The notes under the pieces are model-generated. The model was not told the origin of the DNA. It made no database searches and was given only the letters and a program-made list of their open reading frames with translations. A program made the translations under genes and the position numbers. 64,000 nt of DNA from Candidatus Jordarchaeales archaeon (GTDB lineage: Archaea > Asgardarchaeota > Jordiarchaeia > Jordiarchaeales > Freyrarchaeaceae): assembly GCA_038889235.1 (NCBI GenBank), contig JAWAHN010000001.1, positions 846,852 to 910,851 of the forward strand, given 5' to 3'. Shown here one piece after another: positions 1 to 64,000 of the stretch; the stretch's first letter is position 1; the number at the start of each line of letters is the position of its first letter.

Positions 1-39
1 ACTATAAATGTCACTTCTTCTCTATTGAAAAACGGGTTT

Positions 40-600
40 CTACTTCGTGCAAGGATTTTCACTTCCATCACTTATAGCCTCCCGCATTCCTTTAATAATA
101 TCCATGGCTCGTTTTTTCACGTCTTCATCGACTTTTACGACTACTAACCCCTTTTCAGGTTGACCATAAATTATTATCGTTTCGTTTGGGGCGAGTAGCA
201 CCGCCGGTAATGCAAGCAAGTCCTCTTCACCTTCAACCTCTACGCAGACTTTACCCGTCCTGGAGTACGCATCTTCAAACACTTTCCATGCTTCCTTCCT
301 TATCGTCCCGGGAGGGTTTTTCAGTTGAAGCTTCTCCCACTTGTCTAGATTAAGCTCGAGGAAGACGTTTCTAAGTGTTTTTCCATCTACTACAACTACA
401 TCGGGTTCAACACCTACTTCTAAGAGAGTTTTCGTCACCACGTCGCCTATGGTAACTATTTTAGTGTGCTCTCTGCACTCTTCAAGCATTAATTTAGCTT
501 TTCTGCTGCTTTCAGGGTGGCGCCCCTCAATTAACACGCCAAATGGCTCCTTGAGACGCTCTCGCAACTCCAAAGGTAGTTCTAAATCATGGTTCAGCAT
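40..600 (-). CDS. GTP-dependent dephospho-CoA kinase (DUF359 family)
   Basis: Expected to phosphorylate dephospho-CoA with GTP, the last step of archaeal coenzyme A synthesis in the cytoplasm. The 186-residue protein has the DUF359 hallmarks: a GDVVTKTLLE stretch followed by the conserved Asp-rich strand PDVVVVDGKTLRN (about residues 52-80) and a C-terminal part with PAVLLAPNETIIIYGQP. Its length fits the family. The ATG start lies just after the end of spt4 on the same strand, so it is the distal gene of the aIF2 gamma/Rpo7/Spt4 cluster. This neighbourhood is common in archaea and supports the call. The enzyme activity is inferred from the family. Confidence 0.88.
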   Translation of the reverse strand: MLNHDLELPLELRERLKEPFGVLIEGRHPESSRKAKLMLEECREHTKIVTIGDVVTKTLLEVGVEPDVVVVDGKTLRNVFLELNLDKWEKLQLKNPPGTIRKEAWKVFEDAYSRTGKVCVEVEGEEDLLALPAVLLAPNETIIIYGQPEKGLVVVKVDEDVKKRAMDIIKGMREAISDGSENPCTK

Positions 601-606
601 TAGTGT

Positions 607-792
607 TCACCTGACTTTTAACGCGTACCTACCCTTCTTCTTTATGTTGAGCTTCTTAGCTATTTGAGAACCCTCAGGGTCGAATACTATCAGTAACCCG
701 CCATAATCATCCGACAGAGAGAAAGACTTGCATTCAGGGCACATTTGATCTTTCACTAGGAGTTTGCATGAACGGCAAGCTCTTTCCCTCAA
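607..792 (-). CDS. spt4: Transcription elongation factor Spt4 (RpoE'')
   Basis: A 61-residue zinc-ribbon protein that pairs with Spt5 and raises RNA polymerase processivity. Two CxxC knuckles are visible, CRSC near residue 6 and CPEC near residue 18. They are followed by the family core around YGGLLIVFDPEGSQIAKKL and a C-terminal GRYALKVR. The start is a TTG with a GGAGG Shine-Dalgarno sequence upstream on the minus strand. It sits between rpo7 and the dephospho-CoA kinase gene, the usual archaeal arrangement. Length and motifs are typical. Confidence 0.93.
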   Translation of the reverse strand: MRERACRSCKLLVKDQMCPECKSFSLSDDYGGLLIVFDPEGSQIAKKLNIKKKGRYALKVR

Positions 793-808
793 AACACAAT
801 CCTCCTAA

Positions 809-1372
809 TCATTCTTTCTTTTCTTGACTCTTCTCCACTTCTTCTTTTATCCATTCCAGTTTTCCTAGGAAGGGTTGCCTCATGGTCAACCCTATCTTCC
901 CACCCTTTGCCCCTCCACTCATAGACACAGAGACCACTCTTGCCCTAACGACGTCGTTTTGCATTATCTGCCTCTTTGTCTCCTTTCCCGTCAATATTCC
1001 AGCCTTGCGGTCATAGTCTATGAAGTCGTCCATAAGCTGGGATATGTGTATCAAACCTTCCAAAGGACCGAGACGCACAAAAACCCCGAAGTCAACGACG
1101 GCTGTCACAATACCTTCAACTATCTCGTTTTGCTCTGGTTTAAAGGTGAGGATCTTGAAGACCGCCTCATGAAATGCTCCACCGTCACCTGGGATGAGCC
1201 GACCGACGCCGACATCTTCGACATCTATAACACTGAGCACTATCCCTAGTTCAGGGTCCATGATTTTTTCGTACTCCTGCCTAAGCATTTCAAGAGCCAC
1301 TTTTTCAACCGGCTCGCCAAACCTTTCAGGAGGTATTCTTATAACGTCTTTAAGTGTAATAAGTTTGTACAT
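809..1372 (-). CDS. rpo7: DNA-directed RNA polymerase subunit Rpo7 (RpoE')
   Basis: Stalk subunit of archaeal RNA polymerase; with Rpo4 (also in this window) it binds nascent RNA and helps open the promoter. The protein begins MYKLITLKDVIRIPPERFGE, the typical Rpo7 N-terminus. It continues with an RNP-like domain and an S1/OB domain near GIVTAVVDFGVFVRLGPLEG. The reading frame stays open 36 codons further upstream, but those codons encode an unrelated Cys-rich tail, so I chose the ATG at 1372. That gives 187 residues, the normal length. The gene is co-directional with spt4 and close to it. Confidence 0.94.
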   Translation of the reverse strand: MYKLITLKDVIRIPPERFGEPVEKVALEMLRQEYEKIMDPELGIVLSVIDVEDVGVGRLIPGDGGAFHEAVFKILTFKPEQNEIVEGIVTAVVDFGVFVRLGPLEGLIHISQLMDDFIDYDRKAGILTGKETKRQIMQNDVVRARVVSVSMSGGAKGGKIGLTMRQPFLGKLEWIKEEVEKSQEKKE

Positions 1373-1488
1373 GCAACAAACCCCCGGAGCGCGTAAGCAT
1401 CTGGCAGTTAAGGAGAACGCAGCTGTAACACCGCCTACAAGTAAACATTTCGCACAACTGTTCAGCTTCACGACTAACACAATTCCCT

Positions 1489-1902
1489 TTATAAAATTTC
1501 TCCATCAATACATAGATGGCTTCTCTGCCTTAAGTAAATTACAGGAATCCCCGCCTTTCTGAGACGCTTGCGAAGAACATTGTCGTTGGTGGCAACGACG
1601 CAACGTTCCCTTCTGGCGTATTCAAGTATAGCATCATCTACACCCACACTCTCAACCCCTGACGGGCAGACCTTAAAAGCCTTCTGCCTGACGAAGTTTA
1701 AAGCTGCCTTGGCTAGTTTTCCCCCCTCGCTGCCCTTCTCAGCCAACTTTTCTAGCTCTTCTAGCACCTTATCTAGAACCACGACCTCGTAACTTCTACC
1801 AACGACAACGCCCAGTTCCGAGAAAAAATCCCTCCCGAACAGGAAGGGAGCTATTAAAAAGTTGCTGTCAACAACTATCTTAACGTATGAGCCCCCACCC
1901 AA
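1489..1902 (-). CDS. PIN-domain ribonuclease, Fcf1/Utp24-like
   Basis: Likely a metal-dependent RNase of the PIN fold, related to the archaeal Fcf1/Utp24 group implicated in rRNA processing. Acidic active-site candidates are visible in VVDSNFLI, in VLEELEKL, in GVDDAIL and in VVATNDNVLRKRL, which matches the usual PIN layout. The frame is open from an ATG at 1926, but a TTG at 1902 is preceded by GGTGGAGG at good spacing and puts the first beta strand at the expected place. I prefer the TTG. The gene overlaps the 3' end of the aIF2 gamma gene, so the two are translationally coupled or at least co-transcribed. Confidence 0.82.
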   Translation of the reverse strand: MGGGSYVKIVVDSNFLIAPFLFGRDFFSELGVVVGRSYEVVVLDKVLEELEKLAEKGSEGGKLAKAALNFVRQKAFKVCPSGVESVGVDDAILEYARRERCVVATNDNVLRKRLRKAGIPVIYLRQRSHLCIDGEIL

Positions 1903-3171
1903 TAAGCCTCCACCTTCCCGAAACAATGCGGCTTACAGCAACTCTTTGACCGTCCTCAGCGCACACAGGACGGCGTAGCTTAATTTCAACCTCGTCGCCC
2001 CTAACCGACGAAATGGTGCCTACGGTTACAGCCGACCCGACATTAAGCATCAGCGACTCGTTAACATGCACGTTCTCCACCTTTGCAAGCTCCTCGCTCC
2101 CCACAACTCTTTCCATTAAGTGAAGCTCGATGCACAAGTCATCGCGCACAGGTGGAAGCGTTCCGGGGGCTCCAACAACGTTTCCTATGAGACCATCAGC
2201 CTTCGTCAAAGACGGGTCAAGTTTTGTTCCAATACCGATCAAGCCTCCAGGCAGAGCCTCTTCAAGCCACACGTCACCCGCCTGCAAACTGACAACGTCG
2301 GCGTAGATGGGCTCAAATCCCCCCTTACCAGCAACCCCAGGACGTATTTCTATTTCGTCGCCAACTCTAACCTTGCCCTGAATTATTGTTCCGCCTATGA
2401 CTCCTCCAACAAGATCCTTCGGCTTAGTCCCTGGCTTGTTAACATCAAATGACCTAGCAATGTACATTCTCAGAGGCTTACTTGGGTCCCTGACAGGGTC
2501 AGGGATGTGTTTCTCCATGAAGTACAATAAAACGTCTAAGTTGACCCCTAAGACCGCTGAGACAGGGATGATGGGAGCGTCTTCAGCGAAAGTTCCACTA
2601 ATAAACTTCTTAATCTGTCTGAAGTTTTCCATCGCCTTCTCCCTTGAGACAAGCTCGACCTTGTTCTGAACGATAACAATGTTCTTCACACCAACGATTT
2701 CCAAGGCTGCAAAATGTTCCCGCGTCTGCGGTTGAGGACACGGCTCATTAGCAGCAATAACGAAAATGCAACCATCCATAAGTGACGCACCACTAATCAT
2801 AGTGGCCATAAGTCTCTCATGGCCAGGCGAGTCGACGAAACTAATCTTGCGCACAAACTCGGCTTCTCCTCCACACTTCGGGCACTTCCACCCTCCAGCC
2901 ATAGCCAGAGTGAAATAGTTACCAGGAGGGGGACAGGACGGGCACCTTAAAACAACAGCGTCAGCGTAACCCAGCTTAATTGTAACCCCACGGCGCTTTT
3001 CCTCACTATGACGCGCGGCCCAAATGCCCGTTAAAGCTTGTACAAGCGTGGTTTTTGGCCCGTGGAAACCTATCCCCACGGATTGCCATGATCAACGTCT
3101 CCGGCGCCAACTGTTCAGCAACAACTAGCGTGTCCGGCCGTTCCCACGGAAACCAAGGCCTGCGTAGTCAT
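1880..3171 (-). CDS. Translation initiation factor aIF2 gamma, interrupted by two BHB introns
   Basis: GTPase subunit of aIF2, which delivers initiator Met-tRNA to the small ribosomal subunit. Unspliced DNA from the ATG at 3171 reads MTTQALVSVGTAGH and then stops (TGA) inside intron 1. Removing 3099-3131 and 3054-3082 joins exons 3132-3171, 3083-3098 and 1880-3053. This gives a continuous 409-residue protein with a perfect P-loop, GTAGHVDHGKTTLVQALTG. Downstream are HSEEKRRGVTIKLGY (switch I), a four-Cys zinc knuckle, FVDSPGHERLM (G3) and VQNKVEL (G4). The spliced length is normal for the family. An in-frame TTG at 3195, preceded by GGGGG, is an alternative start. A GTG inside intron 2 could be mistaken for the start but would lack the P-loop. 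Confidence 0.93.
3054..3082 (-). other. Pre-mRNA intron 2 (29 nt, bulge-helix-bulge) in aIF2 gamma gene
   Basis: On the coding strand TGGC (3088-3085) pairs with GCCA (3059-3056) as the central helix. The bulges are AAT (3084-3082) and AAA (3055-3053), and the intron hairpin is CCGTGG/CCACGG with a ten-base loop. Cutting after the second base of each bulge joins GGCAA to AACCACG, giving G-K-T-T of the P-loop. The intron length (29) is not a multiple of three, so retention shifts the frame. I see no clear outer helix, so this is a relaxed form of the motif. Confidence 0.87.
3099..3131 (-). other. Pre-mRNA intron 1 (33 nt, bulge-helix-bulge) in aIF2 gamma gene
   Basis: Seen in the sequence: on the coding strand CCGG (3137-3134) pairs with CCGG (3104-3101) to form the four-base central helix. 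The three-base bulges are ACA (3133-3131) and AGA (3100-3098). Inside, an 11-bp helix (with G-U pairs) closes on a GCTG loop. An outer AACG/CGTT pairing is possible. Cutting each bulge after its second base, the rule for archaeal splicing endonuclease, joins GGAC to ACGTT and yields codons for G-H-V-D. The intron carries an in-frame TGA. It is not known from a database; this is a structure and reading-frame argument. Confidence 0.88.
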
Positions 3172-3195
3172 GGCTTTTTTACAAGCTTCACTCAA

Positions 3196-4611
3196 ACGAG
3201 AACCCCCTTAGGATTTTTTAAAAAATGTTTCCACGAAAACGCTATTTAAAAGTTTCCAGCAGAGCCCGACAAATGGGATGAAAGGCCAGCTCTTCCAGGG
3301 AGGTCTTTTGAGGAGTACCGTTAAACACGATTTTTAGCACCCGACAAGCACATAAAGACACAACAAAAATCGAGTATGAAGAGGACGGAACAATCATTCG
3401 TCGGCATAAGAAAATTAAGAAGAGCGGGACGAACTCTGCATAGGGATAGATAGCGGGTCAGAGAGATCGAGAAGCACAAAGTAAACGTGAAAGAGGCAGC
3501 TAAAGCATGCCCTCCACTAAACGAATATAGCCAAAAGTCGACGCAGCATTTACGTGTAAGGAACTGTTAAAGATAAGACTCTGGCCAGAAAACAGTGGTG
3601 TTAAGCCTAATGCCCGCATCAGAAACAACCCACATCGGAGGCAACAGGAAGAAAACGGAGACCTTATAACAACAGCTACTGGAACACCCCCTTCTATCTA
3701 AAAGGAAGACTATCTAAAGGAAGAGTGAGGAGCAAAAACGCAAAGGACGTTGAAATACAACATAGCATCTTCCAGTTAAACATAACTCTGCCGACGAAAT
3801 ACATTGTAGACAACGAGTGCAGCCAACTTGCCAGGAGGGTTGAAATGCTTACAGGACCACAGCCTCCAGTTTACGGTTCTGAGAGAAAGGCAAGAATGAA
3901 AGCGTTCTATAAGACAAAGGTAGAAAAGGATGAACGATTACCCCCCTAGGGGAAACTTGATCAAACCCGCTATGCTTCACTTCAGCCTTCAAACCCAGAT
4001 AACTGAAAAGTACTAAAGCGGGAAAACACAGCCGGGGAAGAATCAAGAAGGAAATTAGCACTCGGAAATGTAGCCGCTCCGATGATCATTAACTTCCTTG
4101 AATTTAAGCCTCCTTGAAGCAAAACTACACTCTTCAGAGAACATACAGACAGCGAAAAAGCATAAAACCGGAAGAATTGACCCCGCCTCAACACTCTAAC
4201 CAAACAAAAAAGGGGGGAAGAGGAGCTTCATCGACAAAATACCTTTGACAATATACAGACAATAAACGAAACTTGCCACATACTAAACGAAATGAAAAAT
4301 CGCAAAATGTCCATCTACCTTAACGACATAATAACAAACTCGAAGGACACAAGAGAATATCAATATCTAAAAGACAAAAAGAGGAGTGATATTGACTCCT
4401 ATCAACATGAACGAAAAACCAATAAAGTCTACAGGTACACTAGGACAGCTAAAACCAAATTCACAGCTAATATCACAAACACACTTGGCCAGTCATAGCA
4501 CGAAAAAACATAAAATCAAAAACTAAAGGCGACAACTACACAAAAAAGTCGAAAAAAATAAAAAACCAGACAAGTAGACAATCTTAGTAAACGTTTAAAG
4601 GAGGGTTTAAG
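3196..4611. other. Gene-poor, A-rich region of 1.4 kb
   Basis: No gene of recognisable family. The plus strand is rich in A and poor in T, especially in 4200-4570. Stretches that look faintly coding occur: around 3370-3440 a frame reading IEYEEDGTIIRRHKKIKK, and 3725-3949 a 74-codon frame ending KTKVEKDERLPP. Neither has a good start signal or resembles a family I know, so they may be remnants of a decayed gene. The last 60 bases hold the promoter and Shine-Dalgarno sequence of the EF-1A gene, with an A/T-rich box near 4552-4566 and AAAGGAGGG at 4596-4604. Confidence 0.5.
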
Positions 4612-5919
4612 TTGAGTGAAAAGAAGCCACACCTCAACTTAGTTGTAATAGGGCATGTGGACCATGGAAAGTCAACGATGATGGGTCACTTGTTGTATTT
4701 GACTAAGGTTATTGACGAGCGGACGATTAAGCAGTATGAGGAAGAAGCAGAAAAGATGGGTAAGGGTAGCTTCAAGTTTGCTTGGGTGATGGACAAGCTC
4801 AAGGAGGAGCGTGAGCGTGGTTTAACTATTGACCTTTCTTTCTGGAAATTTGAGACAGATAAGTACTACTTTACAATTATTGATGCACCGGGGCATAAGG
4901 ACTTTATTAAGAACATGATTACTGGTACTAGCCAGGCGGATGCTGCGATTTTAGTGGTTTCGGCTAGGAAGGGTGAGTTTGAGGCGGGTATTGGCCCGGG
5001 TGGTCAGACTAGGGAGCATGCATACTTGGCGTTTACGCTTGGTGTTAACCAGCTGATTGTTGCGATTAATAAGATGGATGATGCCAGTGTTAATTGGAGT
5101 AAGGCCAGGTATGACGAAGTGAAAAAGGAAGTCGAAACTCTGTTGAGACAGGTCGGTTACAAGGTTGAAGAGATTCCTTTTGTGCCCGTGTCGGCGTGGA
5201 CTGGTGATAACCTTATTGAGCGGAGTAGTAAGATGCCGTGGTACACTGGTCCTACACTGATTGAGGCTTTGAACATGTTGAAGGTACCACCTAAGCCCAT
5301 TGATAAGCCTTTGAGGATACCGGTGCAGGATGTGTACAGTATTACTGGTGTCGGAACTGTTCCTGTTGGTAGGGTGGAGACTGGTGTTCTGAGGGTTGGA
5401 GACACTGTGGTCTTCCAGCCTGCTAATGTGAAGGGTGAAGTCAAGTCGATTGAGATGCACCATGAGCCACTTACGGAAGCTGTTCCAGGGGACAACATTG
5501 GGTTTAACGTACGTGGGATTTCTAAGAAAGATATAAGGCGTGGGGATGTCGCGGGGCACCCGGACAAGCCGCCTACTGTGGCTGAAAAGTTTATTGGGCA
5601 GATAATTATTATCCAGCACCCGACGGCTATAGCGGCTGGCTACACACCAGTGGTTCATGCACACACCGCTCAGGTTGCGTGCAGATTTGCACGGCTTATA
5701 GCTAAGCTTGACAGAAGGACGGGACAGGTGATCGAGGAGAACCCGAGCTATCTCAAGCGTGGCGATGCGGCGTTGGTAGAGTTTGAACCGATAAAACCTT
5801 TGGTGGTGGAGCCGTTCAAGGAGATTCCGCAGCTTGGGCGCTTTGCTGTCCGTGACAGCGACTACACAGTTGCTGTTGGTGTAGTAAGGGAGGTTAAGCC
5901 TCGCGCCTCCTCTTCCTAA
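4612..5919 (+). CDS. tuf: Translation elongation factor EF-1A (EF-Tu homologue)
   Basis: Delivers aminoacyl-tRNA to the ribosomal A site as a GTP complex. The 435-residue protein shows G1 GHVDHGKST (residues 14-22), the switch I region with [12 protein letters not shown]3 [13 protein letters not shown]4 NKMD and G5 VSAWTG, followed by two beta-barrel domains. The start is TTG, set by a strong AAAGGAGGG upstream. It stands apart from ribosomal protein genes. The codon choice and clear Shine-Dalgarno sequence fit a highly expressed gene. A T-rich terminator follows directly. Confidence 0.97.
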
Positions 5920-5956
5920 TCTTTTTGTTTTCTGCTTTTTGTTTTTCTTCTTTTAG
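5920..5956 (+). terminator. T-rich terminator after EF-1A
   Basis: Directly after the stop codon the plus strand runs through several T tracts (CTTTTTG, GCTTTTTGTTTTTC, TTCTTTT). This is the usual form of archaeal intrinsic termination, without a needed hairpin. It also lies in the leader of the next small gene, so readthrough probably supplies that gene. Confidence 0.6.
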
Positions 5957-5969
5957 TGGGGGTGCTTTT

Positions 5970-6137
5970 GTGAGGTCAGTGTCTTTTAGGGTTCCTGAAG
6001 AGTATCTTAGGGGTCTTGAGGTTCTTATTGCGCGGGGAGTTTTTAAGAGTAGGAGTGAAGCTGTGCGTGTCGCGGTGAGGGAGTTGCTGGAGAGAGAGGG
6101 GCTGCTTAGCGGGGAAGTGCTTGTTTTGGATGAGTGA
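5970..6137 (+). CDS. Small ribbon-helix-helix (CopG/NikR-type) protein
   Basis: A 55-residue protein starting VRSVSFRVPEEYLRGLEVLI, an N-terminal beta strand followed by the two helices of a ribbon-helix-helix fold (SRSEAVRVAVRELLERE). Such proteins bind DNA as dimers and act as repressors or antitoxin-like regulators. The open frame begins earlier, but the upstream part is a translated T-rich terminator. I chose the GTG at 5970 because GTGGGGGTG precedes it. Its end overlaps the start region of aroD, so the two are probably co-translated. The target is unknown. Confidence 0.75.
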   Translation: MRSVSFRVPEEYLRGLEVLIARGVFKSRSEAVRVAVRELLEREGLLSGEVLVLDE

Positions 6138-6861
6138 GATATACTTGGGGGTCTGGGTTTTGGGTTATAGAATTTGTGTTTCTTTAATGGCAGAGCGCGT
6201 GGAAGATTTACTGGATAAAATCGAGAGGGCACGTGAGCTCGGTGCAGATATTGTTGAGCTGCGCTTGGACTACTTGAAAGAACGTGACTTTGACGTTGAA
6301 AAATTGGTTTCACGCTGCGATAGGCAGGTCATTTTGACTGTTAGGCGTAGGGAGGAGGGAGGGGTTTTCCCACTTGGAGAGAAAGAGAGAATTCGGCTTA
6401 TTGAAAAGTGCATTATGTCAGACCCTGACATGGTGGATCTTGAGTTGTCGATGGGGAGAAAGGTTCTCCGGAGGTTAATTTCGCTCTGCAAGGAGAGGAG
6501 GGTTCTGACTGTCATCTCGTACCATGACTTTGAGGAAACTCCTTCTTGGAAGGTGCTTAAGGGGAAGGTTTCAGCCGCGTTTCGGGAGGGGGGTGACATA
6601 GCTAAGGTGGTGACTATGGCGCGCTCTGTAAGTGATAACCTTCAGGTTTTGAGGTTAGTGTCTCTTTACCCCCAGCGTGTTGTGTCTTTTTGTATGGGGG
6701 AGTTGGGGGTCTTATCGAGAGTTCTTTGCACGTTTTTTGGCTCTCCGTTTACTTACGCCTCGCTAGACGCACCGCTCGCCCCGGGACAATTGGATGTTGG
6801 GACAATGAGAAAAGTGTGCGAGAATTTGGATTCTGCTCTCCGTGCCGGTTCTATTAGATAA
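6130..6861 (+). CDS. aroD: 3-dehydroquinate dehydratase, type I
   Basis: Converts 3-dehydroquinate to 3-dehydroshikimate through a Schiff base. Key elements are visible: ADIVELRLDYL (substrate-binding Glu and Arg), VISYHDFEET (catalytic His), DIAKVVTMA (the Schiff-base Lys) and APGQLDVG near the C-terminus (loop closing the active site). The length of about 230-240 residues fits the family. The start is uncertain: ATG at 6130, overlapping the previous gene, or TTG at 6160, preceded by GGGGG and giving the more typical N-terminus LGYRICVSLMA. No other shikimate gene is in this window. Confidence 0.9.
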   Translation: MSEIYLGVWVLGYRICVSLMAERVEDLLDKIERARELGADIVELRLDYLKERDFDVEKLVSRCDRQVILTVRRREEGGVFPLGEKERIRLIEKCIMSDPDMVDLELSMGRKVLRRLISLCKERRVLTVISYHDFEETPSWKVLKGKVSAAFREGGDIAKVVTMARSVSDNLQVLRLVSLYPQRVVSFCMGELGVLSRVLCTFFGSPFTYASLDAPLAPGQLDVGTMRKVCENLDSALRAGSIR

Positions 6862-6966
6862 GTGGGCTGAAATGATCTTGTCGACAGTGCTTCTCAAAGG
6901 TCTGGCGTCGATAGAAATATAAGGTGTCGCTGGCTGGATTGATTTCAAGCTCAGGGGGTTGTAGCG

Positions 6967-7494
6967 TTGCCCAGACGTCCTTCGAGATGCTACACTAAAA
7001 TTGATGGGCCGCCGTATACACGGATTGAGTACATACACGGGTCACCGCCGTCCAAGATAAGGATTTTCGAGATGGGAAACTCCAAACGCAGCTATAACTT
7101 GAGAGCGGACTTGGTAATCAACGAGACTTGCCAGCTTACAGATGGATGCCTCGAAGCGCTGAGAGTCGCGGTCAGCAGACATCTCACGGCGGGGCTAGGG
7201 CAAGATAACTACTACCTCAAGATTAGACCGAAGCCCTTCCACATAATACGTGAAAGGAGGATGCTGGCCTTCGCAGGGGCCGACCGTCTGCAGGAAGGAA
7301 TGAGGAAGGCTTTTGGTAAACCTGCGGCTAGGGCTGCGCGCGTTAAAGAGGGAGAGGTAGTTTGTAGCGTGTGGGCAGAAGACACTCCAAAAGCGGTGGA
7401 GGCAATCAAAAGAGCACTCTACGTTGGAGCCAGAAAGCTTCCCAGGCCATCGCACATAGAGTTTACCAGAGGGGAAAACCTGCCCTTAAAGTGA
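6967..7494 (+). CDS. rpl10e: 50S ribosomal protein L10e (uL16)
   Basis: Large-subunit protein next to the central protuberance and the tRNA binding sites. The 175-residue sequence begins PRRPSRCYTKIDGPPYTRIE and contains the long conserved arm YLKIRPKPFHIIRERRMLAFAGADRLQ cut into recognisable parts (RPKPFH, RMLAFAGADR, GMRKAFGKP). The start is TTG with GGGGG upstream. Its 3' end overlaps the convergent dcd gene by a few bases, so the two messages are antisense at their ends. Confidence 0.96.
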   Translation: MPRRPSRCYTKIDGPPYTRIEYIHGSPPSKIRIFEMGNSKRSYNLRADLVINETCQLTDGCLEALRVAVSRHLTAGLGQDNYYLKIRPKPFHIIRERRMLAFAGADRLQEGMRKAFGKPAARAARVKEGEVVCSVWAEDTPKAVEAIKRALYVGARKLPRPSHIEFTRGENLPLK

Positions 7495-8106
7495 GGAAGG
7501 GTTTCTGGAGAGGAGACGCCACTCCCTATCCTTGTGGAGCTTACTGAACTCGGGACCCGTGGCTCCAGCGTATTTTGGTGCGGGTTTTTGCAGGTACCCT
7601 TCCTCCCCTTCCGTCACCTTGTGGAGTACCAGCTGTGCGATGCGAGCCGCCGGGTAGAGGGCTATGTCTGCCTCTCCAAGGTTGACTAGTTCAAGCGTTA
7701 ACACGCCTGCGTATCCCGGGTTAACAAGCGTCGCTGTAGCTATGATGAGACCTAGGCGACCCCATGACGAACGCCCAATCACGTAGCCCATTAAGTCTTC
7801 AGGGAGCTTGATGTATTCCAGAGTACTTCCAAGTATGAGCTGGTTGGGGCGCAGTATGAGTCTTTCGCGGAAGGGGACGTGAATCTTTTCCTGGTACTGT
7901 GCTATTTCTGTTTCTATATCGTAGCGGGCTGGGTCTAACAGGGAGTACTTTGTCCTCCTCGTCACTATGAATTCGGTTCCAAGCCTAAGATCTATTGACC
8001 CCGCGGATATTTGGTTCTTCGATATTAAGGGAGTTATTACAAGTCTTTCACGTGGGTTTTGTGTGAAAAGCCGCTGCAAAATTTCTCTCCTTGAGAGGAC
8101 AGTCAT
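7486..8106 (-). CDS. dcd: dCTP deaminase (dCTP deaminase/dUTPase family)
   Basis: Deaminates dCTP to dUTP (some archaeal members also hydrolyse dUTP), feeding dTMP synthesis. Family motifs are clear: SAGSIDLRLGTEF, the trimer-interface motif VIGRSSWGRLGL with its Arg and Ser, and ATATLVNPGYAGVLTLELVN. The C-terminal tail is longer than in the bacterial enzyme but normal for archaea (KYAGATGPEFSKLHKD). The ATG start overlaps the stop of the upstream unknown gene by four bases, so the two form a coupled pair. Confidence 0.93.
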   Translation of the reverse strand: MTVLSRREILQRLFTQNPRERLVITPLISKNQISAGSIDLRLGTEFIVTRRTKYSLLDPARYDIETEIAQYQEKIHVPFRERLILRPNQLILGSTLEYIKLPEDLMGYVIGRSSWGRLGLIIATATLVNPGYAGVLTLELVNLGEADIALYPAARIAQLVLHKVTEGEEGYLQKPAPKYAGATGPEFSKLHKDREWRLLSRNPSSL

Positions 8107-9221
8107 GATTCCGCCTCGCGCAAGCTTCTGTGTATTACGCTTAGCTCAATAGCTTTTTCAATTAGTGCATCAAGCTTTCTTTTTGCCTGATGACGATCTT
8201 CAAGGGTTTCGGCCTTTAACAACTTGTAGAAGGCGGGCATATGGTCTTTCTTAACTATCCAGCCAGCGTTTACTATAGAGGGGATCTCGGCGGGAAGCGT
8301 GGTGGTGTCCGGTAAAATCACTTCGTTCGGTGGAAGTAAATCTAGGATACGGGACACTAGTTGGGGTACCTCACTTTTGAAGATTTCAGGAGGGTAGTAT
8401 GCTCTCGTCTCCTTGAAGTCTTTTTCTATTTTGCGGAAAAGTTCTACTTTGGCTGGAGACATTTCTCCTAGCGGTGGAAGGAGGGGAGCAAGGAAGCGGC
8501 TCTCACAGTAACCTTCTTCGACGAGGAGGAAGACTACGCCTTGTAAGCGCAAGTTGCCCTCAGGTGTAGAGGGAGATTTTGAGCTTAAGAGGGAGAAGAG
8601 ATACGCGGGGCCAAACATCAGCGCGGCTAACCTGTCAGCGGCAACGGATACCAATTCTCCTGGGAGCCCTTTGGGAGAGACAGTTTCTAAATGATTCCCC
8701 GACTTTAGCAGGTAGAGGGCGAATTCACGCGAAGCTATGCAGTATGAGAGCGGGTCGTTTTTGAGAGAGTAGGGGAGAGAAAGAAAGATGACATCTTCCT
8801 CCAACTCTTGACTCTCAGACGGGGCGATACTGGAGGACAGGGCAATCAGGTCGGATAGGCATATGTGGGACGTAGTTGAGGACTGGAAGCAGACGATTGG
8901 TATCAGCTTCTTCTCTATTCTCTCGGCGAGGTATTCAACCAGGTAAACGGCGCTTAGGGGGGTATACTGGGTGCTTGAGCGCTCAATTTTCTCGACGAGA
9001 GCGTAGAGAAGTTGCAGAAGTAGGTGTCCCTTTTCGAGGACGCAGCCCTCCATAGAAGAAGGTAAATGAGAATCCAACGAAAAGCGCAGTTTTCTGAGAA
9101 ATGTTGCGAGTAGGTTTACAGCTTTCTTTTGGGTGAATCTTGGGAAAACACCTAGCTTAACGCTCTTTAAAGATTCTTCCACATCGAAAATTCTCTCTAT
9201 GAACGTGAATAAATTATTCAT
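8103..9221 (-). CDS. Unknown protein, 372 residues, coupled to dcd
   Basis: I do not recognise a family. The sequence is mostly predicted helical, without a signal peptide or obvious membrane segments, and has few Cys. Local features are a Lys-rich helix at the C-terminus (AKRKLDALIEKAIELSV), a region VVFLLVEEGYCESRFLAPLLPP, and an N-terminal helix-rich part FTFIERIFDVEESLKSVKLG. It reads as a soluble cytoplasmic protein. The stop overlaps the dcd start (ATGA type), so it is probably the first gene of a two-gene operon. A link to nucleotide metabolism is a guess from context only. Confidence 0.6.
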   Translation of the reverse strand: MNNLFTFIERIFDVEESLKSVKLGVFPRFTQKKAVNLLATFLRKLRFSLDSHLPSSMEGCVLEKGHLLLQLLYALVEKIERSSTQYTPLSAVYLVEYLAERIEKKLIPIVCFQSSTTSHICLSDLIALSSSIAPSESQELEEDVIFLSLPYSLKNDPLSYCIASREFALYLLKSGNHLETVSPKGLPGELVSVAADRLAALMFGPAYLFSLLSSKSPSTPEGNLRLQGVVFLLVEEGYCESRFLAPLLPPLGEMSPAKVELFRKIEKDFKETRAYYPPEIFKSEVPQLVSRILDLLPPNEVILPDTTTLPAEIPSIVNAGWIVKKDHMPAFYKLLKAETLEDRHQAKRKLDALIEKAIELSVIHRSLREAES

Positions 9222-9554
9222 CTTTTAGGGCACCTCGAGGAATACCGGTTTTCGGCGGCTTTCTAAAAGTTTTCTTTCCTTGGGTAAGTATGTGAAGCGC
9301 AGATTATTTGAAACGTAGTTCCTACAAATTAAGGAAAGAGGCTATTTAGTGTTTTCGTTTCGCAATGTTCTAAAAAGGTGCCTAAAGTTTGTATTTGTGA
9401 AAGTGAGGGATGCAAAAGTTTAAATAACGATCATTAATGAAGAGGATTTCAAAGAAACATAAAAGTAAGTATGAGGGTTCTTATAGGGGAAAACTTTTCG
9501 AATAAGAGTAGAAATGAATAGAAATGAATCTAATGGGAGGAGAAATGGATAACA
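9222..9554. other. Divergent intergenic region
   Basis: About 330 bases between two divergent genes. It holds AT-rich promoter-like boxes on both strands, for example GTTTAAATAACG near 9418 for the plus-strand gene. I find no RNA gene. Near the right end a good Shine-Dalgarno sequence GGGAGGAG (9535-9542) is followed by an ATG at 9545 that opens only a five-codon frame (M-D-N-N-G), then by the ATG at 9555 of the next gene. Confidence 0.5.
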
Positions 9555-11591
9555 ATGGATGATAATTATTGTGAGGAACGACATAAAACTTCTTCTGTGA
9601 ATGGCAAGAAAAACGGTGACCACAAGAAGAGCAGTAAAAGTAATCACAAGGAAAATAACCATAAATCCCGAGTGAGAACACTTGGACCAGTAGATAACTT
9701 GGAGGAGTATGTTCCACAAGACTGGTGGAGACGCATTTTCAATTCTCTCTATCTGAAAACTGACGGAGACGTGGTCAACGACCAGGAAATAACAAGGTAC
9801 GAAGTGGACTTGTTCTCTTCGATATTAAACCTTAAACCTGACGATAGGATCCTAGATTTGTGCTGCGGCCACGGAAGACACTCGTTAGAGTTGGCAAGGA
9901 GAGGATTTAGGTTCGTTGAAGGACTCGACAGATCGCACTACTTGATACAGAAGGCTAAGGAGAGAGCGAAGAAAGAGGGATTAAGCGTCCGCTTCAGGGT
10001 GGGGGACGCTAGGAAGCTACCTTATCCCCCAGACACGTTTGACGTGGTGTTGATCCTAGGAAACAGCTTTGGTTACTTTGAAACAGTGTACGACGACTTG
10101 AAAGTTTTGAAGGAAGTTTTCAGAGTTCTGAAACCCTGGGGACGGGTCCTGATAGACGTTGCAGATGGGGAATACCTTAAAGAGCACTTCCAGCCTCGTT
10201 CGTGGGAGTGGATAGACAAAAAACACTTTGTGGTTAGGGAGCGCATGCTATCCGCTGACCGCCAGCGTCTCATTTCACGTGAGATAATTACACACGTCGA
10301 AAAGGGAGTTATTGCAGACCACTTCTACGCGGAGAGGCTTTACACGAAGGAAACTCTCAAGGAATTGTTGCAACAGGCGGGTTTAAGCAATATTGCATTT
10401 CACGGAGAGCTGGAAACGCAGTCTAAGCGCAACCAAGACCTAGGAATGATGGCGAAGCGTATAATCGTCACAGCTATAGCTAAGAAAGAGTGGACGCCGG
10501 TAAAGAGTAAGGAGAAGGAGGCGCTTTTAACTGTAGCAGTGATTCTAGGTGATCCTAGGAAGCATGACCCGCTAAAGCCAGGTGGAGTGTTCGATGACGA
10601 CGACTTCTACACTATTAACATGCTCAAGGACGCTTTGAGGCAACTTAAAGGCTACAACTTCATATACCTAGACAACCACGACACGTTACTCCAAGACTTA
10701 ATTAAACTTAAACCAAAAATAGACTACGTTTTCAACTTATGCGACGAAGGATTCTACAATGATCCTAGGAAAGAACTGCACATCCCAGCGCTACTTGAAA
10801 TGCTGAATATACCTTACACGGGTTCAGGGCCGCAGCCTTTAGCTCACTGCTACGATAAGTCTCTGATAAGAGGATTGGCAAAGGAAATGGGGATCCCTGT
10901 CCCCGAGGGAGTTCTAGTTAAGCCTGGAGATGAAACAATAGAGCTGCCGTTCGGCTTCCCAGCCATTGTAAAGCCAAACTTCGGTGACTCCAGCTTCGGA
11001 ATAACGTGTAAATCAGTCGTTAACAATTACGACGAGCTGCTGAGCACGATAAACGAAATGCGTGAAAGGTTTGGGTACAATAAGCCTATACTCATTGAAG
11101 AGTTCCTCACAGGAAAAGACCTTACAGTGGGCATAATAGGGAATGTGCCAGACTCCTATATGGTCCTGCCGATAACTGAAGAAGACTACTCCTGCTTACC
11201 GGACGGGTTACCGCCGATCTGCAGTTATGAAGCTAAATGGCTCCCTGACTCACCCTACTGGAACATAAAGTCGAAGCCCGCAGAGATACCTCCTGAAACA
11301 GAGGCGTTCATAGTGAGGGCTTGCCTCAACCTGTTTGAACGCCTCGAAATTAGGGACTACTGCCGGTTCGACTGGAGACTCGACGCAAAGGGAAGGCCGA
11401 AACTCCTCGAAGTTAACCCCAACCCTGGCTGGTGCTGGGATGGACACCTAGCAAAAATGGCGAAAATAGCTGGAATGTCTTATGCTGAAATGCTAGGGGC
11501 TATACTGAAGGCCGCTGAGCAGAGGTTAGGGATCAGGCCGAAGAACGGAGAGTACGGAGTAACGGGAAGTGTGGCGGAGGCTACAACGTAA
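9555..11591 (+). CDS. Fusion of SAM-dependent methyltransferase and D-Ala-D-Ala ligase-like ATP-grasp enzyme
   Basis: Two enzymes in one chain of 678 residues. The first 40 residues are a low-complexity tail rich in Lys, Asn, His and Ser. Residues of about 50-310 are a class I methyltransferase with motif I ILDLCCGHGRHSLELA and VGDARKLPYPPDTFDVVLI. Residues of about 320-660 are an ATP-grasp ligase of the D-Ala-D-Ala ligase type: PYTGSGPQPLAHCYDKSL, FPAIVKPNFGDSSFGI, ILIEEFLTGKDLTVGI, and the metal site RFDWRLDAKGRPKLLEVNPNPG. Archaea do not make murein, so the substrate is probably another peptide or amino-acid conjugate that is both ligated and methylated. It stands alone with its own promoter. 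The substrate is unknown. Confidence 0.85.
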   Translation: MDDNYCEERHKTSSVNGKKNGDHKKSSKSNHKENNHKSRVRTLGPVDNLEEYVPQDWWRRIFNSLYLKTDGDVVNDQEITRYEVDLFSSILNLKPDDRILDLCCGHGRHSLELARRGFRFVEGLDRSHYLIQKAKERAKKEGLSVRFRVGDARKLPYPPDTFDVVLILGNSFGYFETVYDDLKVLKEVFRVLKPWGRVLIDVADGEYLKEHFQPRSWEWIDKKHFVVRERMLSADRQRLISREIITHVEKGVIADHFYAERLYTKETLKELLQQAGLSNIAFHGELETQSKRNQDLGMMAKRIIVTAIAKKEWTPVKSKEKEALLTVAVILGDPRKHDPLKPGGVFDDDDFYTINMLKDALRQLKGYNFIYLDNHDTLLQDLIKLKPKIDYVFNLCDEGFYNDPRKELHIPALLEMLNIPYTGSGPQPLAHCYDKSLIRGLAKEMGIPVPEGVLVKPGDETIELPFGFPAIVKPNFGDSSFGITCKSVVNNYDELLSTINEMRERFGYNKPILIEEFLTGKDLTVGIIGNVPDSYMVLPITEEDYSCLPDGLPPICSYEAKWLPDSPYWNIKSKPAEIPPETEAFIVRACLNLFERLEIRDYCRFDWRLDAKGRPKLLEVNPNPGWCWDGHLAKMAKIAGMSYAEMLGAILKAAEQRLGIRPKNGEYGVTGSVAEATT

Positions 11592-11625
11592 AGACAGGGA
11601 AAAGCCCCCTTTCCCATCCTTAACC

Positions 11626-12795
11626 TTATTTTTTGCACACGAATACTCTAACGTCTAAGTTGCCATATTTGACCCATCTCTCCTGGACTATTGTTAAGCC
11701 CTCGTTGCTTGACAACATTTTAACTAGTTTTGTGTGAGGAGTAATTAAACACAAGGATCCATCGTCTGACAATATGTGGCGGGCAACCTTGAAAAGTGAA
11801 GAGTAAATTGTTTCTACATTTTTGGGATGACCAACCCTTAGACCATATGGAGGGTTAACCACAATTAGATCGAAACTTCCCTGCTCATCTTTCATGTAAT
11901 CCTCTAAACGCTTCACTCTGAAATCTATGGTGTCATGCACCATGACTGCCCTCGCGTGTTTTTTCGCGCTCTCTACATATTTTTCTTTAATGTCACTCCC
12001 TATTATCTGTGGCTTCTCATGGTACTTTATTTTGCTGTCTAACTCGTCGAAGATTTTTTCAAGGTCTATTTCAGGGAAAGGAGAATGTCTGACCACTTGA
12101 AGAGTTCTCTTCCTTAGATACGCTGATGGGATCCCCCTAGCCATGCATGCTGCCTCGATGACTATGGTGCCCAGCCCGCACATGGGGTCTAAAAGCACCC
12201 TTGTTCCGTTCCAATCAACAAGTTTTAACATCGCTGCAGCTATGACGGGACTTAAAGGTGCGGGGTGGATTAGCTCTGTCCTATAGCCTCTCTTCTCCAG
12301 GGGGGTATCTCCTGTTAAGTCGAGGGCAAAATAGAAGCGATCATGTAAAACGTAGCTCCTAAATATTACGTCTGGCTCGTCTAAGTTGACCCTTTGTCTA
12401 TAGTTTTTCTCTTTAAGCACGCGGTCTATTACTGCCTGTCCGACGACGCGGGCCACATCTATCGACGTATACTCGTGTGCACCCACCCTCTTACTTCTAA
12501 CTGCAAAAGAATCGTTGCTGGTTAGATAAGAAGTGAAATCTGCGGCCTGTACAGCTTCATATATGATTTTCAAGTCTTCCTTCGTTCCGCTAAGGCTTGC
12601 TTCTGCCAGTTTAAGCGTGACGCGCTTGATGAGACGCGCAAGGTAAAGCAGTTTTATGGCCTCCTCTATTTTGTCAACACTCACAGCGATTCTTCCCGGG
12701 CCATCTACGTGCGCCCTTCTGCCAGTTATTTCTTGAGCCTCCTTAGCGGCTAGATCCTCTATTCCTGCCGCTGTAGTTGCAAAAACCGTGAACAA
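11626..12795 (-). CDS. THUMP-domain RNA methyltransferase, Trm14-like
   Basis: Probable tRNA guanine-N2 methyltransferase. The N-terminal part (FATTAAGIEDLAAKEAQEI to about residue 150) looks like the ferredoxin-like plus THUMP module that grips the tRNA acceptor end. The C-terminal Rossmann domain has DPMCGLGTIVIEAA and the catalytic NPPYGLRVG. An Asn at the first position of that motif is more like Trm14 (m2G6) than Trm11/TrmG10 (DPPY), but I cannot fix the target base. It lies next to a SPOUT methyltransferase gene on the same strand, with a short gap. Confidence 0.8.
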   Translation of the reverse strand: MFTVFATTAAGIEDLAAKEAQEITGRRAHVDGPGRIAVSVDKIEEAIKLLYLARLIKRVTLKLAEASLSGTKEDLKIIYEAVQAADFTSYLTSNDSFAVRSKRVGAHEYTSIDVARVVGQAVIDRVLKEKNYRQRVNLDEPDVIFRSYVLHDRFYFALDLTGDTPLEKRGYRTELIHPAPLSPVIAAAMLKLVDWNGTRVLLDPMCGLGTIVIEAACMARGIPSAYLRKRTLQVVRHSPFPEIDLEKIFDELDSKIKYHEKPQIIGSDIKEKYVESAKKHARAVMVHDTIDFRVKRLEDYMKDEQGSFDLIVVNPPYGLRVGHPKNVETIYSSLFKVARHILSDDGSLCLITPHTKLVKMLSSNEGLTIVQERWVKYGNLDVRVFVCKK

Positions 12796-12801
12796 AGCAG
12801 G

Positions 12802-13578
12802 TCACTCTTCTACTTGTGGCTGTGCAGAGAGACGGTCTCTAATTTTTCTCAATACTCCTAAAAGCGTATAAATTTCTCTTCCACTAATCCAGGCCCTCGA
12901 AATTATGTTCCTGAAGGCTTTTTCCACCAGCGGGATCTTTTCTTCCCGGTATCCTAGCAGTTGGATTATCTCTCTGAAGAACTTGATTGCTTGCTCCCGT
13001 TCGACCTTGTTCGCTGTTCTAGCCTTAATCCTTTTGCTGCCAGACAAAGACTTGAACAATTCGTAAAGAACTATTGCTACAGCGTGAGAGAGGTTGAGAG
13101 TAGGATAAGTATCTGATGTTGGAATTGTGACGACAATGTCTGCCAGTTTTAGCTCTTCGTTCGTCAGCCCAATGCTTTCCCTACCGAAAAGTATTGCCAC
13201 TCGTCCTCTAACGCTCTTCAAATTCTCAGCAAGTAATTGGGGGGTGATCGCTGTCCTAAATACGTTGTATTGATCGCCGAGCTTGGCCGTGGTTGCTACA
13301 ACGCAGTCTACGTTGGATACTGCCTCCTCTATGCTACTTACTATTCGAGCTTGTTCCAGCACGTCCTTTCCCCGTTTGGCTAGTATGTATGCTTCTTCAA
13401 ACGATGAGAACTTCGGGTTTACTATGACTAGCTCGCCCATGAAGTTTTTTATCAACCTAGCTACCGCTCCGACGTTACTTGCATGCTCTGGTTCAACCAA
13501 AACGACCACTATTTCGCACACCGCCCTCACTCTCGCGTGAAGGTATTCATTTCGTGTAAATTTGAATCGTGTCACCAT
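12802..13578 (-). CDS. SPOUT 2'-O-methyltransferase, TrmJ-like
   Basis: Expected to methylate the 2'-hydroxyl of nucleotide 32 in tRNAs. SpoU/TrmH-class motifs are present: VEPEHASNVGAVARLIKNF (motif 1), ILFGRESIGLTNEEL (motif 2) and TIPTSDTYPTLNLSHAVAIV (motif 3, trefoil knot). The C-terminal extension is helical, as in TrmJ. The first codons overlap the end of the GTPase gene. ATG at 13578 gives 258 residues, while a GTG at 13530 would start just before the first conserved strand. The THUMP and KsgA neighbours make this an RNA-modification cluster. Confidence 0.87.
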   Translation of the reverse strand: MVTRFKFTRNEYLHARVRAVCEIVVVLVEPEHASNVGAVARLIKNFMGELVIVNPKFSSFEEAYILAKRGKDVLEQARIVSSIEEAVSNVDCVVATTAKLGDQYNVFRTAITPQLLAENLKSVRGRVAILFGRESIGLTNEELKLADIVVTIPTSDTYPTLNLSHAVAIVLYELFKSLSGSKRIKARTANKVEREQAIKFFREIIQLLGYREEKIPLVEKAFRNIISRAWISGREIYTLLGVLRKIRDRLSAQPQVEE

Positions 13579-14707
13579 CCATTAGAACATGGTCCAAACC
13601 TACTTTTTCTCCATCATACTTCGCTGACGGACCGTAAATCTTGGCGTAGCTAAAGGTTTTAAGCATGGATGGACGTATTCGTTTGACGGCATCACGAACG
13701 GTAGCGCCCTTCTTCAACACAAGTGGCTTTTCAGACCTTTGTCCTCCGGGTTCTTTAGTGTAAACGCGTATTATGTTTAGGGAAGAGAAAAATGCTTTAC
13801 TCAGCTCATCCAGACCTTTACCTGTAAGGGAAGAAACAGGGTATATCGGGAAACTTGAGGAGTAGTGTTCCTTCAAAATTTTGAAGTTCTTAGCGCTCCC
13901 CGGAGCGTCTCCTTTATTAGCAATTATCAAAGCGGGTTTGAAGCACGCGGACTCGTCCATAGCTAGCTTCACATCTTCAATGGTTACAGGCTCCTTTATG
14001 TAGACTACTGCGTTAAAAATTCGCTTGGATGCCAGAAAACCGTGTAGTTCTTCGACATCACCTTTAAAGAGGGATGAGCCCACTATTTGTATTCCTCCTT
14101 CCCCTGTTTTTTTAATTTGCACGGCTGGTCGCTGCCTATTCAGGTAGATTTTCTGTTTTTCAAGCTCCTTGATTACGGTGGAAACTTGGAGAACGGGGTC
14201 AGCAGTCAAATCAACTACTATCGCGACGACGTCAGCTGTTCTAATTAGAGAGAATATTCTAGGTCCGTTAGCACTCTCGGCACATCCATCGAAAAGCGGG
14301 GGTGACTCAACCAATTGTATCAAAACTCCGTCAAAATTGAGAGCTCCTACTTCGGGAGAGGTGGTCGTGAATGGGTAATCGCCGACCTTTGCGTCCGCTC
14401 CCGTAAGACGGTTGAGGAGGAGACTTTTTCCACTATTAGTCAACCCGACAAGGACTATTTGGCCGCTTCCCTCTTTCTTAACATTAAACGATGGAGCACT
14501 TCCCGCCTTGCGGGCCTTTTCTTTCTCAATCTCTTCCTTCAGTTTGGCTAAGCGCTTCTTTAAATGACGTTCTAGTTTTTCAGTACCTTTATGCTTGCTC
14601 ATCTTTGAGAGGAGCTCTTCAATAGCTTTGATTTGTTCTTCCTTTGTTCTAGCCTCTTCTAGCTTCTTTAGAGCTACTTGGGCCTCCGCGCCTAAATTAG
14701 TGGGCAC
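13547..14707 (-). CDS. DRG/Rbg-family GTPase with TGS domain
   Basis: Ribosome-associated GTPase of the Obg-HflX superfamily. The order is an N-terminal Lys/Glu-rich coiled-coil helix (about residues 1-70), G1 VGLTNSGKSLLLN, G2 DYPFTTTSPEVGAL, G4 NKGD, G5-like VSSLTGKG, and a C-terminal TGS domain ending MDGDTIQIYTK. The usual G3 DxPG is altered to ESPPLFDG, an odd change for a GTPase and possibly relevant to hydrolysis. The length of 386 residues is normal. The stop overlaps the TrmJ-like gene, so translation may be coupled. Confidence 0.88.
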   Translation of the reverse strand: MPTNLGAEAQVALKKLEEARTKEEQIKAIEELLSKMSKHKGTEKLERHLKKRLAKLKEEIEKEKARKAGSAPSFNVKKEGSGQIVLVGLTNSGKSLLLNRLTGADAKVGDYPFTTTSPEVGALNFDGVLIQLVESPPLFDGCAESANGPRIFSLIRTADVVAIVVDLTADPVLQVSTVIKELEKQKIYLNRQRPAVQIKKTGEGGIQIVGSSLFKGDVEELHGFLASKRIFNAVVYIKEPVTIEDVKLAMDESACFKPALIIANKGDAPGSAKNFKILKEHYSSSFPIYPVSSLTGKGLDELSKAFFSSLNIIRVYTKEPGGQRSEKPLVLKKGATVRDAVKRIRPSMLKTFSYAKIYGPSAKYDGEKVGLDHVLMDGDTIQIYTK

Positions 14708-14790
14708 CGCTGTGCCCCCTCCGAGAAATTCTTTGCCGCATTTTCCCGTATTTCAGGAATAATGAGAAGAGGATAAAAAAGATGGTGGTC

Positions 14791-15381
14791 TTATCGGGAG
14801 AAAGAAATAAGAATTATTTCTTCGAAGAAGAATTTTCTCCTTGCGTCTACGCTGTACTTGAACCCGAGGAGCGAAAGCTTTCTTAAAACTTTTTCGGGTT
14901 GCATGACCGAAGATAAAATGATTTGGAACGCGGTTTGTGGGTGCAATTTTTTAGCCATACGTACAAAGCGGTTAACAGTCTTTCGGCCTGTTTTTCCTCC
15001 ACTCCATGCTAACCCCAATCTCCCCTTGTCACTGACGGGGAGATAAGGTGGGTTAAACGCCACGACATCAAAAAAGACACCGGGCTTAAGTGGAGCGATA
15101 ATATCGCCCACAATTACATCTACTTTCTCTTTACAGCCATTTTTGTCGGCGTTTATAAGCGTGTTCTTAGCCGCCAGGGAGGATACATCTATTGCAACGA
15201 CGCGCTTCGCTCCTTTAGCTATTGCGGCGAGCGTTATAAGACCCGTGCCGGACCCAACATCCAGCACTACGTCTCCTGGTTTCACAGCTAGGTTTTCCGC
15301 GAGCAAGAAGGAGTCTTCGGCAGGGTCGTAAACCTCATCAAAAATGAGCAGGGAGAATTTATCTATCTTCCTTTCCTTCAT
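14791..15381 (-). CDS. HemK/Mtq2-like protein methyltransferase
   Basis: Likely methylates the Gln of the GGQ motif of release factor aRF1. The 196-residue protein has the family's N-terminal PAEDSFLLAENL, motif I LDVGSGTGLITLAA, and the catalytic NPPYLP that binds the Gln side chain. It lacks the extra N-terminal helical domain of bacterial PrmC, as expected for the archaeal/eukaryotic Mtq2 type. The start overlaps the 3' end of ksgA, so the two genes are coupled. Confidence 0.88.
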   Translation of the reverse strand: MKERKIDKFSLLIFDEVYDPAEDSFLLAENLAVKPGDVVLDVGSGTGLITLAAIAKGAKRVVAIDVSSLAAKNTLINADKNGCKEKVDVIVGDIIAPLKPGVFFDVVAFNPPYLPVSDKGRLGLAWSGGKTGRKTVNRFVRMAKKLHPQTAFQIILSSVMQPEKVLRKLSLLGFKYSVDARRKFFFEEIILISFSR

Positions 15382-16186
15382 AAACGACTCTCCTCACCCA
15401 AGACGTCAATTCTTTTATCTCCTCTGGGGTAAGTACCCGTGGACGCTTCTCGGAAAACGGCGATTTCTCTGCAACACTTAGAGCGCAACTTTTTGAAAAA
15501 CCCGCATGCTCGAGGAGAATAGCAAGGCTGTGCTTGACCTTCCTGTTTGGCATAGTGAACAGGTAACGTGAAACCTCTGAGAATAGGGGGTCATCGATGG
15601 CGACCGGTTTAGGCGTGAGTAGGACTATTGCTGAGTTAACCTTTGGTGGAGGGTAGAAATTTTTCCTGTCGACAATTTCCAGGATTTCAACATTCAGGTA
15701 TGTTTGAGCGCTCACCGAAAGGCGGCCGTAGTCCTTTGATCCTGGAGAGGCTACCAGACGGCGGGCAAATTCGAGCTGTAGTGTTAAAACAGCTTTTTCA
15801 AAACGTAAAGGGGCTATCTTGAAGATTAGTGGGGCCGAGATGGAGTATGGTGGATTTGAAACAATCTTGTTAAACTCGGGAAGATCTAACTCTAAGAAGT
15901 CTGCATGTATCACTTCAACATTTTTGAAAGAGGAAAGGTAGTCTCGGAGGAAGAGAACTAGCCTTCTATCAGACTCTATGGCATAAACTAGCTTTGCGCG
16001 TTCGGCTAAAGCGCGCGTCAGCCACCCTAGACCTGCACCAATATCTAGTACTATATCTTTTTCTGTGACTTCGGCATAATCAACCTCTCGCCTTATTATT
16101 TGTGGATTCAGAAGGAAGTTTTGGCCGCGGCGTCTGCTGGGCTTTATCCCGTATTTTCTCAGTACAGTTTTCACTTCATTTTCCAT
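15359..16186 (-). CDS. ksgA: 16S rRNA adenine dimethyltransferase KsgA/Dim1
   Basis: Dimethylates two adjacent adenines in the 3' hairpin of 16S rRNA during small-subunit assembly. Visible are the N-terminal RRRGQNFLLNPQII, SAM motif I LDIGAGLGWLTRAL, the acidic loop AIESDRRLV, the catalytic NPPYSIS, and the C-terminal helical domain (NRKVKHSLAILLEHAGFS). The length of 275 residues is typical. It overlaps the DUF655 gene at its start and the Mtq2-like gene at its end, in a tight operon. Confidence 0.95.
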   Translation of the reverse strand: MENEVKTVLRKYGIKPSRRRGQNFLLNPQIIRREVDYAEVTEKDIVLDIGAGLGWLTRALAERAKLVYAIESDRRLVLFLRDYLSSFKNVEVIHADFLELDLPEFNKIVSNPPYSISAPLIFKIAPLRFEKAVLTLQLEFARRLVASPGSKDYGRLSVSAQTYLNVEILEIVDRKNFYPPPKVNSAIVLLTPKPVAIDDPLFSEVSRYLFTMPNRKVKHSLAILLEHAGFSKSCALSVAEKSPFSEKRPRVLTPEEIKELTSWVRRVVYEGKEDR

Positions 16187-16832
16187 CCTGTGATCCCTGA
16201 GCTTTGGGCTGCTTTTTAGGCTGGTGCGAAACTTCTGCTGGTTCAGGCGATAATGGTTTGGTGAAAAGGTGGTATTTGTTTTCGCCTTTTAGTTCAGAGA
16301 GTATCCTGTTGACTATGGCTTTTTTAGGCTCGTGAACTTTTCCTCTTTCGGCTAGGTCGTTGAAGTCCTTAAAAGGTTCTTTTTCCCGTTCTTCTAGAAT
16401 GCGCCACATGGTCTTTTCTCCAATTCCCGGTATTAATTTGAGCTGATGAAGGCGCGTAGAGATTGGCTGTGCGTTGTTGAAAAAGTCAACGAAACGTTTC
16501 TCGTTTTTCTCGACTATTTTCTCAATGACTATTGGCAGCTCGCTCTTGGCAACAGACGTTAGCTCGTCATAAGTGATACGCTTTTCAACGTAATCTATCT
16601 TTTTTCGTTCACCCTTACCTATGTACACGCGTTCATGAAGGGAAAAAGATGCACCCTTCTTTGGAACCAGCTCAAGCAATGTGAAGAATTCTTCTCCAAC
16701 AGCCTGGACTAAGGGCTTACGTTGATGCACCGGTCTCCTATCGTCTATCCGCCCTCGGGGCAGGTAGTCTAAAACATAAGCGTACTCCTCGTATTTCTTC
16801 TCGTGCTTCTTCCTCTCACCGGCTTTTTCCAC
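16176..16832 (-). CDS. DUF655 family RNA-binding protein
   Basis: Archaeal protein of the DUF655 family, usually encoded between KsgA and Rpo4 as here. It starts with a charged region leading into YAYVLDYLPRGRIDDRR and GEEFFTLLELVPKKGA, an OB-like part. Then comes a helix-hairpin-helix segment LIPGIGEKTMWRILEERE that suggests nucleic-acid binding. The tail, rich in Lys, Pro and Gln, is probably disordered. The start is GTG. Its exact role is unknown; the context suggests ribosome biogenesis or transcription. Confidence 0.85.
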   Translation of the reverse strand: MEKAGERKKHEKKYEEYAYVLDYLPRGRIDDRRPVHQRKPLVQAVGEEFFTLLELVPKKGASFSLHERVYIGKGERKKIDYVEKRITYDELTSVAKSELPIVIEKIVEKNEKRFVDFFNNAQPISTRLHQLKLIPGIGEKTMWRILEEREKEPFKDFNDLAERGKVHEPKKAIVNRILSELKGENKYHLFTKPLSPEPAEVSHQPKKQPKAQGSQDGK

Positions 16833-16892
16833 TCCCCCAACACCCCCTCAGAGAATGCATGCACTAAAAACAAGGGTACTTCAACCAAATGG

Positions 16893-17231
16893 TCATGTTT
16901 CAAGAAATTCACGGATAATGTTCACCATGCTTTCTAACTCTTCTCTCCCGAATGTTTTAGTTTCATATGCCAGAAAAACTCTTAGCTCGTCAATTGTTTG
17001 AGGTAGCACATTAACTATTTGTGTTGCAGTTGACTCCTTTAAACCGTACTTTTCAACCAATAAATCTACAAGTTTCCTAGATTTATCTGCGGGTAATTTC
17101 GAAAAAAGCCGCACGTAGTCTAGAGTAACCCTCTGAGTGTAATTCAACCTTCCTTCGCTTTCTCTCTTCTCTAATAGCTCTTTGACCTCAGCTAAAGTAA
17201 GATACTTCTCTGATAGAATCTTGAGAGGCAA
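16893..17231 (-). CDS. rpo4: DNA-directed RNA polymerase subunit Rpo4 (RpoF)
   Basis: Partner of Rpo7 in the polymerase stalk. The 112-residue protein is all-helical with the HRDC-like core LTLAEVKELLEKRE, NYTQRVTLDYVRLFSKL and ESTATQIVNVLPQTIDELRV, which are family hallmarks. It lies between L21e and DUF655, the standard archaeal order. Length and context are normal. A short gap separates it from L21e. Confidence 0.93.
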   Translation of the reverse strand: MPLKILSEKYLTLAEVKELLEKRESEGRLNYTQRVTLDYVRLFSKLPADKSRKLVDLLVEKYGLKESTATQIVNVLPQTIDELRVFLAYETKTFGREELESMVNIIREFLET

Positions 17232-17247
17232 AAGACGTCATCCTCCT

Positions 17248-17547
17248 TTACGTGGTTTGTAATGGGCGGAGATGTTCGGGCCTTACCGTTGCCTTCTTGA
17301 CTTTGCTTCCTACCTCTAGTGCTACAACATAAGCTCTTCCTCTTTTCTCAATCACAGTACCAACTTTTCCGTGGAAACGTTTATGAGGCTGCCCTTTGTG
17401 GACACTCGGATCTATTAAAATGACCACTTTTTCACCAATTTTGTAATCGTAAAGCAATCTGTCGGGTGGAGGGAGCCCTCTCTTCCTTGGATGCTTCTTT
17501 AAGAGTTTCCTAGTCCGAGTTCTATAACCTTTGGAGTTACGAACCAA
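17248..17547 (-). CDS. rpl21e: 50S ribosomal protein L21e
   Basis: Large-subunit protein specific to archaea and eukaryotes. The 99 residues start VRNSKGYRTRTRKLLKKHPR and contain the SH3-like core VHKGQPHKRFHGKVGTVIE, both diagnostic. It is the first gene of the L21e-Rpo4-DUF655-KsgA-Mtq2 string. The 170 bases upstream contain AT-rich sequence suitable for the operon promoter. Basic composition and length are as expected. Confidence 0.95.
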   Translation of the reverse strand: MVRNSKGYRTRTRKLLKKHPRKRGLPPPDRLLYDYKIGEKVVILIDPSVHKGQPHKRFHGKVGTVIEKRGRAYVVALEVGSKVKKATVRPEHLRPLQTT

Positions 17548-17717
17548 TGCTCTAAACCTCCATTAGAGAAATTAAGGGTTTCGAGCTAACGTTGGTTTTG
17601 ACTTGAAATTATCGAGTCTTGCTTTAGGGGAAAGTCGTTTTCGAATAGTGATAACTATGCCTGGTATATAAATTTTTAGAGTTAGTGGGAGGAAAGGGTA
17701 TAAAAGTAAAAACCTGT

Positions 17718-18692
17718 TCATGATGAAAAAATTACTTCACGACTGGCTCTTTTGAAAAAGAGTAGTTCTCCATCCCTTATTGCAGCTTCTATTTCTTCAC
17801 CTTCTCTAAGTTGCTCTACCCCGGAGGAAAGTGTGACTTCTAGGGTATCATATGTTTCAAGATCCATCAGCTGTATGTTGCCCCCCGCTGTTGAAATTAC
17901 CATGTATTTTCTAGTCGTAAGGTTTTCTCTGGGAGGGGCTTCGGTGACGAGTTCCGTACTTGAATGAGTTGGCGCTTTGGGTGGGAGTCTGAGTGCTATT
18001 GAGAGCACACCTTTCTTTCCGTCTCTCACACTTTTGAGCTTAAAGGTTTCCGTGGCGTCAGCGTCAAGTATGTCTTTCAGTTTGTGGGCTAAACTTCGTG
18101 CAAAACCTTGCGATGAAAACTTGACGTCAAAACCTGTCTTTTTTTCCTCAACTTTATATGAAACGTTTTTTAAGCGGGCGGATTCCTCAATTATGGAGAG
18201 GATCTTTTTACGTGTCCCTGCATCTATTTTCCCATCAAAGCTTCTGAATTGTAAAATTGCCTCCTTAGGTTCTTTCTTTATTCTTGCGCACGTAGGGCAT
18301 TTTTCAAATTTTAAGTTAAACAGAACGGTTGTTTTTTCTTCGAGGGTTAGTTCAGATTCTTTGTAAATCACACTTAGCACAAAGCGATTGCTTCCCTCTC
18401 TAATTGAGGGGTGTTCTCCTAATTGAGTTTCAAAAGTGACTGTTCCAGCAAGCTCAGAGTGCAAGGGAGCTTTAACGAAGTTCTCAATTATCTCTTTAAC
18501 TACTTCTCTCAGTAATTTAGAGGTAGGCTCAAACCACTTTCCTTTAACCCTGTATCTTAAGCAGAGAGGACATACTAACGCCTTAACATTGAACGATGCG
18601 TGGTCGATTTCCCGCCTAAAATAGCACGGTAAGCAGAGATTTTCAATAAAGCGGCCACTTGTCTTACCGCAAAGCGCACAAAACTTAGCCAT
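17718..18692 (-). CDS. NMD3-like ribosomal factor
   Basis: Archaeal relative of NMD3, which in eukaryotes escorts the 60S subunit. The N-terminus carries the paired zinc knuckles CALCGKTSGRFIENLCLPCY and CPLC, with a further CPTC later. Two alpha/beta domains and a C-terminal beta-rich domain follow, as in NMD3. The 324 residues are slightly short but in range. The start ATG has GGGGGGTGA upstream. It precedes DUF424 and aIF2 beta in reading order, a neighbourhood typical for this family. Confidence 0.86.
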   Translation of the reverse strand: MAKFCALCGKTSGRFIENLCLPCYFRREIDHASFNVKALVCPLCLRYRVKGKWFEPTSKLLREVVKEIIENFVKAPLHSELAGTVTFETQLGEHPSIREGSNRFVLSVIYKESELTLEEKTTVLFNLKFEKCPTCARIKKEPKEAILQFRSFDGKIDAGTRKKILSIIEESARLKNVSYKVEEKKTGFDVKFSSQGFARSLAHKLKDILDADATETFKLKSVRDGKKGVLSIALRLPPKAPTHSSTELVTEAPPRENLTTRKYMVISTAGGNIQLMDLETYDTLEVTLSSGVEQLREGEEIEAAIRDGELLFFKRASREVIFSS

Positions 18693-18724
18693 AAGTCACC
18701 CCCCTTCTTTCCAACCGTCAAACT

Positions 18725-19024
18725 CTAAAGAAGTACTTTTTGGGCATGTGCAATTCCTTGAATTTTTATCACACCATCGGGGTGGATTAATCCAGCTTCT
18801 ATAGCTTTCGAGATTATCGTGTTACCAACCAGGTTCACAATGGTCGCCCGCTCTATAGCCTTTAGCGCGTCTTCAATCGATACGAGGCGACCACCGTAAA
18901 ATGATTCTTTTACCTCGAGTTTAAGGTTTCCTTCCCTAAATGTTTTACCTATTAAGTCTTCGTCACAAACTGCAACTAGAAGTTCTCGCCCCACGTATTT
19001 CTCTGAAAGGTAGACCTTCATCAT
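18725..19024 (-). CDS. DUF424 family protein
   Basis: Small archaeal protein of the DUF424 family with no established biochemical role. Hallmarks are the start MKVYLSEKYVGRELLVAVCD, the centre FYGGRLVSIEDALKAIERA, and the end EAGLIHPDGVIKIQGIAHAQ. It is nearly always linked to NMD3 and aIF2 beta genes, as here, which suggests a role in translation or ribosome assembly. The length of 99 residues is standard. Confidence 0.88.
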   Translation of the reverse strand: MMKVYLSEKYVGRELLVAVCDEDLIGKTFREGNLKLEVKESFYGGRLVSIEDALKAIERATIVNLVGNTIISKAIEAGLIHPDGVIKIQGIAHAQKVLL

Positions 19025-19033
19025 GTTACCTTC

Positions 19034-19447
19034 CTATATATGCTTCACAGAGAAGCGCGCCCCACAAGCTTCACACACCAGGTAGTAAATTCGTTTTTCT
19101 TTCTCCAGCCGCGTATCCGGCCGCCCACATTCACGACATATAACATAGCCCTGCACATAACGCTCAATTATTTTGTTAAACGCGGCTTCATTAAAAACCC
19201 CTTGAAAAACTGCCTTGGTTCCTTCAATGTTTCCTGCTGTTGCCAATTCCCTAGCTAGGAACCTCAAGAGGTGTTGAGGATCTCTGTTAAGGCGCTCGCA
19301 TATCTCTTTAAAGTTTCTGAGCGTCGTTATTTTTCCATCTATCGTTATTACGGCACGCGGAACTTCGAAACGCGGTCGTTCTGAAACATCCTTTTGAAAC
19401 TGGCTCCTAGCTCTATCTAGAAGGGCTTCATACTCCGCCTCATCCAA
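19034..19447 (-). CDS. Translation initiation factor aIF2 beta
   Basis: Beta subunit of aIF2, binding the gamma subunit encoded near the left end of this window. The 137-residue protein has an N-terminal helix, the core domain KITTLRNFKEICERLNRDPQHLLRFL, and a C-terminal zinc ribbon with CRECGRPDT and CEACGARF (four Cys). The length is normal. It is packed between the DUF424 and OB-fold genes. No intron signature is seen here, unlike its gamma partner. Confidence 0.95.
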   Translation of the reverse strand: MDEAEYEALLDRARSQFQKDVSERPRFEVPRAVITIDGKITTLRNFKEICERLNRDPQHLLRFLARELATAGNIEGTKAVFQGVFNEAAFNKIIERYVQGYVICRECGRPDTRLEKEKRIYYLVCEACGARFSVKHI

Positions 19448-19449
19448 AC

Positions 19450-20088
19450 TTATCTCTCTCCGTTACTTTCGTCTAGATTACCTAAACGCTTGTAATAACC
19501 ATTGTCAGTCTCATATATTATACCTTCTCTTAGCAGCAGGTCAAGAGCGTTCTCCAATTCTTCTTCCGCCACATTTAAAAGTTTTCCTAAGGTTGACTTT
19601 GAAACACCGTTTCCAGTGTCTAGGCTGTCTATTATCTTTATAATTCCCTTAAGGAGGGCAGTTTTTCTTTGATGGGGGCGTGTTTCGCTTAAAAGCGACT
19701 GGAATACGAGTATTTCGAGTTCTCGAACCAGTTCCCAGTTGGGGTCTTCGACCTTAATTATAAGTTCTGGAACCAGGTAAACTTCGCCTTTGTAGACGCG
19801 CACCAATCCCGCTACGTCGACTATGTCTCCTATGTTTATGTTGCTAGCCACATCTTTCCCCCTCCAAACCTTTACCCTAATGGTTCCGGTACCATCGTCA
19901 AGAGTGAATGAAACATAATTGCCTATTTCGCTTCTAAACACATCAACAACCGTTCCCATAACTCTTACTTTGCCTGTCTTAATGCCGGACTTAGTGGTAA
20001 GAACGAATTTACCCGGCTCCGGATTTTCGACGGAGCCACCGATCACTTCGGATATTCGTAGCTTTCGCGCCGGTTCCCAAAACGACAT
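19450..20088 (-). CDS. OB-fold single-stranded DNA binding protein, RPA32-like with winged helix
   Basis: Residues of about 35-115 form an OB-fold (VRVMGTVVDVF, YVSFTLDDGTGTIRVKVW, IGDIVDVAGLVRVYKGEVYLV) of the RPA/SSB type. A C-terminal winged helix follows (GVSKSTLGKLLNVAEEELENAL), as in RPA32. It likely binds single-stranded DNA in replication or repair, or acts as an accessory RPA subunit. At 212 residues it fits archaeal RPA-associated proteins. It sits one base upstream of aIF2 beta in the same transcription unit. Confidence 0.82.
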   Translation of the reverse strand: MSFWEPARKLRISEVIGGSVENPEPGKFVLTTKSGIKTGKVRVMGTVVDVFRSEIGNYVSFTLDDGTGTIRVKVWRGKDVASNINIGDIVDVAGLVRVYKGEVYLVPELIIKVEDPNWELVRELEILVFQSLLSETRPHQRKTALLKGIIKIIDSLDTGNGVSKSTLGKLLNVAEEELENALDLLLREGIIYETDNGYYKRLGNLDESNGER

Positions 20089-20105
20089 TGCACAAGCCTC
20101 TAGTG

Positions 20106-20975
20106 TTAAATCTTGATTCCATTCTTAACCTGGATTTCTAAGCCATATATCTTTTCCACATTATCTTTGCATATTTTCCAGAAGACTTCTTCGCTGACAC
20201 CTTTCGAAATTAAGCGTTTAACAGTTTTCGGGGCGCTTCTTGGATCAAGGACGGCGCCGGGACGTTTAGGATCATCAATGAAGTCGGTTTCAATTAGAAA
20301 ATCCGTACCGAAATCTAAGGCTTTTGCGACGTTCTTTTCTGTTGCTAACACTGACGGGAAAATACCTCTCGCCAGGAGAGGCTTTATGTCGGGAGGCGCA
20401 AAGTGTTTTATGATACGACTGGTTTTGAAGCCTATTCTTTTAATCATATCTGAGAGTGCATCTATTTCTTTTTCTCCAAGTCGACCCGTATGTAGCTGGA
20501 CGGGGCAGTCCACGTCTTTAGCTAGTGTTAGAGCGTATTCTAACAACTGGTTGGACGCCGCAAGAACCTCGTCACTCACCGGATAGTGGGGGAGACCTAC
20601 CTCTCCTATTGCTACGGCTTTTTGTTTACAAACCCATTCGGCCGCCTTCTCAAGTCCCTTTTTAATTAGTTCAGTAGCTTCACTTAATGGGACCCCTTCA
20701 TTTAGTAGGTATGTAAGTTCCGCTGGGTGTACACCAACAACCGCGAAGGCTTGCAAACCTAAATCTAGTAGCTTTTTAACAGATGCAAAAGTTAACGTGT
20801 AACAGCGATCGAAGTCGGATGGGCTCGTTAAGTGCACGTCATAGCTCCAACTCGGCAAACTGACCACGAATAAAGCTGTCCCACCCTGAGATTTGAAGGC
20901 TTTCCCGACAGCTTCAGCACCTGAGCCTTTAATAGGGTTCACGTGTATGTGATTATCTGTCACCGGAATCAACAT
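20106..20975 (-). CDS. TatD-like metal-dependent hydrolase
   Basis: TIM-barrel hydrolase of the TatD group. The metal ligands are visible: TDNHIHVNP at the N-terminus, the Glu in AIGEVGLPHYP, the His in VQLHTGRLG, the His in IIKHFAPP, and the Asp in LIETDFIDDP. These families act as nucleases or other phosphoesterases, and the substrate here is unknown. I chose the ATG at 20975, which has GGGGTGA upstream; the frame opens six codons earlier. It is the promoter-proximal gene of the OB-fold/aIF2 beta/DUF424 string. Confidence 0.82.
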   Translation of the reverse strand: MLIPVTDNHIHVNPIKGSGAEAVGKAFKSQGGTALFVVSLPSWSYDVHLTSPSDFDRCYTLTFASVKKLLDLGLQAFAVVGVHPAELTYLLNEGVPLSEATELIKKGLEKAAEWVCKQKAVAIGEVGLPHYPVSDEVLAASNQLLEYALTLAKDVDCPVQLHTGRLGEKEIDALSDMIKRIGFKTSRIIKHFAPPDIKPLLARGIFPSVLATEKNVAKALDFGTDFLIETDFIDDPKRPGAVLDPRSAPKTVKRLISKGVSEEVFWKICKDNVEKIYGLEIQVKNGIKI

Positions 20976-21082
20976 AAAATCACCCCAAAGCAATCATTTA
21001 AACGAGTAACACTTAAAGAATAAAAATGTAGGGAACTGAAAGCGGTAAGGGAAAGCGATATAAGGCGCTCGAGGTGGTCGAG

Positions 21083-21397
21083 GTGGTCGTGGTAGTTTTT
21101 GTGACAGCCAAAGAGAGCGAAGCCGAGAAAATTGCTTCTGAGCTTATTAATAGGCGTTTAGCCGCGTGCGTCAACATATTACCCGGAGCCACGTCGATTT
21201 ACTGGTGGCAGGGGAAGGTTGAAAAGGATAGGGAGAGCTTACTGGTGATCAAGTCTGATGAAAAAGTGCTGGATAAGCTTGTTGAGGCCGTTAAACAAGT
21301 GCATAGTTACACGGTGCCCGAGATAATAGCTGTGAACGTGGTTGGAGGGTCAAGGGACTACATTAAGTGGGTTGAAGAAAACTTGTCAAGAGAGTGA
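21083..21397 (+). CDS. cutA: Divalent cation tolerance protein CutA1
   Basis: Small trimeric protein linked to metal tolerance in bacteria; its role in archaea is unclear. Hallmarks are FVTAKESEAEKIASELINRR, RLAACVNILPG, SIYWWQGKVEKD and YTVPEIIAVNV. The start is ambiguous. A direct repeat of GAGGTGGTC puts several in-frame GTG codons (21074, 21083, 21089) behind equally good Shine-Dalgarno copies, and I chose the middle one. It is followed closely by the nucleotidyltransferase gene. Confidence 0.9.
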   Translation: MVVVVFVTAKESEAEKIASELINRRLAACVNILPGATSIYWWQGKVEKDRESLLVIKSDEKVLDKLVEAVKQVHSYTVPEIIAVNVVGGSRDYIKWVEENLSRE

Positions 21398-21404
21398 CCT
21401 CTAA

Positions 21405-22115
21405 TTGGCAAAGAAACCTGTTAGAAGAGGGGACAGAGTTGAGGTCGTTTATTCTGATGAAAGGTGGAGGCTCCTAGCTGAGCTTAGAAAGAGAGCAGTG
21501 CAAGTGATTAGGAAGCTTAGAGAACACGGGTTAGACGCAATAGTTCACGGCAGTGTTGCACGAGGCGATGTCACAAAACACAGTGACGTTGATATCGTGA
21601 TACCATACCAAGTTGCATCGTTTAAGGTAGAAACCGCGCTTGGAGAATTATTTCCGACTTTCATGGAGAAATCTATAGTCCAAGCAACGCCGCAGCATGC
21701 ACCCAAAGCACATATACAAGTTGACGATAAATTGACAGTTACATTTCCTTTAGCTAAACTTAGTAGACTTGAGTGTGAATTTTACGGCTTCGGTGGAGTA
21801 GTTAACCTTGAACAACTCGAAAGAGGGGAGAGGGTGCCAGGTGTAGACAAGAGACTCATGCTTATAGAACCAACGGATAGAGGACATTTAGAAAGTCCAA
21901 TCATAGGAAGAGAGAGCATCGTTGCAAAAAAATTAGGGATAAGTGTTGAAACAGTTCAACAGAGAGTTAGAGTGCTAACAAGGCGCGACGAAATAGGGAG
22001 GACTGGAGTTTATTTTAAAAGAAGCTTGGAAGACGACGAAAGCTTTGAAGACGTTCTAAAGAAAATGGCTGAACGAGACCCAGTTATAAGAGGAAGACTT
22101 AGGTGGGGTGCATGA
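21405..22115 (+). CDS. Nucleotidyltransferase-domain protein
   Basis: Carries the polymerase-beta-like nucleotidyltransferase signature IVHGSVARGDVTKHSDVDIVI (about residues 46-66, given here in shorter parts: GSVARGD and SDVDI), with the metal-binding Asp pair. The C-terminal half has a winged-helix-like part (SIVAKKLGISVETVQQRVRV). It may transfer a nucleotide to RNA or protein; the substrate is unknown. The start is TTG. Its stop overlaps the start of the radical SAM gene, so the two products may work together. Confidence 0.8.
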   Translation: MAKKPVRRGDRVEVVYSDERWRLLAELRKRAVQVIRKLREHGLDAIVHGSVARGDVTKHSDVDIVIPYQVASFKVETALGELFPTFMEKSIVQATPQHAPKAHIQVDDKLTVTFPLAKLSRLECEFYGFGGVVNLEQLERGERVPGVDKRLMLIEPTDRGHLESPIIGRESIVAKKLGISVETVQQRVRVLTRRDEIGRTGVYFKRSLEDDESFEDVLKKMAERDPVIRGRLRWGA

Positions 22116-23191
22116 GGGTCAGAAAGCTTCAAGACGGATGTTCATGGGTTTTGGGAAAACTACCGGAGGGGTGCAAGCTTTGTGCAAAAGGGGCAAAATT
22201 AGTCCTATTTATAACAGGAAAGTGTTTACTCCCAAAGGAGTGTTCATGGCTTTGTCCTGTCTCTAATGAAAAGAAAGGCGTGGATGTAATATATGCGAAC
22301 GAGAGACGTGTTATAAGCATCGAGGAAGTTTTAGAGGAAGCGTCATTAATGGATGCTGAGGGTACGGGAATAACCGGGGGAGAGCCTCTCCTAGTCTTAG
22401 ACCGCACCATTAATTTCATTAAGTGTTTAAAGGAGAATTTTGGCGAGAAGCACCATGTACATGTTTATACTTCAGGAAAAAACCTTACAAAAGAAGAGCT
22501 TAACAAACTGGTAGACGCCGGCTTGGATGAGCTTAGGATACATATACCAACGTTAGAAGTTTTAAGACTAGCCTTAGAATACCCCGTCAGGGTTGGTGTA
22601 GAGATACCCGTAATTCCAGGCTCAGAAGAAAATTTAGTGAAGCTTGCTTTTCAACTAGACGAGCTGGGAGTAGACTTCCTGAACTTGAACGAACTGGAGT
22701 TCTCAGAGAGCAATGCGGAGGAATTGAGGCGGAGAGGCATTTTTCCGCGGGATGACGGAATTGCCGCTGAGGGGAGTGAAGAAGCGGCGACACGATTGCT
22801 AGAAGCCGTCAAAGGCTCACTTTCGTTAAACATCCATTACTGTTCGGCACGGTTCAAAGACAGTGTACAGCTAAGGAACAGGTTTCTTAGAAGAGCACAG
22901 AGAGTTGCACGACCCTACGAGATAATATCGGATGACGGACTTCTTGTTAAAGGAGTCATACACGGTGTCCCGGTTTCAGAGTTGGATAAACTCGCCGAGT
23001 TTCTGAAGAAGAAGTTTAAAATTAAACAAGAAATGATATGGGTAAACTATGAGAAAGAAAGGATAGAAACTTCAATCGAAATAGCATACAAAATCGCGAA
23101 GAAGCTGCGGGAGCGGAACTTCGAAATAGGGATACTTGAAGAGTACCCAACGCATCCCCCTAGGCTTGAAGTGGAATACACTCCGCTTTAA
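22112..23191 (+). CDS. Radical SAM protein with unusual Cys spacing
   Basis: Radical SAM fold inferred from a Cys triad at residues 38, 44 and 48 (GKCLLPKECSWLCPVS, spacing CX5CX3C instead of CX3CX2C). It is followed by GITGGEPLLVLDRTINFIKCL, the SAM-binding GGEP motif. An extra CKLC pair lies just before the triad. The C-terminal domain (about 260-359) has an alpha/beta appearance. The ATG overlaps the stop of the nucleotidyltransferase gene (ATGA). The reaction is unknown. Archaeal relatives with the same spacing exist in my memory, but I cannot name a function. Confidence 0.78.
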   Translation: MRVRKLQDGCSWVLGKLPEGCKLCAKGAKLVLFITGKCLLPKECSWLCPVSNEKKGVDVIYANERRVISIEEVLEEASLMDAEGTGITGGEPLLVLDRTINFIKCLKENFGEKHHVHVYTSGKNLTKEELNKLVDAGLDELRIHIPTLEVLRLALEYPVRVGVEIPVIPGSEENLVKLAFQLDELGVDFLNLNELEFSESNAEELRRRGIFPRDDGIAAEGSEEAATRLLEAVKGSLSLNIHYCSARFKDSVQLRNRFLRRAQRVARPYEIISDDGLLVKGVIHGVPVSELDKLAEFLKKKFKIKQEMIWVNYEKERIETSIEIAYKIAKKLRERNFEIGILEEYPTHPPRLEVEYTPL

Positions 23192-24097
23192 CTACTGAGT
23201 GCTCTCTCTTCCTTGAAGGACTTGGGCTTGGAATGTTTGTTTTGAGGTTAAATCCATTATGGCGTTTTCCAGTATTTTAAGGATACGGCTCCTGTAGCTA
23301 GGGTCAATGGCAACCATACCATGCGCCTTCAAACCAAGTATTTCACTTATCTTTTCTGGTGGAAGAGCATTTGGAAGGTCTTGCTTGTTTGCTATAAGTA
23401 TCACTTTAGCTGGTTTTAGAAAACCTGAAATTTGGTGGAATAGCTCCTTTGCCTCATAAACCCCCTTAGGCGTTGATTCACAAACGAAAAGAATAATGTC
23501 GGCATCTCTTGTTAGTCTCTCCCAGAGAACCCTAAACCTTTCCTGTCCACCTAAATCCCAAAGTATTAGCCTGATGTTGAGCGAGGATAAGTCAAATTCC
23601 CTGATGTTTACCAGCATGGTCGGAGGGTGACTTTCCCCTATATTCTCGCCCGTGATTAGGTTTATGAGGGAGGTCTTACCCACGTTTTCCCTGCCTACTA
23701 GTGCAATTTTAATATGAGATTTCATTATGTCGTCTGCAAAGGCCTCAAATTTCTTGAAAATAGATACATTGCCGTTCCATTCCTGGAGTTCCTTCGAAAA
23801 AAGGTTTAGAAAGGTGTCTCTTAACGCCTTTAATTTCCTCTTCAAAATATCATCTTTCTCACTCTTATCTGCACAAATCACGAAAAGTAGATCTCCATGT
23901 GTAGAGTAGACAAATTTTATGTTCCTCATAACTACGGATTCTATTTCTTCTTCAGAGTCAAAGGATTTTATGAAGGATGCAAAAGCAGTTAAAAAACCGG
24001 AAATTATACTCTCATCTACATATTGTTTGTGGTATGACTTATGGAACAAACAAATTCCGGAAGAAGTTATGATGTAAATGTCCCAAATCAAGAGCAA
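23192..24097 (-). CDS. Arf/Ras-like small GTPase with N-terminal longin/roadblock-like domain
   Basis: Residues of about 1-120 resemble a longin/roadblock-type module (YIITSSGICLFHKSY, FVYSTHGDLLFVICAD). Residues of about 128-290 are a small GTPase: P-loop GRENVGKTS (135-143), switch I Thr 160, WDLGGQERF (180-188) and NKQD (237-240). WDxGGQ and NKQD are features of the Arf/Sar group. There is no lipidation motif at the C-terminus. Such fusions occur in TACK and Asgard archaea. It could act in membrane-associated signalling; the partner is unknown. It converges on the radical SAM gene with no gap. Confidence 0.84.
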   Translation of the reverse strand: MLLIWDIYIITSSGICLFHKSYHKQYVDESIISGFLTAFASFIKSFDSEEEIESVVMRNIKFVYSTHGDLLFVICADKSEKDDILKRKLKALRDTFLNLFSKELQEWNGNVSIFKKFEAFADDIMKSHIKIALVGRENVGKTSLINLITGENIGESHPPTMLVNIREFDLSSLNIRLILWDLGGQERFRVLWERLTRDADIILFVCESTPKGVYEAKELFHQISGFLKPAKVILIANKQDLPNALPPEKISEILGLKAHGMVAIDPSYRSRILKILENAIMDLTSKQTFQAQVLQGRESTQ

Positions 24098-24253
24098 GCC
24101 TCCGAGAAAAACAACATTTCTTTACCAATTTTTTATTTTTAGATTTAAAAATATTTTTTGAGAAACCAATAACCATGGTCGTAGAACTATGCGAGAAAAA
24201 TCTTAAAAGCGTGCGAGTGAATTTAACCTTCGACGTGAACAGGAGGAGTATGC

Positions 24254-24568
24254 ATGGACATTCTTGTGATCGGAGACAGAGACACGGTAATTGGGTTTAA
24301 ACTTGCAGGAGTCTCTTCCGCTTTAGAAGTTAGAAGTCCCGAGGAGGCAAAAGTGGCCCTAAAAAATGCGTTCCAACAGCGTAATATTGGAGTAATAATG
24401 ATCCCAAAAAAGTTGGCGCAAGAGATAAAGTCATTCATAAGTAAATTAACTGAGGAGGCAGATTTCCCAATAATTGTCGAGATTCCTGGAAAGGAAGGAG
24501 TGGAAGAAGAAGTTGATGCTTTGAGGGAGCTCATAAGGAAGGCGGTAGGCATAGAGATTAAGTTTTAG
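24254..24568 (+). CDS. atpF: A-type ATP synthase subunit F
   Basis: Small regulatory subunit of the archaeal A-type ATPase stalk. The 104-residue protein starts MDILVIGDRDTVIGFKLAGV, the family signature, and ends with ALRELIRKAVGIEIKF. It has a strong AGGAGGAG at the right distance from the ATG. No other ATPase subunit is in the window, so the gene is detached from the usual atp operon. It converges on pyrI with two bases between. Confidence 0.9.
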   Translation: MDILVIGDRDTVIGFKLAGVSSALEVRSPEEAKVALKNAFQQRNIGVIMIPKKLAQEIKSFISKLTEEADFPIIVEIPGKEGVEEEVDALRELIRKAVGIEIKF

Positions 24569-24570
24569 CT

Positions 24571-25053
24571 TTAAAGATTCCGGAGAATCTCTTCAGCGCC
24601 CATCGACCTACCGCAGTACTCGCACCTGATCATCAAAGGACTTTGTTCTTCAACTCTAAACCGTGGAACTATGGGTTCACCACTGTTAGTGATGCAATTG
24701 GGATTAACGCACTTAGGAAAGCCCTCGATTACCTCTGGCAGCTTGACTTTTTCTTTCTTTACGATTTTGTAGTCTCTCACAATGTTTATTGTTGCGCTGG
24801 GAGAAATTAATGCTATTTTGTGCACTTCATTGGGATCAAGCTCTTTTCCTTCAATTTTGACTATGTCTTTCTTTCCGATTTTTTCGCTCGGAACGTGCAT
24901 AACTATACTTACGATGTTGTCTTCTTTCCCGCAGATTCCGAGTATCTTTAAAACCTTTAGCGCCATGCCGTTGGTTATATGATCAATTACCGTTCCATCC
25001 CGTATTTTTCTTACTCTAAGTTCTTTCTCGAAAACCTCAGCAGCCAAAACCAA
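24571..25053 (-). CDS. pyrI: Aspartate carbamoyltransferase regulatory chain
   Basis: Regulatory subunit that binds nucleotide effectors and PyrB. Motifs: RKIRDGTVIDHITNGMALKVL at the N-terminus (allosteric domain) and the zinc domain with four Cys, CVNPNCITN and CEYCG. The length of 160 residues is typical. The start is a TTG (25053, or 25047 in frame). It is divergent from pyrB, which is unusual because pyrB and pyrI are more often co-directional; the 110 bases between them must carry both promoters. Confidence 0.94.
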   Translation of the reverse strand: MVLAAEVFEKELRVRKIRDGTVIDHITNGMALKVLKILGICGKEDNIVSIVMHVPSEKIGKKDIVKIEGKELDPNEVHKIALISPSATINIVRDYKIVKKEKVKLPEVIEGFPKCVNPNCITNSGEPIVPRFRVEEQSPLMIRCEYCGRSMGAEEILRNL

Positions 25054-25166
25054 CGACCTCTGTCTTTTAGTGAAAGGTCGAGTAGAGGAAAGGTTAATTT
25101 GTTATAAAAAGGTATTCTTTTCCCGCTTAAGACTTAGGTCAGCTGCTTAAGTTCGGAGGTAAAACG

Positions 25167-26090
25167 TTGGCGAAAGGCATCCTCGGACTGAAACATGTCG
25201 TTTCAATAAAAGATTTTTCCAGGAGACATATTGAGTGGCTTAACGAAGAAGCCGAAAAAATGGAGCCAATTTTTAGGGTTGGAAGTGATGTGCTAAAAGG
25301 AAAAATACTGGCGACTTTGTTCATGGAACCCAGCACACGTACTCGTCTTTCGTTTGCAACTGCGATGTACAAGTTAGGGGGCAATGTTATAGGGTTCGAG
25401 AGCATGGAGGCTTCGTCCATGGCTAAAGGGGAGAATCTTAACGATACAATTAAAACGGTCGAGAACTACTGCGACGCCATAGTTTTACGTCACTGGCTTG
25501 AGGGAGCTGCTAAATTCGCTTCAGAAATATCCAGCGTCCCCATTATAAACGCCGGCTCAGGGACTGAGGAGCACCCAACCCAGGCACTTCTCGACATCTT
25601 CACAATAAAAAGAGAGATGGGGACGATAGACGGTTTGAATATAGCTATAATGGGAGATTTAAAGTACGGGCGTACTGTTAAATCTCTTTGTTACGGTCTT
25701 GCTAATTTCGACGTCGAAATATACTTAGTATCTCCCGAGAGTCTGAGGATGCCTGAAGACGTGATACGCTACTTAGAGAAAAGAGGAAAGCGAGTTGAAG
25801 AACATAACACGCTTGACAAAATAATAAACAAAATAGACGTGTTGTACGTTACTAGGCTGCAAAAAGAAAGATTTCCGGATATTGCTGAGTACGAGAAACT
25901 TAGGGGGAGCTACAAAATAGATGTGAAAACACTTAGCAATGCAAAAAGGAACATGATAATCCTGCACCCGTTGCCTAGGATAGATGAAATAGACCCGGAA
26001 GTCGATAAAACCCATCATGCAAGATACTTTAAACAGCCTTTCTACGGGGTTCTTGTAAGAATGGCTATCCTGAAAAATTTGCTTTCATAA
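25167..26090 (+). CDS. pyrB: Aspartate carbamoyltransferase catalytic chain
   Basis: Second step of pyrimidine synthesis. The carbamoyl-phosphate site FMEPSTRTRLSFATAM, the 80s loop SSMAKGENLNDTI, VLRHWLEGAAKFA, and HPTQALLDIFTI are all present, with the C-terminal HPLPRIDEI. It is 307 residues, full length. The start is TTG. Its partner PyrI is encoded divergently just upstream. Confidence 0.96.
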   Translation: MAKGILGLKHVVSIKDFSRRHIEWLNEEAEKMEPIFRVGSDVLKGKILATLFMEPSTRTRLSFATAMYKLGGNVIGFESMEASSMAKGENLNDTIKTVENYCDAIVLRHWLEGAAKFASEISSVPIINAGSGTEEHPTQALLDIFTIKREMGTIDGLNIAIMGDLKYGRTVKSLCYGLANFDVEIYLVSPESLRMPEDVIRYLEKRGKRVEEHNTLDKIINKIDVLYVTRLQKERFPDIAEYEKLRGSYKIDVKTLSNAKRNMIILHPLPRIDEIDPEVDKTHHARYFKQPFYGVLVRMAILKNLLS

Positions 26091-26108
26091 AAGATACGTA
26101 AGGGATTA

Positions 26109-26231
26109 GTGCAAATCAGTCCTGAGTACATCGTTTTGCTTGCTTCGCCTGGGAAAAGGGAAGTATGCAAAGTTGAGGCCGAAATGGCCTTAGAAAAATT
26201 GGGTTTAAAAGGGGGAAATGCTATAAAGTGA
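26109..26231 (+). CDS. Small open frame, possibly a remnant of a THUMP-type protein
   Basis: A 40-codon frame starting GTG with AAGGGA upstream, beginning MQISPEYIVLLASPGKREVC and ending GLKGGNAIK. The beginning is reminiscent of the N-terminal strand-helix unit of THUMP-domain proteins, but the frame ends before a full domain. It may be a real small protein, a decayed gene or chance. It follows pyrB by 18 bases. Confidence 0.3.
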   Translation: MQISPEYIVLLASPGKREVCKVEAEMALEKLGLKGGNAIK

Positions 26232-26334
26232 GGAAGAATGTTTTCACGAGACCGTGGTAACTTTTTAGAGTGATGATAAGTTTGCGTTAGAACGGTAGCG
26301 AGAATTTTGGGGACTCCTCTTTTAACCATCCTTG

Positions 26335-29160
26335 TTAGTTGTCCCAGAATTTTCTTGTCTTGATGTATTTTTTCTCTTCTTCGAGGATGGACAGCCAAAA
26401 GGCGTCTTCGGAGTGGTATGGTTTGCTGAGTATGCGGGTTGCCACCTTAGGTCCTATTCCCCTAGCAGCCATGCAAATGACCGCTTTTTTACCGTAAGAG
26501 GACACAAGTTTTGCTGCATCTAATCCTTTTTTAAATGCCTTGGCTTCTTCATCTGAGAGAGGGAGACCTTGCCTTTTCAGTCGAACAGCTTTGCTGATAC
26601 CTGATCTATCACTTGGATGAGTTACTGCTATGAGGGAGCCGCCGCAGTTAGGGCAAATTATTCGTTCTGGCAACGTTTCGACTGTGCGTAATGCTTCCCA
26701 CCCTTTGCAGCCGGGCCACATGCAGAGAAGTTTTACTTGTTCTTTGAGAAGTCGTTCTCTAACTATACTCGCTATCTGGGCTGTTGGGGCCTTAGGCTGA
26801 ACAAGCTCTCTATTTACCTGTTTTAGGGCGTCGGCAGCCAGTGGTGATGGGGAAAGTCGAACCGTGTAGTGGACAGATATTTTACCTGAACTTATTTCAG
26901 AGATTATTTGCTCGGTCTTTTGTATATCAAATTTTTCTTTTAGAATTTCGCGTAGAACCTCTTCCTCTAAAAGTGTTCCTTCAAATAGTCGAGAGACCTT
27001 TCTGAGAACGGCCCACGTGTAGTCAGCGCTTTTTTCGAGAACGCCAAAACGTCTTGCAACATGAAGGAAGTGCCAAAGGTATAGAGAGGAATTTTTAACA
27101 GAGTGAAGAGCAAGGGGGAGGACGTCTTCTTTTTTTAGGTTTTCTACAGCGTCCTTCACGTCCCTAGCGTCAATACCATCATTAGAACTCAGGATGATGT
27201 GATATGGGGTAATACTGATAGAGGTTGAAACACCTGTTCTTGATGAGAGAATTGTTGCGATTATTCTTCCAAGAGTCTCATTTACAAGGCTACCGAAACA
27301 TGCATGTATTATGACTAAAGAACCCTTGATTTTTTCAATTAGAATATGATTTTGTGCGGGAAGAACTTCTTCTTTAACGTGTGAAGATATTACTTCCAAC
27401 AAAGCTCTCTTTGATTCCTCGTCCATCGGATACTCGTCGAGCGGGCAAACCACTAGTTCTCCGGAAAGCCATTTTGCCACTTTCTCCCGTAATAGCGCCA
27501 CTTCTTGGGCTACTTCGAAAGGTACAGGTATTAGCTCACCGAGCCAAGATGGTAGGCACGCTATGGGGTCTTCAAGCCTTTCTACGTTGATTCGGTCGTC
27601 CTCAATGCTCACAAGCCTCCATGGTTGTCCATTCATAACGAATGAGCCTTCAGTTTCTAGTTTTGGTATAAATGAAAAGTCAAGGGAGCCAATTTGCTTC
27701 CCGGAAACTATGTCGTAAACTGGAATCGATTTTACTTCCGGAATGGTTGAAAGATTCTCGTAGTAGTATTTTCTCGTGAGGCGGGTTTTACGGGCCACCC
27801 CATTTTTCATTTTGACTATCTTTAGTTCGGATAGAAAAGCCGAGACATCTTCAAGGATTTTTATGGATAAGTTCCTGTACGGCCATGCTTTCTTGAAAAC
27901 TTCTAGAACCTTGGAAAGAGGTGCTTCTCCGAAATCCAGTATAAAACCGGCTAATTGGTGTGCTAAGACATCATATGGTTGCTCATATGGGATGATAGGT
28001 TCTAGTTCTCCTGCGACGGCTTTTCTTGCGATGACTATCGATTCAAGTAAATCGTCCACGCTGTCTGCCAAAATTACACCTTTAGACTTACTCTGAAAAG
28101 CATGGCCGCTACGGCCAACTCTTTGGACAAGGCGGGACACTTGGCGTGGGGAGTGGTATTGTAAGACAAGATCTACGTCCCCAATGTCTATACCTAACTC
28201 GAGAGATGACGTTGAAACTACGCCGCTTAGCTTTCCAACCTTTAACTCGTATTCCGTGGATTCTCTGACTTCTTTTGAAAGCGACCCGTGGTGAACACGG
28301 ATACGTATTTCTGGGTCATATAATATTATACTGAGTCCAAGTGATTCAGCCATTTCTCGAGTATTTACAAAGACTAGGGTTTTCCTGTCACTTATCAGTC
28401 TAGCAATTTGCTCCACTTTGTTTAAAAAGTTTCCTTTTTCATTACTTTTTTCATCTGGCGGGGAAATCAATTTGACGGATATTTCCATGTCTTTATGCGT
28501 GTTAAACGTGACTACCACAACGTTTCGACCTACACCTCCGAGAAAATTAGCTATCATTTCCGGATTGCCAACTGTTGCTGACAAGCCTATCCTCTGAAAA
28601 TCCTTGCCAGTTAAAGTAACTAATCTTTCTAATGCAAGGGAGAGCTGAGCGCCTCTTTTAGAAGATGCAAGTTCATGTATTTCATCAACCACCACATACT
28701 TCACAGATTTAAGGTGCGCCCTCATTTTTGGCGCAGAGAGTATTGCTTGAAGTGTTTCAGGACATGTTATCAGGATGTCTGGAGGAGCACGCAATTGTTT
28801 CCGTCTTTCATGACTGCTGGTGTCTCCATGCCTTATTGAGACACGGACACCGACAAACCTAGCAATTGACTGCATCCGTCTAAATAAGTCTCTGTTAAGG
28901 GCTCTTAAGGGAGTAATGTAAATGGCGCGAATGCCCGTTATCTCGTTTTTCGATTTCTCCTTTTCTTCTATTATGAAGTGTAACAAAGGGAAAAAGACGG
29001 CCTCAGTTTTTCCCCACCCAGTTGGGGCTACGAGTAACACATTGTCCCCTCGAAGTATGAGGGGAATTGCCTTTTCTTGTGGAGGAGTGGGTGTAACATA
29101 TCCTTCTCTGCTTATTACCTCGCGAAGTTTGGGGTTAAGAAGATTGAAAACATTGTCCAT
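26335..29160 (-). CDS. lhr: ATP-dependent helicase Lhr (large helicase-related)
   Basis: Superfamily 2 DNA helicase for repair. Motifs in order: Q-motif region TPPQEKAIPLIL, Walker A VAPTGWGKTEAVFFPLL, Ia ITPLRALNRDLFRR, Walker B VDEIHELASSKRG, motif III LSATVGNPE, motif IV-V VFVNTREMAESL and SSLELGIDIGDVD, motif VI QRVGRSGH. The C-terminal Lhr winged-helix and core region follow, with a Cys-rich element CMWPGCKGWE and CPNCGG. It is 941 residues, full length. It is upstream in reading order of the metallophosphoesterase gene only by strand; both are on the minus strand with 12 bases between. Confidence 0.95.
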   Translation of the reverse strand: MDNVFNLLNPKLREVISREGYVTPTPPQEKAIPLILRGDNVLLVAPTGWGKTEAVFFPLLHFIIEEKEKSKNEITGIRAIYITPLRALNRDLFRRMQSIARFVGVRVSIRHGDTSSHERRKQLRAPPDILITCPETLQAILSAPKMRAHLKSVKYVVVDEIHELASSKRGAQLSLALERLVTLTGKDFQRIGLSATVGNPEMIANFLGGVGRNVVVVTFNTHKDMEISVKLISPPDEKSNEKGNFLNKVEQIARLISDRKTLVFVNTREMAESLGLSIILYDPEIRIRVHHGSLSKEVRESTEYELKVGKLSGVVSTSSLELGIDIGDVDLVLQYHSPRQVSRLVQRVGRSGHAFQSKSKGVILADSVDDLLESIVIARKAVAGELEPIIPYEQPYDVLAHQLAGFILDFGEAPLSKVLEVFKKAWPYRNLSIKILEDVSAFLSELKIVKMKNGVARKTRLTRKYYYENLSTIPEVKSIPVYDIVSGKQIGSLDFSFIPKLETEGSFVMNGQPWRLVSIEDDRINVERLEDPIACLPSWLGELIPVPFEVAQEVALLREKVAKWLSGELVVCPLDEYPMDEESKRALLEVISSHVKEEVLPAQNHILIEKIKGSLVIIHACFGSLVNETLGRIIATILSSRTGVSTSISITPYHIILSSNDGIDARDVKDAVENLKKEDVLPLALHSVKNSSLYLWHFLHVARRFGVLEKSADYTWAVLRKVSRLFEGTLLEEEVLREILKEKFDIQKTEQIISEISSGKISVHYTVRLSPSPLAADALKQVNRELVQPKAPTAQIASIVRERLLKEQVKLLCMWPGCKGWEALRTVETLPERIICPNCGGSLIAVTHPSDRSGISKAVRLKRQGLPLSDEEAKAFKKGLDAAKLVSSYGKKAVICMAARGIGPKVATRILSKPYHSEDAFWLSILEEEKKYIKTRKFWDN

Positions 29161-29172
29161 GAAGACACCTCT

Positions 29173-29973
29173 TCAAAAAATCCTTTGCAAATAACTCAGC
29201 TTTCCAATGTATGTAGCGTCAAGGAGCGTCAACGAGATCTGGTCGGGGTCTACTAGTCTACGTGACAAAAGGGGGCCTAGAAGCTCATTATTAACGTTTA
29301 ATGGTACCCCGCCAAGCAACGGATTAAAAGCGGGCATGACAAGTAAGTTGATCACACCATCGTTTATTGAATCGTTAACTGGCGGCGTCTTCTTGCTAAT
29401 GTATGATAAAAGTTTCATCCGGTCTAACTGGGTTTCCATCCAGACGGGTTTTAGCCATTTAGCTCCAGAACCATCTCTAATCTCTATTACGGGGTGGTTA
29501 TGAGCGATGATCATCTGCTTTGCTTTAAGTAGTTCTGGTTTAGGCCAAGCATGGCCATGTAGAAGGGATATGCCGCACTCAGCGATAAAAATGCCCTTTG
29601 AGTCGTGCAGGGTAGCGTTTTTGGGAAGGATTTTTTCGATGCCCACATCGTGATTTCCTTTAACTATCTCTACATCTATAAATGAGGATACTTGATTGAG
29701 GAAAGATGAGCATTCTTGAAGAGTAAACTTTGAAGGAGCCATTTCGTGCTTTACATCGCCGAGTATAATTAATTTTTTCGCGTTTAATCGTTTAACTAAA
29801 TTGTAAATTTTTTCAACAAGTTTTTCTGTTTGAGACGGAACGCGGAAACCGGCTTGTTTGAGGGCAGCCTCATAACCAACATGTACGTCTGCGACACACA
29901 ATACTTTTGTGTTTTCGTAACTAAAAACTAATGCCGGCTCGTTGAGTAACTGTTTTAGATTCACTGCAGGCAA
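29173..29973 (-). CDS. Calcineurin-like metallophosphoesterase (Lhr-associated)
   Basis: Binuclear metal phosphoesterase, the family often paired with Lhr in archaea and bacteria and possibly a nuclease in the same repair step. Metal motifs are visible: VADVHVGYE, ILGDVKHE, VKGNHDVG, LLHGHAW and IIAHNHPV. The frame is open to 30105, but that would put its start only 20 bases from the divergent SWIM gene, and the first 44 residues look unlike the family. The TTG at 29973 has AAAGGTGA eight bases upstream and gives about 266 residues. Start confidence is moderate. Confidence 0.82.
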   Translation of the reverse strand: MPAVNLKQLLNEPALVFSYENTKVLCVADVHVGYEAALKQAGFRVPSQTEKLVEKIYNLVKRLNAKKLIILGDVKHEMAPSKFTLQECSSFLNQVSSFIDVEIVKGNHDVGIEKILPKNATLHDSKGIFIAECGISLLHGHAWPKPELLKAKQMIIAHNHPVIEIRDGSGAKWLKPVWMETQLDRMKLLSYISKKTPPVNDSINDGVINLLVMPAFNPLLGGVPLNVNNELLGPLLSRRLVDPDQISLTLLDATYIGKLSYLQRIF

Positions 29974-30125
29974 AGCGATATTCACCTTTAAATTCGCGTT
30001 AATGGTAATACCTACATAATGGGGGAGAAAGCTTATACTTTTCGGGAGAATCCTCAAAAGGTACGTTTTGACAGGAAACAGAAAAAAATCATTTTCACAA
30101 TCCAAAGTTAAAATGGGGAGAAGAG

Positions 30126-30548
30126 TTGACTGAACTGGAAGTGCTGGAGAAAGTTAAAAAAAGCAAGTGTATTTCCGGAAGAGAGTTAGAGGAGCTGGCG
30201 GAAAAGTTCGGGGAAAGATTCTGGAAGGCTCTCAGAGCAGTAGCCGAAAGAAGAGTCAAAAAGTACGTCTTTAACCCAAGCAAGAGAATTCTCTGGGTGG
30301 TGGTCGGTAAAAGGAGGGATTACTTAATCATTTCGAATTTCTACTGTAGCTGCGATGATTTCTATTTAAACGTTGTTATACGTAGGAACGCGCCTATGTG
30401 CTATCACTTACTAAGCAAGCAGCTTGCAGAGGCTCTTTCAATATATGATACATACTTCGTCTCAGACGAGGAATACGAACCATTAATAGAAGAGTGGAAA
30501 GGTATAGAAAGAGAGAGACAAAACGAGGTGCAAGAATATGATAGTTGA
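30126..30548 (+). CDS. SWIM zinc-finger protein
   Basis: A 140-residue protein with the SWIM pattern CxCx(n)CxH: FYCSCDDFYLNVV followed by APMCYHLLSKQLAEAL. Such small archaeal SWIM proteins are predicted to bind nucleic acid, and relatives work with RadA paralogues in recombination. The start is TTG. It is divergent from the phosphoesterase/Lhr pair and overlaps the tiny membrane-protein gene downstream, so it heads a small three-gene set. Function is inferred only from the fold. Confidence 0.75.
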   Translation: MTELEVLEKVKKSKCISGRELEELAEKFGERFWKALRAVAERRVKKYVFNPSKRILWVVVGKRRDYLIISNFYCSCDDFYLNVVIRRNAPMCYHLLSKQLAEALSIYDTYFVSDEEYEPLIEEWKGIERERQNEVQEYDS

Positions 30549-30654
30549 AATTCCAACCATTCAAAATTTAATTTTGCTTATTGGAGGATTAATTGTTGCA
30601 ATCATACTAATCTACGTGGTAGTTTGTGGAAAGGAGGAGGGGGAGAGTAGCTGA
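30538..30654 (+). CDS. 38-residue single-span membrane protein
   Basis: A short frame overlapping the SWIM gene end (ATG at 30538) and sharing one base with the next gene (TGATG). It encodes MIVEIPTIQNLILLIGG followed by a strongly hydrophobic stretch (LIVAIILIYVVVC) and a charged end KEEGESS. It looks like one membrane helix with a short acidic tail outside or inside. The tight overlap on both sides argues that it is translated. I do not recognise a family. Confidence 0.55.
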   Translation: MIVEIPTIQNLILLIGGLIVAIILIYVVVCGKEEGESS

Positions 30655-30917
30655 TGAAAAATTCGAGTGAGCTTGAAGTAGTGGTATTCAACGTGTTTAA
30701 GAATGCTTTTCCCCATTTATGCGAACCCTCGAAAATTAGGGAATTACTTGAAAAAGTGGTTAAGCAGACTGTCTCAATAGAGGAATTAATGTTTAAATTG
30801 CAAGAAGAAGAGAGACAATGCAGTTCGGCGACCTATAAAACAGACCTAAAAATCCTTCTATTCTACCTGGAAAAGGACTTAAGGAAGCTAAAACATAAAG
30901 GGAGCGATGTTTTTTGA
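30654..30917 (+). CDS. Unknown 87-residue helical protein
   Basis: I do not recognise a family. The sequence begins MKNSSELEVVVFNVFKNAF and ends YLEKDLRKLKHKGSDVF. It is predicted all-helical and charged, with three Cys and no membrane segment. It starts inside the stop of the tiny membrane-protein gene, preceded by GGAGGAGGGGGAG, a very strong Shine-Dalgarno sequence. Its place after the SWIM and membrane genes suggests a common unit. Confidence 0.6.
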   Translation: MKNSSELEVVVFNVFKNAFPHLCEPSKIRELLEKVVKQTVSIEELMFKLQEEERQCSSATYKTDLKILLFYLEKDLRKLKHKGSDVF

Positions 30918-30958
30918 AAAAACATAAAAGTGGTCTTTGCCAGATATTTAATGGTACA

Positions 30959-30977
30959 TTCTCCATCTAAAGGAGAA
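30959..30977 (+). promoter_or_regulatory. Small hairpin over the Shine-Dalgarno sequence of the AbrB-PhoU gene
   Basis: TTCTCC (30959-30964) can pair with GGAGAA (30972-30977), which is the core of the ribosome binding site. Six base pairs and a seven-base loop are weak, so at high temperature it may be open. A thermosensor or simple chance are both possible. Confidence 0.3.
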
Positions 30978-30987
30978 GGGGGAACCG

Positions 30988-31995
30988 TTGAGTCAGAGAC
31001 AAAACCGCAAACTCGTAAAATGGGGAAATAGTAATACTGTCGTTATAAGTTTGCCTAGAGAGTGGGTGAAAAAGAGCGGGCTTGCCCCTAATGACGAAGT
31101 AGAAGTTATGGAAAACCCGGATGGAACACTTCTTATTGTACCGTCCCCCAGAGTGGTAAGTGAACAAACTTTAACAGCAACTATAGACATTCAGAAATAT
31201 CCCAACTTGGAACATCTTAAGTACGCTATAGAGACAAAGTACCTTAGTGGCTACGATGTTATCAACATAGTGTCTAAACAACCGTTTACCAGTGAAAAGT
31301 ATAATTTCATATCAGAGGTGGCCCATCAACTCCTAGGATTCGAAATAACAAGCAAGACACCGAACCAAGTCACTTTGCAGGACGTTATGTCTATACAACA
31401 AACGAACATAATGCTCCTCATACGTGTCCTAAGCAGGAATGTGCTCGAATTAATGGAAGAGCTGATTAAAGCGCTACAAAAGAAGGACCTAAGAGTTATA
31501 GACGCTATTCTCCAGTCAAGAATGAACATAAACAGGTATTATCTTAGGATTACGCGGCAGCTTAGGAAGGGGCTCCAACAGTCATTTCTCCTGGTACAAA
31601 TGGGTGTTACAGCACAAGATACAATAGACATGGTTATGTACGTAAATGCACTTAACGAAATAGCAGGAAATATAGAGGCAATGTGCAGAGCCATGCAAAG
31701 ACATCCTCTTCCAGATGAAGAACAGTTAAAGGAAGTGGCGGACATTCTTCAGAAAGTATATGAAGTACTTCAGCAGGCTACGCGTGCTTTTCACTTTAAG
31801 AAGGATCAAGATGCTATCGAAGTTCTAACTGTAATACCAAAACTGATAACGGATAAAAGGACGCTTGAAGGAAAGCTGGGTGGAAAGATATCCACACTTG
31901 AAGGATTGATGATCCAAGTAGTTCTTGACGCAGGAGAAAAAATTGCAGAGGCTACTAAAAGTATAGCTCAGGCGGCCCTTAGAAGAGCGATTTGA
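30988..31995 (+). CDS. AbrB-PhoU domain regulator
   Basis: N-terminal SpoVT/AbrB DNA-binding domain (VKWGNSNTVVISLPREWVKK, then DEVEVMENPDGTLLIVP), followed by a linker and a C-terminal PhoU-like helical bundle (about residues 120-330). In archaea such proteins are thought to regulate phosphate uptake or related genes. It is 335 residues, full length. The start is TTG behind AGGAGAAGGGGG. A short hairpin (30959-30964 with 30972-30977) would cover that Shine-Dalgarno sequence. It lies upstream of the fwd operon but has a separate promoter. Confidence 0.85.
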   Translation: MSQRQNRKLVKWGNSNTVVISLPREWVKKSGLAPNDEVEVMENPDGTLLIVPSPRVVSEQTLTATIDIQKYPNLEHLKYAIETKYLSGYDVINIVSKQPFTSEKYNFISEVAHQLLGFEITSKTPNQVTLQDVMSIQQTNIMLLIRVLSRNVLELMEELIKALQKKDLRVIDAILQSRMNINRYYLRITRQLRKGLQQSFLLVQMGVTAQDTIDMVMYVNALNEIAGNIEAMCRAMQRHPLPDEEQLKEVADILQKVYEVLQQATRAFHFKKDQDAIEVLTVIPKLITDKRTLEGKLGGKISTLEGLMIQVVLDAGEKIAEATKSIAQAALRRAI

Positions 31996-32030
31996 GAGAA
32001 AAACTGAGATAACTGATGAGTTAATGAAAA

Positions 32031-32040
32031 AGTATAAATA
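32031..32040 (+). promoter_or_regulatory. TATA box of the fwdA operon
   Basis: AGTATAAATA at 32031-32040 is a near-ideal archaeal TATA box. Start of transcription is expected about 25 bases on, near 32062, leaving a short leader with TTAGGAGGCGG (Shine-Dalgarno) before the fwdA ATG at 32087. Confidence 0.75.
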
Positions 32041-32086
32041 AGAAACATTTTTAGCAGTCTTTGGCAGGCGTTAGGAGGCGGAAGAA

Positions 32087-33778
32087 ATGAACGCTTACGT
32101 ACTCAAGGGAGGACACGTTTATGATCCTTTAAACAATATTGACGGAGAAAAAATGGACATATACATTGCTGGCGGTAAAATAGTAGAGGAGCCTCCAAAA
32201 GGAGCCAAGGTTATCGATGTTTCAGGAAAAGTTGTAATGCCAGGTGGAATTTGCATACATTCACACATAGCTGGAGGTAAAGTTAACTCTGGTAGAATGC
32301 TTCGACCAGAAGACCACAGAAGGGATAATATTCCGAAAAAGGGGCAGCTGAGGTCTGGGGTTGGATATACAGTTCCAACAACCTTCGTAACCGGGTACAG
32401 ATTTGCAGCTATGGGGTATACTACCGTTTTTGAGCCTGCTGTCCCGCCTCTTAAAGCACGCCACACGCACGAAGAATTCCAGGATACGCCGATTTTGGAC
32501 CATGGAGGCTTTGTCCTAACTGGAAACAACTGGTTTGTTCTAAACTACGTTAAGAATAACGAAATGGACAAATTAGCGGCGTTTATAGCGTGGCTTCTAT
32601 GGGCAACTAAGTGTTATGCTGTTAAGATTGTTAACCCAGGAGGGGTCGAATCCTGGGGATGGGGGAAAAACGTCAACGGGTTAGACGATAAGGTTCCATA
32701 CTTTGACGTGACCCCACGCGAAATAGTGACTGCGCTAAGTTACGTTAACGAAAAGCTTGGCTTACCTCATACGATTCACGTCCACGGGAACAACTTAGGC
32801 CAGCCAGGAAACTACGAAATTACGCTTGAAACAATGGAGGCAGTGAGAGAGATTAAAGCTTCAAAAGGAAGGCGCAGCGTGCTTCACTTTACACACATAC
32901 AATTTAACGCTTATGCAGGTACAAGTTGGAAAGACTTCGCATCGGGAGCTCAGGAGATAGCAAATTACGTTAACAAACACGATCACGTAACGATTGACAT
33001 AGGACAGGTTATCTTTGGAGACGCTACAACAATGACGGCTGACGGGCCTTGGGAGTTTGCACTCCGTCAAATTACGAGAGGAAACAAGTGGGTGAACAGC
33101 GATGTGGAACTGGAAACTGGATCAGGCATTGTTCCCTACGTCTTCAGACGCACAGTTCCCGTCAATGCCGTGCAATGGGCTATAGGCTTAGAGTTAATGC
33201 TTTCAGTCAATGACTTATACAAGGTTTGTTTGACGACAGACCATCCGAATGGTGGACCGTTCTACTTCTACCCAAAGATTATCTCGTGGCTGGTAAGCCG
33301 TAAAGCCAGGAATGAAGAACTGGAGAAAGTGCACAAAGCGGCTATCGAAAAAACGACCCTGAAGGACTTAGATAAGGAGTACAACCTTTATGAAGTAGCA
33401 ATAGTGACTAGGGCAGCCCAGGCTAAGATACTAGGTCTAAAGGACAGGGGCCACCTGGGCCCAGGAGCTAAGGGTGATGTGGCAGTTTACGATATTGACC
33501 CGACAAAGGTCAACCTTTCATCCAGCCCCGAGCTTGTGGAGAAAGCTTTCAGCGCGGCGGCGTACACATTCAAGGACGGAGAAATCGTTGTGAAAGACGG
33601 AGAAGTAATTGCGACGCCGCAAGGAAGCACCATATGGGTTAAAGTGAAGAAGCTTGAGGAGATGATGCCACTCATTGAGGAAGACTTGAAAGAAATGTGG
33701 AAACATTATACTATTTCGCTAAATAATTACCCGGTTCAAATGGAATATTTGCCAAAGTCGGAAATGGTAGAAGTGTAG
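32087..33778 (+). CDS. fwdA: Formylmethanofuran dehydrogenase subunit A
   Basis: Subunit with the amidohydrolase-type active site that exchanges formate and formylmethanofuran, at the CO2-reducing entrance (or oxidising exit) of the methanofuran/H4MPT pathway. Metal ligands: the HxH in ICIHSHIAGGK (residues 58 and 60), the Lys in CYAVKIVNPGG (usually carboxylated), later His residues in HVHGNNLG and LHFTHIQFN, and the Asp in CLTTDHPNGG. It is 563 residues, full length. The operon continues with fwdC and mch. FwdB and FwdD must be encoded elsewhere. Confidence 0.96.
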   Translation: MNAYVLKGGHVYDPLNNIDGEKMDIYIAGGKIVEEPPKGAKVIDVSGKVVMPGGICIHSHIAGGKVNSGRMLRPEDHRRDNIPKKGQLRSGVGYTVPTTFVTGYRFAAMGYTTVFEPAVPPLKARHTHEEFQDTPILDHGGFVLTGNNWFVLNYVKNNEMDKLAAFIAWLLWATKCYAVKIVNPGGVESWGWGKNVNGLDDKVPYFDVTPREIVTALSYVNEKLGLPHTIHVHGNNLGQPGNYEITLETMEAVREIKASKGRRSVLHFTHIQFNAYAGTSWKDFASGAQEIANYVNKHDHVTIDIGQVIFGDATTMTADGPWEFALRQITRGNKWVNSDVELETGSGIVPYVFRRTVPVNAVQWAIGLELMLSVNDLYKVCLTTDHPNGGPFYFYPKIISWLVSRKARNEELEKVHKAAIEKTTLKDLDKEYNLYEVAIVTRAAQAKILGLKDRGHLGPGAKGDVAVYDIDPTKVNLSSSPELVEKAFSAAAYTFKDGEIVVKDGEVIATPQGSTIWVKVKKLEEMMPLIEEDLKEMWKHYTISLNNYPVQMEYLPKSEMVEV

Positions 33779-33793
33779 TGAAAGGTGGTAGCG

Positions 33794-34615
33794 ATGGGGA
33801 AAGTGGAGCTTACACCCATTGAAAAACCTCATATTCCTATTGAGGCAGAAGTTATATCGCCCGACATTTTCGCTGGGAAAAGCTTGGAAGAAATAGGCGA
33901 CCTGGAAGTGTGGCGAGGAAACAGGAAAAAGAAGCTTAAAGAAGTGTTTAAGATTTCAGGGGATGCCGGTAAAACTCCTGGCGAAACCACTATAATCGTG
34001 AATGGAGATGCCAGCTTTATTAAGCGCATAGGACAGGGAATGACTGCAGGGGAGATATTGATAAAAGGAAACGTTGGAATGCATGTTGGCGCCGAAATGA
34101 GGGGAGGAAAAATAGTTGTCGAGGGAAATGCAGACCACTGGGCAGGAGCAGGCATGAAAGCAGGAATACTTCACATTAAAGGTAATGCTGGTAATTACCT
34201 CGGCGGGAACTACAGAGGAGACATAGGGATGAGCGCGCTCCAGAAAGGGGTTTATGGGACAATAATAGTTGAGGGAAATGCGGGAGATGAAGTAGGCGCG
34301 TGGATGGCTGACGGGAAAATCATCATCAAAGGAAACGTAGGAGCTTTTGCTGGAGTTCACATGAGTGGAGGGAATATAATAGTTTACGGAGATGCAGCAG
34401 AAAGAGTAGGGGGAGAAATGAAGGGTGGAACAATAGTGATTATGGGGCAATTGTCAGAGCTGCTTCCAAGTTTCGAATATAAAGGAGAAGTCAACGAGGT
34501 TAGCATAGATGGAGAAAAAATGTTGGGTCCTTTCTTAACGTTTGTAGGAGATCTTGCAGAGGACGGTAAAGGAACACTTTACTTATTGAAGGAGAAAAAT
34601 GCGCATCTAATTTGA
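33794..34615 (+). CDS. fwdC: Formylmethanofuran dehydrogenase subunit C
   Basis: Beta-helical subunit related to the C-terminal domain of glutamate synthase. The repeating GxxGxxxG pattern is clear: NVGMHVGAEMRGG, NADHWAGAGMKAG, NAGNYLGGNYRG, NAGDEVGAWMADG and NVGAFAGVHMSGG. It scaffolds the complex. It is 273 residues from the ATG at 33794, chosen because AAAGGTGG lies just upstream (an in-frame GTG at 33785 is less likely). It overlaps the mch open frame. Confidence 0.94.
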   Translation: MGKVELTPIEKPHIPIEAEVISPDIFAGKSLEEIGDLEVWRGNRKKKLKEVFKISGDAGKTPGETTIIVNGDASFIKRIGQGMTAGEILIKGNVGMHVGAEMRGGKIVVEGNADHWAGAGMKAGILHIKGNAGNYLGGNYRGDIGMSALQKGVYGTIIVEGNAGDEVGAWMADGKIIIKGNVGAFAGVHMSGGNIIVYGDAAERVGGEMKGGTIVIMGQLSELLPSFEYKGEVNEVSIDGEKMLGPFLTFVGDLAEDGKGTLYLLKEKNAHLI

Positions 34616-34629
34616 GAGGGGGGCAGTGG

Positions 34630-35589
34630 TTGGTTAGCGTGAACCTGCTAGCCCAAGAAATAGTTGAGGACATGATGGATTACTCCGAGGAATTACAAAT
34701 TGAAGTCACTCAAACAGAAAGCGGCGCATTCATAGTGGATGCAGGAGTAAATGCCGAAGGATCTATACTCGCTGGGGAGTATGTGACGGAAATATGTCTT
34801 GGCGGGTTAGGAACAGCTATGGTGGCTTCAGCGCAATATGGAGATCTAGTTTTACCAGTAATACATGTTTCCACAAATTATCCTGCAATTTCAACGCTGG
34901 GAGCACAGTTCGCAGGATGGAGGATCACCGACGAAAATGGAAAATTCATTGGAATGGGCTCCGGTCCAGCTAGAGCGCTCGCGCTTAAACCTAAGAAACT
35001 CTATGAGAAAATAGATTACCGAGATGATGCTGAAGTTGCTGTTTTGTTCCTTGAAGCAAATGAGCTCCCCGGGGATAATGTGGTAAAAATTGTGGCAGAC
35101 GCGTGCGGTGTCGACCCATCTAATGTTTACATAGTCGTGGCACCCACTAACAGCATAGTAGGTTCGATACAAATATCCGGGCGTGTGGTTGAAACGGGAA
35201 TTCACAAAATCTCGGAAGTTGGATTCGATCCTAAAAAAATCAAATACGCGAACGGTGTTGCGCCGATAGCTCCCATTCATCCTGACCCGACGATTGGAAT
35301 GGGCATAACTAATGACATGATAATTTTCGCCGGGCATGTCAATCTATTTGTTGAAACAGACAATGATGACGAATTAAAACAATACGTAGAAAAGACACCG
35401 TCTAGTACCTCCAAGAGCTATGGGAAACCATTCTATGAAACTTTCAAGGAAGCAAATTTCGACTTCTACAAGATCGATCCGGGAATTTTTGCGCCAGCCA
35501 GTATACTTGTTAACAACATAAAAACGGGTAAAACATTCCGCGCTGGGAAAATAGACATAAACCTCCTCAGAAAAACTATTGGTCTCTAA
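34630..35589 (+). CDS. mch: Methenyltetrahydromethanopterin cyclohydrolase
   Basis: Interconverts methenyl-H4MPT and formyl-H4MPT, two steps after formylmethanofuran dehydrogenase. Conserved parts: VDAGVNAEGSILAGEYVTEICLGGLGTA (in pieces: VDAGVNAEGS, EICLGGLGT), VIHVSTNYPAISTLGAQ, GSGPARAL, APTNSIVGSIQISGRVVETGIHK cut here as APTNSIVGS, and PIAPIHPDPTIGMGI. It is about 320 residues, normal. The start is TTG at 34630 behind GAGGGGGG, or GTG at 34639. Linkage to fwd genes supports the role. Confidence 0.95.
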   Translation: MVSVNLLAQEIVEDMMDYSEELQIEVTQTESGAFIVDAGVNAEGSILAGEYVTEICLGGLGTAMVASAQYGDLVLPVIHVSTNYPAISTLGAQFAGWRITDENGKFIGMGSGPARALALKPKKLYEKIDYRDDAEVAVLFLEANELPGDNVVKIVADACGVDPSNVYIVVAPTNSIVGSIQISGRVVETGIHKISEVGFDPKKIKYANGVAPIAPIHPDPTIGMGITNDMIIFAGHVNLFVETDNDDELKQYVEKTPSSTSKSYGKPFYETFKEANFDFYKIDPGIFAPASILVNNIKTGKTFRAGKIDINLLRKTIGL

Positions 35590-35640
35590 AAACCTCTTTC
35601 ATTCTTTACTTTCTTTCTTTTTCATTTAACAAAGAATTTT
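35590..35640 (+). terminator. T/C-rich terminator after mch
   Basis: The plus strand after the mch stop has repeated T tracts (CTTTCATTC, TTTACTTTC, TTTCTTTTTC), the usual archaeal termination signal. It marks the end of the fwdA-fwdC-mch unit; the next gene has its own AT-rich promoter around 35690. Confidence 0.6.
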
Positions 35641-35775
35641 AAAATAGGTGTTAACATTTCGGGATAAACAGAAAGAAGTACGCAACAAAGATATATTTTT
35701 GTTTGGGGAAATTCTATCATTTAGTGAAAATTTTGGCGAGAAAGACTATCGTTTGTAAAGAGGAGGAGATGGAAA

Positions 35776-37065
35776 ATGTTTGATGTTTTAGTTGTAGGTG
35801 GAGGAGTATCTGGACTATCGGTTGGCGCCATTCTTTCTAGGAAGGGAATTAAAACGCTTGTTGTTGAGAGAGCGTCAATACTCGGTGGAAGGGGAAAGTG
35901 CTTTGAGTATAGGGAAGGGTACATTGTAGATTATGGTGTTCACGCGCTTAGGATGGCTGATAAGGGGGCGGCAGCCAACATTTTCAGACAACTTGGAGAG
36001 AAACTCGAAATCGTTGAACCCAAAGAGTCCGGATTATATCATGAAGGGGATTGGAGCGAGTTACCGCTTAGTATTAATGCCATCACCTCGAGCCCCATTT
36101 TCACTAAGGAAGACCTAGATGAGCTGATAAGTAAATTGGGATCCGTTCTGAGCGCGAAGCCTGAGGATTACTGGAGCGTCCCTTTGAGCAAATGGATGGA
36201 AGAGAATATTAAAAGCAAAAGAGTGAAGTGGTTTATCCAAGAGATTTTGTCGAAACTCCTTTTAATAGCTGTTGACGCGAGTGAAACATCTTCTGGAGAG
36301 CTTTTCGACATTATTCAAGCATTTGTGAGGTCGGGGAAAGGAGCGGGCTTCGCCGTAGGAGGGTGGAAGAGCATAATTGACAGACTCAGGGAAATAGTGG
36401 AAGAAAATGGTAAAGTTTACACAAAGAGAAAAGTTGAGAAAATTCTAGTTGAAAATGGTGAGGTTAAAGGAGCCATCGTTAGTGGCGAAAAAGTAGACGT
36501 TAAAATAGTGGTTGCCGCTTTCCCTGTACAGAGCCTATTTAACCTAGTTGAAGAAAAGTGGTTTTCTCAAGGCTTCATTGCAAAAGCCAAAGCCATGAAA
36601 CCGACTATGGGGATCTCTATAGATTACGGATTAACTACGAAGGCATGCGAATATGATACGTTTCTATGTTCAGATCCTTGGATCTACGGCGCAGCTACTT
36701 CAAACATAGATGCAACCTTAGCTCCTCAGGGTGAACAACTTCTAACGGTCTTTTCCGTTTTGAGGCCGGAAGTTGTTTTGGATAAAGAGAGAGCTAAAAT
36801 GGAGATCGAGAGAATAGAAAAGAAACTTGAGGAAATGTTTCCGAAAATTAAGGGAAACATAAAATGGAGACGGCCTATAATACACAGAGTGGTGGATGGC
36901 GCAGCGCTCACTGTCACGCAGTCACGAGATAAGAGACCTGGACCCGAAACAAGTATTAAAGGACTTTACCTTACTGGCGACACATGCAACGGACATGGAG
37001 CTGGGGGAGACATAGCGTATAACTCTGCCGTGAAGTGTGCCGACGTGATCTTGCGTGCATTATAA
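35776..37065 (+). CDS. FAD-dependent oxidoreductase, phytoene desaturase-like
   Basis: Flavoprotein of the amine oxidase/phytoene desaturase group. The N-terminal dinucleotide-binding motif is VVGGGVSGLSVGAILSRKG, followed by VVERASILGGRGKCF. The C-terminal FAD motif is GLYLTGDTCNGHGAGGDIAYN. It is 429 residues. It could saturate or desaturate isoprenoid chains, for example in archaeal lipids or carotenoids, but the substrate is not evident. It has a GGAGGAGA Shine-Dalgarno sequence and lies between mch and the deoxyhypusine synthase gene. Confidence 0.8.
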   Translation: MFDVLVVGGGVSGLSVGAILSRKGIKTLVVERASILGGRGKCFEYREGYIVDYGVHALRMADKGAAANIFRQLGEKLEIVEPKESGLYHEGDWSELPLSINAITSSPIFTKEDLDELISKLGSVLSAKPEDYWSVPLSKWMEENIKSKRVKWFIQEILSKLLLIAVDASETSSGELFDIIQAFVRSGKGAGFAVGGWKSIIDRLREIVEENGKVYTKRKVEKILVENGEVKGAIVSGEKVDVKIVVAAFPVQSLFNLVEEKWFSQGFIAKAKAMKPTMGISIDYGLTTKACEYDTFLCSDPWIYGAATSNIDATLAPQGEQLLTVFSVLRPEVVLDKERAKMEIERIEKKLEEMFPKIKGNIKWRRPIIHRVVDGAALTVTQSRDKRPGPETSIKGLYLTGDTCNGHGAGGDIAYNSAVKCADVILRAL

Positions 37066-37116
37066 AAATTAGAGAAGAAAGGTAGTACTAGACCAGTAAA
37101 AGGAGGACACTGAACA

Positions 37117-38077
37117 ATGTTTGTTAAGCAAATGAATATTAGGGAAAAAATGAGTGCTCTAGAAATTATAGAGGAAATGGAGAAGGCGGGGGTTTTCATA
37201 GCGGGGCGTCTTGCAAAAGCGGTTAACGTGCTCGCGGAAATGATCGGTGATGACGAAGTAACAGTATTTTTTCGGAGCGGCAGGGGCTTTGGTTCCTGCT
37301 GGACTTGGAAGGATAATAGCAGAAATGATCTATGAAGGTTTCGTCGATGTAGTTGTAACTACCGGGGCGAACATAACCCATGACTTGATAGAAGCCTTTG
37401 GCGGGAGACATAAAAGAGGACTGCGCGGAAGAGATGAAGATCTAAGAGATCAGGGAATCAGCCGCATATTTGATGCTTACATTTCAGATGACGCATTTGT
37501 CCTTTTCGAAAAAAGAATTCAGGAAATTCTGAAGGATATACCTTTTGAGAGAAGGAAGCAGGGGATACCTGTTTACGAGTTAATTAAGGAAATAGGATTA
37601 CGTTTGGACTATAAGTACTCGTTTGTAAGGGCGGCCGCCGAAACCGGGATCCCCATTTTTTGTCCAGCGATAACTGACTCGATTCTAGGACTGCAAATGT
37701 GGCTTTTTTCTCAAACGAGCGCATTGAAGCTGGATGTGCTGGAAGACCTTCACAAAATAATAAATATAGCATACGACGCAAAAAAATCGGGGGCGTTCTT
37801 CCTGGGGGGTGGTGTACCGAAAAACCACATTTTGCAGGCCATGTTGATAACGGGCAAAGGCTTTAATTACGCAGTTCAGATAACGCTTGACAGACCGGAG
37901 ACTGGGGGGTTAAGCGGAGCGACACTAAATGAAGCAAAATCTTGGGGTAAAATTGCTAAAGACGCTGTAACTGTTGATGTGATAGCGGATGTAACAATAA
38001 CACTTCCTTTGATATTTTCAGCGCTCAAGGAAAAGCTGGGAGGAAATATCTCGCGGAAAGGAAGAAAAGTGATTTAA
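37117..38077 (+). CDS. dys: Deoxyhypusine synthase, split by a +1 frameshift
   Basis: Transfers aminobutyl from spermidine to a Lys of aIF5A. The first frame (from ATG 37117, with AAAGGAGG upstream) reads through DDEVTVFF. The run GTA-TTT-TTT-CGG then has one base too many. Reading +1 from there gives GAAGALVPAGLGRIIAEMIY and the rest of a full enzyme, including VVVTTGANITHDL, GGGVPKNH and the catalytic Lys in SWGKIAKDAV. Without the extra T the codons would be GTA TTT TTC GGA GCG. The insertion is in a six-T run at 37267-37272. It may be programmed frameshifting, a sequence error or a mutation. Confidence 0.85.
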
Positions 38078-38083
38078 AGGTTC

Positions 38084-39403
38084 TCAGGGAAAGTGCCAAG
38101 GGTTAACCAGCGTTTTTGGAGGAGTGTTTATTTTGTTTATGCGACTGTACGGTCTTGTCAGGTGGCGTTGAGCTCTAGGTGGGGGGATGTATAGGGATTC
38201 ACTTAAATTGCGGTTTAATGTAACGACTATTTTTTCAGCGAAAAATTTTTCTCCACATTTTTTACACTTAAAGCCTTGTCCTTTCCCAGCGGATGAAGCT
38301 CTTTTCCCGCAGCGCGGACAGAAAGGATTAAATGTTTTTACCAGGGGAGCCAGCTTGACTATCTCTATTTTTTCTATGTTTAATGTTTGGGGGTGAAGGG
38401 GAGAGGGGGGGCGAATGCCCCCGTAAATTCGGACAATGTCTCCCGGAATTAGGTCTAGTACGACCTTTCTGAAATCTCCTGTCGGCTCGTATGCAGCACA
38501 ATTTATTTCTCCCGTTTCGTCCCGTACTTTAAAATAGACATGCCCTCCCTGGGCTATTACAGGCTTGGATGACACTACACCTTCAATCACCGCAGACATG
38601 TAAGGGCGAAGTTCATTTACCTTGCGTTTAACACACAAGTGAGCGTCAGTTCCTTGATTCGAACGGAAGATAACCCACCGCTCTATCGGCTCGTAAACCT
38701 TTACGATAGCATGTGCCTTTAACAAAATTTCTGGGGATTCACCACGTATCCCGTAGAGGACAGGGTCTGGGCCATGTGGTGTTATGAGAATGCGGTCTCC
38801 GTCGATGTTGTTAAACGTGTTAGGTTTCGTTAATCGATCCATCTCCCTTACCGACTCAGCGTCTACCTTTCTCGGTTTCCCCCAATTTTCAGGCTTCCTA
38901 TATGTGATTAACTCGTAAGTATGGTCCCCCTCCAACTTTTCACCAATAGCTGCAAGGGCTCCTATAATTCCACGCCCTTCACTCTTGAATGTATGAATTT
39001 CAACACCACATCTTTCAGCCGTTCGTAGGGCATCATTTAAATCAACCACGTCGTGTAAAGCTTTCTCCGATAAATTCTTGAGTTCTGATGGAACTTCTCC
39101 AAGCAAAAAAGCAACACCCGGCTCTGTTTCGGTAGAAGAAAGGTCGGCAAGACGGCGCACTTCTTTTAGAACAAGCTCTTTAACCTTTTCAATGTTTTCT
39201 CTTTCAACGTCAAGTCTCAAGCAAACACAGCCGTTCCCTCTCGTCTTAAAAGGGATGTTTGGGTTCAATCTTATAAGAAGAGGATAATCCACAAACTTGA
39301 CCCCAAACTTTGAAAGATGCTCAACTAAAACAGCACAAATATAAGTCGTGCATCCCCCCCTAAGAGAGTCCGTATCGTCGAACCCTACATGAAGCAGAAC
39401 CAT
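38084..39403 (-). CDS. tiaS: tRNA(Ile2) 2-agmatinylcytidine synthetase TiaS
   Basis: Modifies C34 of the CAU-anticodon tRNA-Ile with agmatine so that it reads AUA. Features: N-terminal HVGFDDTDSLRGGCTTY, the ATP-binding kinase-like core, ERCGVEIHTFKSEGRGIIGALAAIG (here cut as HTFKSEGRGIIG), RSNQGTDAHL, an OB domain, and a C-terminal zinc ribbon CPRCGKRASS and CKKCGEKF. It is 439 residues, full length. It converges on the deoxyhypusine synthase gene. It is relevant because the tRNA at about 61 kb has a CAT anticodon. Confidence 0.94.
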   Translation of the reverse strand: MVLLHVGFDDTDSLRGGCTTYICAVLVEHLSKFGVKFVDYPLLIRLNPNIPFKTRGNGCVCLRLDVERENIEKVKELVLKEVRRLADLSSTETEPGVAFLLGEVPSELKNLSEKALHDVVDLNDALRTAERCGVEIHTFKSEGRGIIGALAAIGEKLEGDHTYELITYRKPENWGKPRKVDAESVREMDRLTKPNTFNNIDGDRILITPHGPDPVLYGIRGESPEILLKAHAIVKVYEPIERWVIFRSNQGTDAHLCVKRKVNELRPYMSAVIEGVVSSKPVIAQGGHVYFKVRDETGEINCAAYEPTGDFRKVVLDLIPGDIVRIYGGIRPPSPLHPQTLNIEKIEIVKLAPLVKTFNPFCPRCGKRASSAGKGQGFKCKKCGEKFFAEKIVVTLNRNLSESLYIPPPRAQRHLTRPYSRINKINTPPKTLVNPWHFP

Positions 39404-39432
39404 AAAGATTCCTCTGCTAAAAAAGGAAGAGA

Positions 39433-39672
39433 TTAAGGTTTTCCTTCGGCAACTATCAAAGTTAGTGTCGAAACCACTCCTTTTATTCGCCTTATCTGCC
39501 AGATAACCGTCTCTTTCAGTTTCTCCATCGACTCGGTCTTTACTTTAACTAAAATGTCATATACACCATAGAGAAGGTAGGCTTCAATAACACCTTCGAT
39601 TTGGGAGACCGCTTTCAGGACAGTTTCTTCGTTTGCCGGTTCCGTGTTAACAAGAACAAACGCAGTAGGCAA
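39433..39672 (-). CDS. Stand-alone Lrp/AsnC ligand-binding (RAM) domain protein
   Basis: A 79-residue protein consisting only of the AsnC_trans_reg domain: FVLVNTEPANEETVLKAV, VIEAYLLYGVYDILVKVK and GVVSTLTLIVAE. There is no DNA-binding helix-turn-helix, so it probably modulates a full-length Lrp protein or binds amino acids as an oligomer. The start is TTG. It lies 29 bases upstream of tiaS in the same direction. Confidence 0.87.
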   Translation of the reverse strand: MPTAFVLVNTEPANEETVLKAVSQIEGVIEAYLLYGVYDILVKVKTESMEKLKETVIWQIRRIKGVVSTLTLIVAEGKP

Positions 39673-39776
39673 TCGTGTTCACCTCTCTTTCAGACTTCTA
39701 TTAAAACTTAGAGATTCACTTTACTTATATAGCTCTTTTTCAACAAGTTCTCACAAAAAAGGAAGGATGAACTATT

Positions 39777-40286
39777 TTGAGGAACTCAAGAAAAATATTA
39801 GTCTATCACGAAAGAAAGTGTGATCCAAGAAAATGTACTGCTTTAAAACTCGCTAAACTAGGGAAAGTTACGATCATCGAGAAAATAGCGAACATACCGC
39901 ACAACTGCATCATTCTAAATCCACTTTCGCAGATAGCCCTATCGCCTGCAGATAAAGATATTTTCGAAACAGGAGGGCTCGTTGCTGTCGATTGTTCCTG
40001 GAACAAGTTGAGCAACATTTTCCGCAGCATTAAGGGGACGCACAGAGCGTTACCATATCTAGTTGCCGCTAACCCAGTAAATTACGGTATTCCCACAAAG
40101 CTTAGTACGGCGGAAGCTATTGGAGCCGCCCTATACATACTCGGATTTAAAGAGGAAGCGAAAAGCATTCTTGGTTGCTTTAAATGGGGACCAAACTTCT
40201 TCACTTTAAACCATGAACTGCTAGAAGCTTATTCTCAAGCCAAAAACAGCACAGAGATAATTGAAATTCAAAGCGAGTTTATATGA
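39777..40286 (+). CDS. tsr3: Ribosome biogenesis protein Tsr3 (aminocarboxypropyltransferase)
   Basis: Adds the acp group to a modified uridine in small-subunit rRNA, using SAM. Motifs of the family (DUF367): HERKCDPRKCTALKLAKLG, ILNPLSQIALSPAD, VAVDCSWNKL, RALPYLVAANPVNYGIP and LSTAEAIGAALYILGF. It is 169 residues, normal for archaea. The start is TTG. Its stop overlaps the 3' end of the RNase P RNA gene on the other strand. Confidence 0.92.
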   Translation: MRNSRKILVYHERKCDPRKCTALKLAKLGKVTIIEKIANIPHNCIILNPLSQIALSPADKDIFETGGLVAVDCSWNKLSNIFRSIKGTHRALPYLVAANPVNYGIPTKLSTAEAIGAALYILGFKEEAKSILGCFKWGPNFFTLNHELLEAYSQAKNSTEIIEIQSEFI

Positions 40287-40693
40287 GGCGGCGTGCCAGG
40301 AGTAACCCACCTTCTGTTGGGAGGACCGCCGTCGCCGGCGGCCTCCTGGCGGCATTCGGCTAAGCGCCCTACCCGCCGCCTCCCGTGGGCATCATCGGCA
40401 GCCTATTTGGGCTTTCAACCTCCGAGGCCGGCCGTTTCAACGATCCCACTTGCGTCCTCGGCGGGTTAACTCGGCGCTTGTTGCCAAGCGCCTTCTCGGG
40501 AGATTTCCCCCCCTCAGCCGCCTCATCGCCATATTGCAAGTGGACGTGTCGTTTGCAGCCTTACCAATGGTTTCTGCTCCGGAGCCGGGCCTCTCGGCCC
40601 GCGCCTCGCGGCGCTCGGATCCCACGGTGGTTGGGTGGAGTTTCCTCAGCGCCCTTTTCAGGCGCCGTGGGCCGCCCTCTGGCTCGCCGCCTC
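40285..40693 (-). ncRNA. rnpB: RNase P RNA, archaeal type
   Basis: RNA subunit of RNase P, which removes 5' leaders from tRNAs. On the minus strand the molecule is closed by P1 (GAGGCGGCG at the 5' end with CGCCGCCTC at the 3' end). Conserved core elements are present: GAGGAAACTCC near the 5' side, GAGCAGAAACC, GGGCGCTTAGCCGAATGC, and ACAGAAGGTGGGTTACTCC near the 3' side. It is strongly GC-rich compared with flanks, as expected for a structured RNA of a thermophile. Length is about 409 nt. It ends over the last codon of tsr3. Confidence 0.92.
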
Positions 40694-40738
40694 ATGTAAT
40701 AGTTAAACTGGCTTTTCGGAATTAAACTTTTCCTAACT

Positions 40739-41182
40739 TTAGGCTATACGTCTAGCTTTGGGGAAAAAGTTTACCAACCTTCCATTTCTCGCCAACCCGC
40801 ACCCCAGAAAGTCGTTCTTTGACTTGTCTTTCACTATGACGTAACCTTCAAAGTTTGGGGGGATGGGTATGTCCTCTCCTTTCAACCATTTCTCCGCTAG
40901 CGAACTGTCTATTTCGATCACATTTTTCGTGGCTTTTGCGCCTATTATTTGGGATCCTTCAATAGATAACCTTATTGTATTCATTCCATTAAAAGGTTCT
41001 AATGTTGCAAAGTATATCCCCGCAGAAAGTACTTTCTTTTCTTCTATTTTTTTGAGTAGGTTCTCTGAAACGGCACGCACCTTCCTCTTACCAGAAAGTA
41101 TGAATCTTATCCCACTAATCTTAGGAACACCAAACTGAGTGTAAAGCTGCTGCCAAATTTGCTCCTCAAATTCTTCGTTCAA
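40739..41182 (-). CDS. PUA-domain protein, NIP7-like
   Basis: A 147-residue protein with a C-terminal PUA domain (LKGEDIPIPPNFEGYVIVKD, GCGLARNGRLVNFFPKARR) and an N-terminal alpha/beta part, like archaeal NIP7. It probably binds rRNA during large-subunit maturation. It is directly linked to the Nop2/Sun methyltransferase gene, six bases apart, a pair also seen as interacting partners in eukaryotes. No unusual features. Confidence 0.85.
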   Translation of the reverse strand: MNEEFEEQIWQQLYTQFGVPKISGIRFILSGKRKVRAVSENLLKKIEEKKVLSAGIYFATLEPFNGMNTIRLSIEGSQIIGAKATKNVIEIDSSLAEKWLKGEDIPIPPNFEGYVIVKDKSKNDFLGCGLARNGRLVNFFPKARRIA

Positions 41183-41188
41183 ACTTCA

Positions 41189-42146
41189 TCACCTTTCTTT
41201 CTTTATCCTAGCGATGAAAAAGGCGTCAGTGTGATTATCATGCGGGTATATTCGCGCACAATTCTCTACGTTTGGATGGAAGGTTTTCCCCTCGAACTCT
41301 GTCAAACCAGTATGAAATTTAAGTCCCTTAACATCGAAATACTCAACACGCGCCTTCTCTTCTCGAGAGAGGAGATAGTTAACTACTGCCTCGTTTTCAA
41401 GCGGGTGTATGCTGCACGTCGAGTAGACGAGGATGCCGCCGGGCTTTAGCATTTTAAAGCCGGCAATTAGAAGTTCTCTCTGGAGAAAGTGAAGGGCTTT
41501 TATTTTCCCCTTAGTGAAGCTCGGAGGACGCTTGCTTAATAAATGTCCTGTCGATGAACACGGCGCGTCGACGAGAACTTTGTCAAATTCTTCTTTGAAT
41601 ACCAAGGGGAGCTTTCTGCCGTCAGACATCGTTATTGCCGTATTCAACACACCGCATAATTGTATATTGAAGCCTAGCGAAGAGATCCTTTTAAGAGATA
41701 CGTCGTTTGCAATTATAACTCCTTCATTTCTCATAAGTTGAGCCATTTGAGTGGTCTTTGACCCTGGAGCCGCACAAAGATCTAATACGTAATCTTCTGG
41801 TCTTAGTTCTAGGAAAAGCGGGGGGATCATGCTCCCCCCCTCCTGTACATAGACGTATCCTAATGCGCGTTCGTATGCCACCAGCGGTAACGGGTTTTCT
41901 CTTGGTTCAATAACTCTAAATCCTTCCTCGAAACCAGCTTAGGGGAGAGAGACTCACGCCCTTTTCACTTAACCGTCTTACTACCTCAAACACCGGCTTT
42001 TTTAAAGTATTCACTCGGATAAAGAACTCAGGAAAGCGCTTCATACAAGCGAAAACTTCGCCAGCTTCTTCGCCGAGAAGCGAAGTATAAAGATCAACTA
42101 TCTCTGGAGGGATGTAGGAAGATTTCATGTCAATTTCACCCGCCAT
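41189..42146 (-). CDS. Nop2/Sun-family RNA cytosine-C5 methyltransferase, split by a +1 frameshift
   Basis: Makes m5C in rRNA or tRNA. The first frame encodes IPPEIVDLYTSLLGEEAGEV, RVNTLKK and ends SLSPLSWFRGRI-stop. At TGG-TTT-CGA one extra base is present: reading +1 gives EEGFRVIEPRENPLPLVAYER, joining to ALGYVYVQEGGSMIPPL, LDLCAAPGSKTTQMA, the catalytic VDAPCSSTG and VYSTCSIHPLENE, and GLTEFEGKTFHP. The corrected protein is about 318 residues, close to the family. The shift site is at 41930-41933. The start may be ATG 42146 or ATG 42128, the latter with GGGTGA upstream. Same kind of site as in the deoxyhypusine synthase gene. Confidence 0.83.
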
Positions 42147-42170
42147 GTCCTCCAGTCGTTAAGTTTTAAT

Positions 42171-42368
42171 TTAGAGACCTAATGAGACAAGGAAAATGTG
42201 TATCCCGACCCCCAAACAAAGGGAAGCTATAAGTGCAGAAATCAAGAGTTTTTTGAAGCTTTGTTCTGGATCTCTCAGGGCGAGTATGAACCATAATCCC
42301 GAAGCTAACCCTATTAAGAGTAACAGGTATCCAACCCATACTGGAATTTCCCATGGCGCGACGAACAT
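42171..42368 (-). CDS. Small two-span membrane protein
   Basis: A 65-residue protein starting MFVAPWEIPVWVGYLLLLIG with two hydrophobic helices (about residues 9-30 and 42-63) joined by a charged loop ALRDPEQSFKK. There is a good AGGTGG Shine-Dalgarno sequence. I do not recognise a family. It lies between the larger membrane protein and the Nop2-like gene, all on the minus strand. Confidence 0.6.
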   Translation of the reverse strand: MFVAPWEIPVWVGYLLLLIGLASGLWFILALRDPEQSFKKLLISALIASLCLGVGIHIFLVSLGL

Positions 42369-42392
42369 CGTTCCACCTGCCTTCCTACCTTT

Positions 42393-43109
42393 TCAGATGG
42401 ATTTTATTTTTCCTTTGTATGCCAATATGCTTTGGATCAACATTGAGGCGCCTAGTATAGCTGTCGTGCTTGGAAGCACATTGAAAAAGCTCAAGGAGAG
42501 TAACGTTCCTCCCAAAGTTAGAGACAAATTAGATCCCTTGCTTCCTTTTCTGTGGAAAGAAGGCTTCTTAGAGCGCAGCAGATACATTTCTATTTCTTTT
42601 GCATTAAGACGATGTGAGAGTAATTTGACAAGTTTGTTTTTCTTCCACTTTATCGATGCAATCTCCATGTGGCGTTTCGCTAAGTTATATAGCTGAACAC
42701 GTGTAAGCTGGTATAACATTTGCTCTTTTACGCTGAAAGTTTTTGTTGCAGGCTTACCTTCAATAAGTGCAGAACACGAGAGGTAGAGAGTTAAGAACGC
42801 TATCACAAGGCTTGGGGTTGCAGCCACGAAGCTTGGGAAAGAGATGAGCGCATTGCTCCAGACAAACAGTGTTCCAGCCGCGATGGCTAGTATCACAATG
42901 CCGTAAAATAGTAGGTCTATAAAGGCGAAGGAGCACGCTTTTCTGAGGACATAGCTTAGACCTGTAAGCGAAATCGTTGCACCTATTGTGGTCGTCAACA
43001 AGGATTCATAAGAAACCATGAAGCCAGTAGTCTGCAAAAGTAATCCCGTTAATAGGAGCGCCCACATCTGTTTTAACGGCGTAAAATCACCGATAAGCTT
43101 CTCCCACAT
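42393..43109 (-). CDS. Multi-span membrane protein of unknown function
   Basis: About 238 residues with hydrophobic segments near residues 20-35, 40-60, 65-95, 100-125 and two more near the C-terminus (SLTLGGTLLSLSFFNVL, TTAILGASMLIQSILA). A basic cytoplasmic part lies between (KRHMEIASIKWKKNKLVKLL). I prefer the ATG at 43109, which follows GAGGTGGGGAGG; the frame opens nine codons earlier. There is no recognisable family. It precedes the small two-span protein in the same direction, and they may form one complex. Confidence 0.62.
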   Translation of the reverse strand: MWEKLIGDFTPLKQMWALLLTGLLLQTTGFMVSYESLLTTTIGATISLTGLSYVLRKACSFAFIDLLFYGIVILAIAAGTLFVWSNALISFPSFVAATPSLVIAFLTLYLSCSALIEGKPATKTFSVKEQMLYQLTRVQLYNLAKRHMEIASIKWKKNKLVKLLSHRLNAKEIEMYLLRSKKPSFHRKGSKGSNLSLTLGGTLLSLSFFNVLPSTTAILGASMLIQSILAYKGKIKSI

Positions 43110-43403
43110 ACCTCCCCACCTCAGAAAGGAATACACTAACAGTGAATATGAGTTTAGTTTTCGGGAAAGAGGTAATGAAGACTAAGGAACAAAGGGACGC
43201 TATTTTTTGGAGCGATTTAACCTCTCGAATTTCCACGTTTCAGTTTAGGTAATCATTAGTTCAGTGATGAGTGGAGAAGGTACCTTATAAAAGTTTTCTG
43301 TTCTAATTTTTAGGGAACGCTCTACGTAAGGTGTGTTGAGTACAAGTTGAGCACTCAATGGAGATACGCAAAGTTCAAATAAATAGGATTCGTTAAGAGT
43401 AAC

Positions 43404-43710
43404 TGGGCTCCCCGTCGAGGGCTAGCTGACTGCCCATAGACGGGTGTGAATGAAGCTTAGAGCAAGAGGGGAGCTACACATTACGAAGGGGAAGGGCGCC
43501 GCGTAAAAACCCACTTGAACGGGCCCTCATCGAAAAAAGGGCGTTAAGCCCTAAAGATGAGGTGGGGCTTACCCAGGTGGGGGACAGCGGCCTGGAACGC
43601 CGGGTAGGTGGCTCCCAGGTCTGAGAGCACGGTTGAGAGGGGCGTATGCTCCGCTGTGAAACCGTGTGTTAGTTACCTAGGGAACACCGGCGTTCCCCTT
43701 CCCCTTCAAC
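43404..43710 (+). ncRNA. Large structured RNA, possibly HEARO/IscB omega-RNA-like
   Basis: A GC-rich island of about 300 bases without an open frame. Visible helices: CCCGTC (43411-43416) with GACGGG (43439-43444); a long closing helix GAAGGGGAAGG..CGCCG (43485-43501) with CGGCG..CCCCTTCCCCTTC (43688-43707); CCCACTTG (43510-43517) with CAGGTGGG (43574-43581); CCTCATC (43525-43531) with GATGAGG (43556-43562); GCACGGTT (43627-43634) with AACCGTGT (43660-43667). An AT-rich box AAATAAATAG (43378-43387) fits a promoter about 25 bases upstream. Blocks such as GTGAATGAAGC, GAAGGGGAAGGGC and CGCCGGGTAGGTGGC recall HEARO RNAs from memory. No IscB gene is nearby. It lacks the GGAAGG and AGCAGC elements of SRP RNA. 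Structure is clear; family is uncertain. Confidence 0.6.
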
Positions 43711-43788
43711 AAATAACACCTCTAACATGATAGAAACCTTAAAAATCTGATGCGAGTCAGTTTAAAGGTGTCGGGGTGAGGGACAAGA

Positions 43789-44103
43789 TTGCCTAAAAGA
43801 AAAGAGAAGGAAGAGATGCTTGAGGTAAAGGATGTAAGAATACCCATGGAAGGGGAAGTTTTAGGCGTAGTTGAGAGGATGGTTGGCAATGATAGGCTTA
43901 TTGTTAACTGTGCGGATGGCAAAACCAGGCTTGCAAGGATTAGGGGGAAATTCAAGAAGAAGGTTTGGATAAAAAATGGGGATGTCGTGCTAGTAGCTCC
44001 CTGGGATTTTCAGGACGACCGAGCAGATGTTATATGGAGATACAGTGAGGGAGAGGTTAAATGGTTGAAAAGTAAAGGATATCTTAATGGTTTAGAAGTT
44101 TAA
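43789..44103 (+). CDS. Translation initiation factor aIF1A
   Basis: OB-fold factor that helps aIF2 load initiator tRNA on the small subunit. The 104 residues include the basic start PKRKEKEEMLEVKDVRIP, the OB core GEVLGVVERMVGNDRLIVNC and DGKTRLARIRGKFKKKVWI, and the family end DVIWRYSEGEVKWLKSKGYL. The start is TTG behind GGTGAGGG-type sequence. It converges on the surface-protein gene with a four-base overlap. It is the third initiation factor gene in this window. Confidence 0.95.
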   Translation: MPKRKEKEEMLEVKDVRIPMEGEVLGVVERMVGNDRLIVNCADGKTRLARIRGKFKKKVWIKNGDVVLVAPWDFQDDRADVIWRYSEGEVKWLKSKGYLNGLEV

Positions 44104-46988
44104 CTTTTGCCGGCGTGACGAATATACTTTAAGTATTTTTCAACGAATTCTGGTTTTAAGTAAAAGAGTATTGTTAGAATTATTGTGGTCAGTAGCAGCA
44201 TAGTGGATAATTGAGTGCATGATTGGTTAAGCTCGTAATGTCTTAGTATGGCTTGCAAGATAGGAGGCGATAAAGCATAAATGTTCACTCCTTCGGGGGG
44301 AACAACTTCTAGGAGTAGTGAAAAGGTTACGTTTTCTCCATAATCATCTGTGGCTTTTATCGTTATGTTTAGTACACCGGTGTAAGTAGGTGTGATGTAA
44401 GCCACGTAAACGTTCTCTTCTTCACTTTTTTGCGGCTCAAGAAGCGTTGTCCCATTTACTATAATACTGATGTCACCAGAGAAGTTTTTCGGGCTTGAAG
44501 GTGGGGAATATCCAACCCACACTTTTATGGTATGTGTTTTTCCTAGGGTCAGTTTTTCATTCGGTTGAATAATGGCTGCAGTTAGCTTATAAACGCGGAA
44601 AATGTAAGTAGTCTCGCCGGTGGGACTGAAACGTCTCTCATGGTGAATTGTACCATCATAACTAACTATTCTCAAAATGTATTTTCCAGCATCGGTGGGC
44701 GTGAAGTTAAAAGTGAAAGTAAAGTTACCTGAGGGAGCCGCTTGAAAGTCTCTCTTTGAGCCGTTAGGCAACACTATTGTAGCGATAACTGTTTCAGGGT
44801 TATCTAAGAAGTTTCCTACTACTATAGCTAGTTCCCTTCCAACGTGACTGAAGTCGTGCGTTACACTTAGCTCGGGAAGAAGCGATATTTCTAGATCAAG
44901 TTTGCTTCCGTCTGCAAGCAATGGAATGTTTTCGCCTTTTAGTACGAGTAGGCTGCGAGTTGTTTCGTTTAATGAGAAGTCAAGCCAATCTTCACTTGGA
45001 GAAGAATTCAAGACTACATTCTTGACGGCGTATTTTGCAGGGTAGTCGAGCTTTATGAAGCTTTGTTCAGGAAATATGGTGCTTCCATTGTGAGTGTAGT
45101 TATACAAAATTTTTGATGTATCAAACAAAGCGACGTCCTTTAGGGATAACTTTGCAAAAGCAAATACGATGAGGCTTTTTTCAACCCAGCCCGATGTATC
45201 TTTGAGTTCAACCAGGAATGATACCTCCCCTTCAGACTTATCGTAACTTATCTCGTCAGTAGTGAAAGATTTCGTGTAGCCGTTTCCAATCATTGAAGTT
45301 AGCTTTGTACCGTTCAAATAAAGCGTGTAACCGCTGAGATTTCCAGTGTAGTTCACGTAATGAACAATGTATGACACACTGTAGTTTAGCTGTGTGATGG
45401 CAGTTACAGAGATAGTTACACTACCATTCACTGGAGCTAACCACAAGCTGCTGTTCCAGGATAGGTCGTTGCGGACTGGTGTGCCATTAACGAGAAGGAG
45501 GAGGTCGTTGAGAGCACGCCAGCTTGTGTAGTCTGGGGCAATTTTCATGCAATGCCAGTACCGGTTTCCATATGGGTCTCTTGCATCTAATACCCAACTA
45601 GCCCCTCCATCGGTAGTCCAAATCTCGTACCCAAATTCGGGAACTCCCTCATTAGTTCCCTCCATGTGGCTTCCCCAATCATAGTAGCCGCCGTTAGTTG
45701 AGGGAAGCCAGTCTTTCACGTGGAGCACGAGGAAGTATGCACCAGCGGATAAACTTGAGGTGAAGTTTAACGTCACCCAGGAATAGTTGGAAGATATGAG
45801 TGACGGAGGAACATCTATGCTTTCTATGATGGTGCCGGGAACCCAGCGGTTACCGTCGAGAGTAGCATTACGTAGCTCCGCGGTTAAGTTAACGTTCATT
45901 CCAAAGTTAGCTAACGGAACGGAAATGCTAATCCGGTTTACGGCTTTTCGGAGCAGGAACATTTGCGCCTCTCCCATACTCCCATTTATGCGAGCATAAC
46001 CTCCGCTATTCATGCGATCTTCTAGAGTAGTCCACACTAACCCCGGTTTTATGTTTGAGAGGGAAAAAGATGCAGAGTAAACTCTATTACCGGGAACATC
46101 GACGGAAAAACTTCCGTTCAGCATGTCAAGTATTCCGCTAGCGCTTCCCAGGGTGACGCCTTCACATATATCCAAGCATAGATAGTCTAAATCCCAGCCG
46201 GGAGGCAAGTTAAACTTGAATCCATCGTAGACCATTAGACTGATATTCATCCAGCAATCATAATTAACAAGCTCCCATTTGGAAACATCGTTAAGATCGT
46301 CAAAGGACATAAAGTTATTCACGAACGCAAACCCTGCGTCGCCATAGCTGTCTGCCGTAACATTCCAGCCGAAGTGCGTTTCACTAGTTGTGTTTGCATA
46401 AACGACAATGAAGAAGATGCCGTCGCATGTATCGGAAACATTTAAAGTAACAGGAGACTCGTTCAGGAAGGTTACCCATCCAGGCGAGGATGGAACCATA
46501 GTGCTCGAGTAAGACTTCTCAATCAAAGTTACGTTCGGCACAGGTAAGCCGTCTCTGAGCGTAGCATTCCTTAATTGAACGACAAGGCCAACGGCTTCGC
46601 CTTCTCCATCTCTCCACAAATAAAGAGAGACTCCAGTAAAGTTTACTTTTAAACCACCCACACTTGATATGTTAAAGGACATGGCTACAGATTGGTTTGA
46701 CGATGCAGAACAATTCACCGACAAATATTCGTTTCCATAAAGATTTTCTTCAAGCATCAATGTTACTGGCTTGCTCGTGCTAAACGACGAAAAGTTTATC
46801 CAATAAGCGGAAAGCGTTACCTCAGCACTAACAGGAGATTTTCCTATCAATGTGGGAGCCACTAGGCGAGTATTATCGCTCTGTAAATTAGGGAACAAAG
46901 GAAACACCGAAACGGATAACAGAACTTGAATCATGAAAAGTGAAACAAGTAAGGTCAACGTTGCAGCAACAACCTTCTTGGCCTTCAA
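44100..46988 (-). CDS. Large secreted or membrane-anchored surface protein
   Basis: A 962-residue protein with an N-terminal signal or anchor (KKVVAATLTLLVSLFMIQVL) and a C-terminal membrane helix (LLLTTIILTILFYL) followed by a short basic tail EKYLKYIRHAGKS. The outside part is rich in Ser, Thr, Asn and Val, with dozens of N-glycosylation sequons. It includes beta-sandwich-like segments, for example GKYILRIVSYDGT and GVLNITIKATDDYGENVTFS, which look like Ig-like/cadherin-type domains. It is probably a cell-surface or S-layer-associated protein. The start is TTG. I do not recognise a defined family. Confidence 0.7.
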   Translation of the reverse strand: MKAKKVVAATLTLLVSLFMIQVLLSVSVFPLFPNLQSDNTRLVAPTLIGKSPVSAEVTLSAYWINFSSFSTSKPVTLMLEENLYGNEYLSVNCSASSNQSVAMSFNISSVGGLKVNFTGVSLYLWRDGEGEAVGLVVQLRNATLRDGLPVPNVTLIEKSYSSTMVPSSPGWVTFLNESPVTLNVSDTCDGIFFIVVYANTTSETHFGWNVTADSYGDAGFAFVNNFMSFDDLNDVSKWELVNYDCWMNISLMVYDGFKFNLPPGWDLDYLCLDICEGVTLGSASGILDMLNGSFSVDVPGNRVYSASFSLSNIKPGLVWTTLEDRMNSGGYARINGSMGEAQMFLLRKAVNRISISVPLANFGMNVNLTAELRNATLDGNRWVPGTIIESIDVPPSLISSNYSWVTLNFTSSLSAGAYFLVLHVKDWLPSTNGGYYDWGSHMEGTNEGVPEFGYEIWTTDGGASWVLDARDPYGNRYWHCMKIAPDYTSWRALNDLLLLVNGTPVRNDLSWNSSLWLAPVNGSVTISVTAITQLNYSVSYIVHYVNYTGNLSGYTLYLNGTKLTSMIGNGYTKSFTTDEISYDKSEGEVSFLVELKDTSGWVEKSLIVFAFAKLSLKDVALFDTSKILYNYTHNGSTIFPEQSFIKLDYPAKYAVKNVVLNSSPSEDWLDFSLNETTRSLLVLKGENIPLLADGSKLDLEISLLPELSVTHDFSHVGRELAIVVGNFLDNPETVIATIVLPNGSKRDFQAAPSGNFTFTFNFTPTDAGKYILRIVSYDGTIHHERRFSPTGETTYIFRVYKLTAAIIQPNEKLTLGKTHTIKVWVGYSPPSSPKNFSGDISIIVNGTTLLEPQKSEEENVYVAYITPTYTGVLNITIKATDDYGENVTFSLLLEVVPPEGVNIYALSPPILQAILRHYELNQSCTQLSTMLLLTTIILTILFYLKPEFVEKYLKYIRHAGKS

Positions 46989-47137
46989 ACAGAGGGGCCC
47001 CCGCCAGAGAGATTTCTAGATTATGGGAGATGTTCACTCTATAAAATGTTTATCCATTAACCCTTTCTGATGGCAGCTTCCCCAAACCCGTTAAAACGCG
47101 GATGGCGCTAAAAGTACAAGCAATAAAAGTAAAAATA

Positions 47138-47344
47138 CTCCTTAAATAAACCCGAAAAAAATATATTCCCTCGCTATCCGAAACCTTTATTTGGAGGTTT
47201 TACACCTCCCTTATTTGCCTTGCTCAAAATGCAACCCAAGATGGCTTCACCGTCTTGGGTGAAGGGCGTAGTGAGGTAAAACCTCACGATGACTGCCGTG
47301 CACAGGACGCACACGCCAACCGGAAGCCCCAATTAAGGCCCAAC
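47138..47344 (+). promoter_or_regulatory. 23S rRNA promoter, leader and 5' processing strand
   Basis: AT-rich boxes (CTTAAATAAA near 47140, AAATATATT near 47158) precede a leader of hairpins: GGAGGT (47193-47198) with ACCTCC (47204-47209); CCCAAGA (47235-47241) with TCTTGGG (47253-47259); GTGAGGT (47271-47277) with ACCTCAC (47281-47287). From about 47298 the leader pairs with the 3' trailer (50412-50458) in a long stem: GTGCACAGGACGCA with TGCGTCCTGTGTAC, CGCC with GGCG, GAAGCCCC with GGGGCTTC, and AGGCCCAAC with GTTGGGCCT. Internal loops in this stem are the likely excision sites. Confidence 0.75.
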
Positions 47345-50411
<3,067 letters not shown>

Positions 50412-50520
50412 GTTGGGCCTGAAAGGGGCTTCTGGGCGAATTGTTGCGTCCTGTGTACGGCTTTCTTTGAATTGTTTGGGTTTTTGTGTTGTTTTTGTTT
50501 GTGTTTTTTTATTTTGTTTG
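50412..50520 (+). terminator. 23S rRNA trailer and T-rich terminator
   Basis: 50412-50458 is the 3' strand of the processing stem described for the leader. After it the plus strand becomes extremely T-rich with G (GTTTGGGTTTTTGTG, TTTTTGTTTG, GTTTTTTTATTTTG), a strong archaeal terminator. The T-rich composition continues through the next, oppositely oriented gene. Confidence 0.7.
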
Positions 50521-51198
50521 GCTTGTTAGCCAGGTTATCGTGTTTAGGATTGTTTGTATTTGTAGTGCTTGTGTGAGTGTTGATGTTATGTAGTATGCGG
50601 TTGTGAAGAGGGTTAGTGCGGTTAGTGGTGTTTTTGTCGGGTTTAGGGTTGTTGCGCGGGCTATGAGATACGTGGTTGCGGTTAGGGTTGCTGCGAGTAT
50701 TATTGGGGTTGTCCAGGTTTGTTCTGGTGTGAGGGGGGTTAGTGTTGTTTTTAGTTGTGGGATGAGTGCTGATAGTGTTCCTTGGGCGATAGCTGAGGTT
50801 AGGATTATTGTTTTTAGTTTTATTTCTTGTGCTTTTAGTTGTCGTTTTCTTTCTTCTAGTAGTTTTAGGTCTTCTGTGAGTATTGATATTATTTCTTCTA
50901 GTGTTTTTCCGGCTTTTGTCGCGTTTTTCTGTAGTGTTGTGGATGTTACTTGTATGGCTGCTCGTAGCCTTGGGTTTCTTGTTTTTTGAGAGAGTTGTTT
51001 TAGTAGTTTTGGTGGGGGGGTGGATTGGAGGGCGAGTTTTTTCTCGATTTTCGCGAGGAGTGGTTTTAGGGTTCCGGTGTGGTTTTCTATTGCTTTTTTG
51101 AGTGATAGTTCTGGGCTTAGGCCGGATTTTAGCCCTGCGCTTAGCTTTGAGAGTAGCAGTATTGCTTCTTTTAACTCGTGTATTCTTTCTTCGAGCAT
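50509..51198 (-). CDS. Type II secretion F/TadC-like membrane protein
   Basis: The 229-residue protein resembles the GspF/TadC fold of pilus and secretion platforms: helical part LLLSKLSAGLKSGLSPELSL, RNPRLRAAIQVTSTTLQKNA and GKTLEEIISILTEDLKLLEERKRQ, then membrane helices (IILTSAIAQGTLSALIPQL and further C-terminal spans). The second half is rich in Thr and Leu. Codon use is odd, with A or C at nearly all third positions, so the plus strand is T/G-rich. It probably belongs to an archaeal pilus-like system, but no ATPase partner gene is beside it. It follows the wHTH gene by 23 bases. Confidence 0.6.
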   Translation of the reverse strand: MLEERIHELKEAILLLSKLSAGLKSGLSPELSLKKAIENHTGTLKPLLAKIEKKLALQSTPPPKLLKQLSQKTRNPRLRAAIQVTSTTLQKNATKAGKTLEEIISILTEDLKLLEERKRQLKAQEIKLKTIILTSAIAQGTLSALIPQLKTTLTPLTPEQTWTTPIILAATLTATTYLIARATTLNPTKTPLTALTLFTTAYYITSTLTQALQIQTILNTITWLTSQTK

Positions 51199-51221
51199 TT
51201 TTCTTAGGTGTCCTCCTTTTG

Positions 51222-51503
51222 CTAGGTTTTCCAGGAGTCTACTAGTTGTTTGAAGGCGGCAGCCTTTGCGTTCTCGGACTTTATCCTGAATATTCTCACT
51301 CTGCCGAACCGCTTCTCCTGCACTAGTCCAGCGTTTCGTAGCACTTTGAGGTGGTTGCTAGTGGCCTTGTGGTTTAACCCTGCTCTCCTAGCTATCTCGG
51401 ATATGTTGAGTTCTTCTGCTTCCGCGAGTATGCGAAGAACCCTCACTCTTCCTCTAGACGAGAGCACTTCTTCTATTGTGTACTCTTTAGCCAAAGAGTG
51501 CAC
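51222..51503 (-). CDS. Winged helix-turn-helix regulator, ArsR-like
   Basis: A 93-residue DNA-binding protein: VRVLRILAEAEELNISEIARRAGLNHKATSNHLKVLRNAGLV is the classic winged helix (given in parts: LNISEIARRAG, ATSNHLKVLRNAGLV), followed by the wing KRFGRVRIFRIKSE. The start is GTG. It probably regulates its own unit with the GspF-like gene downstream. There are no metal-binding Cys, so the signal is unknown. The Orc1/Cdc6-like gene lies just upstream in the same direction. Confidence 0.85.
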   Translation of the reverse strand: MHSLAKEYTIEEVLSSRGRVRVLRILAEAEELNISEIARRAGLNHKATSNHLKVLRNAGLVQEKRFGRVRIFRIKSENAKAAAFKQLVDSWKT

Positions 51504-51518
51504 ACCTCGCTTGGGGGT

Positions 51519-52571
51519 TTAGGGTTCTGCTGTTAACGCGATTCTTTTCCTCCCGCTTGCGGTCGTTTTTATGCTTATGACGCCTTGTTTGCTCAGCTTT
51601 CTTACGTAGCGCCAAAGCTGCGTGTAGCTTATGCTGTTCGGTTTAAGTGCTTCGTTGCAGGCTTCAAGCAGCTCCCTCATCGAGGCGGCACGTCTGGTTT
51701 GTAAGAAGAGTTTAACTGTTCTAAGCGCTACTATGCGCTTGTTTTTGGCTGAAATTGTGGAGAAGTTGCTTCCTGCAAGAGCTCTTTTAACGTGCCTTGG
51801 GAGTATTCGAGTTGACAGGTCTGCTTCGGCATGACTGGCAGCGCTGAGCATTATGAGGAGGGCGCACTTTAACCCTTTAACCAACGCCAGTTCCGCCAGC
51901 ATTCTAAGGGAAGACTTGCTGACGCGCACTCGGAGCACTTTCTCGGACGCGTTCTCCAGCACAGACATTAGCTGCGCGTAAGAGTACTTCTCTAGTTTAG
52001 TGATGGCGCACTTCAGGGGGTTAACTGAGCGCAGCCCACTCAGGGGTGACTCGTTCTTCAGCGTTAAAAGCAAGTATATTCCTTGCTTCTCCCTCAGAGC
52101 GCTTTCTGCTTCTGAAAGCATCGCGAGCAGCTTCTCACCGTTCTTTGAAGGAAGCCACAGGTCTGAGTCGTCGAGCACGATTAGGGCGCTCCTTCCGTCG
52201 AGTGCTTCTAGGAGTATGTCGACGAGTTCAGTGAGCGAAAGACCCCTTCCAGGTATGGAGGGCAGGAGGGAACGTATGACGCGAACAGCTACGCGGTACG
52301 CGCTAGTTTCCATTTTGCAGTTGACGTAGAGTTTTAAAACTTGGCTGTTTACAGCGTCGAGAAGGAACCTGGAAATCAGAGTTTTACCCGAGTCATTATC
52401 CCCCACAAGAACCCTACAAAAGAAGCCTCCATTGGCGAGTATGAAGTTCATTTCGGAGAACAATTCGTGAAGAACACTACTTCTACACTTTAATACTTCT
52501 GGGGTGATGCGGGCTATCATGTCTTCAATATCCCTAGCCTGAACTCCCTGAATGGAGTAAAACTCCACCAT
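51519..52571 (-). CDS. Orc1/Cdc6-like AAA+ ATPase with C-terminal winged helix
   Basis: Looks like an Orc1/Cdc6 family initiator, 350 residues: N-terminal AAA+ domain with Walker A GDNDSGKTLISRF (instead of the usual GxxGTGKT) and Walker B ALIVLDDSDLW, then a helical lid and a winged helix (RRAASMRELLEACNEALKPN, SYTQLWRYVRKLSKQGVI). It could mark an origin of replication, or be a diverged paralogue with another role. The start is ATG. The 200 bases upstream may carry an origin; see the intergenic entry. The family assignment is moderate because the ATPase motifs are altered. Confidence 0.68.
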   Translation of the reverse strand: MVEFYSIQGVQARDIEDMIARITPEVLKCRSSVLHELFSEMNFILANGGFFCRVLVGDNDSGKTLISRFLLDAVNSQVLKLYVNCKMETSAYRVAVRVIRSLLPSIPGRGLSLTELVDILLEALDGRSALIVLDDSDLWLPSKNGEKLLAMLSEAESALREKQGIYLLLTLKNESPLSGLRSVNPLKCAITKLEKYSYAQLMSVLENASEKVLRVRVSKSSLRMLAELALVKGLKCALLIMLSAASHAEADLSTRILPRHVKRALAGSNFSTISAKNKRIVALRTVKLFLQTRRAASMRELLEACNEALKPNSISYTQLWRYVRKLSKQGVISIKTTASGRKRIALTAEP

Positions 52572-52810
52572 TTTAAGGGAACCTCCTATAGGAGGGAGGG
52601 GGTACGTTGCGTTAAATAAGCTTGAGCAACTAACGTTTCCAGTATTTCCAATGAAACCCCTAACTTAAACTTGGACTAGAAGGGGGGCGTTTCGCGTTGC
52701 TTGTAAAAGAAGGGAAGCACAAGAACGGCTACCCAACCAATCTAGCTAATTTTTAAACATTAGTTATCTTTATGTTCTCATATTTATGTTCTCATAAAGT
52801 CCTCCGGCAG
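52572..52810. promoter_or_regulatory. Intergenic region between Orc1/Cdc6-like gene and his operon
   Basis: About 240 bases. On the left GGGAACCTCCTATAGGAGGGAGG contains the inverted repeat CCTCCTATAGGAGG (52581-52594), just upstream of the ATPase start, where it could be an operator and also supplies the Shine-Dalgarno bases. In the middle TTTCCAATGAAACCCC slightly resembles origin recognition box halves. On the right ATTTTTAAAC (52750-52759) is a TATA-like box for the his operon, with transcription starting near 52780. Origin function is only a guess. Confidence 0.45.
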
Positions 52811-54109
52811 GTGGATCCCTTGAAGTTCAAGGAGTTTAAGGACATAGAAGAGAGAGAGGCGAGGATTATTTTCGAAAGGAAAGCCAGTTTCATGGAAGCG
52901 ATCAGGAAGGTGCAAAGGATAGTTGAAGAGGTGCGTAAAAAAGGTGATGAAGCGCTGGTGAAGTACACAAAAAAGTTTGATGGAGTATTTATTCCTCCTT
53001 CAAGGATTAAAGTTACAAAAGAGGAAATTGATGAGGCATACAGCAAGACAGGTGAGAAAGTGGTTAAAGCTATCAGGTTGGCAGCTGAGAACATAAGAGT
53101 TTTTCACGAAAAACAGATGGCTACTTTTACAGTTGAAAAAGTGCCCGGTGTAAAGCTAAGCCAGATAGTAAGACCTGTGAACAGCGCCGGAATATACGTC
53201 CCCGGGGGGCGCGCCGCTTATCCCTCTACCGCGTTAATGGCGGCAGTGCCAGCTAAAGTAGCGGGTGTTAAAAAGATAGTAGTATGCACCCCTCCAGACC
53301 GCAGCGGAGGCGTTAAGCCCGAAATTCTGGTCGCATGCAACGAGGCGGGAGTAGACGAAATTTTTAAAGTCGGCGGAGCGCAAGCGATAGCTGCGATGGC
53401 GTATGGAACGAAAACCATACCAAAAGTCGATGTACTCGTCGGGCCCGGGAACATTTACGTTACAGCAGCTAAGATTCTAGTAAGCAGAGAGGTTAGGGTA
53501 GACCTACCAGCGGGTCCCAGCGAAATTCTGGTACTAGCAGATGAAAGCTGCAACCCTCTCTTCGTCGCCGCAGACTTAGTGTCACAGGCGGAGCACGACC
53601 CCGCCGCGTCCGTAGTCTTAGTCACTACTTCAAGGAGAGTTGCCGAAGAAGTTGTGAAGCTGTCGTACGAGCTGGCTACGAAGCTGGACACGAAAGATGT
53701 CGTAGTCAGCGTCTTAGACAATGGATGGTGCATTCTAGTGGAGAACCTTGACGAAGCAGCAGAATTCGTTAATAGTTATGCTCCGGAACACTTGGAGATC
53801 CACGTAGAGAACCCCTGGTACGTTTTAGAGAAAGTCGAAAACGCTGGGGCAATCTTCATCGGAAGCTATACCCCCGTAGCTCTAGGTGACTACGTTGCAG
53901 GGTCAAACCACATTCTGCCAACTGGGGGCTACGCTAAAATCTTTTCAGGCCTTAGTGTGGAAAACTTCATCAAGAGAATTAGCGTCGTCGAATGCAACAA
54001 GGAGGGACTCAAGGCTCTCTCGGAAAGCGTTATGGTTCTAGCTGAGGTTGAAGGCATGCTTGCTCATGCACAAGCAGTTAAGGTGAGGCTTGAAAAAGAT
54101 GAAGGTTAA
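52811..54109 (+). CDS. hisD: Histidinol dehydrogenase
   Basis: Last step of histidine synthesis, oxidising histidinol to histidine with NAD. Hallmarks: VNSAGIYVPGGRAAYPSTALM (parts: GIYVPGGRAAYPST), KVGGAQAIAAMAYGT, VGPGNIYVTAAK, DLPAGPSEILVLAD and SQAEHDP with the zinc-binding and catalytic residues, and SYAPEHLEI. It is about 432 residues from the GTG at 52811; an ATG at 52772 would add 13 unlikely residues. It is the first gene of a compact eight-gene his operon. The stop overlaps hisC. Confidence 0.95.
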   Translation: MDPLKFKEFKDIEEREARIIFERKASFMEAIRKVQRIVEEVRKKGDEALVKYTKKFDGVFIPPSRIKVTKEEIDEAYSKTGEKVVKAIRLAAENIRVFHEKQMATFTVEKVPGVKLSQIVRPVNSAGIYVPGGRAAYPSTALMAAVPAKVAGVKKIVVCTPPDRSGGVKPEILVACNEAGVDEIFKVGGAQAIAAMAYGTKTIPKVDVLVGPGNIYVTAAKILVSREVRVDLPAGPSEILVLADESCNPLFVAADLVSQAEHDPAASVVLVTTSRRVAEEVVKLSYELATKLDTKDVVVSVLDNGWCILVENLDEAAEFVNSYAPEHLEIHVENPWYVLEKVENAGAIFIGSYTPVALGDYVAGSNHILPTGGYAKIFSGLSVENFIKRISVVECNKEGLKALSESVMVLAEVEGMLAHAQAVKVRLEKDEG

Positions 54110-55205
54110 AAGCGCTCTGGCAACTCTTGAGCCTTATCGTGGGGAAATTTCCAGAAGAGAACTCGCCCGAAGACTTGGACTGAAAGAAGACGAGATCCTG
54201 CCGCTACACGCTAATGAAAACCTGTTCATAGAGAGAGAGTGGGTTAAAGAGAGAGTGCTAGAAGCACTAGAAATGGTGGACCCGCGGATGTACCCTGACC
54301 CGCAAAACATAGAAGTCCGTGAGGCGCTGGCCAAACACTACAAGGTGCGAGAAGAAGAAGTGGTTATAGGGAGTGGTGCAGACGAGCTCATAGACGGTAT
54401 TTCCAGGTGTTTTATAGACAAAGGAGAACAGGTGGTTGTGCTTGAGCCGACGTTCCAAGTTTACAAGATCTCGGCAGTGCTTCACGGAGGGATTTGTAAA
54501 AGCATTCTCTTGAAAGAGGAGGACTTCTCAATAGATGTGCCGAAACTGCTAAGCGAACTTGACGAGAAAGTTAGAGTACTCTACATATGCTCCCCGAACA
54601 ATCCAACCGGAAACCAGCATGAAAGAGAAGTGGTCAGAGAAGTAATTGAAAACGTAAATTGTCTGGTCGTTCTGGACGAGGCATACGTCGAGTTCGCAGA
54701 CTACTCACTAAGTAACTTAATACGCGACTATGAAAACCTTATAGTACTACGAACTTTTTCTAAAGCGTTCGGTATGGCTGGATTGAGGCTCGGCGTCGCC
54801 CTTTCAAACGAAGAAGTAGCGAATTTTCTGAGAAAAGGGCTGCAACCATACAACGTAAATGTCATAGCCCAATATACGGCACTTACAATGCTAAAGCATT
54901 GGGATTATGTGGCCAGGAAGATTGAAGAAATTAAGGAACAACGGAAAATACTCTGGGAGAAACTTTCAGAAATAGAAGGACTGAAAGTTTACCCTTCAAG
55001 GGCAAACTTTCTTCTCATAAGAATTATGAAGAAAAATGTGAGCGCAAAAAAGGTGCAGGAAGGCCTTATGATGAAGGGGATACTAGTACGGGAAAGAAGC
55101 GGGCTACCCCTACTAGATAACTGCCTCAGAATAACAGTTTGTCCAAGCCGTGGAGCGGAAAAACTTCTGTCAGCCTTAAAAGAGATGTTACAGGGAGAAG
55201 GATGA
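54099..55205 (+). CDS. hisC: Histidinol-phosphate aminotransferase
   Basis: PLP enzyme converting imidazole acetol phosphate to histidinol phosphate. Motifs: LHANENLF, GSGADELIDGISRCF, SPNNPTGN, VLDEAYVEFADYS, the PLP lysine in RTFSKAFGMAGLRLG, and the C-terminal Arg in LRITVCPSRG. It is 368 residues from the ATG at 54099, which lies inside the end of hisD (an upstream in-frame start at 54090 is possible). The stop overlaps the HAD phosphatase gene by one codon. Confidence 0.95.
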   Translation: MKVKSALATLEPYRGEISRRELARRLGLKEDEILPLHANENLFIEREWVKERVLEALEMVDPRMYPDPQNIEVREALAKHYKVREEEVVIGSGADELIDGISRCFIDKGEQVVVLEPTFQVYKISAVLHGGICKSILLKEEDFSIDVPKLLSELDEKVRVLYICSPNNPTGNQHEREVVREVIENVNCLVVLDEAYVEFADYSLSNLIRDYENLIVLRTFSKAFGMAGLRLGVALSNEEVANFLRKGLQPYNVNVIAQYTALTMLKHWDYVARKIEEIKEQRKILWEKLSEIEGLKVYPSRANFLLIRIMKKNVSAKKVQEGLMMKGILVRERSGLPLLDNCLRITVCPSRGAEKLLSALKEMLQGEG

Positions 55206-56377
55206 AAGTGCACAATTATAAAGAGGTCAGATTAGGTAAGCATAGCATATGGATAAGAGAGGGCGCTGAAAAGAGAATAGAGGAGATAGAGGGGCTAGTG
55301 TTTGATTGTGATGGTGTGATCCTAGATGTGTCACGGTCCTTCATGGAAGCAATAATTAGAACAGTCAAGTGGTTTTTTGGTTCAGTCATGGAGGTTAGAC
55401 AGCCGGCTGTGAGCCTCAGGCACATTCAAATGTTTAAAAATACGGGGGCGTTCAATAACGACTGGGAGTTAACTTATGCTTTGATTCTATATTATCTCAC
55501 AGACTTGCTTGTCAAGACCAGGAAAATTGAGGTCGAAAAAGTAGATAAGGTAAAGATCGCAGAAACCTATAATTTTTTCAAAGAATTAGGACGTGCACTG
55601 AAAGGGGCCGAAGTATTCTTTAGCGAGGGGTTAGAAGAGTACGTAGCGGAAATAGGCAGTGAGGGGCTAAGAAAAGGGATGAGGATCGCCGCGAGAAAAC
55701 TATCTGAGGCGTGGGGAGTAGAAGACCATGAGGCCGCGAGAATTCTAGAGAAGCTCTCCCCATTCGAAGGGGAAATTCATGATAAAAACATAATCAAGAG
55801 GTTTTTCGAGGAAGTATACTGCGGTGGCAGGCTCTTCAAAGAAATATATGAAGAGCCAGCTTTGTTTTACAGTGGAAAAGGCCTCATAGAGAAAGAGAAG
55901 CCGATAGTTAAGCGCGCCACTCTCAGGAAAATTCTGAAGATGGGATTTCCACCTCCGGGCATAGCCTCGGGGAGAATGAGGAAACAGACAGTTCCACTGC
56001 TTGAAAAGTACCGCATTAAAGAGTATTTTAACCTGGAAGCTTCAACTTTCTTAGAAGAAATCGAGGAAAAAGAAAGGGAGATAAGCAAAAGTGGAAGACT
56101 TTTAAAGCTTGACAAGCCAAACCCATATCCACTTGTCGCTACAGCATCTAAAATGGGAATAAAAAATTTCGCATATATTGGAGATACAGTCGCCGACGTG
56201 CTTGCCTGCATCAACGCGGAAACACAAACAGGACAGATTGTTATGAGCATTGGAGTTCTCTGCTCCGCTGAAAATAAAAGAGAACTACTTGCTAAATTTT
56301 TGGAGCTTGGATGCGATTTAATAATACCCACACCGAATGAGATACCTAAAGTGATAGAAGGAGCGTGTGGAAAGTGA
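55202..56377 (+). CDS. HAD-superfamily phosphatase, candidate histidinol-phosphatase
   Basis: HAD hydrolase with motif I VFDCDGVILDVSRSF, motif II/III region (IASGRMRK and KPNPYPLVATAS) and motif IV IGDTVADVLAC. It has a large helical insert (cap) of about 150 residues, as in the HAD group often annotated as TIGR01548. Position between hisC and hisB and the absence of any other phosphatase in the operon make it the likely enzyme for histidinol phosphate. HisB here is dehydratase only. It is 391 residues from the ATG at 55202, which has GAAGG upstream; the stop overlaps hisB (GTGA). Confidence 0.83.
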   Translation: MKVHNYKEVRLGKHSIWIREGAEKRIEEIEGLVFDCDGVILDVSRSFMEAIIRTVKWFFGSVMEVRQPAVSLRHIQMFKNTGAFNNDWELTYALILYYLTDLLVKTRKIEVEKVDKVKIAETYNFFKELGRALKGAEVFFSEGLEEYVAEIGSEGLRKGMRIAARKLSEAWGVEDHEAARILEKLSPFEGEIHDKNIIKRFFEEVYCGGRLFKEIYEEPALFYSGKGLIEKEKPIVKRATLRKILKMGFPPPGIASGRMRKQTVPLLEKYRIKEYFNLEASTFLEEIEEKEREISKSGRLLKLDKPNPYPLVATASKMGIKNFAYIGDTVADVLACINAETQTGQIVMSIGVLCSAENKRELLAKFLELGCDLIIPTPNEIPKVIEGACGK

Positions 56378-56952
56378 GAGAAGCAACAGTCAGCAGAAAA
56401 ACTGCGGAGACAAGTGTGAAAGTTAGAGTGAACTTGGATGGAAAGGGAGAAAGTCAAGTTGACACAGGTATACCATTCCTAGACCACATGTTGAAAACCC
56501 TTTCAAAACATTCGATGATCGACATTCATGTGGAAGCGAAAGGGGATTTAAAACACCACCTTATAGAAGATGTGGGAATAACTTTGGGGGAGGCTCTTCT
56601 AAAAGCCCTAGGAGGTAAGGAAGGGATATTCAGGTTTGGGAGTTGCATGGTTCCCATGGATGACGCGCTAGTCAGTGTAGCCTTAGACTGTGGAGGGAGA
56701 CCATACGCGAGAATAGATCTGAAACTAAGGGGAGAAGAAGTTGAGGACGTTAAAGCAGAAGATGTAGTACACTTTCTTACTTCATTTGCTAATGCAGCAC
56801 GAATAAACTTACACGTAAATGTAATGTGCGGCGAAAACGACCACCACAAAGTAGAAGCAACATTTAAGGCATTAGCTGTAGCTCTAAGGAAGGCTATAGA
56901 AGTAGATTCCAGGAGAGCGGGGGAAGTTCCGAGTGTCAAGGGAGAACTCTAA
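56374..56952 (+). CDS. hisB: Imidazoleglycerol-phosphate dehydratase
   Basis: Sixth step of histidine synthesis. Metal-binding motifs: TGIPFLDHMLKTLSKHS, LKHHLIEDVGITLGEAL, HVNVMCGENDHHKVEATFKA (parts: GENDHHKVEA). It is 192 residues, monofunctional without the N-terminal phosphatase of enteric HisB. The GTG start overlaps the HAD gene stop, indicating coupled translation, and the end overlaps hisH by 20 bases. Confidence 0.95.
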   Translation: MREATVSRKTAETSVKVRVNLDGKGESQVDTGIPFLDHMLKTLSKHSMIDIHVEAKGDLKHHLIEDVGITLGEALLKALGGKEGIFRFGSCMVPMDDALVSVALDCGGRPYARIDLKLRGEEVEDVKAEDVVHFLTSFANAARINLHVNVMCGENDHHKVEATFKALAVALRKAIEVDSRRAGEVPSVKGEL

Positions 56953-57571
56953 GAGGAGCGTAATATGTGTAATAGACTATGGCGTCGGGAACTTGAGAAG
57001 CATAAGCAAAGGGCTTGAGAAAGTTGGAGCCGACGTCAGGTTAACAACAAATGAAGAAGACATCACCGCTGCTGATGCCATAGTATTTCCGGGCGTAGGA
57101 GCATTTAAAGACGCAATGAGGAAGCTTGAGCCTCTGAAGGAAGTGATAATTCGTGAGATAGCGAGAGGGAAACCTTTCTTGGGTATATGCCTTGGACTAC
57201 AGTTGTTGTTTGATGAGAGCACAGAAGGTGGACTGCACAAGGGGCTTGCACTGCTGAGAGGACGAGTAACCAGGCTTCCCGACAGCGTCAAAGTACCACA
57301 CATCGGGTGGAACGCAATAAAAGTCAAGAAAGAAAGCCCCTTACTCAGAGGTGTAAGTGATGGCGCCTACGTTTACTTTGCTCACTCATACTACGCAATT
57401 CCACAAAGTGAGGAAGTAGTTGCAGCGACAACAACTTACGGTGTGGAATTCCCATCGGTCATATGCTCCAATAACATTTTCGCCACACAGTTCCATCCCG
57501 AGAAATCCGGTAAGGTAGGCTTGAAAGTGCTGAGAAACTTCGTTGCTATAGTAGAAGGGGGCAAATTGTAA
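56933..57571 (+). CDS. hisH: Imidazole glycerol phosphate synthase glutaminase subunit
   Basis: Class I glutamine amidotransferase that feeds ammonia to HisF. Catalytic residues: the Cys in LGICLGLQLLF and the His/Glu in ATQFHPEKSGKVG. The start VIDYGVGNLRSISKGLEKVG is typical. It is 212 residues. The start is GTG inside the end of hisB, and the stop overlaps the hisA start (TAATG). Confidence 0.95.
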   Translation: MSRENSKRSVICVIDYGVGNLRSISKGLEKVGADVRLTTNEEDITAADAIVFPGVGAFKDAMRKLEPLKEVIIREIARGKPFLGICLGLQLLFDESTEGGLHKGLALLRGRVTRLPDSVKVPHIGWNAIKVKKESPLLRGVSDGAYVYFAHSYYAIPQSEEVVAATTTYGVEFPSVICSNNIFATQFHPEKSGKVGLKVLRNFVAIVEGGKL

Positions 57572-58290
57572 TGATCGTGATGCCTTCAGTCGACATTCTT
57601 AGGGGAAAGTGTGTTAGGCTTACTGAGGGAAAAGTAGGAAGTGAGTGCGTTTTCTTTGAAGACCCGCTCCAAGCGGCGTTGCTTTGGGAGAGTGAAGGGG
57701 CAGATGCTCTGCATATAGTCGACTTGGACGGAGCCCTAGGTACGGGAAACAACTTGGAACACGTTAAAAGAATAATCGAGAACGTGTCAATCGATGTAGA
57801 GGTTGGAGGGGGAATTAGGACGTTAGATGCAGCGGTTAAACTATACGCCATGGGAGCCGAGAGAGTTATAGTTGGGTCGCTTGCAATTAAAGAACCAGCC
57901 ACGGTAAGGAGACTCGTTGAGGAAATAGGTGGAGAGCACGTTATGGTCGCGCTTGACTATGTGGGAGAAGAAATTGTAATCGGTGGATGGATAGAAAGAA
58001 GTACGAGGAATATCTATGAGATGGCACGTGAAATGGAGGGTATCGGTGTTAAGTGGATTCTAGCGACATCTGTTAGGCGAGATGGAACGCTGAAAGGGGC
58101 AGATGTTGACACTATATCGAAACTCGTAAAGGAAACTAAACTGAAGATTGTAGCTTCAGGCGGCATTAGAAGTATAAGCGATATCATTGAACTTAAGAGA
58201 GTAGGTAGTAGTGGGGTTGTGGTAGGTAAAGCGCTTTACATGGGGGTCTTCTCTCTCAAAGATGCTAAAAGGGCGGCGAGAGATTGCTAG
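57571..58290 (+). CDS. hisA: ProFAR isomerase
   Basis: TIM-barrel isomerase, fourth step of histidine synthesis. Barrel strand motifs with phosphate-binding loops: [56 protein letters not shown], and [13 protein letters not shown] with [12 protein letters not shown]. The catalytic Asp at strand 1 and the Asp (DLDG region) and Thr positions are at the normal places. It is 239 residues. It overlaps hisH by one base and hisF by seven. Confidence 0.95.
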
Positions 58291-59090
58291 CAAAAAGGAT
58301 TATACCTTGCCTCGATGTGAAAGATGGAAGAGTAGTTAAGGGGGTCTGCTTCGAGAACTTGAGAGATGCGGGAGACCCAGCAGAGCTCGCGCAGTTCTAC
58401 GATGAGCAAAACGCCGACGAACTAGTCTTTTTAGATATAACCGCCTCAAGTGACAGGAGACAGATACTGATAGATGTTGTTAAGAGAACAGCGGACAGGG
58501 TATTCATTCCCTTTACGGTTGGGGGAGGAATAAGGAGTCTAGACGATATAAGGCAGGTGTTGTGTGCAGGGGCAGATAAAGTTGCAATAAACACGGCGGC
58601 AGTTAAGAACCCGGAGATAGTAAGGGATGCCGCTGAGAAGTTTGGCAGCCAGTGTATAGTGTGCGCAATAGACGCAAAGAGGGTAAGGGTTTGCGAGGAG
58701 GTCGAGGGCAAGACTGTCATAAAGACGCCTGAGGGAGAATTTTGGTGGGAAGTCTACATATATGGAGGACGAACGCCGACGGGAATTGACGCCGTAAAGT
58801 GGGCGTGCACCGTTGAAGAGCTAGGAGCCGGAGAAATTCTACTTACAAGCATCGATTACGACGGAACAATGAAGGGATATGATATTCCCCTCACCAGAGA
58901 AATATGTAAAAGAACTAAGATACCGGTGATCGCCAGCGGTGGTGCTGGCACCCCTGAACACATATATCGCGTGTTGACGGAGGGAGGGGCCGACGCTGCG
59001 CTAGCGGCTTCAATATTCCACTATGGCATTTATTCCATAAACGATGTTAAAAAGTACCTGTTTGAGAGAGGAGTCCATGTGAGGTTGTAG
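58284..59090 (+). CDS. hisF: Imidazole glycerol phosphate synthase cyclase subunit
   Basis: TIM-barrel partner of HisH that makes imidazoleglycerol phosphate. Motifs: [85 protein letters not shown] and [13 protein letters not shown]. It is 268 residues. The start is TTG overlapping hisA. Next gene hisIE begins two bases after its stop. Confidence 0.95.
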
Positions 59091-59092
59091 GA

Positions 59093-59773
59093 ATGGAGCG
59101 CGAAAAAATCTTTGAAAAGCTGAACTTCGAAAAAGGAGGAGGATTAATACCGGTGGTTGTCCAAGACGTTAAAACAAAAGAAGTTTTAATGTTAGGTTAT
59201 ATGAATAAAGAAGCATTAGAGAAAACGCTCACAACAGGGTTCATGCACTATTATAGTAGAAGTAGAGGACGGCTTTGGATGAAAGGGGAGGAATCTGGAC
59301 ACTACCAAGTAGTACGAGAAGCATTCTATGACTGTGACGGCGACACACTACTTTTTAAAGTCGAACAAATAGAAGCATGCTGCCATGAGGGCTACTATAC
59401 ATGCTTCCACAACAAAATAGTAGGGGGAGAAGAAGCTTTTGAGAGAAAATTTGACCCAGGCAAGGTTTACGGTAAAGCAAAAATTTTGGATGAAGTCTTC
59501 AAAATAGTGCAGGAACGCATAGAGAAACCCAGAGACAATTCTTATGTTTCAGGTTTAGTGAAGCAGGGAGACGACGCAGTCATACGAAAAGTTGGGGAAG
59601 AAGCCATAGAACTAATCCTAGCAGCAAAGAATCAGGTAAAAGAGGAAATAGTGAATGAGGCAACGGATTTAATATTCCACATCCTCATTCTTCTAGCAAG
59701 AAGAGGGATAAAACTAGAGGAAATTTATGTCACACTGGAAAATAGGAGAAAGAAGGCTAGTACACGGGAGTAA
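59093..59773 (+). CDS. hisIE: Bifunctional phosphoribosyl-AMP cyclohydrolase / phosphoribosyl-ATP pyrophosphatase
   Basis: Carries out the second and third steps of histidine synthesis. The HisI part (about residues 1-120) has VVQDVKTKEVLMLGYMNKEAL, YYSRSRGRLWMKGEESGH and the zinc-binding DCDGDTLLF and CHEGYYTCF. The HisE part (about 130-226) has KVGEEAIELILAAKN and EATDLIFHILILLA. Fusions of this kind are usual in bacteria and occur in archaea. The gene ends overlapping the convergent ilvE by 17 bases. HisG is not in this window. Confidence 0.94.
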   Translation: MEREKIFEKLNFEKGGGLIPVVVQDVKTKEVLMLGYMNKEALEKTLTTGFMHYYSRSRGRLWMKGEESGHYQVVREAFYDCDGDTLLFKVEQIEACCHEGYYTCFHNKIVGGEEAFERKFDPGKVYGKAKILDEVFKIVQERIEKPRDNSYVSGLVKQGDDAVIRKVGEEAIELILAAKNQVKEEIVNEATDLIFHILILLARRGIKLEEIYVTLENRRKKASTRE

Positions 59774-60689
59774 CCCAGTGCTCGTATTTTGGATTCTTAC
59801 CTAACGTAACATCTGAGAAAGCTTTTTGAAGCTTTCTAGTAATAGGTCCAGGCTTTCCATCTCCAATGGGTATCTTGTCTATTTCTATCACTGGTGTAAT
59901 TTCGCCTGCTGTTCCTGTAATGAAAACCTCGTCCATGTTGTAAAGCTCGGCTCGAGTGATGTCTCGCTCAATTACAGGTATTCCAAGCTCTTCTTTTGCA
60001 AGCGTGATTACAGTATCGCGTGTAATTCCCTTAAGTATTGAGGCATAAGTAGGTGGAGTAATTAGTTCTCCATTTTTCACTGCAAATAAATTCTCTCCGG
60101 ACCCTTCTGCGACGAAACCGCGATGATCTAGGAACAGGGCTTCGTCAAAACCATGTTCAATAGCTTCAAGCTTTGCCAAAATGCTGTTGATGTATTGGCC
60201 ACACGCCTTAACTTCAGGAGGCAGAGCTCTTGGAGAAATTCTCTCCCAAGAGGAAAACATGCAACGAACACCTTTTTCAAGAGCGTCAGGGCCTAGGTAA
60301 CGCCCGAATGGGACCACGTAAATTGCTGCTTCAACAGGCACATTAATTGGATTCAAGCCTAGAGGACCATATCCCCTAAAAACTATGGGCCTAATGTAAA
60401 CTGTTTCGTGAAAGTTGTTCCGCCTCACAAGTTCAACGATGGCTTCACAAATCTCTTCTTTGCTGTAAGGCACCTTCATCCTGTAAACCTTAGCAGAATA
60501 AAACAATCGGTCTATGTGTTCGCGCAACCGGAATATCAAGACGTTGCCATCTTCGGTTCCATATCCTCTTATCCCCTCGAAGACTCCACTGCCATAATGG
60601 AGTGCGTGCGTCTTAATGTGAACCATGGCGTTTTCCCACTTTACAAACTTCCCATTAAGCCAGCAGTAGTCAGCGCGCTCCTCAGACAT
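59757..60689 (-). CDS. ilvE: Branched-chain amino acid aminotransferase
   Basis: Fold type IV PLP enzyme for Leu, Ile and Val. Motifs: HALHYGSGVFEGIRGY, YIRPIVFRGYGPLGL, the PLP lysine in EVKACGQYINSILAKLEA, DEALFLDHRGFVAEGSGENLF, ITRDTVITLAKEELGI and VFITGTAGEITPV. It is 310 residues from the ATG at 60689, set by GGAGGTG upstream; an in-frame start five codons earlier is less likely. It converges on hisIE. Confidence 0.95.
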   Translation of the reverse strand: MSEERADYCWLNGKFVKWENAMVHIKTHALHYGSGVFEGIRGYGTEDGNVLIFRLREHIDRLFYSAKVYRMKVPYSKEEICEAIVELVRRNNFHETVYIRPIVFRGYGPLGLNPINVPVEAAIYVVPFGRYLGPDALEKGVRCMFSSWERISPRALPPEVKACGQYINSILAKLEAIEHGFDEALFLDHRGFVAEGSGENLFAVKNGELITPPTYASILKGITRDTVITLAKEELGIPVIERDITRAELYNMDEVFITGTAGEITPVIEIDKIPIGDGKPGPITRKLQKAFSDVTLGKNPKYEHWVTPVY

Positions 60690-60994
60690 GAAGTACACCT
60701 CCAAAGACTTCTCACAATAAGAGAATTAGCAATGAAATATAAGCATTAACCTTTTTCCTTTACGAAAATCCTGTTAATACCGGCAAATGAGCAAAATTGC
60801 AATGAACAGTAGACCAACACGCGAGTAAGAAACTTTCCAGTTTTAATTATATTCAGAAAACATTCTTCAGCTGAGTACCGATTCTACAAAAAAGGAAAGC
60901 GTATAACAATTATTACATTCTGACGGACGCTGGGTCCGCGAAAGCTTTAATACCTACTCTGTGTTAAAAATACCGTGGCTGGGGTCTCCTAGAC

Positions 60995-61031
60995 TTGTGG
61001 GATAGTATAACCGATCTGTACCACACTAGAA
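60995..61031 (+). other. tRNA intron, D loop, first (37 nt)
   Basis: CTAG (60989-60992) pairs with CTAG (61026-61029) as the four-base central helix. Bulges are ACT (60993-60995) and AAT (61030-61032), and the inner helix is TGTGG/CCACA. Cutting after the second base of each bulge defines the intron. The outer helix is weak. Confidence 0.65.
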
Positions 61032-61036
61032 TGGAT

Positions 61037-61050
61037 TGCGCCGCCCAGAA
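61037..61050 (+). other. tRNA intron, D loop, second (14 nt), formed after removal of the first
   Basis: Its central helix needs C60994 joined to TGG (61032-61034), giving CTGG that pairs with CCAG (61045-61048). That joint exists only after the first D-loop intron is removed. Bulges are ATT and AAC, and the inner hairpin is GC-GCC-GC. The plan (1+2+3+2+4+2 bases) is identical to that of the tRNA-Thr intron. It is the least certain of the four. Confidence 0.5.
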
Positions 61051-61067
61051 CTGGAGCCGGACTCATA

Positions 61068-61104
61068 ATCTATCGTAATGAAAGGGGTCAGACTAGGATG
61101 AGAA
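61068..61104 (+). other. tRNA intron at canonical position 37/38 (37 nt)
   Basis: Central helix CTCA (61062-61065) with TGAG (61099-61102). Bulges are TAA and AAA, the outer helix is the anticodon stem CCGGA/TCCGG, and the inner pairing is short (TC with GA, TA with TA, one bulged G). Splicing yields a seven-base loop CTCATAA. Confidence 0.88.
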
Positions 61105-61125
61105 ATCCGGTTACGAGGGTTCAAG

Positions 61126-61170
61126 AGAGGGATAGCCGCTGTTAACTTGAGGGCGGCTGTCCACTGGAAC
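61126..61170 (+). other. tRNA intron in the T loop at 59/60 (45 nt)
   Basis: Central helix TTCA (61120-61123) with TGGA (61165-61168). Bulges are AGA and ACT, the outer helix is the T stem GAGGG/CCCTC, and the inner helix is long (ATAGCCGC with GCGGCTGT, plus GG/CC). Splicing gives the T loop TTCAAGT. Confidence 0.83.
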
Positions 61171-61226
61171 TCCCTCCCCCAGCACCATTCTACTTTTTGA
61201 GAAACTTTCACAGAAAGCGAAAATTT

Positions 61227-61316
61227 TGGAGCCGCCGGGGGGATTTGAACCCCCGACCCGCGGATTACAATTGCGGTCTTTGATGTCCGCCGCTCTGCCT
61301 GCTGAGCTACGGCGGC
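61227..61316 (-). tRNA. tRNA-Thr (TGT) with a 14-nt intron at 32/33
   Basis: On the minus strand: acceptor GCCGCCG with CGGCGGC, discriminator T and encoded CCA; D arm GCTC/GAGC with AGCAGGCA; T arm GGGGG-TTCAAAT-CCCCC. The anticodon loop becomes CTTGTAA (anticodon TGT, threonine) after removing 14 bases. It is convergent with the CAT tRNA, only 40 bases from it. No other odd features. Confidence 0.93.
61271..61284 (-). other. tRNA-Thr intron, position 32/33 (14 nt)
   Basis: Coding strand: GCGG of the anticodon stem pairs with CCGC in the intron as central helix. Bulges are ACA and AAT, and the inner element is TC-AAA-GA. Cuts after the second base of each bulge give the intron ATCAAAGACCGCAA. 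The position is non-canonical. Confidence 0.88.
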
Positions 61317-61390
61317 AGCTGGAGAAAATGTCCATGAAATTATATCGTACTTCCGTTTTTAATTTTTATGGAGAAGAATCGGTCCTGAGT

Positions 61391-61909
61391 TCAAGTTGTC
61401 CACTTTTTGAGCTTTGCAAAGACCCGTGCAATGAGCTCGGCGTTTTCTTTGAACCTTGTTGTGTCCTCCCTTGAGAGCACTCTAACTTGAGCTGCAGGTG
61501 CGCCAGCTACGCTCGTTCTCGGAGGTATTACAGTGTTCGGAGCTACTATTGATCCAGGAGCAACTAGGGCCCCTTCACCTATTGTTGCGCCCTCAAAGAT
61601 TATTGCTCCATCTCCTACTACTACCATGTCACCACAATAGCAACCGTGCATAACAACATTGCTTCCTATCGAAGTGAAATTCCCTATTATAACCGGCGCT
61701 GCCTCTGAGCGCGCATGGATTATAGTTCCGTCCTGAATGTTAGTGTAACTTCCGATCTGTACTTTCCCGAAGTCCCCTCTTATGACGCAGCCCGGCCATA
61801 CACTTGAATATTCGCCTATTTCAACATCGCCGATTATTGTTGCTTGAGGGCTAACATACGCGTTTTTGTGAATTCTTGGGTGCTTCCCTTGAAATTCTAA
61901 TATAGGCAT
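61391..61909 (-). CDS. Gamma-carbonic anhydrase-like hexapeptide protein
   Basis: Left-handed beta-helix trimer of the gamma-carbonic anhydrase family. Hexapeptide repeats run from ATIIGDVEIGEYSSVWPGCVIRGD to GEGALVAPGSIVAPNTVIPP. Likely zinc ligands are the His in TIIHARSE, and two His-type positions of which only VVMHGCYCG is clear. It could hydrate CO2, which would suit a C1 pathway, or be one of the many relatives without that activity. I chose the ATG at 61909 (MPILEFQGKHPRIHKNAYVS) because the frame upstream of it encodes unrelated sequence. It is 172 residues, the family length. Confidence 0.85.
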   Translation of the reverse strand: MPILEFQGKHPRIHKNAYVSPQATIIGDVEIGEYSSVWPGCVIRGDFGKVQIGSYTNIQDGTIIHARSEAAPVIIGNFTSIGSNVVMHGCYCGDMVVVGDGAIIFEGATIGEGALVAPGSIVAPNTVIPPRTSVAGAPAAQVRVLSREDTTRFKENAELIARVFAKLKKWTT

Positions 61910-62069
61910 TTTCCTGTCCCTCCATTTCTTAGCAAAATTCGTGAGAAAACACGAAACTAAAATATTTTTTGACGGCGAAAAGATGGAAGGTGAAACTAAT
62001 ACGACGGCGGTTACACTCTCAGAGAGGGGCACGCAAACGTCATGGTTGCGGGACATTCTGGTTTAGTCT

Positions 62070-63119
62070 CTAGTGTGCTATTAGCTCGTCTTGACAGTAA
62101 AGTTTCCATTCTAACTTGCATTGGCAATCGACAATTTCTAGTTGCCTGACATCCTGGGTTACTGAGAAATGTCTTAAAGCCGCATCCACCTGCCTGTCAC
62201 ACGCTCCGCAGTTATGTGGCCCTCTGGGGCGACCTGAAGCTGTAGGAGTACAAATTATCGTGGTTTTCGTTTTTCCATGTATGTCGAGTATTATCTTTGT
62301 CAAAGACCAAAGCCACGGGGGTCTGTATTCTCCTCTTTCCCATAGGAGTTCCAAGAATGTTCCTTTATGCACAGTGCAGGGGTTTAGCGATACGACGTCA
62401 ACCCCCATTTTCGACAAATGCATGATGGATTTCTCTGTGTCGATCACGGCTTCAACCTCTTTTAAGAACGGGGGTTTAACCAAGAGATAAACTTTGACCC
62501 TAACTCCTAGACTCTTCAACGTTTGCAGAGCAGAGTTGAAGTCTTCAAGAGTAAAACCCTTATTCATAAGCGCTCTGATATTGTCGTTCACGGTTTCTAG
62601 CCCTATAGCTACGGTCAACGTTTTTCCTTCGAGAGCTTTAACCGAGTTACTTATTGTTTCTTCCCTTACGAATTCAGGCCGAGTTTCAACTATTACTTCC
62701 TCTATTTTGTCTTCTTTAGAAATAATGCGAAATATTTCATTTCTCACTTGTTCAGGAACTTCCCTTTCATCGAAGAAACTTCCAGACGTGAATATTTTGA
62801 CACTTACGGGAGGGGTTAGAGGCACTATTTTTTCGTAAGCCGCTTTGAACTGTTTTATGAGGAAGTCGGGTGGTAGGGGGGAGCGCGCGCCGTCGTATAT
62901 GTAGCCGCACATGGCGCAACCACCGGACGTAATAGCCCAATGGCACCCCAACGTTGGCAGGATAACTACAAGGGCATGACCTGGTTTTTCGAGGACGCGA
63001 TCTGGCTCCACCCAAAACCTCGGAGCCACTGCGTCAATTGATTTCCTGGATGAAAGGTGCTCTTCTCTTAACCTAGAGGAGTAGTGCGAAACGATATTGC
63101 TTATGTTTTTAACGTTCAT
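62070..63119 (-). CDS. Radical SAM enzyme of archaeosine synthesis (RaSEA)
   Basis: Partner of ArcS; converts the Lys adduct of preQ0-tRNA into archaeosine. The Cys cluster is CHWAITSGGCAMCGYIYDG, an unusual CX8CX2C spacing typical for this family. Also seen are KIFTSGSFFDEREVP, EVIVETRPEFV, TVAIGLETVNDNIR and the C-terminal Cys-rich end HNCGACDRQVDAALRHFS with DCQCKLEW. It is 349 residues. Its ATG lies inside the end of the arcS gene, so the two are coupled. Confidence 0.92.
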   Translation of the reverse strand: MNVKNISNIVSHYSSRLREEHLSSRKSIDAVAPRFWVEPDRVLEKPGHALVVILPTLGCHWAITSGGCAMCGYIYDGARSPLPPDFLIKQFKAAYEKIVPLTPPVSVKIFTSGSFFDEREVPEQVRNEIFRIISKEDKIEEVIVETRPEFVREETISNSVKALEGKTLTVAIGLETVNDNIRALMNKGFTLEDFNSALQTLKSLGVRVKVYLLVKPPFLKEVEAVIDTEKSIMHLSKMGVDVVSLNPCTVHKGTFLELLWERGEYRPPWLWSLTKIILDIHGKTKTTIICTPTASGRPRGPHNCGACDRQVDAALRHFSVTQDVRQLEIVDCQCKLEWKLYCQDELIAH

Positions 63120-64000
63120 TAGAGTCCCTCTTTTTAGTGAATTTTAGCTTTACAGCTACGCCGCGGCTAAGCTTAAGCATTTCTTCCCCATTTAGAACGG
63201 CTTCACCGATACCAATTAACTCTTTGGACGAGCTTACAACAAAGACTATATCGCCGGGCCTTATTTGAGGATCGGCGTCTTCCACCCCGGGAACCATCAC
63301 CGATGAACCTTTAACGTATTCGCCCTTGAATATAACCCAGTGGCTGAAATGTGCAAGCCGCTTCCCCCCCTCAAGTGTTGGTACAATGAACCCTGTTGAG
63401 GGAGATATACTAGCCAGTAAAATCCCTTTTTCGTAAAGAAGTTTTTCTTGTCCCGTCTTAACCATAGCGGACTCGGAAAGCAACATTTCTCCTGCCCCAA
63501 GTCCAAATTGGTAGTCTGCTGTTTTCTTGAAAACTTCCTTTAAGTAGTCTATTTCTCCTTGGTTTTGTGAAAAGCGTGAAAGAATCTTCTTTAAAGAAGA
63601 CAACGAAGAAGAACTGGTAAGGTCTCCTTCCACTTCTGTGTATATTATGTCCCTTCCAGCTAGTTCGCCTGCCTTTTTACAGGCTTGCAGGTATCCACCG
63701 TCAAGGTGCGCTACTACTGGACAGTCGTCAGGAAATTTGTTTAAGTAATTTGCAATGCACTCTGCGGTGATTCTTATCTCTTCTTGATCCCAGTCTCCGG
63801 TCACTGGGACATCGTAGTGTGCTGCTGGGTACACTTCTTCGAGTTCCCGCGGAACTAGTCCAAGGGGGGACGTCACTATGCCTTCACATACCCCTTTAAC
63901 TCCCGACTCAGTTATAATTTTCCTGAAAAGTCTGTGGGACGGCGAGCGAGAATAAGGTTTTCTCGCAGAGCAAGGTAGGAGGAGAACGAGGGTAACATTT
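63109..64000 (-). CDS. arcS: Archaeosine synthase ArcS, cut by the window edge
   Basis: Adds lysine to preQ0 at position 15 of tRNA, making the substrate for RaSEA. The frame is open to base 64000, reading LLLPCSARKPYSRSRS-like sequence (LLPCSARKPYS, SPSHRLF), then GIVTSPLGLVPRELEEVYPA, YDVPVTGDWDQEE and VVAHLDGGYLQACKKAG. The C-terminal PUA domain follows (GSSVMVPGVEDADPQIRPGD, GIGEAVLNGEEM). An internal GTG at 63876 is not the real start, because conserved sequence continues upstream of it. The N-terminal part lies outside the window. Confidence 0.92.
   Translation of the reverse strand, partial: NVTLVLLLPCSARKPYSRSPSHRLFRKIITESGVKGVCEGIVTSPLGLVPRELEEVYPAAHYDVPVTGDWDQEEIRITAECIANYLNKFPDDCPVVAHLDGGYLQACKKAGELAGRDIIYTEVEGDLTSSSSLSSLKKILSRFSQNQGEIDYLKEVFKKTADYQFGLGAGEMLLSESAMVKTGQEKLLYEKGILLASISPSTGFIVPTLEGGKRLAHFSHWVIFKGEYVKGSSVMVPGVEDADPQIRPGDIVFVVSSSKELIGIGEAVLNGEEMLKLSRGVAVKLKFTKKRDSNER

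Follow-up and report, generated by a model that had tools for sequence, protein, structure and literature searches.

Predicted bulge-helix-bulge introns in the initiation factor gene aIF2γ of an Asgard archaeon

The gene for initiation factor aIF2γ in a Candidatus Jordarchaeales archaeon lies on the minus strand at positions 1880–3195 of the window (the whole 64,000-nt stretch of contig JAWAHN010000001.1 that was analyzed), and its reading frame is interrupted twice within the GTP-binding loop. Sequence comparison indicates that the two inserts are almost certainly archaeal bulge-helix-bulge (BHB) introns in the pre-mRNA of this single-copy gene, as an earlier sequence-only reading had proposed. 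This interpretation is supported by the exact restoration of the motif GHVDHGKTT, the BHB geometry, compensating changes between relatives, presence and absence of the inserts (including an empty site in a relative), purifying selection, and the genes for the splicing endonuclease EndA and the ligase RtcB. Further support comes from introns in the same codon in a second Asgard family (f3), from a cbf5 intron at the crenarchaeal site, and from an intron in the eL42 gene.

Gene structure and geometry of the inserts

The predicted gene consists of three exons on the minus strand. Exon 1 (3132–3195) ends in GGCCGGAC. Its TTG start at 3195 is located 8 codons upstream of an alternative ATG at 3171 and is preceded by GGGGG; both the GGGGG and the TTG are conserved in two congeners (genomes G001 and G003). 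Exon 2 (3083–3098; ACGTTGATCATGGCAA) is only 16 nt long, as it is in G001, and encodes VDHG together with portions of the His22 and Lys27 codons. Exon 3 (1880–3053), which extends from Lys27 to the stop codon, is supported by a profile match and by dN/dS between congeners. A putative promoter, the BRE/TATA-like element GGAAAC-TTTTAAATA, is situated upstream of the gene (3243–3257, minus strand), and the same element is present in both congeners. Approximately 1.3 kb separate aIF2γ from the divergently transcribed EF-1α gene (3260–4600), with no convincing ORF and no Rfam match in this interval.

Intron 1 (33 nt, ACGCTAGTTGTTGCTGAACAGTTGGCGCCGGAG; 3131–3099, minus strand) splits the His22 codon as C|AC. 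Its central helix pairs 3134–3137 with 3101–3104 (CCGG/CCGG), flanked by the bulges ACA (3131–3133) and AGA (3098–3100), and the inner stem has 11 bp. Intron 2 (29 nt, TCCGTGGGGATAGGTTTCCACGGGCCAAA; 3082–3054, minus strand) splits the codon of the P-loop residue Lys27 as AA|A; here, 3085–3088 pair with 3056–3059 (TGGC/GCCA), the bulges are AAT (3082–3084) and AAA (3053–3055), and the inner stem has 9 bp. Thus, both introns have the 4-bp central helix and the 3-nt bulges at the exon-intron borders, and the lengths, helices, and bulges given by the sequence-only reading are correct to the base. Removal of both inserts at the canonical BHB cut sites, between bulge bases 2 and 3, yields GTAGHVDHGKTT and an intact, conserved aIF2γ, the joined sequence after cleavage past the second base of all bulges being GTAGHVDHGKTTLVQALTG, with no leftover base. 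The product reads MSEACKKAMTTQALVSVGTAGHVDHGKTTLVQALTG..., and the spliced protein matches the NCBIfam archaeal IF-2 gamma models with E-values of 4e-189 and 1e-185, which bears out the earlier claim of an exact rejoining. The protein length of 409 residues given at that time holds for the ATG at 3171, whereas the conserved upstream TTG at 3195 gives 417 aa. In the unspliced transcript, stop codons are encountered in the reading frames.

Among letter-shuffled versions of either insert, about 0.1% formed a central helix of 4 bp in a register that preserves the product together with an inner stem of 4 bp or more, and the stem lengths actually observed were never reached (0/200,000 for each insert). 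The lowest-energy fold of the 117-nt region contains both BHB elements together, closed by an outer CGTGG/CCACG helix; taken alone, the outer helix beside the bulge of intron 2 is weak. The bulk folding energy of the region is unremarkable (z = −1.66) and uninformative as evidence; the case for introns is carried by the specific geometry and the comparative data, of which the latter are the decisive evidence for the predicted introns. Self-splicing introns were rejected: group I and group II introns need a catalytic RNA core of hundreds of bases, the inserts comprise just 33 and 29 nt, and the window yields no such Rfam match.

Two explanations that dispense with splicing were weighed against these data. 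In programmed translational bypassing, exemplified by gene 60 of phage T4 and the byp elements of yeast mitochondria, the ribosome would hop over the inserts on an unspliced mRNA, and the inserts are indeed short hairpins with stop codons. However, GHVDHGKTT is not obtained from any identical pair of take-off and landing codons: intron 1 is best matched by GGA (33 nt), which produces GTAGDVDHG, and intron 2 by GGC (27 nt), which produces GHVDHGQKP in the wrong frame. As bypassing also leaves the BHB geometry, the covariation, and the cbf5 intron at a known spliced site unexplained, we regard it as highly improbable. Even less credible is internal initiation at GTG 3079, from which the ORF caller reports a 399-aa ORF; the introns would be irrelevant if the resulting N-truncated protein could function with no P-loop. 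The GHVDHGK P-loop that this product would lack is kept in all other intact aIF2γ genes examined, and the covariation within the BHB elements would again have no explanation.

Under the intron interpretation, the aIF2γ transcript would fold into two side-by-side BHB elements, each formed partly by exon and partly by intron. In the cell, the alpha-plus-beta tRNA-splicing endonuclease EndA would cut each element in both of its 3-nt bulges, past the second base, and RtcB would ligate the three exons, including the 16-nt middle one, rebuilding the GTP-binding loop; the introns would be freed, presumably as small circles. The unspliced mRNA would be expected to give no active factor. Location within codons of P-loop residues may favor intron persistence, since only exact loss leaves a working protein.

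Congeners and a second Asgard family

The host assembly (2.14 Mb in 8 contigs, 95% complete) belongs to the same genus as G001 and G003. Its nearest named relatives are the Candidatus Jordarchaeum MAGs JNZ_1113 and LHC_1308 of the Asgard class Jordarchaeia (PMC9723677), with 86% identity across aIF2γ; the aIF2γ regions of G001 and G003 are sequence-identical to those of these two MAGs. Both introns recur in G001, with lengths of 30 and 31 nt. G003 has intron 2 only (29 nt), and intron 1 is precisely absent, leaving an uninterrupted GGC CAT GTT GAT. The central helices show compensating changes: CCGG/CCGG in the host versus CTGG/CTAG in G001 for intron 1, and TGGC/GCCA in the host versus CGGT/GCCG in G003 for intron 2. 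The sequence-only reading had suggested a search for the same introns in related genomes, and they are present there with covarying stems. Besides the empty site for intron 1 in G003, most Asgard genes and all of the approximately 77 other archaeal genes inspected are uninterrupted at the P-loop.

The exons are under purifying selection, with dN of 0.07–0.09 versus dS of 0.9–2.3 for aIF2γ between congeners. A second intact aIF2γ gene, which according to the sequence-only reading would have spoken against introns, is not found in the 95%-complete assembly; the next-best match there reaches just 34% identity.

In the P-loop survey of aIF2γ, 228 Asgard genomes were searched and 215 had a P-loop match. 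A BHB intron of 29–30 nt in the same Lys27 codon was found in 18 genomes, all from the 65 genomes of family f3 (probably Lokiarchaeia). The predicted splice there is A|AG or A|AA, i.e., one base 5′ of the AA|A in Jordarchaeum. The central helix pairs ATGG with CCAT or CTAT and is complete in 15 of the 18 genomes; in the other three (G070, G097, and G107) just three of four pairs form in the best register. A related core (GTC-loop-GAC) recurs in most f3 introns, pointing to a common origin of these introns within the family; G097 and G107 differ in this respect.

Among the 14 distinct f3 introns, the central helix is 98% paired, and the covariation score is 0.233, compared with 0.133 after shuffling and 0.05–0.10 when the partner is slid. 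The exon half of the helix appears constrained as well: the ATGG strand requires CAT as the His codon, and this codon is used in 18/18 genes with an intron versus 10/36 intronless genes (p = 1.5e-7, kinship not corrected for). The outer helix formed between exons is also better paired in the intron-containing genes (p = 6e-4, likewise uncorrected for kinship).

A pseudogene or a sequencing or assembly artifact, i.e., a broken aIF2γ from which no functional protein is expressed, might be suspected because the genome is of the MAG type and two inserts that break the frame disrupt an essential motif. It does not account for homologous inserts in independent MAGs of congeners or for inserts in the same codon in the 18 genomes of f3, and the interrupted gene is the only aIF2γ of its genome, with the sequence downstream of the inserts under strong purifying selection. 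We therefore consider this explanation very unlikely and retain the intron interpretation.

The distribution of introns in f3 is patchy, with at least 12 state changes on a tree of 51 tips, and closely similar proteins differ in intron state (the pairs G082/G067, G124/G129, and G079/G008). A multicopy mobile element was rejected as the source: in six g22 genomes the intron core, allowing up to 3 mismatches, occurs once per genome, at aIF2γ, the single off-locus match being a weak one in G099 with 3 mismatches. Independent gain of the Jordarchaeum and f3 introns seems more likely than descent from one ancient intron, given that the registers differ and that the families in between lack introns.

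Three further candidates were excluded from the count. The interruption in G131 is a run of N, and G146 has an in-frame TAA with no insert. G129 has an intronless copy and a second, intron-bearing fragment (L174, G129:C165) whose contig is short, comes from a bin with 8% contamination, and is probably a contaminant. In many f3 aIF2γ proteins (L112–L118 and L164–L173), the N-terminus is extended by a stretch that includes a helix-hairpin-helix-like segment (KGIGKATA...).

Further candidate introns in the same genome

Two introns outside the window are also kept in relatives. The cbf5 gene (G000:C1:835691-836673) contains a 29-nt BHB intron at 835887–835915 (L276 1485–1513) that separates the first base of the catalytic Asp codon from the other two (GTL-G|AT-P). 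It is also found in both congeners, in G006 of the same order, and in the distant G028, and its site is exactly that given for the crenarchaeal cbf5 intron (PMC2738675); the sequence-only reading had used cbf5 as its comparison, and aptly so. Sharing of this site by two distant archaeal groups means either that it is ancient or that it is a strong hot spot for insertion or retention. The adjoining gene for eL42 (L44e) contains a 29-nt BHB intron in GSQP-K-PVQ (G000:C1:836938-836966; L276 2536–2564), with 30-nt counterparts in both congeners. Judged from match length and stops alone, eL42 is about 30 nt longer with in-frame stops in 4/4 genomes of the same order. The eL42 match is split in G199 (family f29) too. 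In the cbf5 gene of G051 (family f17; L280, G051:C1:1889112-1891553), an 856-codon open frame includes about 1.5 kb of inserted in-frame sequence, perhaps an intein.

A scan for BHB joins covered about 720 kb of stretches plus the window, i.e., about 784 kb or 37% of the genome. Four further introns, each seen in one genome, are predicted from restoration of a known active-site motif: in the gene for protein-L-isoaspartate methyltransferase (pcm; GGQTISAP^H; G000:C1:804315-804345, minus strand), in a radical SAM protein gene directly before CxxxCxxC (G000:C1:964013-964040, plus strand), in the gene for a [NiFe]-hydrogenase/complex I 49-kDa-type subunit (RVCGICSNA^H; G000:C1:549831-549889, minus strand), and in an Fe-S oxidoreductase gene (CGY^CVEECP; G000:C1:565583-565612, minus strand). 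Motif restoration is the basis here because the score fails to separate real joins from chance joins of ORFs: the maxima for control bulge lengths were 28–33, and the canonical bulges gave 36 and 34 in one of the two samples but 31 in the second. An initial scan of the window with no bulge preferences gave chance-like matches only. The candidate at G000:C1:975866 was rejected, as it joins two adjacent genes. A candidate join in a hexapeptide transferase gene is located at G000:C1:1035681-1035712.

In total, within about 37% of the genome, three genes with four introns are confirmed in relatives and four more introns are predicted. On this basis, we think it somewhat probable that very short mRNA introns, concentrated in active-site codons and removed by the tRNA-splicing machinery, occur genome-wide in Jordarchaeum and perhaps in other Asgard archaea, affecting perhaps ten to a few tens of genes. 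If so, this would be spliceosome-independent, protein-catalyzed pre-mRNA splicing at scale in a group of archaea related to eukaryotes.

The same distribution bears on a possible regulatory reason for intron retention, in which splicing efficiency would set the levels of aIF2γ, Cbf5, and eL42 and so link tRNA-splicing capacity to translation. The relative-confirmed introns of Jordarchaeum do sit in three translation or ribosome genes, and a role as a negative regulator has been proposed for the crenarchaeal cbf5 intron (PMC2738675). On the other hand, the patchiness among close relatives in f3 argues against an indispensable role, and the four further predicted introns are in unrelated genes, so that retention for regulation appears unlikely, though not implausible.

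Known systems and splicing machinery

A BHB intron in the cbf5 pre-mRNA is known from Desulfurococcales and Sulfolobales (Watanabe 2002; Yokobori 2009, PMC2738675). The introns described here resemble it in being short (16–44 bp in cbf5), in the cut between bulge bases 2 and 3, in splitting an active-site codon, in patchy loss among relatives, and in occurring in genomes with alpha/beta endonucleases. They differ in the gene, in the Asgard phylum, in the presence of two introns separated by a 16-nt exon, and in having canonical BHB elements, whereas those of cbf5 are mostly unconventional. In HVO_1309 of Haloferax volcanii (PMC7714728), a BHB element in mRNA is cut by EndA, as is predicted for aIF2γ, but that intron lies in the 5′ UTR of a euryarchaeal species and not in coding sequence. 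The Asgard archaea Atabeyarchaeia and Freyarchaeia are likewise rich in introns expected to be removed by the tRNA-splicing machinery; however, those are in tRNA genes and not in a protein gene (PMC11291895).

As of 2020, beside the HVO_1309 5′ UTR, cbf5 was the sole other archaeal mRNA reported with a BHB intron (PMC7714728). The earlier remark on the rarity of introns in archaeal protein genes needs qualifying for the Jordarchaeum lineage, in which more were found. We found no report of an aIF2γ intron, in keeping with the sequence-only reading, or of Asgard mRNA introns in the open literature (subscription papers and preprints being outside this search), and the word “intron” is absent from the main text of the Jordarchaeia paper (PMC9723677). 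As far as can be told, the mechanism is already known, and what is new is the gene, the lineage, the double intron with its 16-nt exon, and the number of genes.

BHB introns would thus be present in two Asgard families within the gene of a core initiation factor, as a pair in the host genome, which would have them in two or more additional genes as well. Essential Asgard genes of this kind will be truncated or broken by standard gene callers. The introns may provide a tractable system for studying how protein-spliced introns are gained and lost in mRNAs, as well as a point of comparison for the origin of splicing near the branch leading to eukaryotes, and their prediction is directly checkable in metatranscriptomes.

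The host genome encodes both the endonuclease and the ligase. Of its two PF01974 splicing endonuclease genes, one has the catalytic Tyr/His/Lys and the other lacks the His, which, as read from these residues, is an alpha-plus-beta arrangement; there is one RtcB gene. In TACK archaea, endonucleases of the alpha-plus-beta type tolerate a wider variety of BHB motifs (PMC7714728). Most of the 28 other Asgard genomes examined likewise contain two PF01974 genes. Only 16 tRNA genes were detected genome-wide (RF00005, E ≤ 0.01), several of them 85–166 nt long, which suggests that many tRNAs of the host are interrupted by introns, consistent with other Asgard archaea (PMC11291895).

The sole tRNA gene in the window (61230–61316, minus strand, 87 nt) has an anticodon unreadable by ARAGORN. 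The window also contains an archaeal 23S rRNA gene (47336–50420, plus strand) and an RNase P RNA gene (40291–40687, minus strand) that measures 397 nt versus 288 positions in the model.
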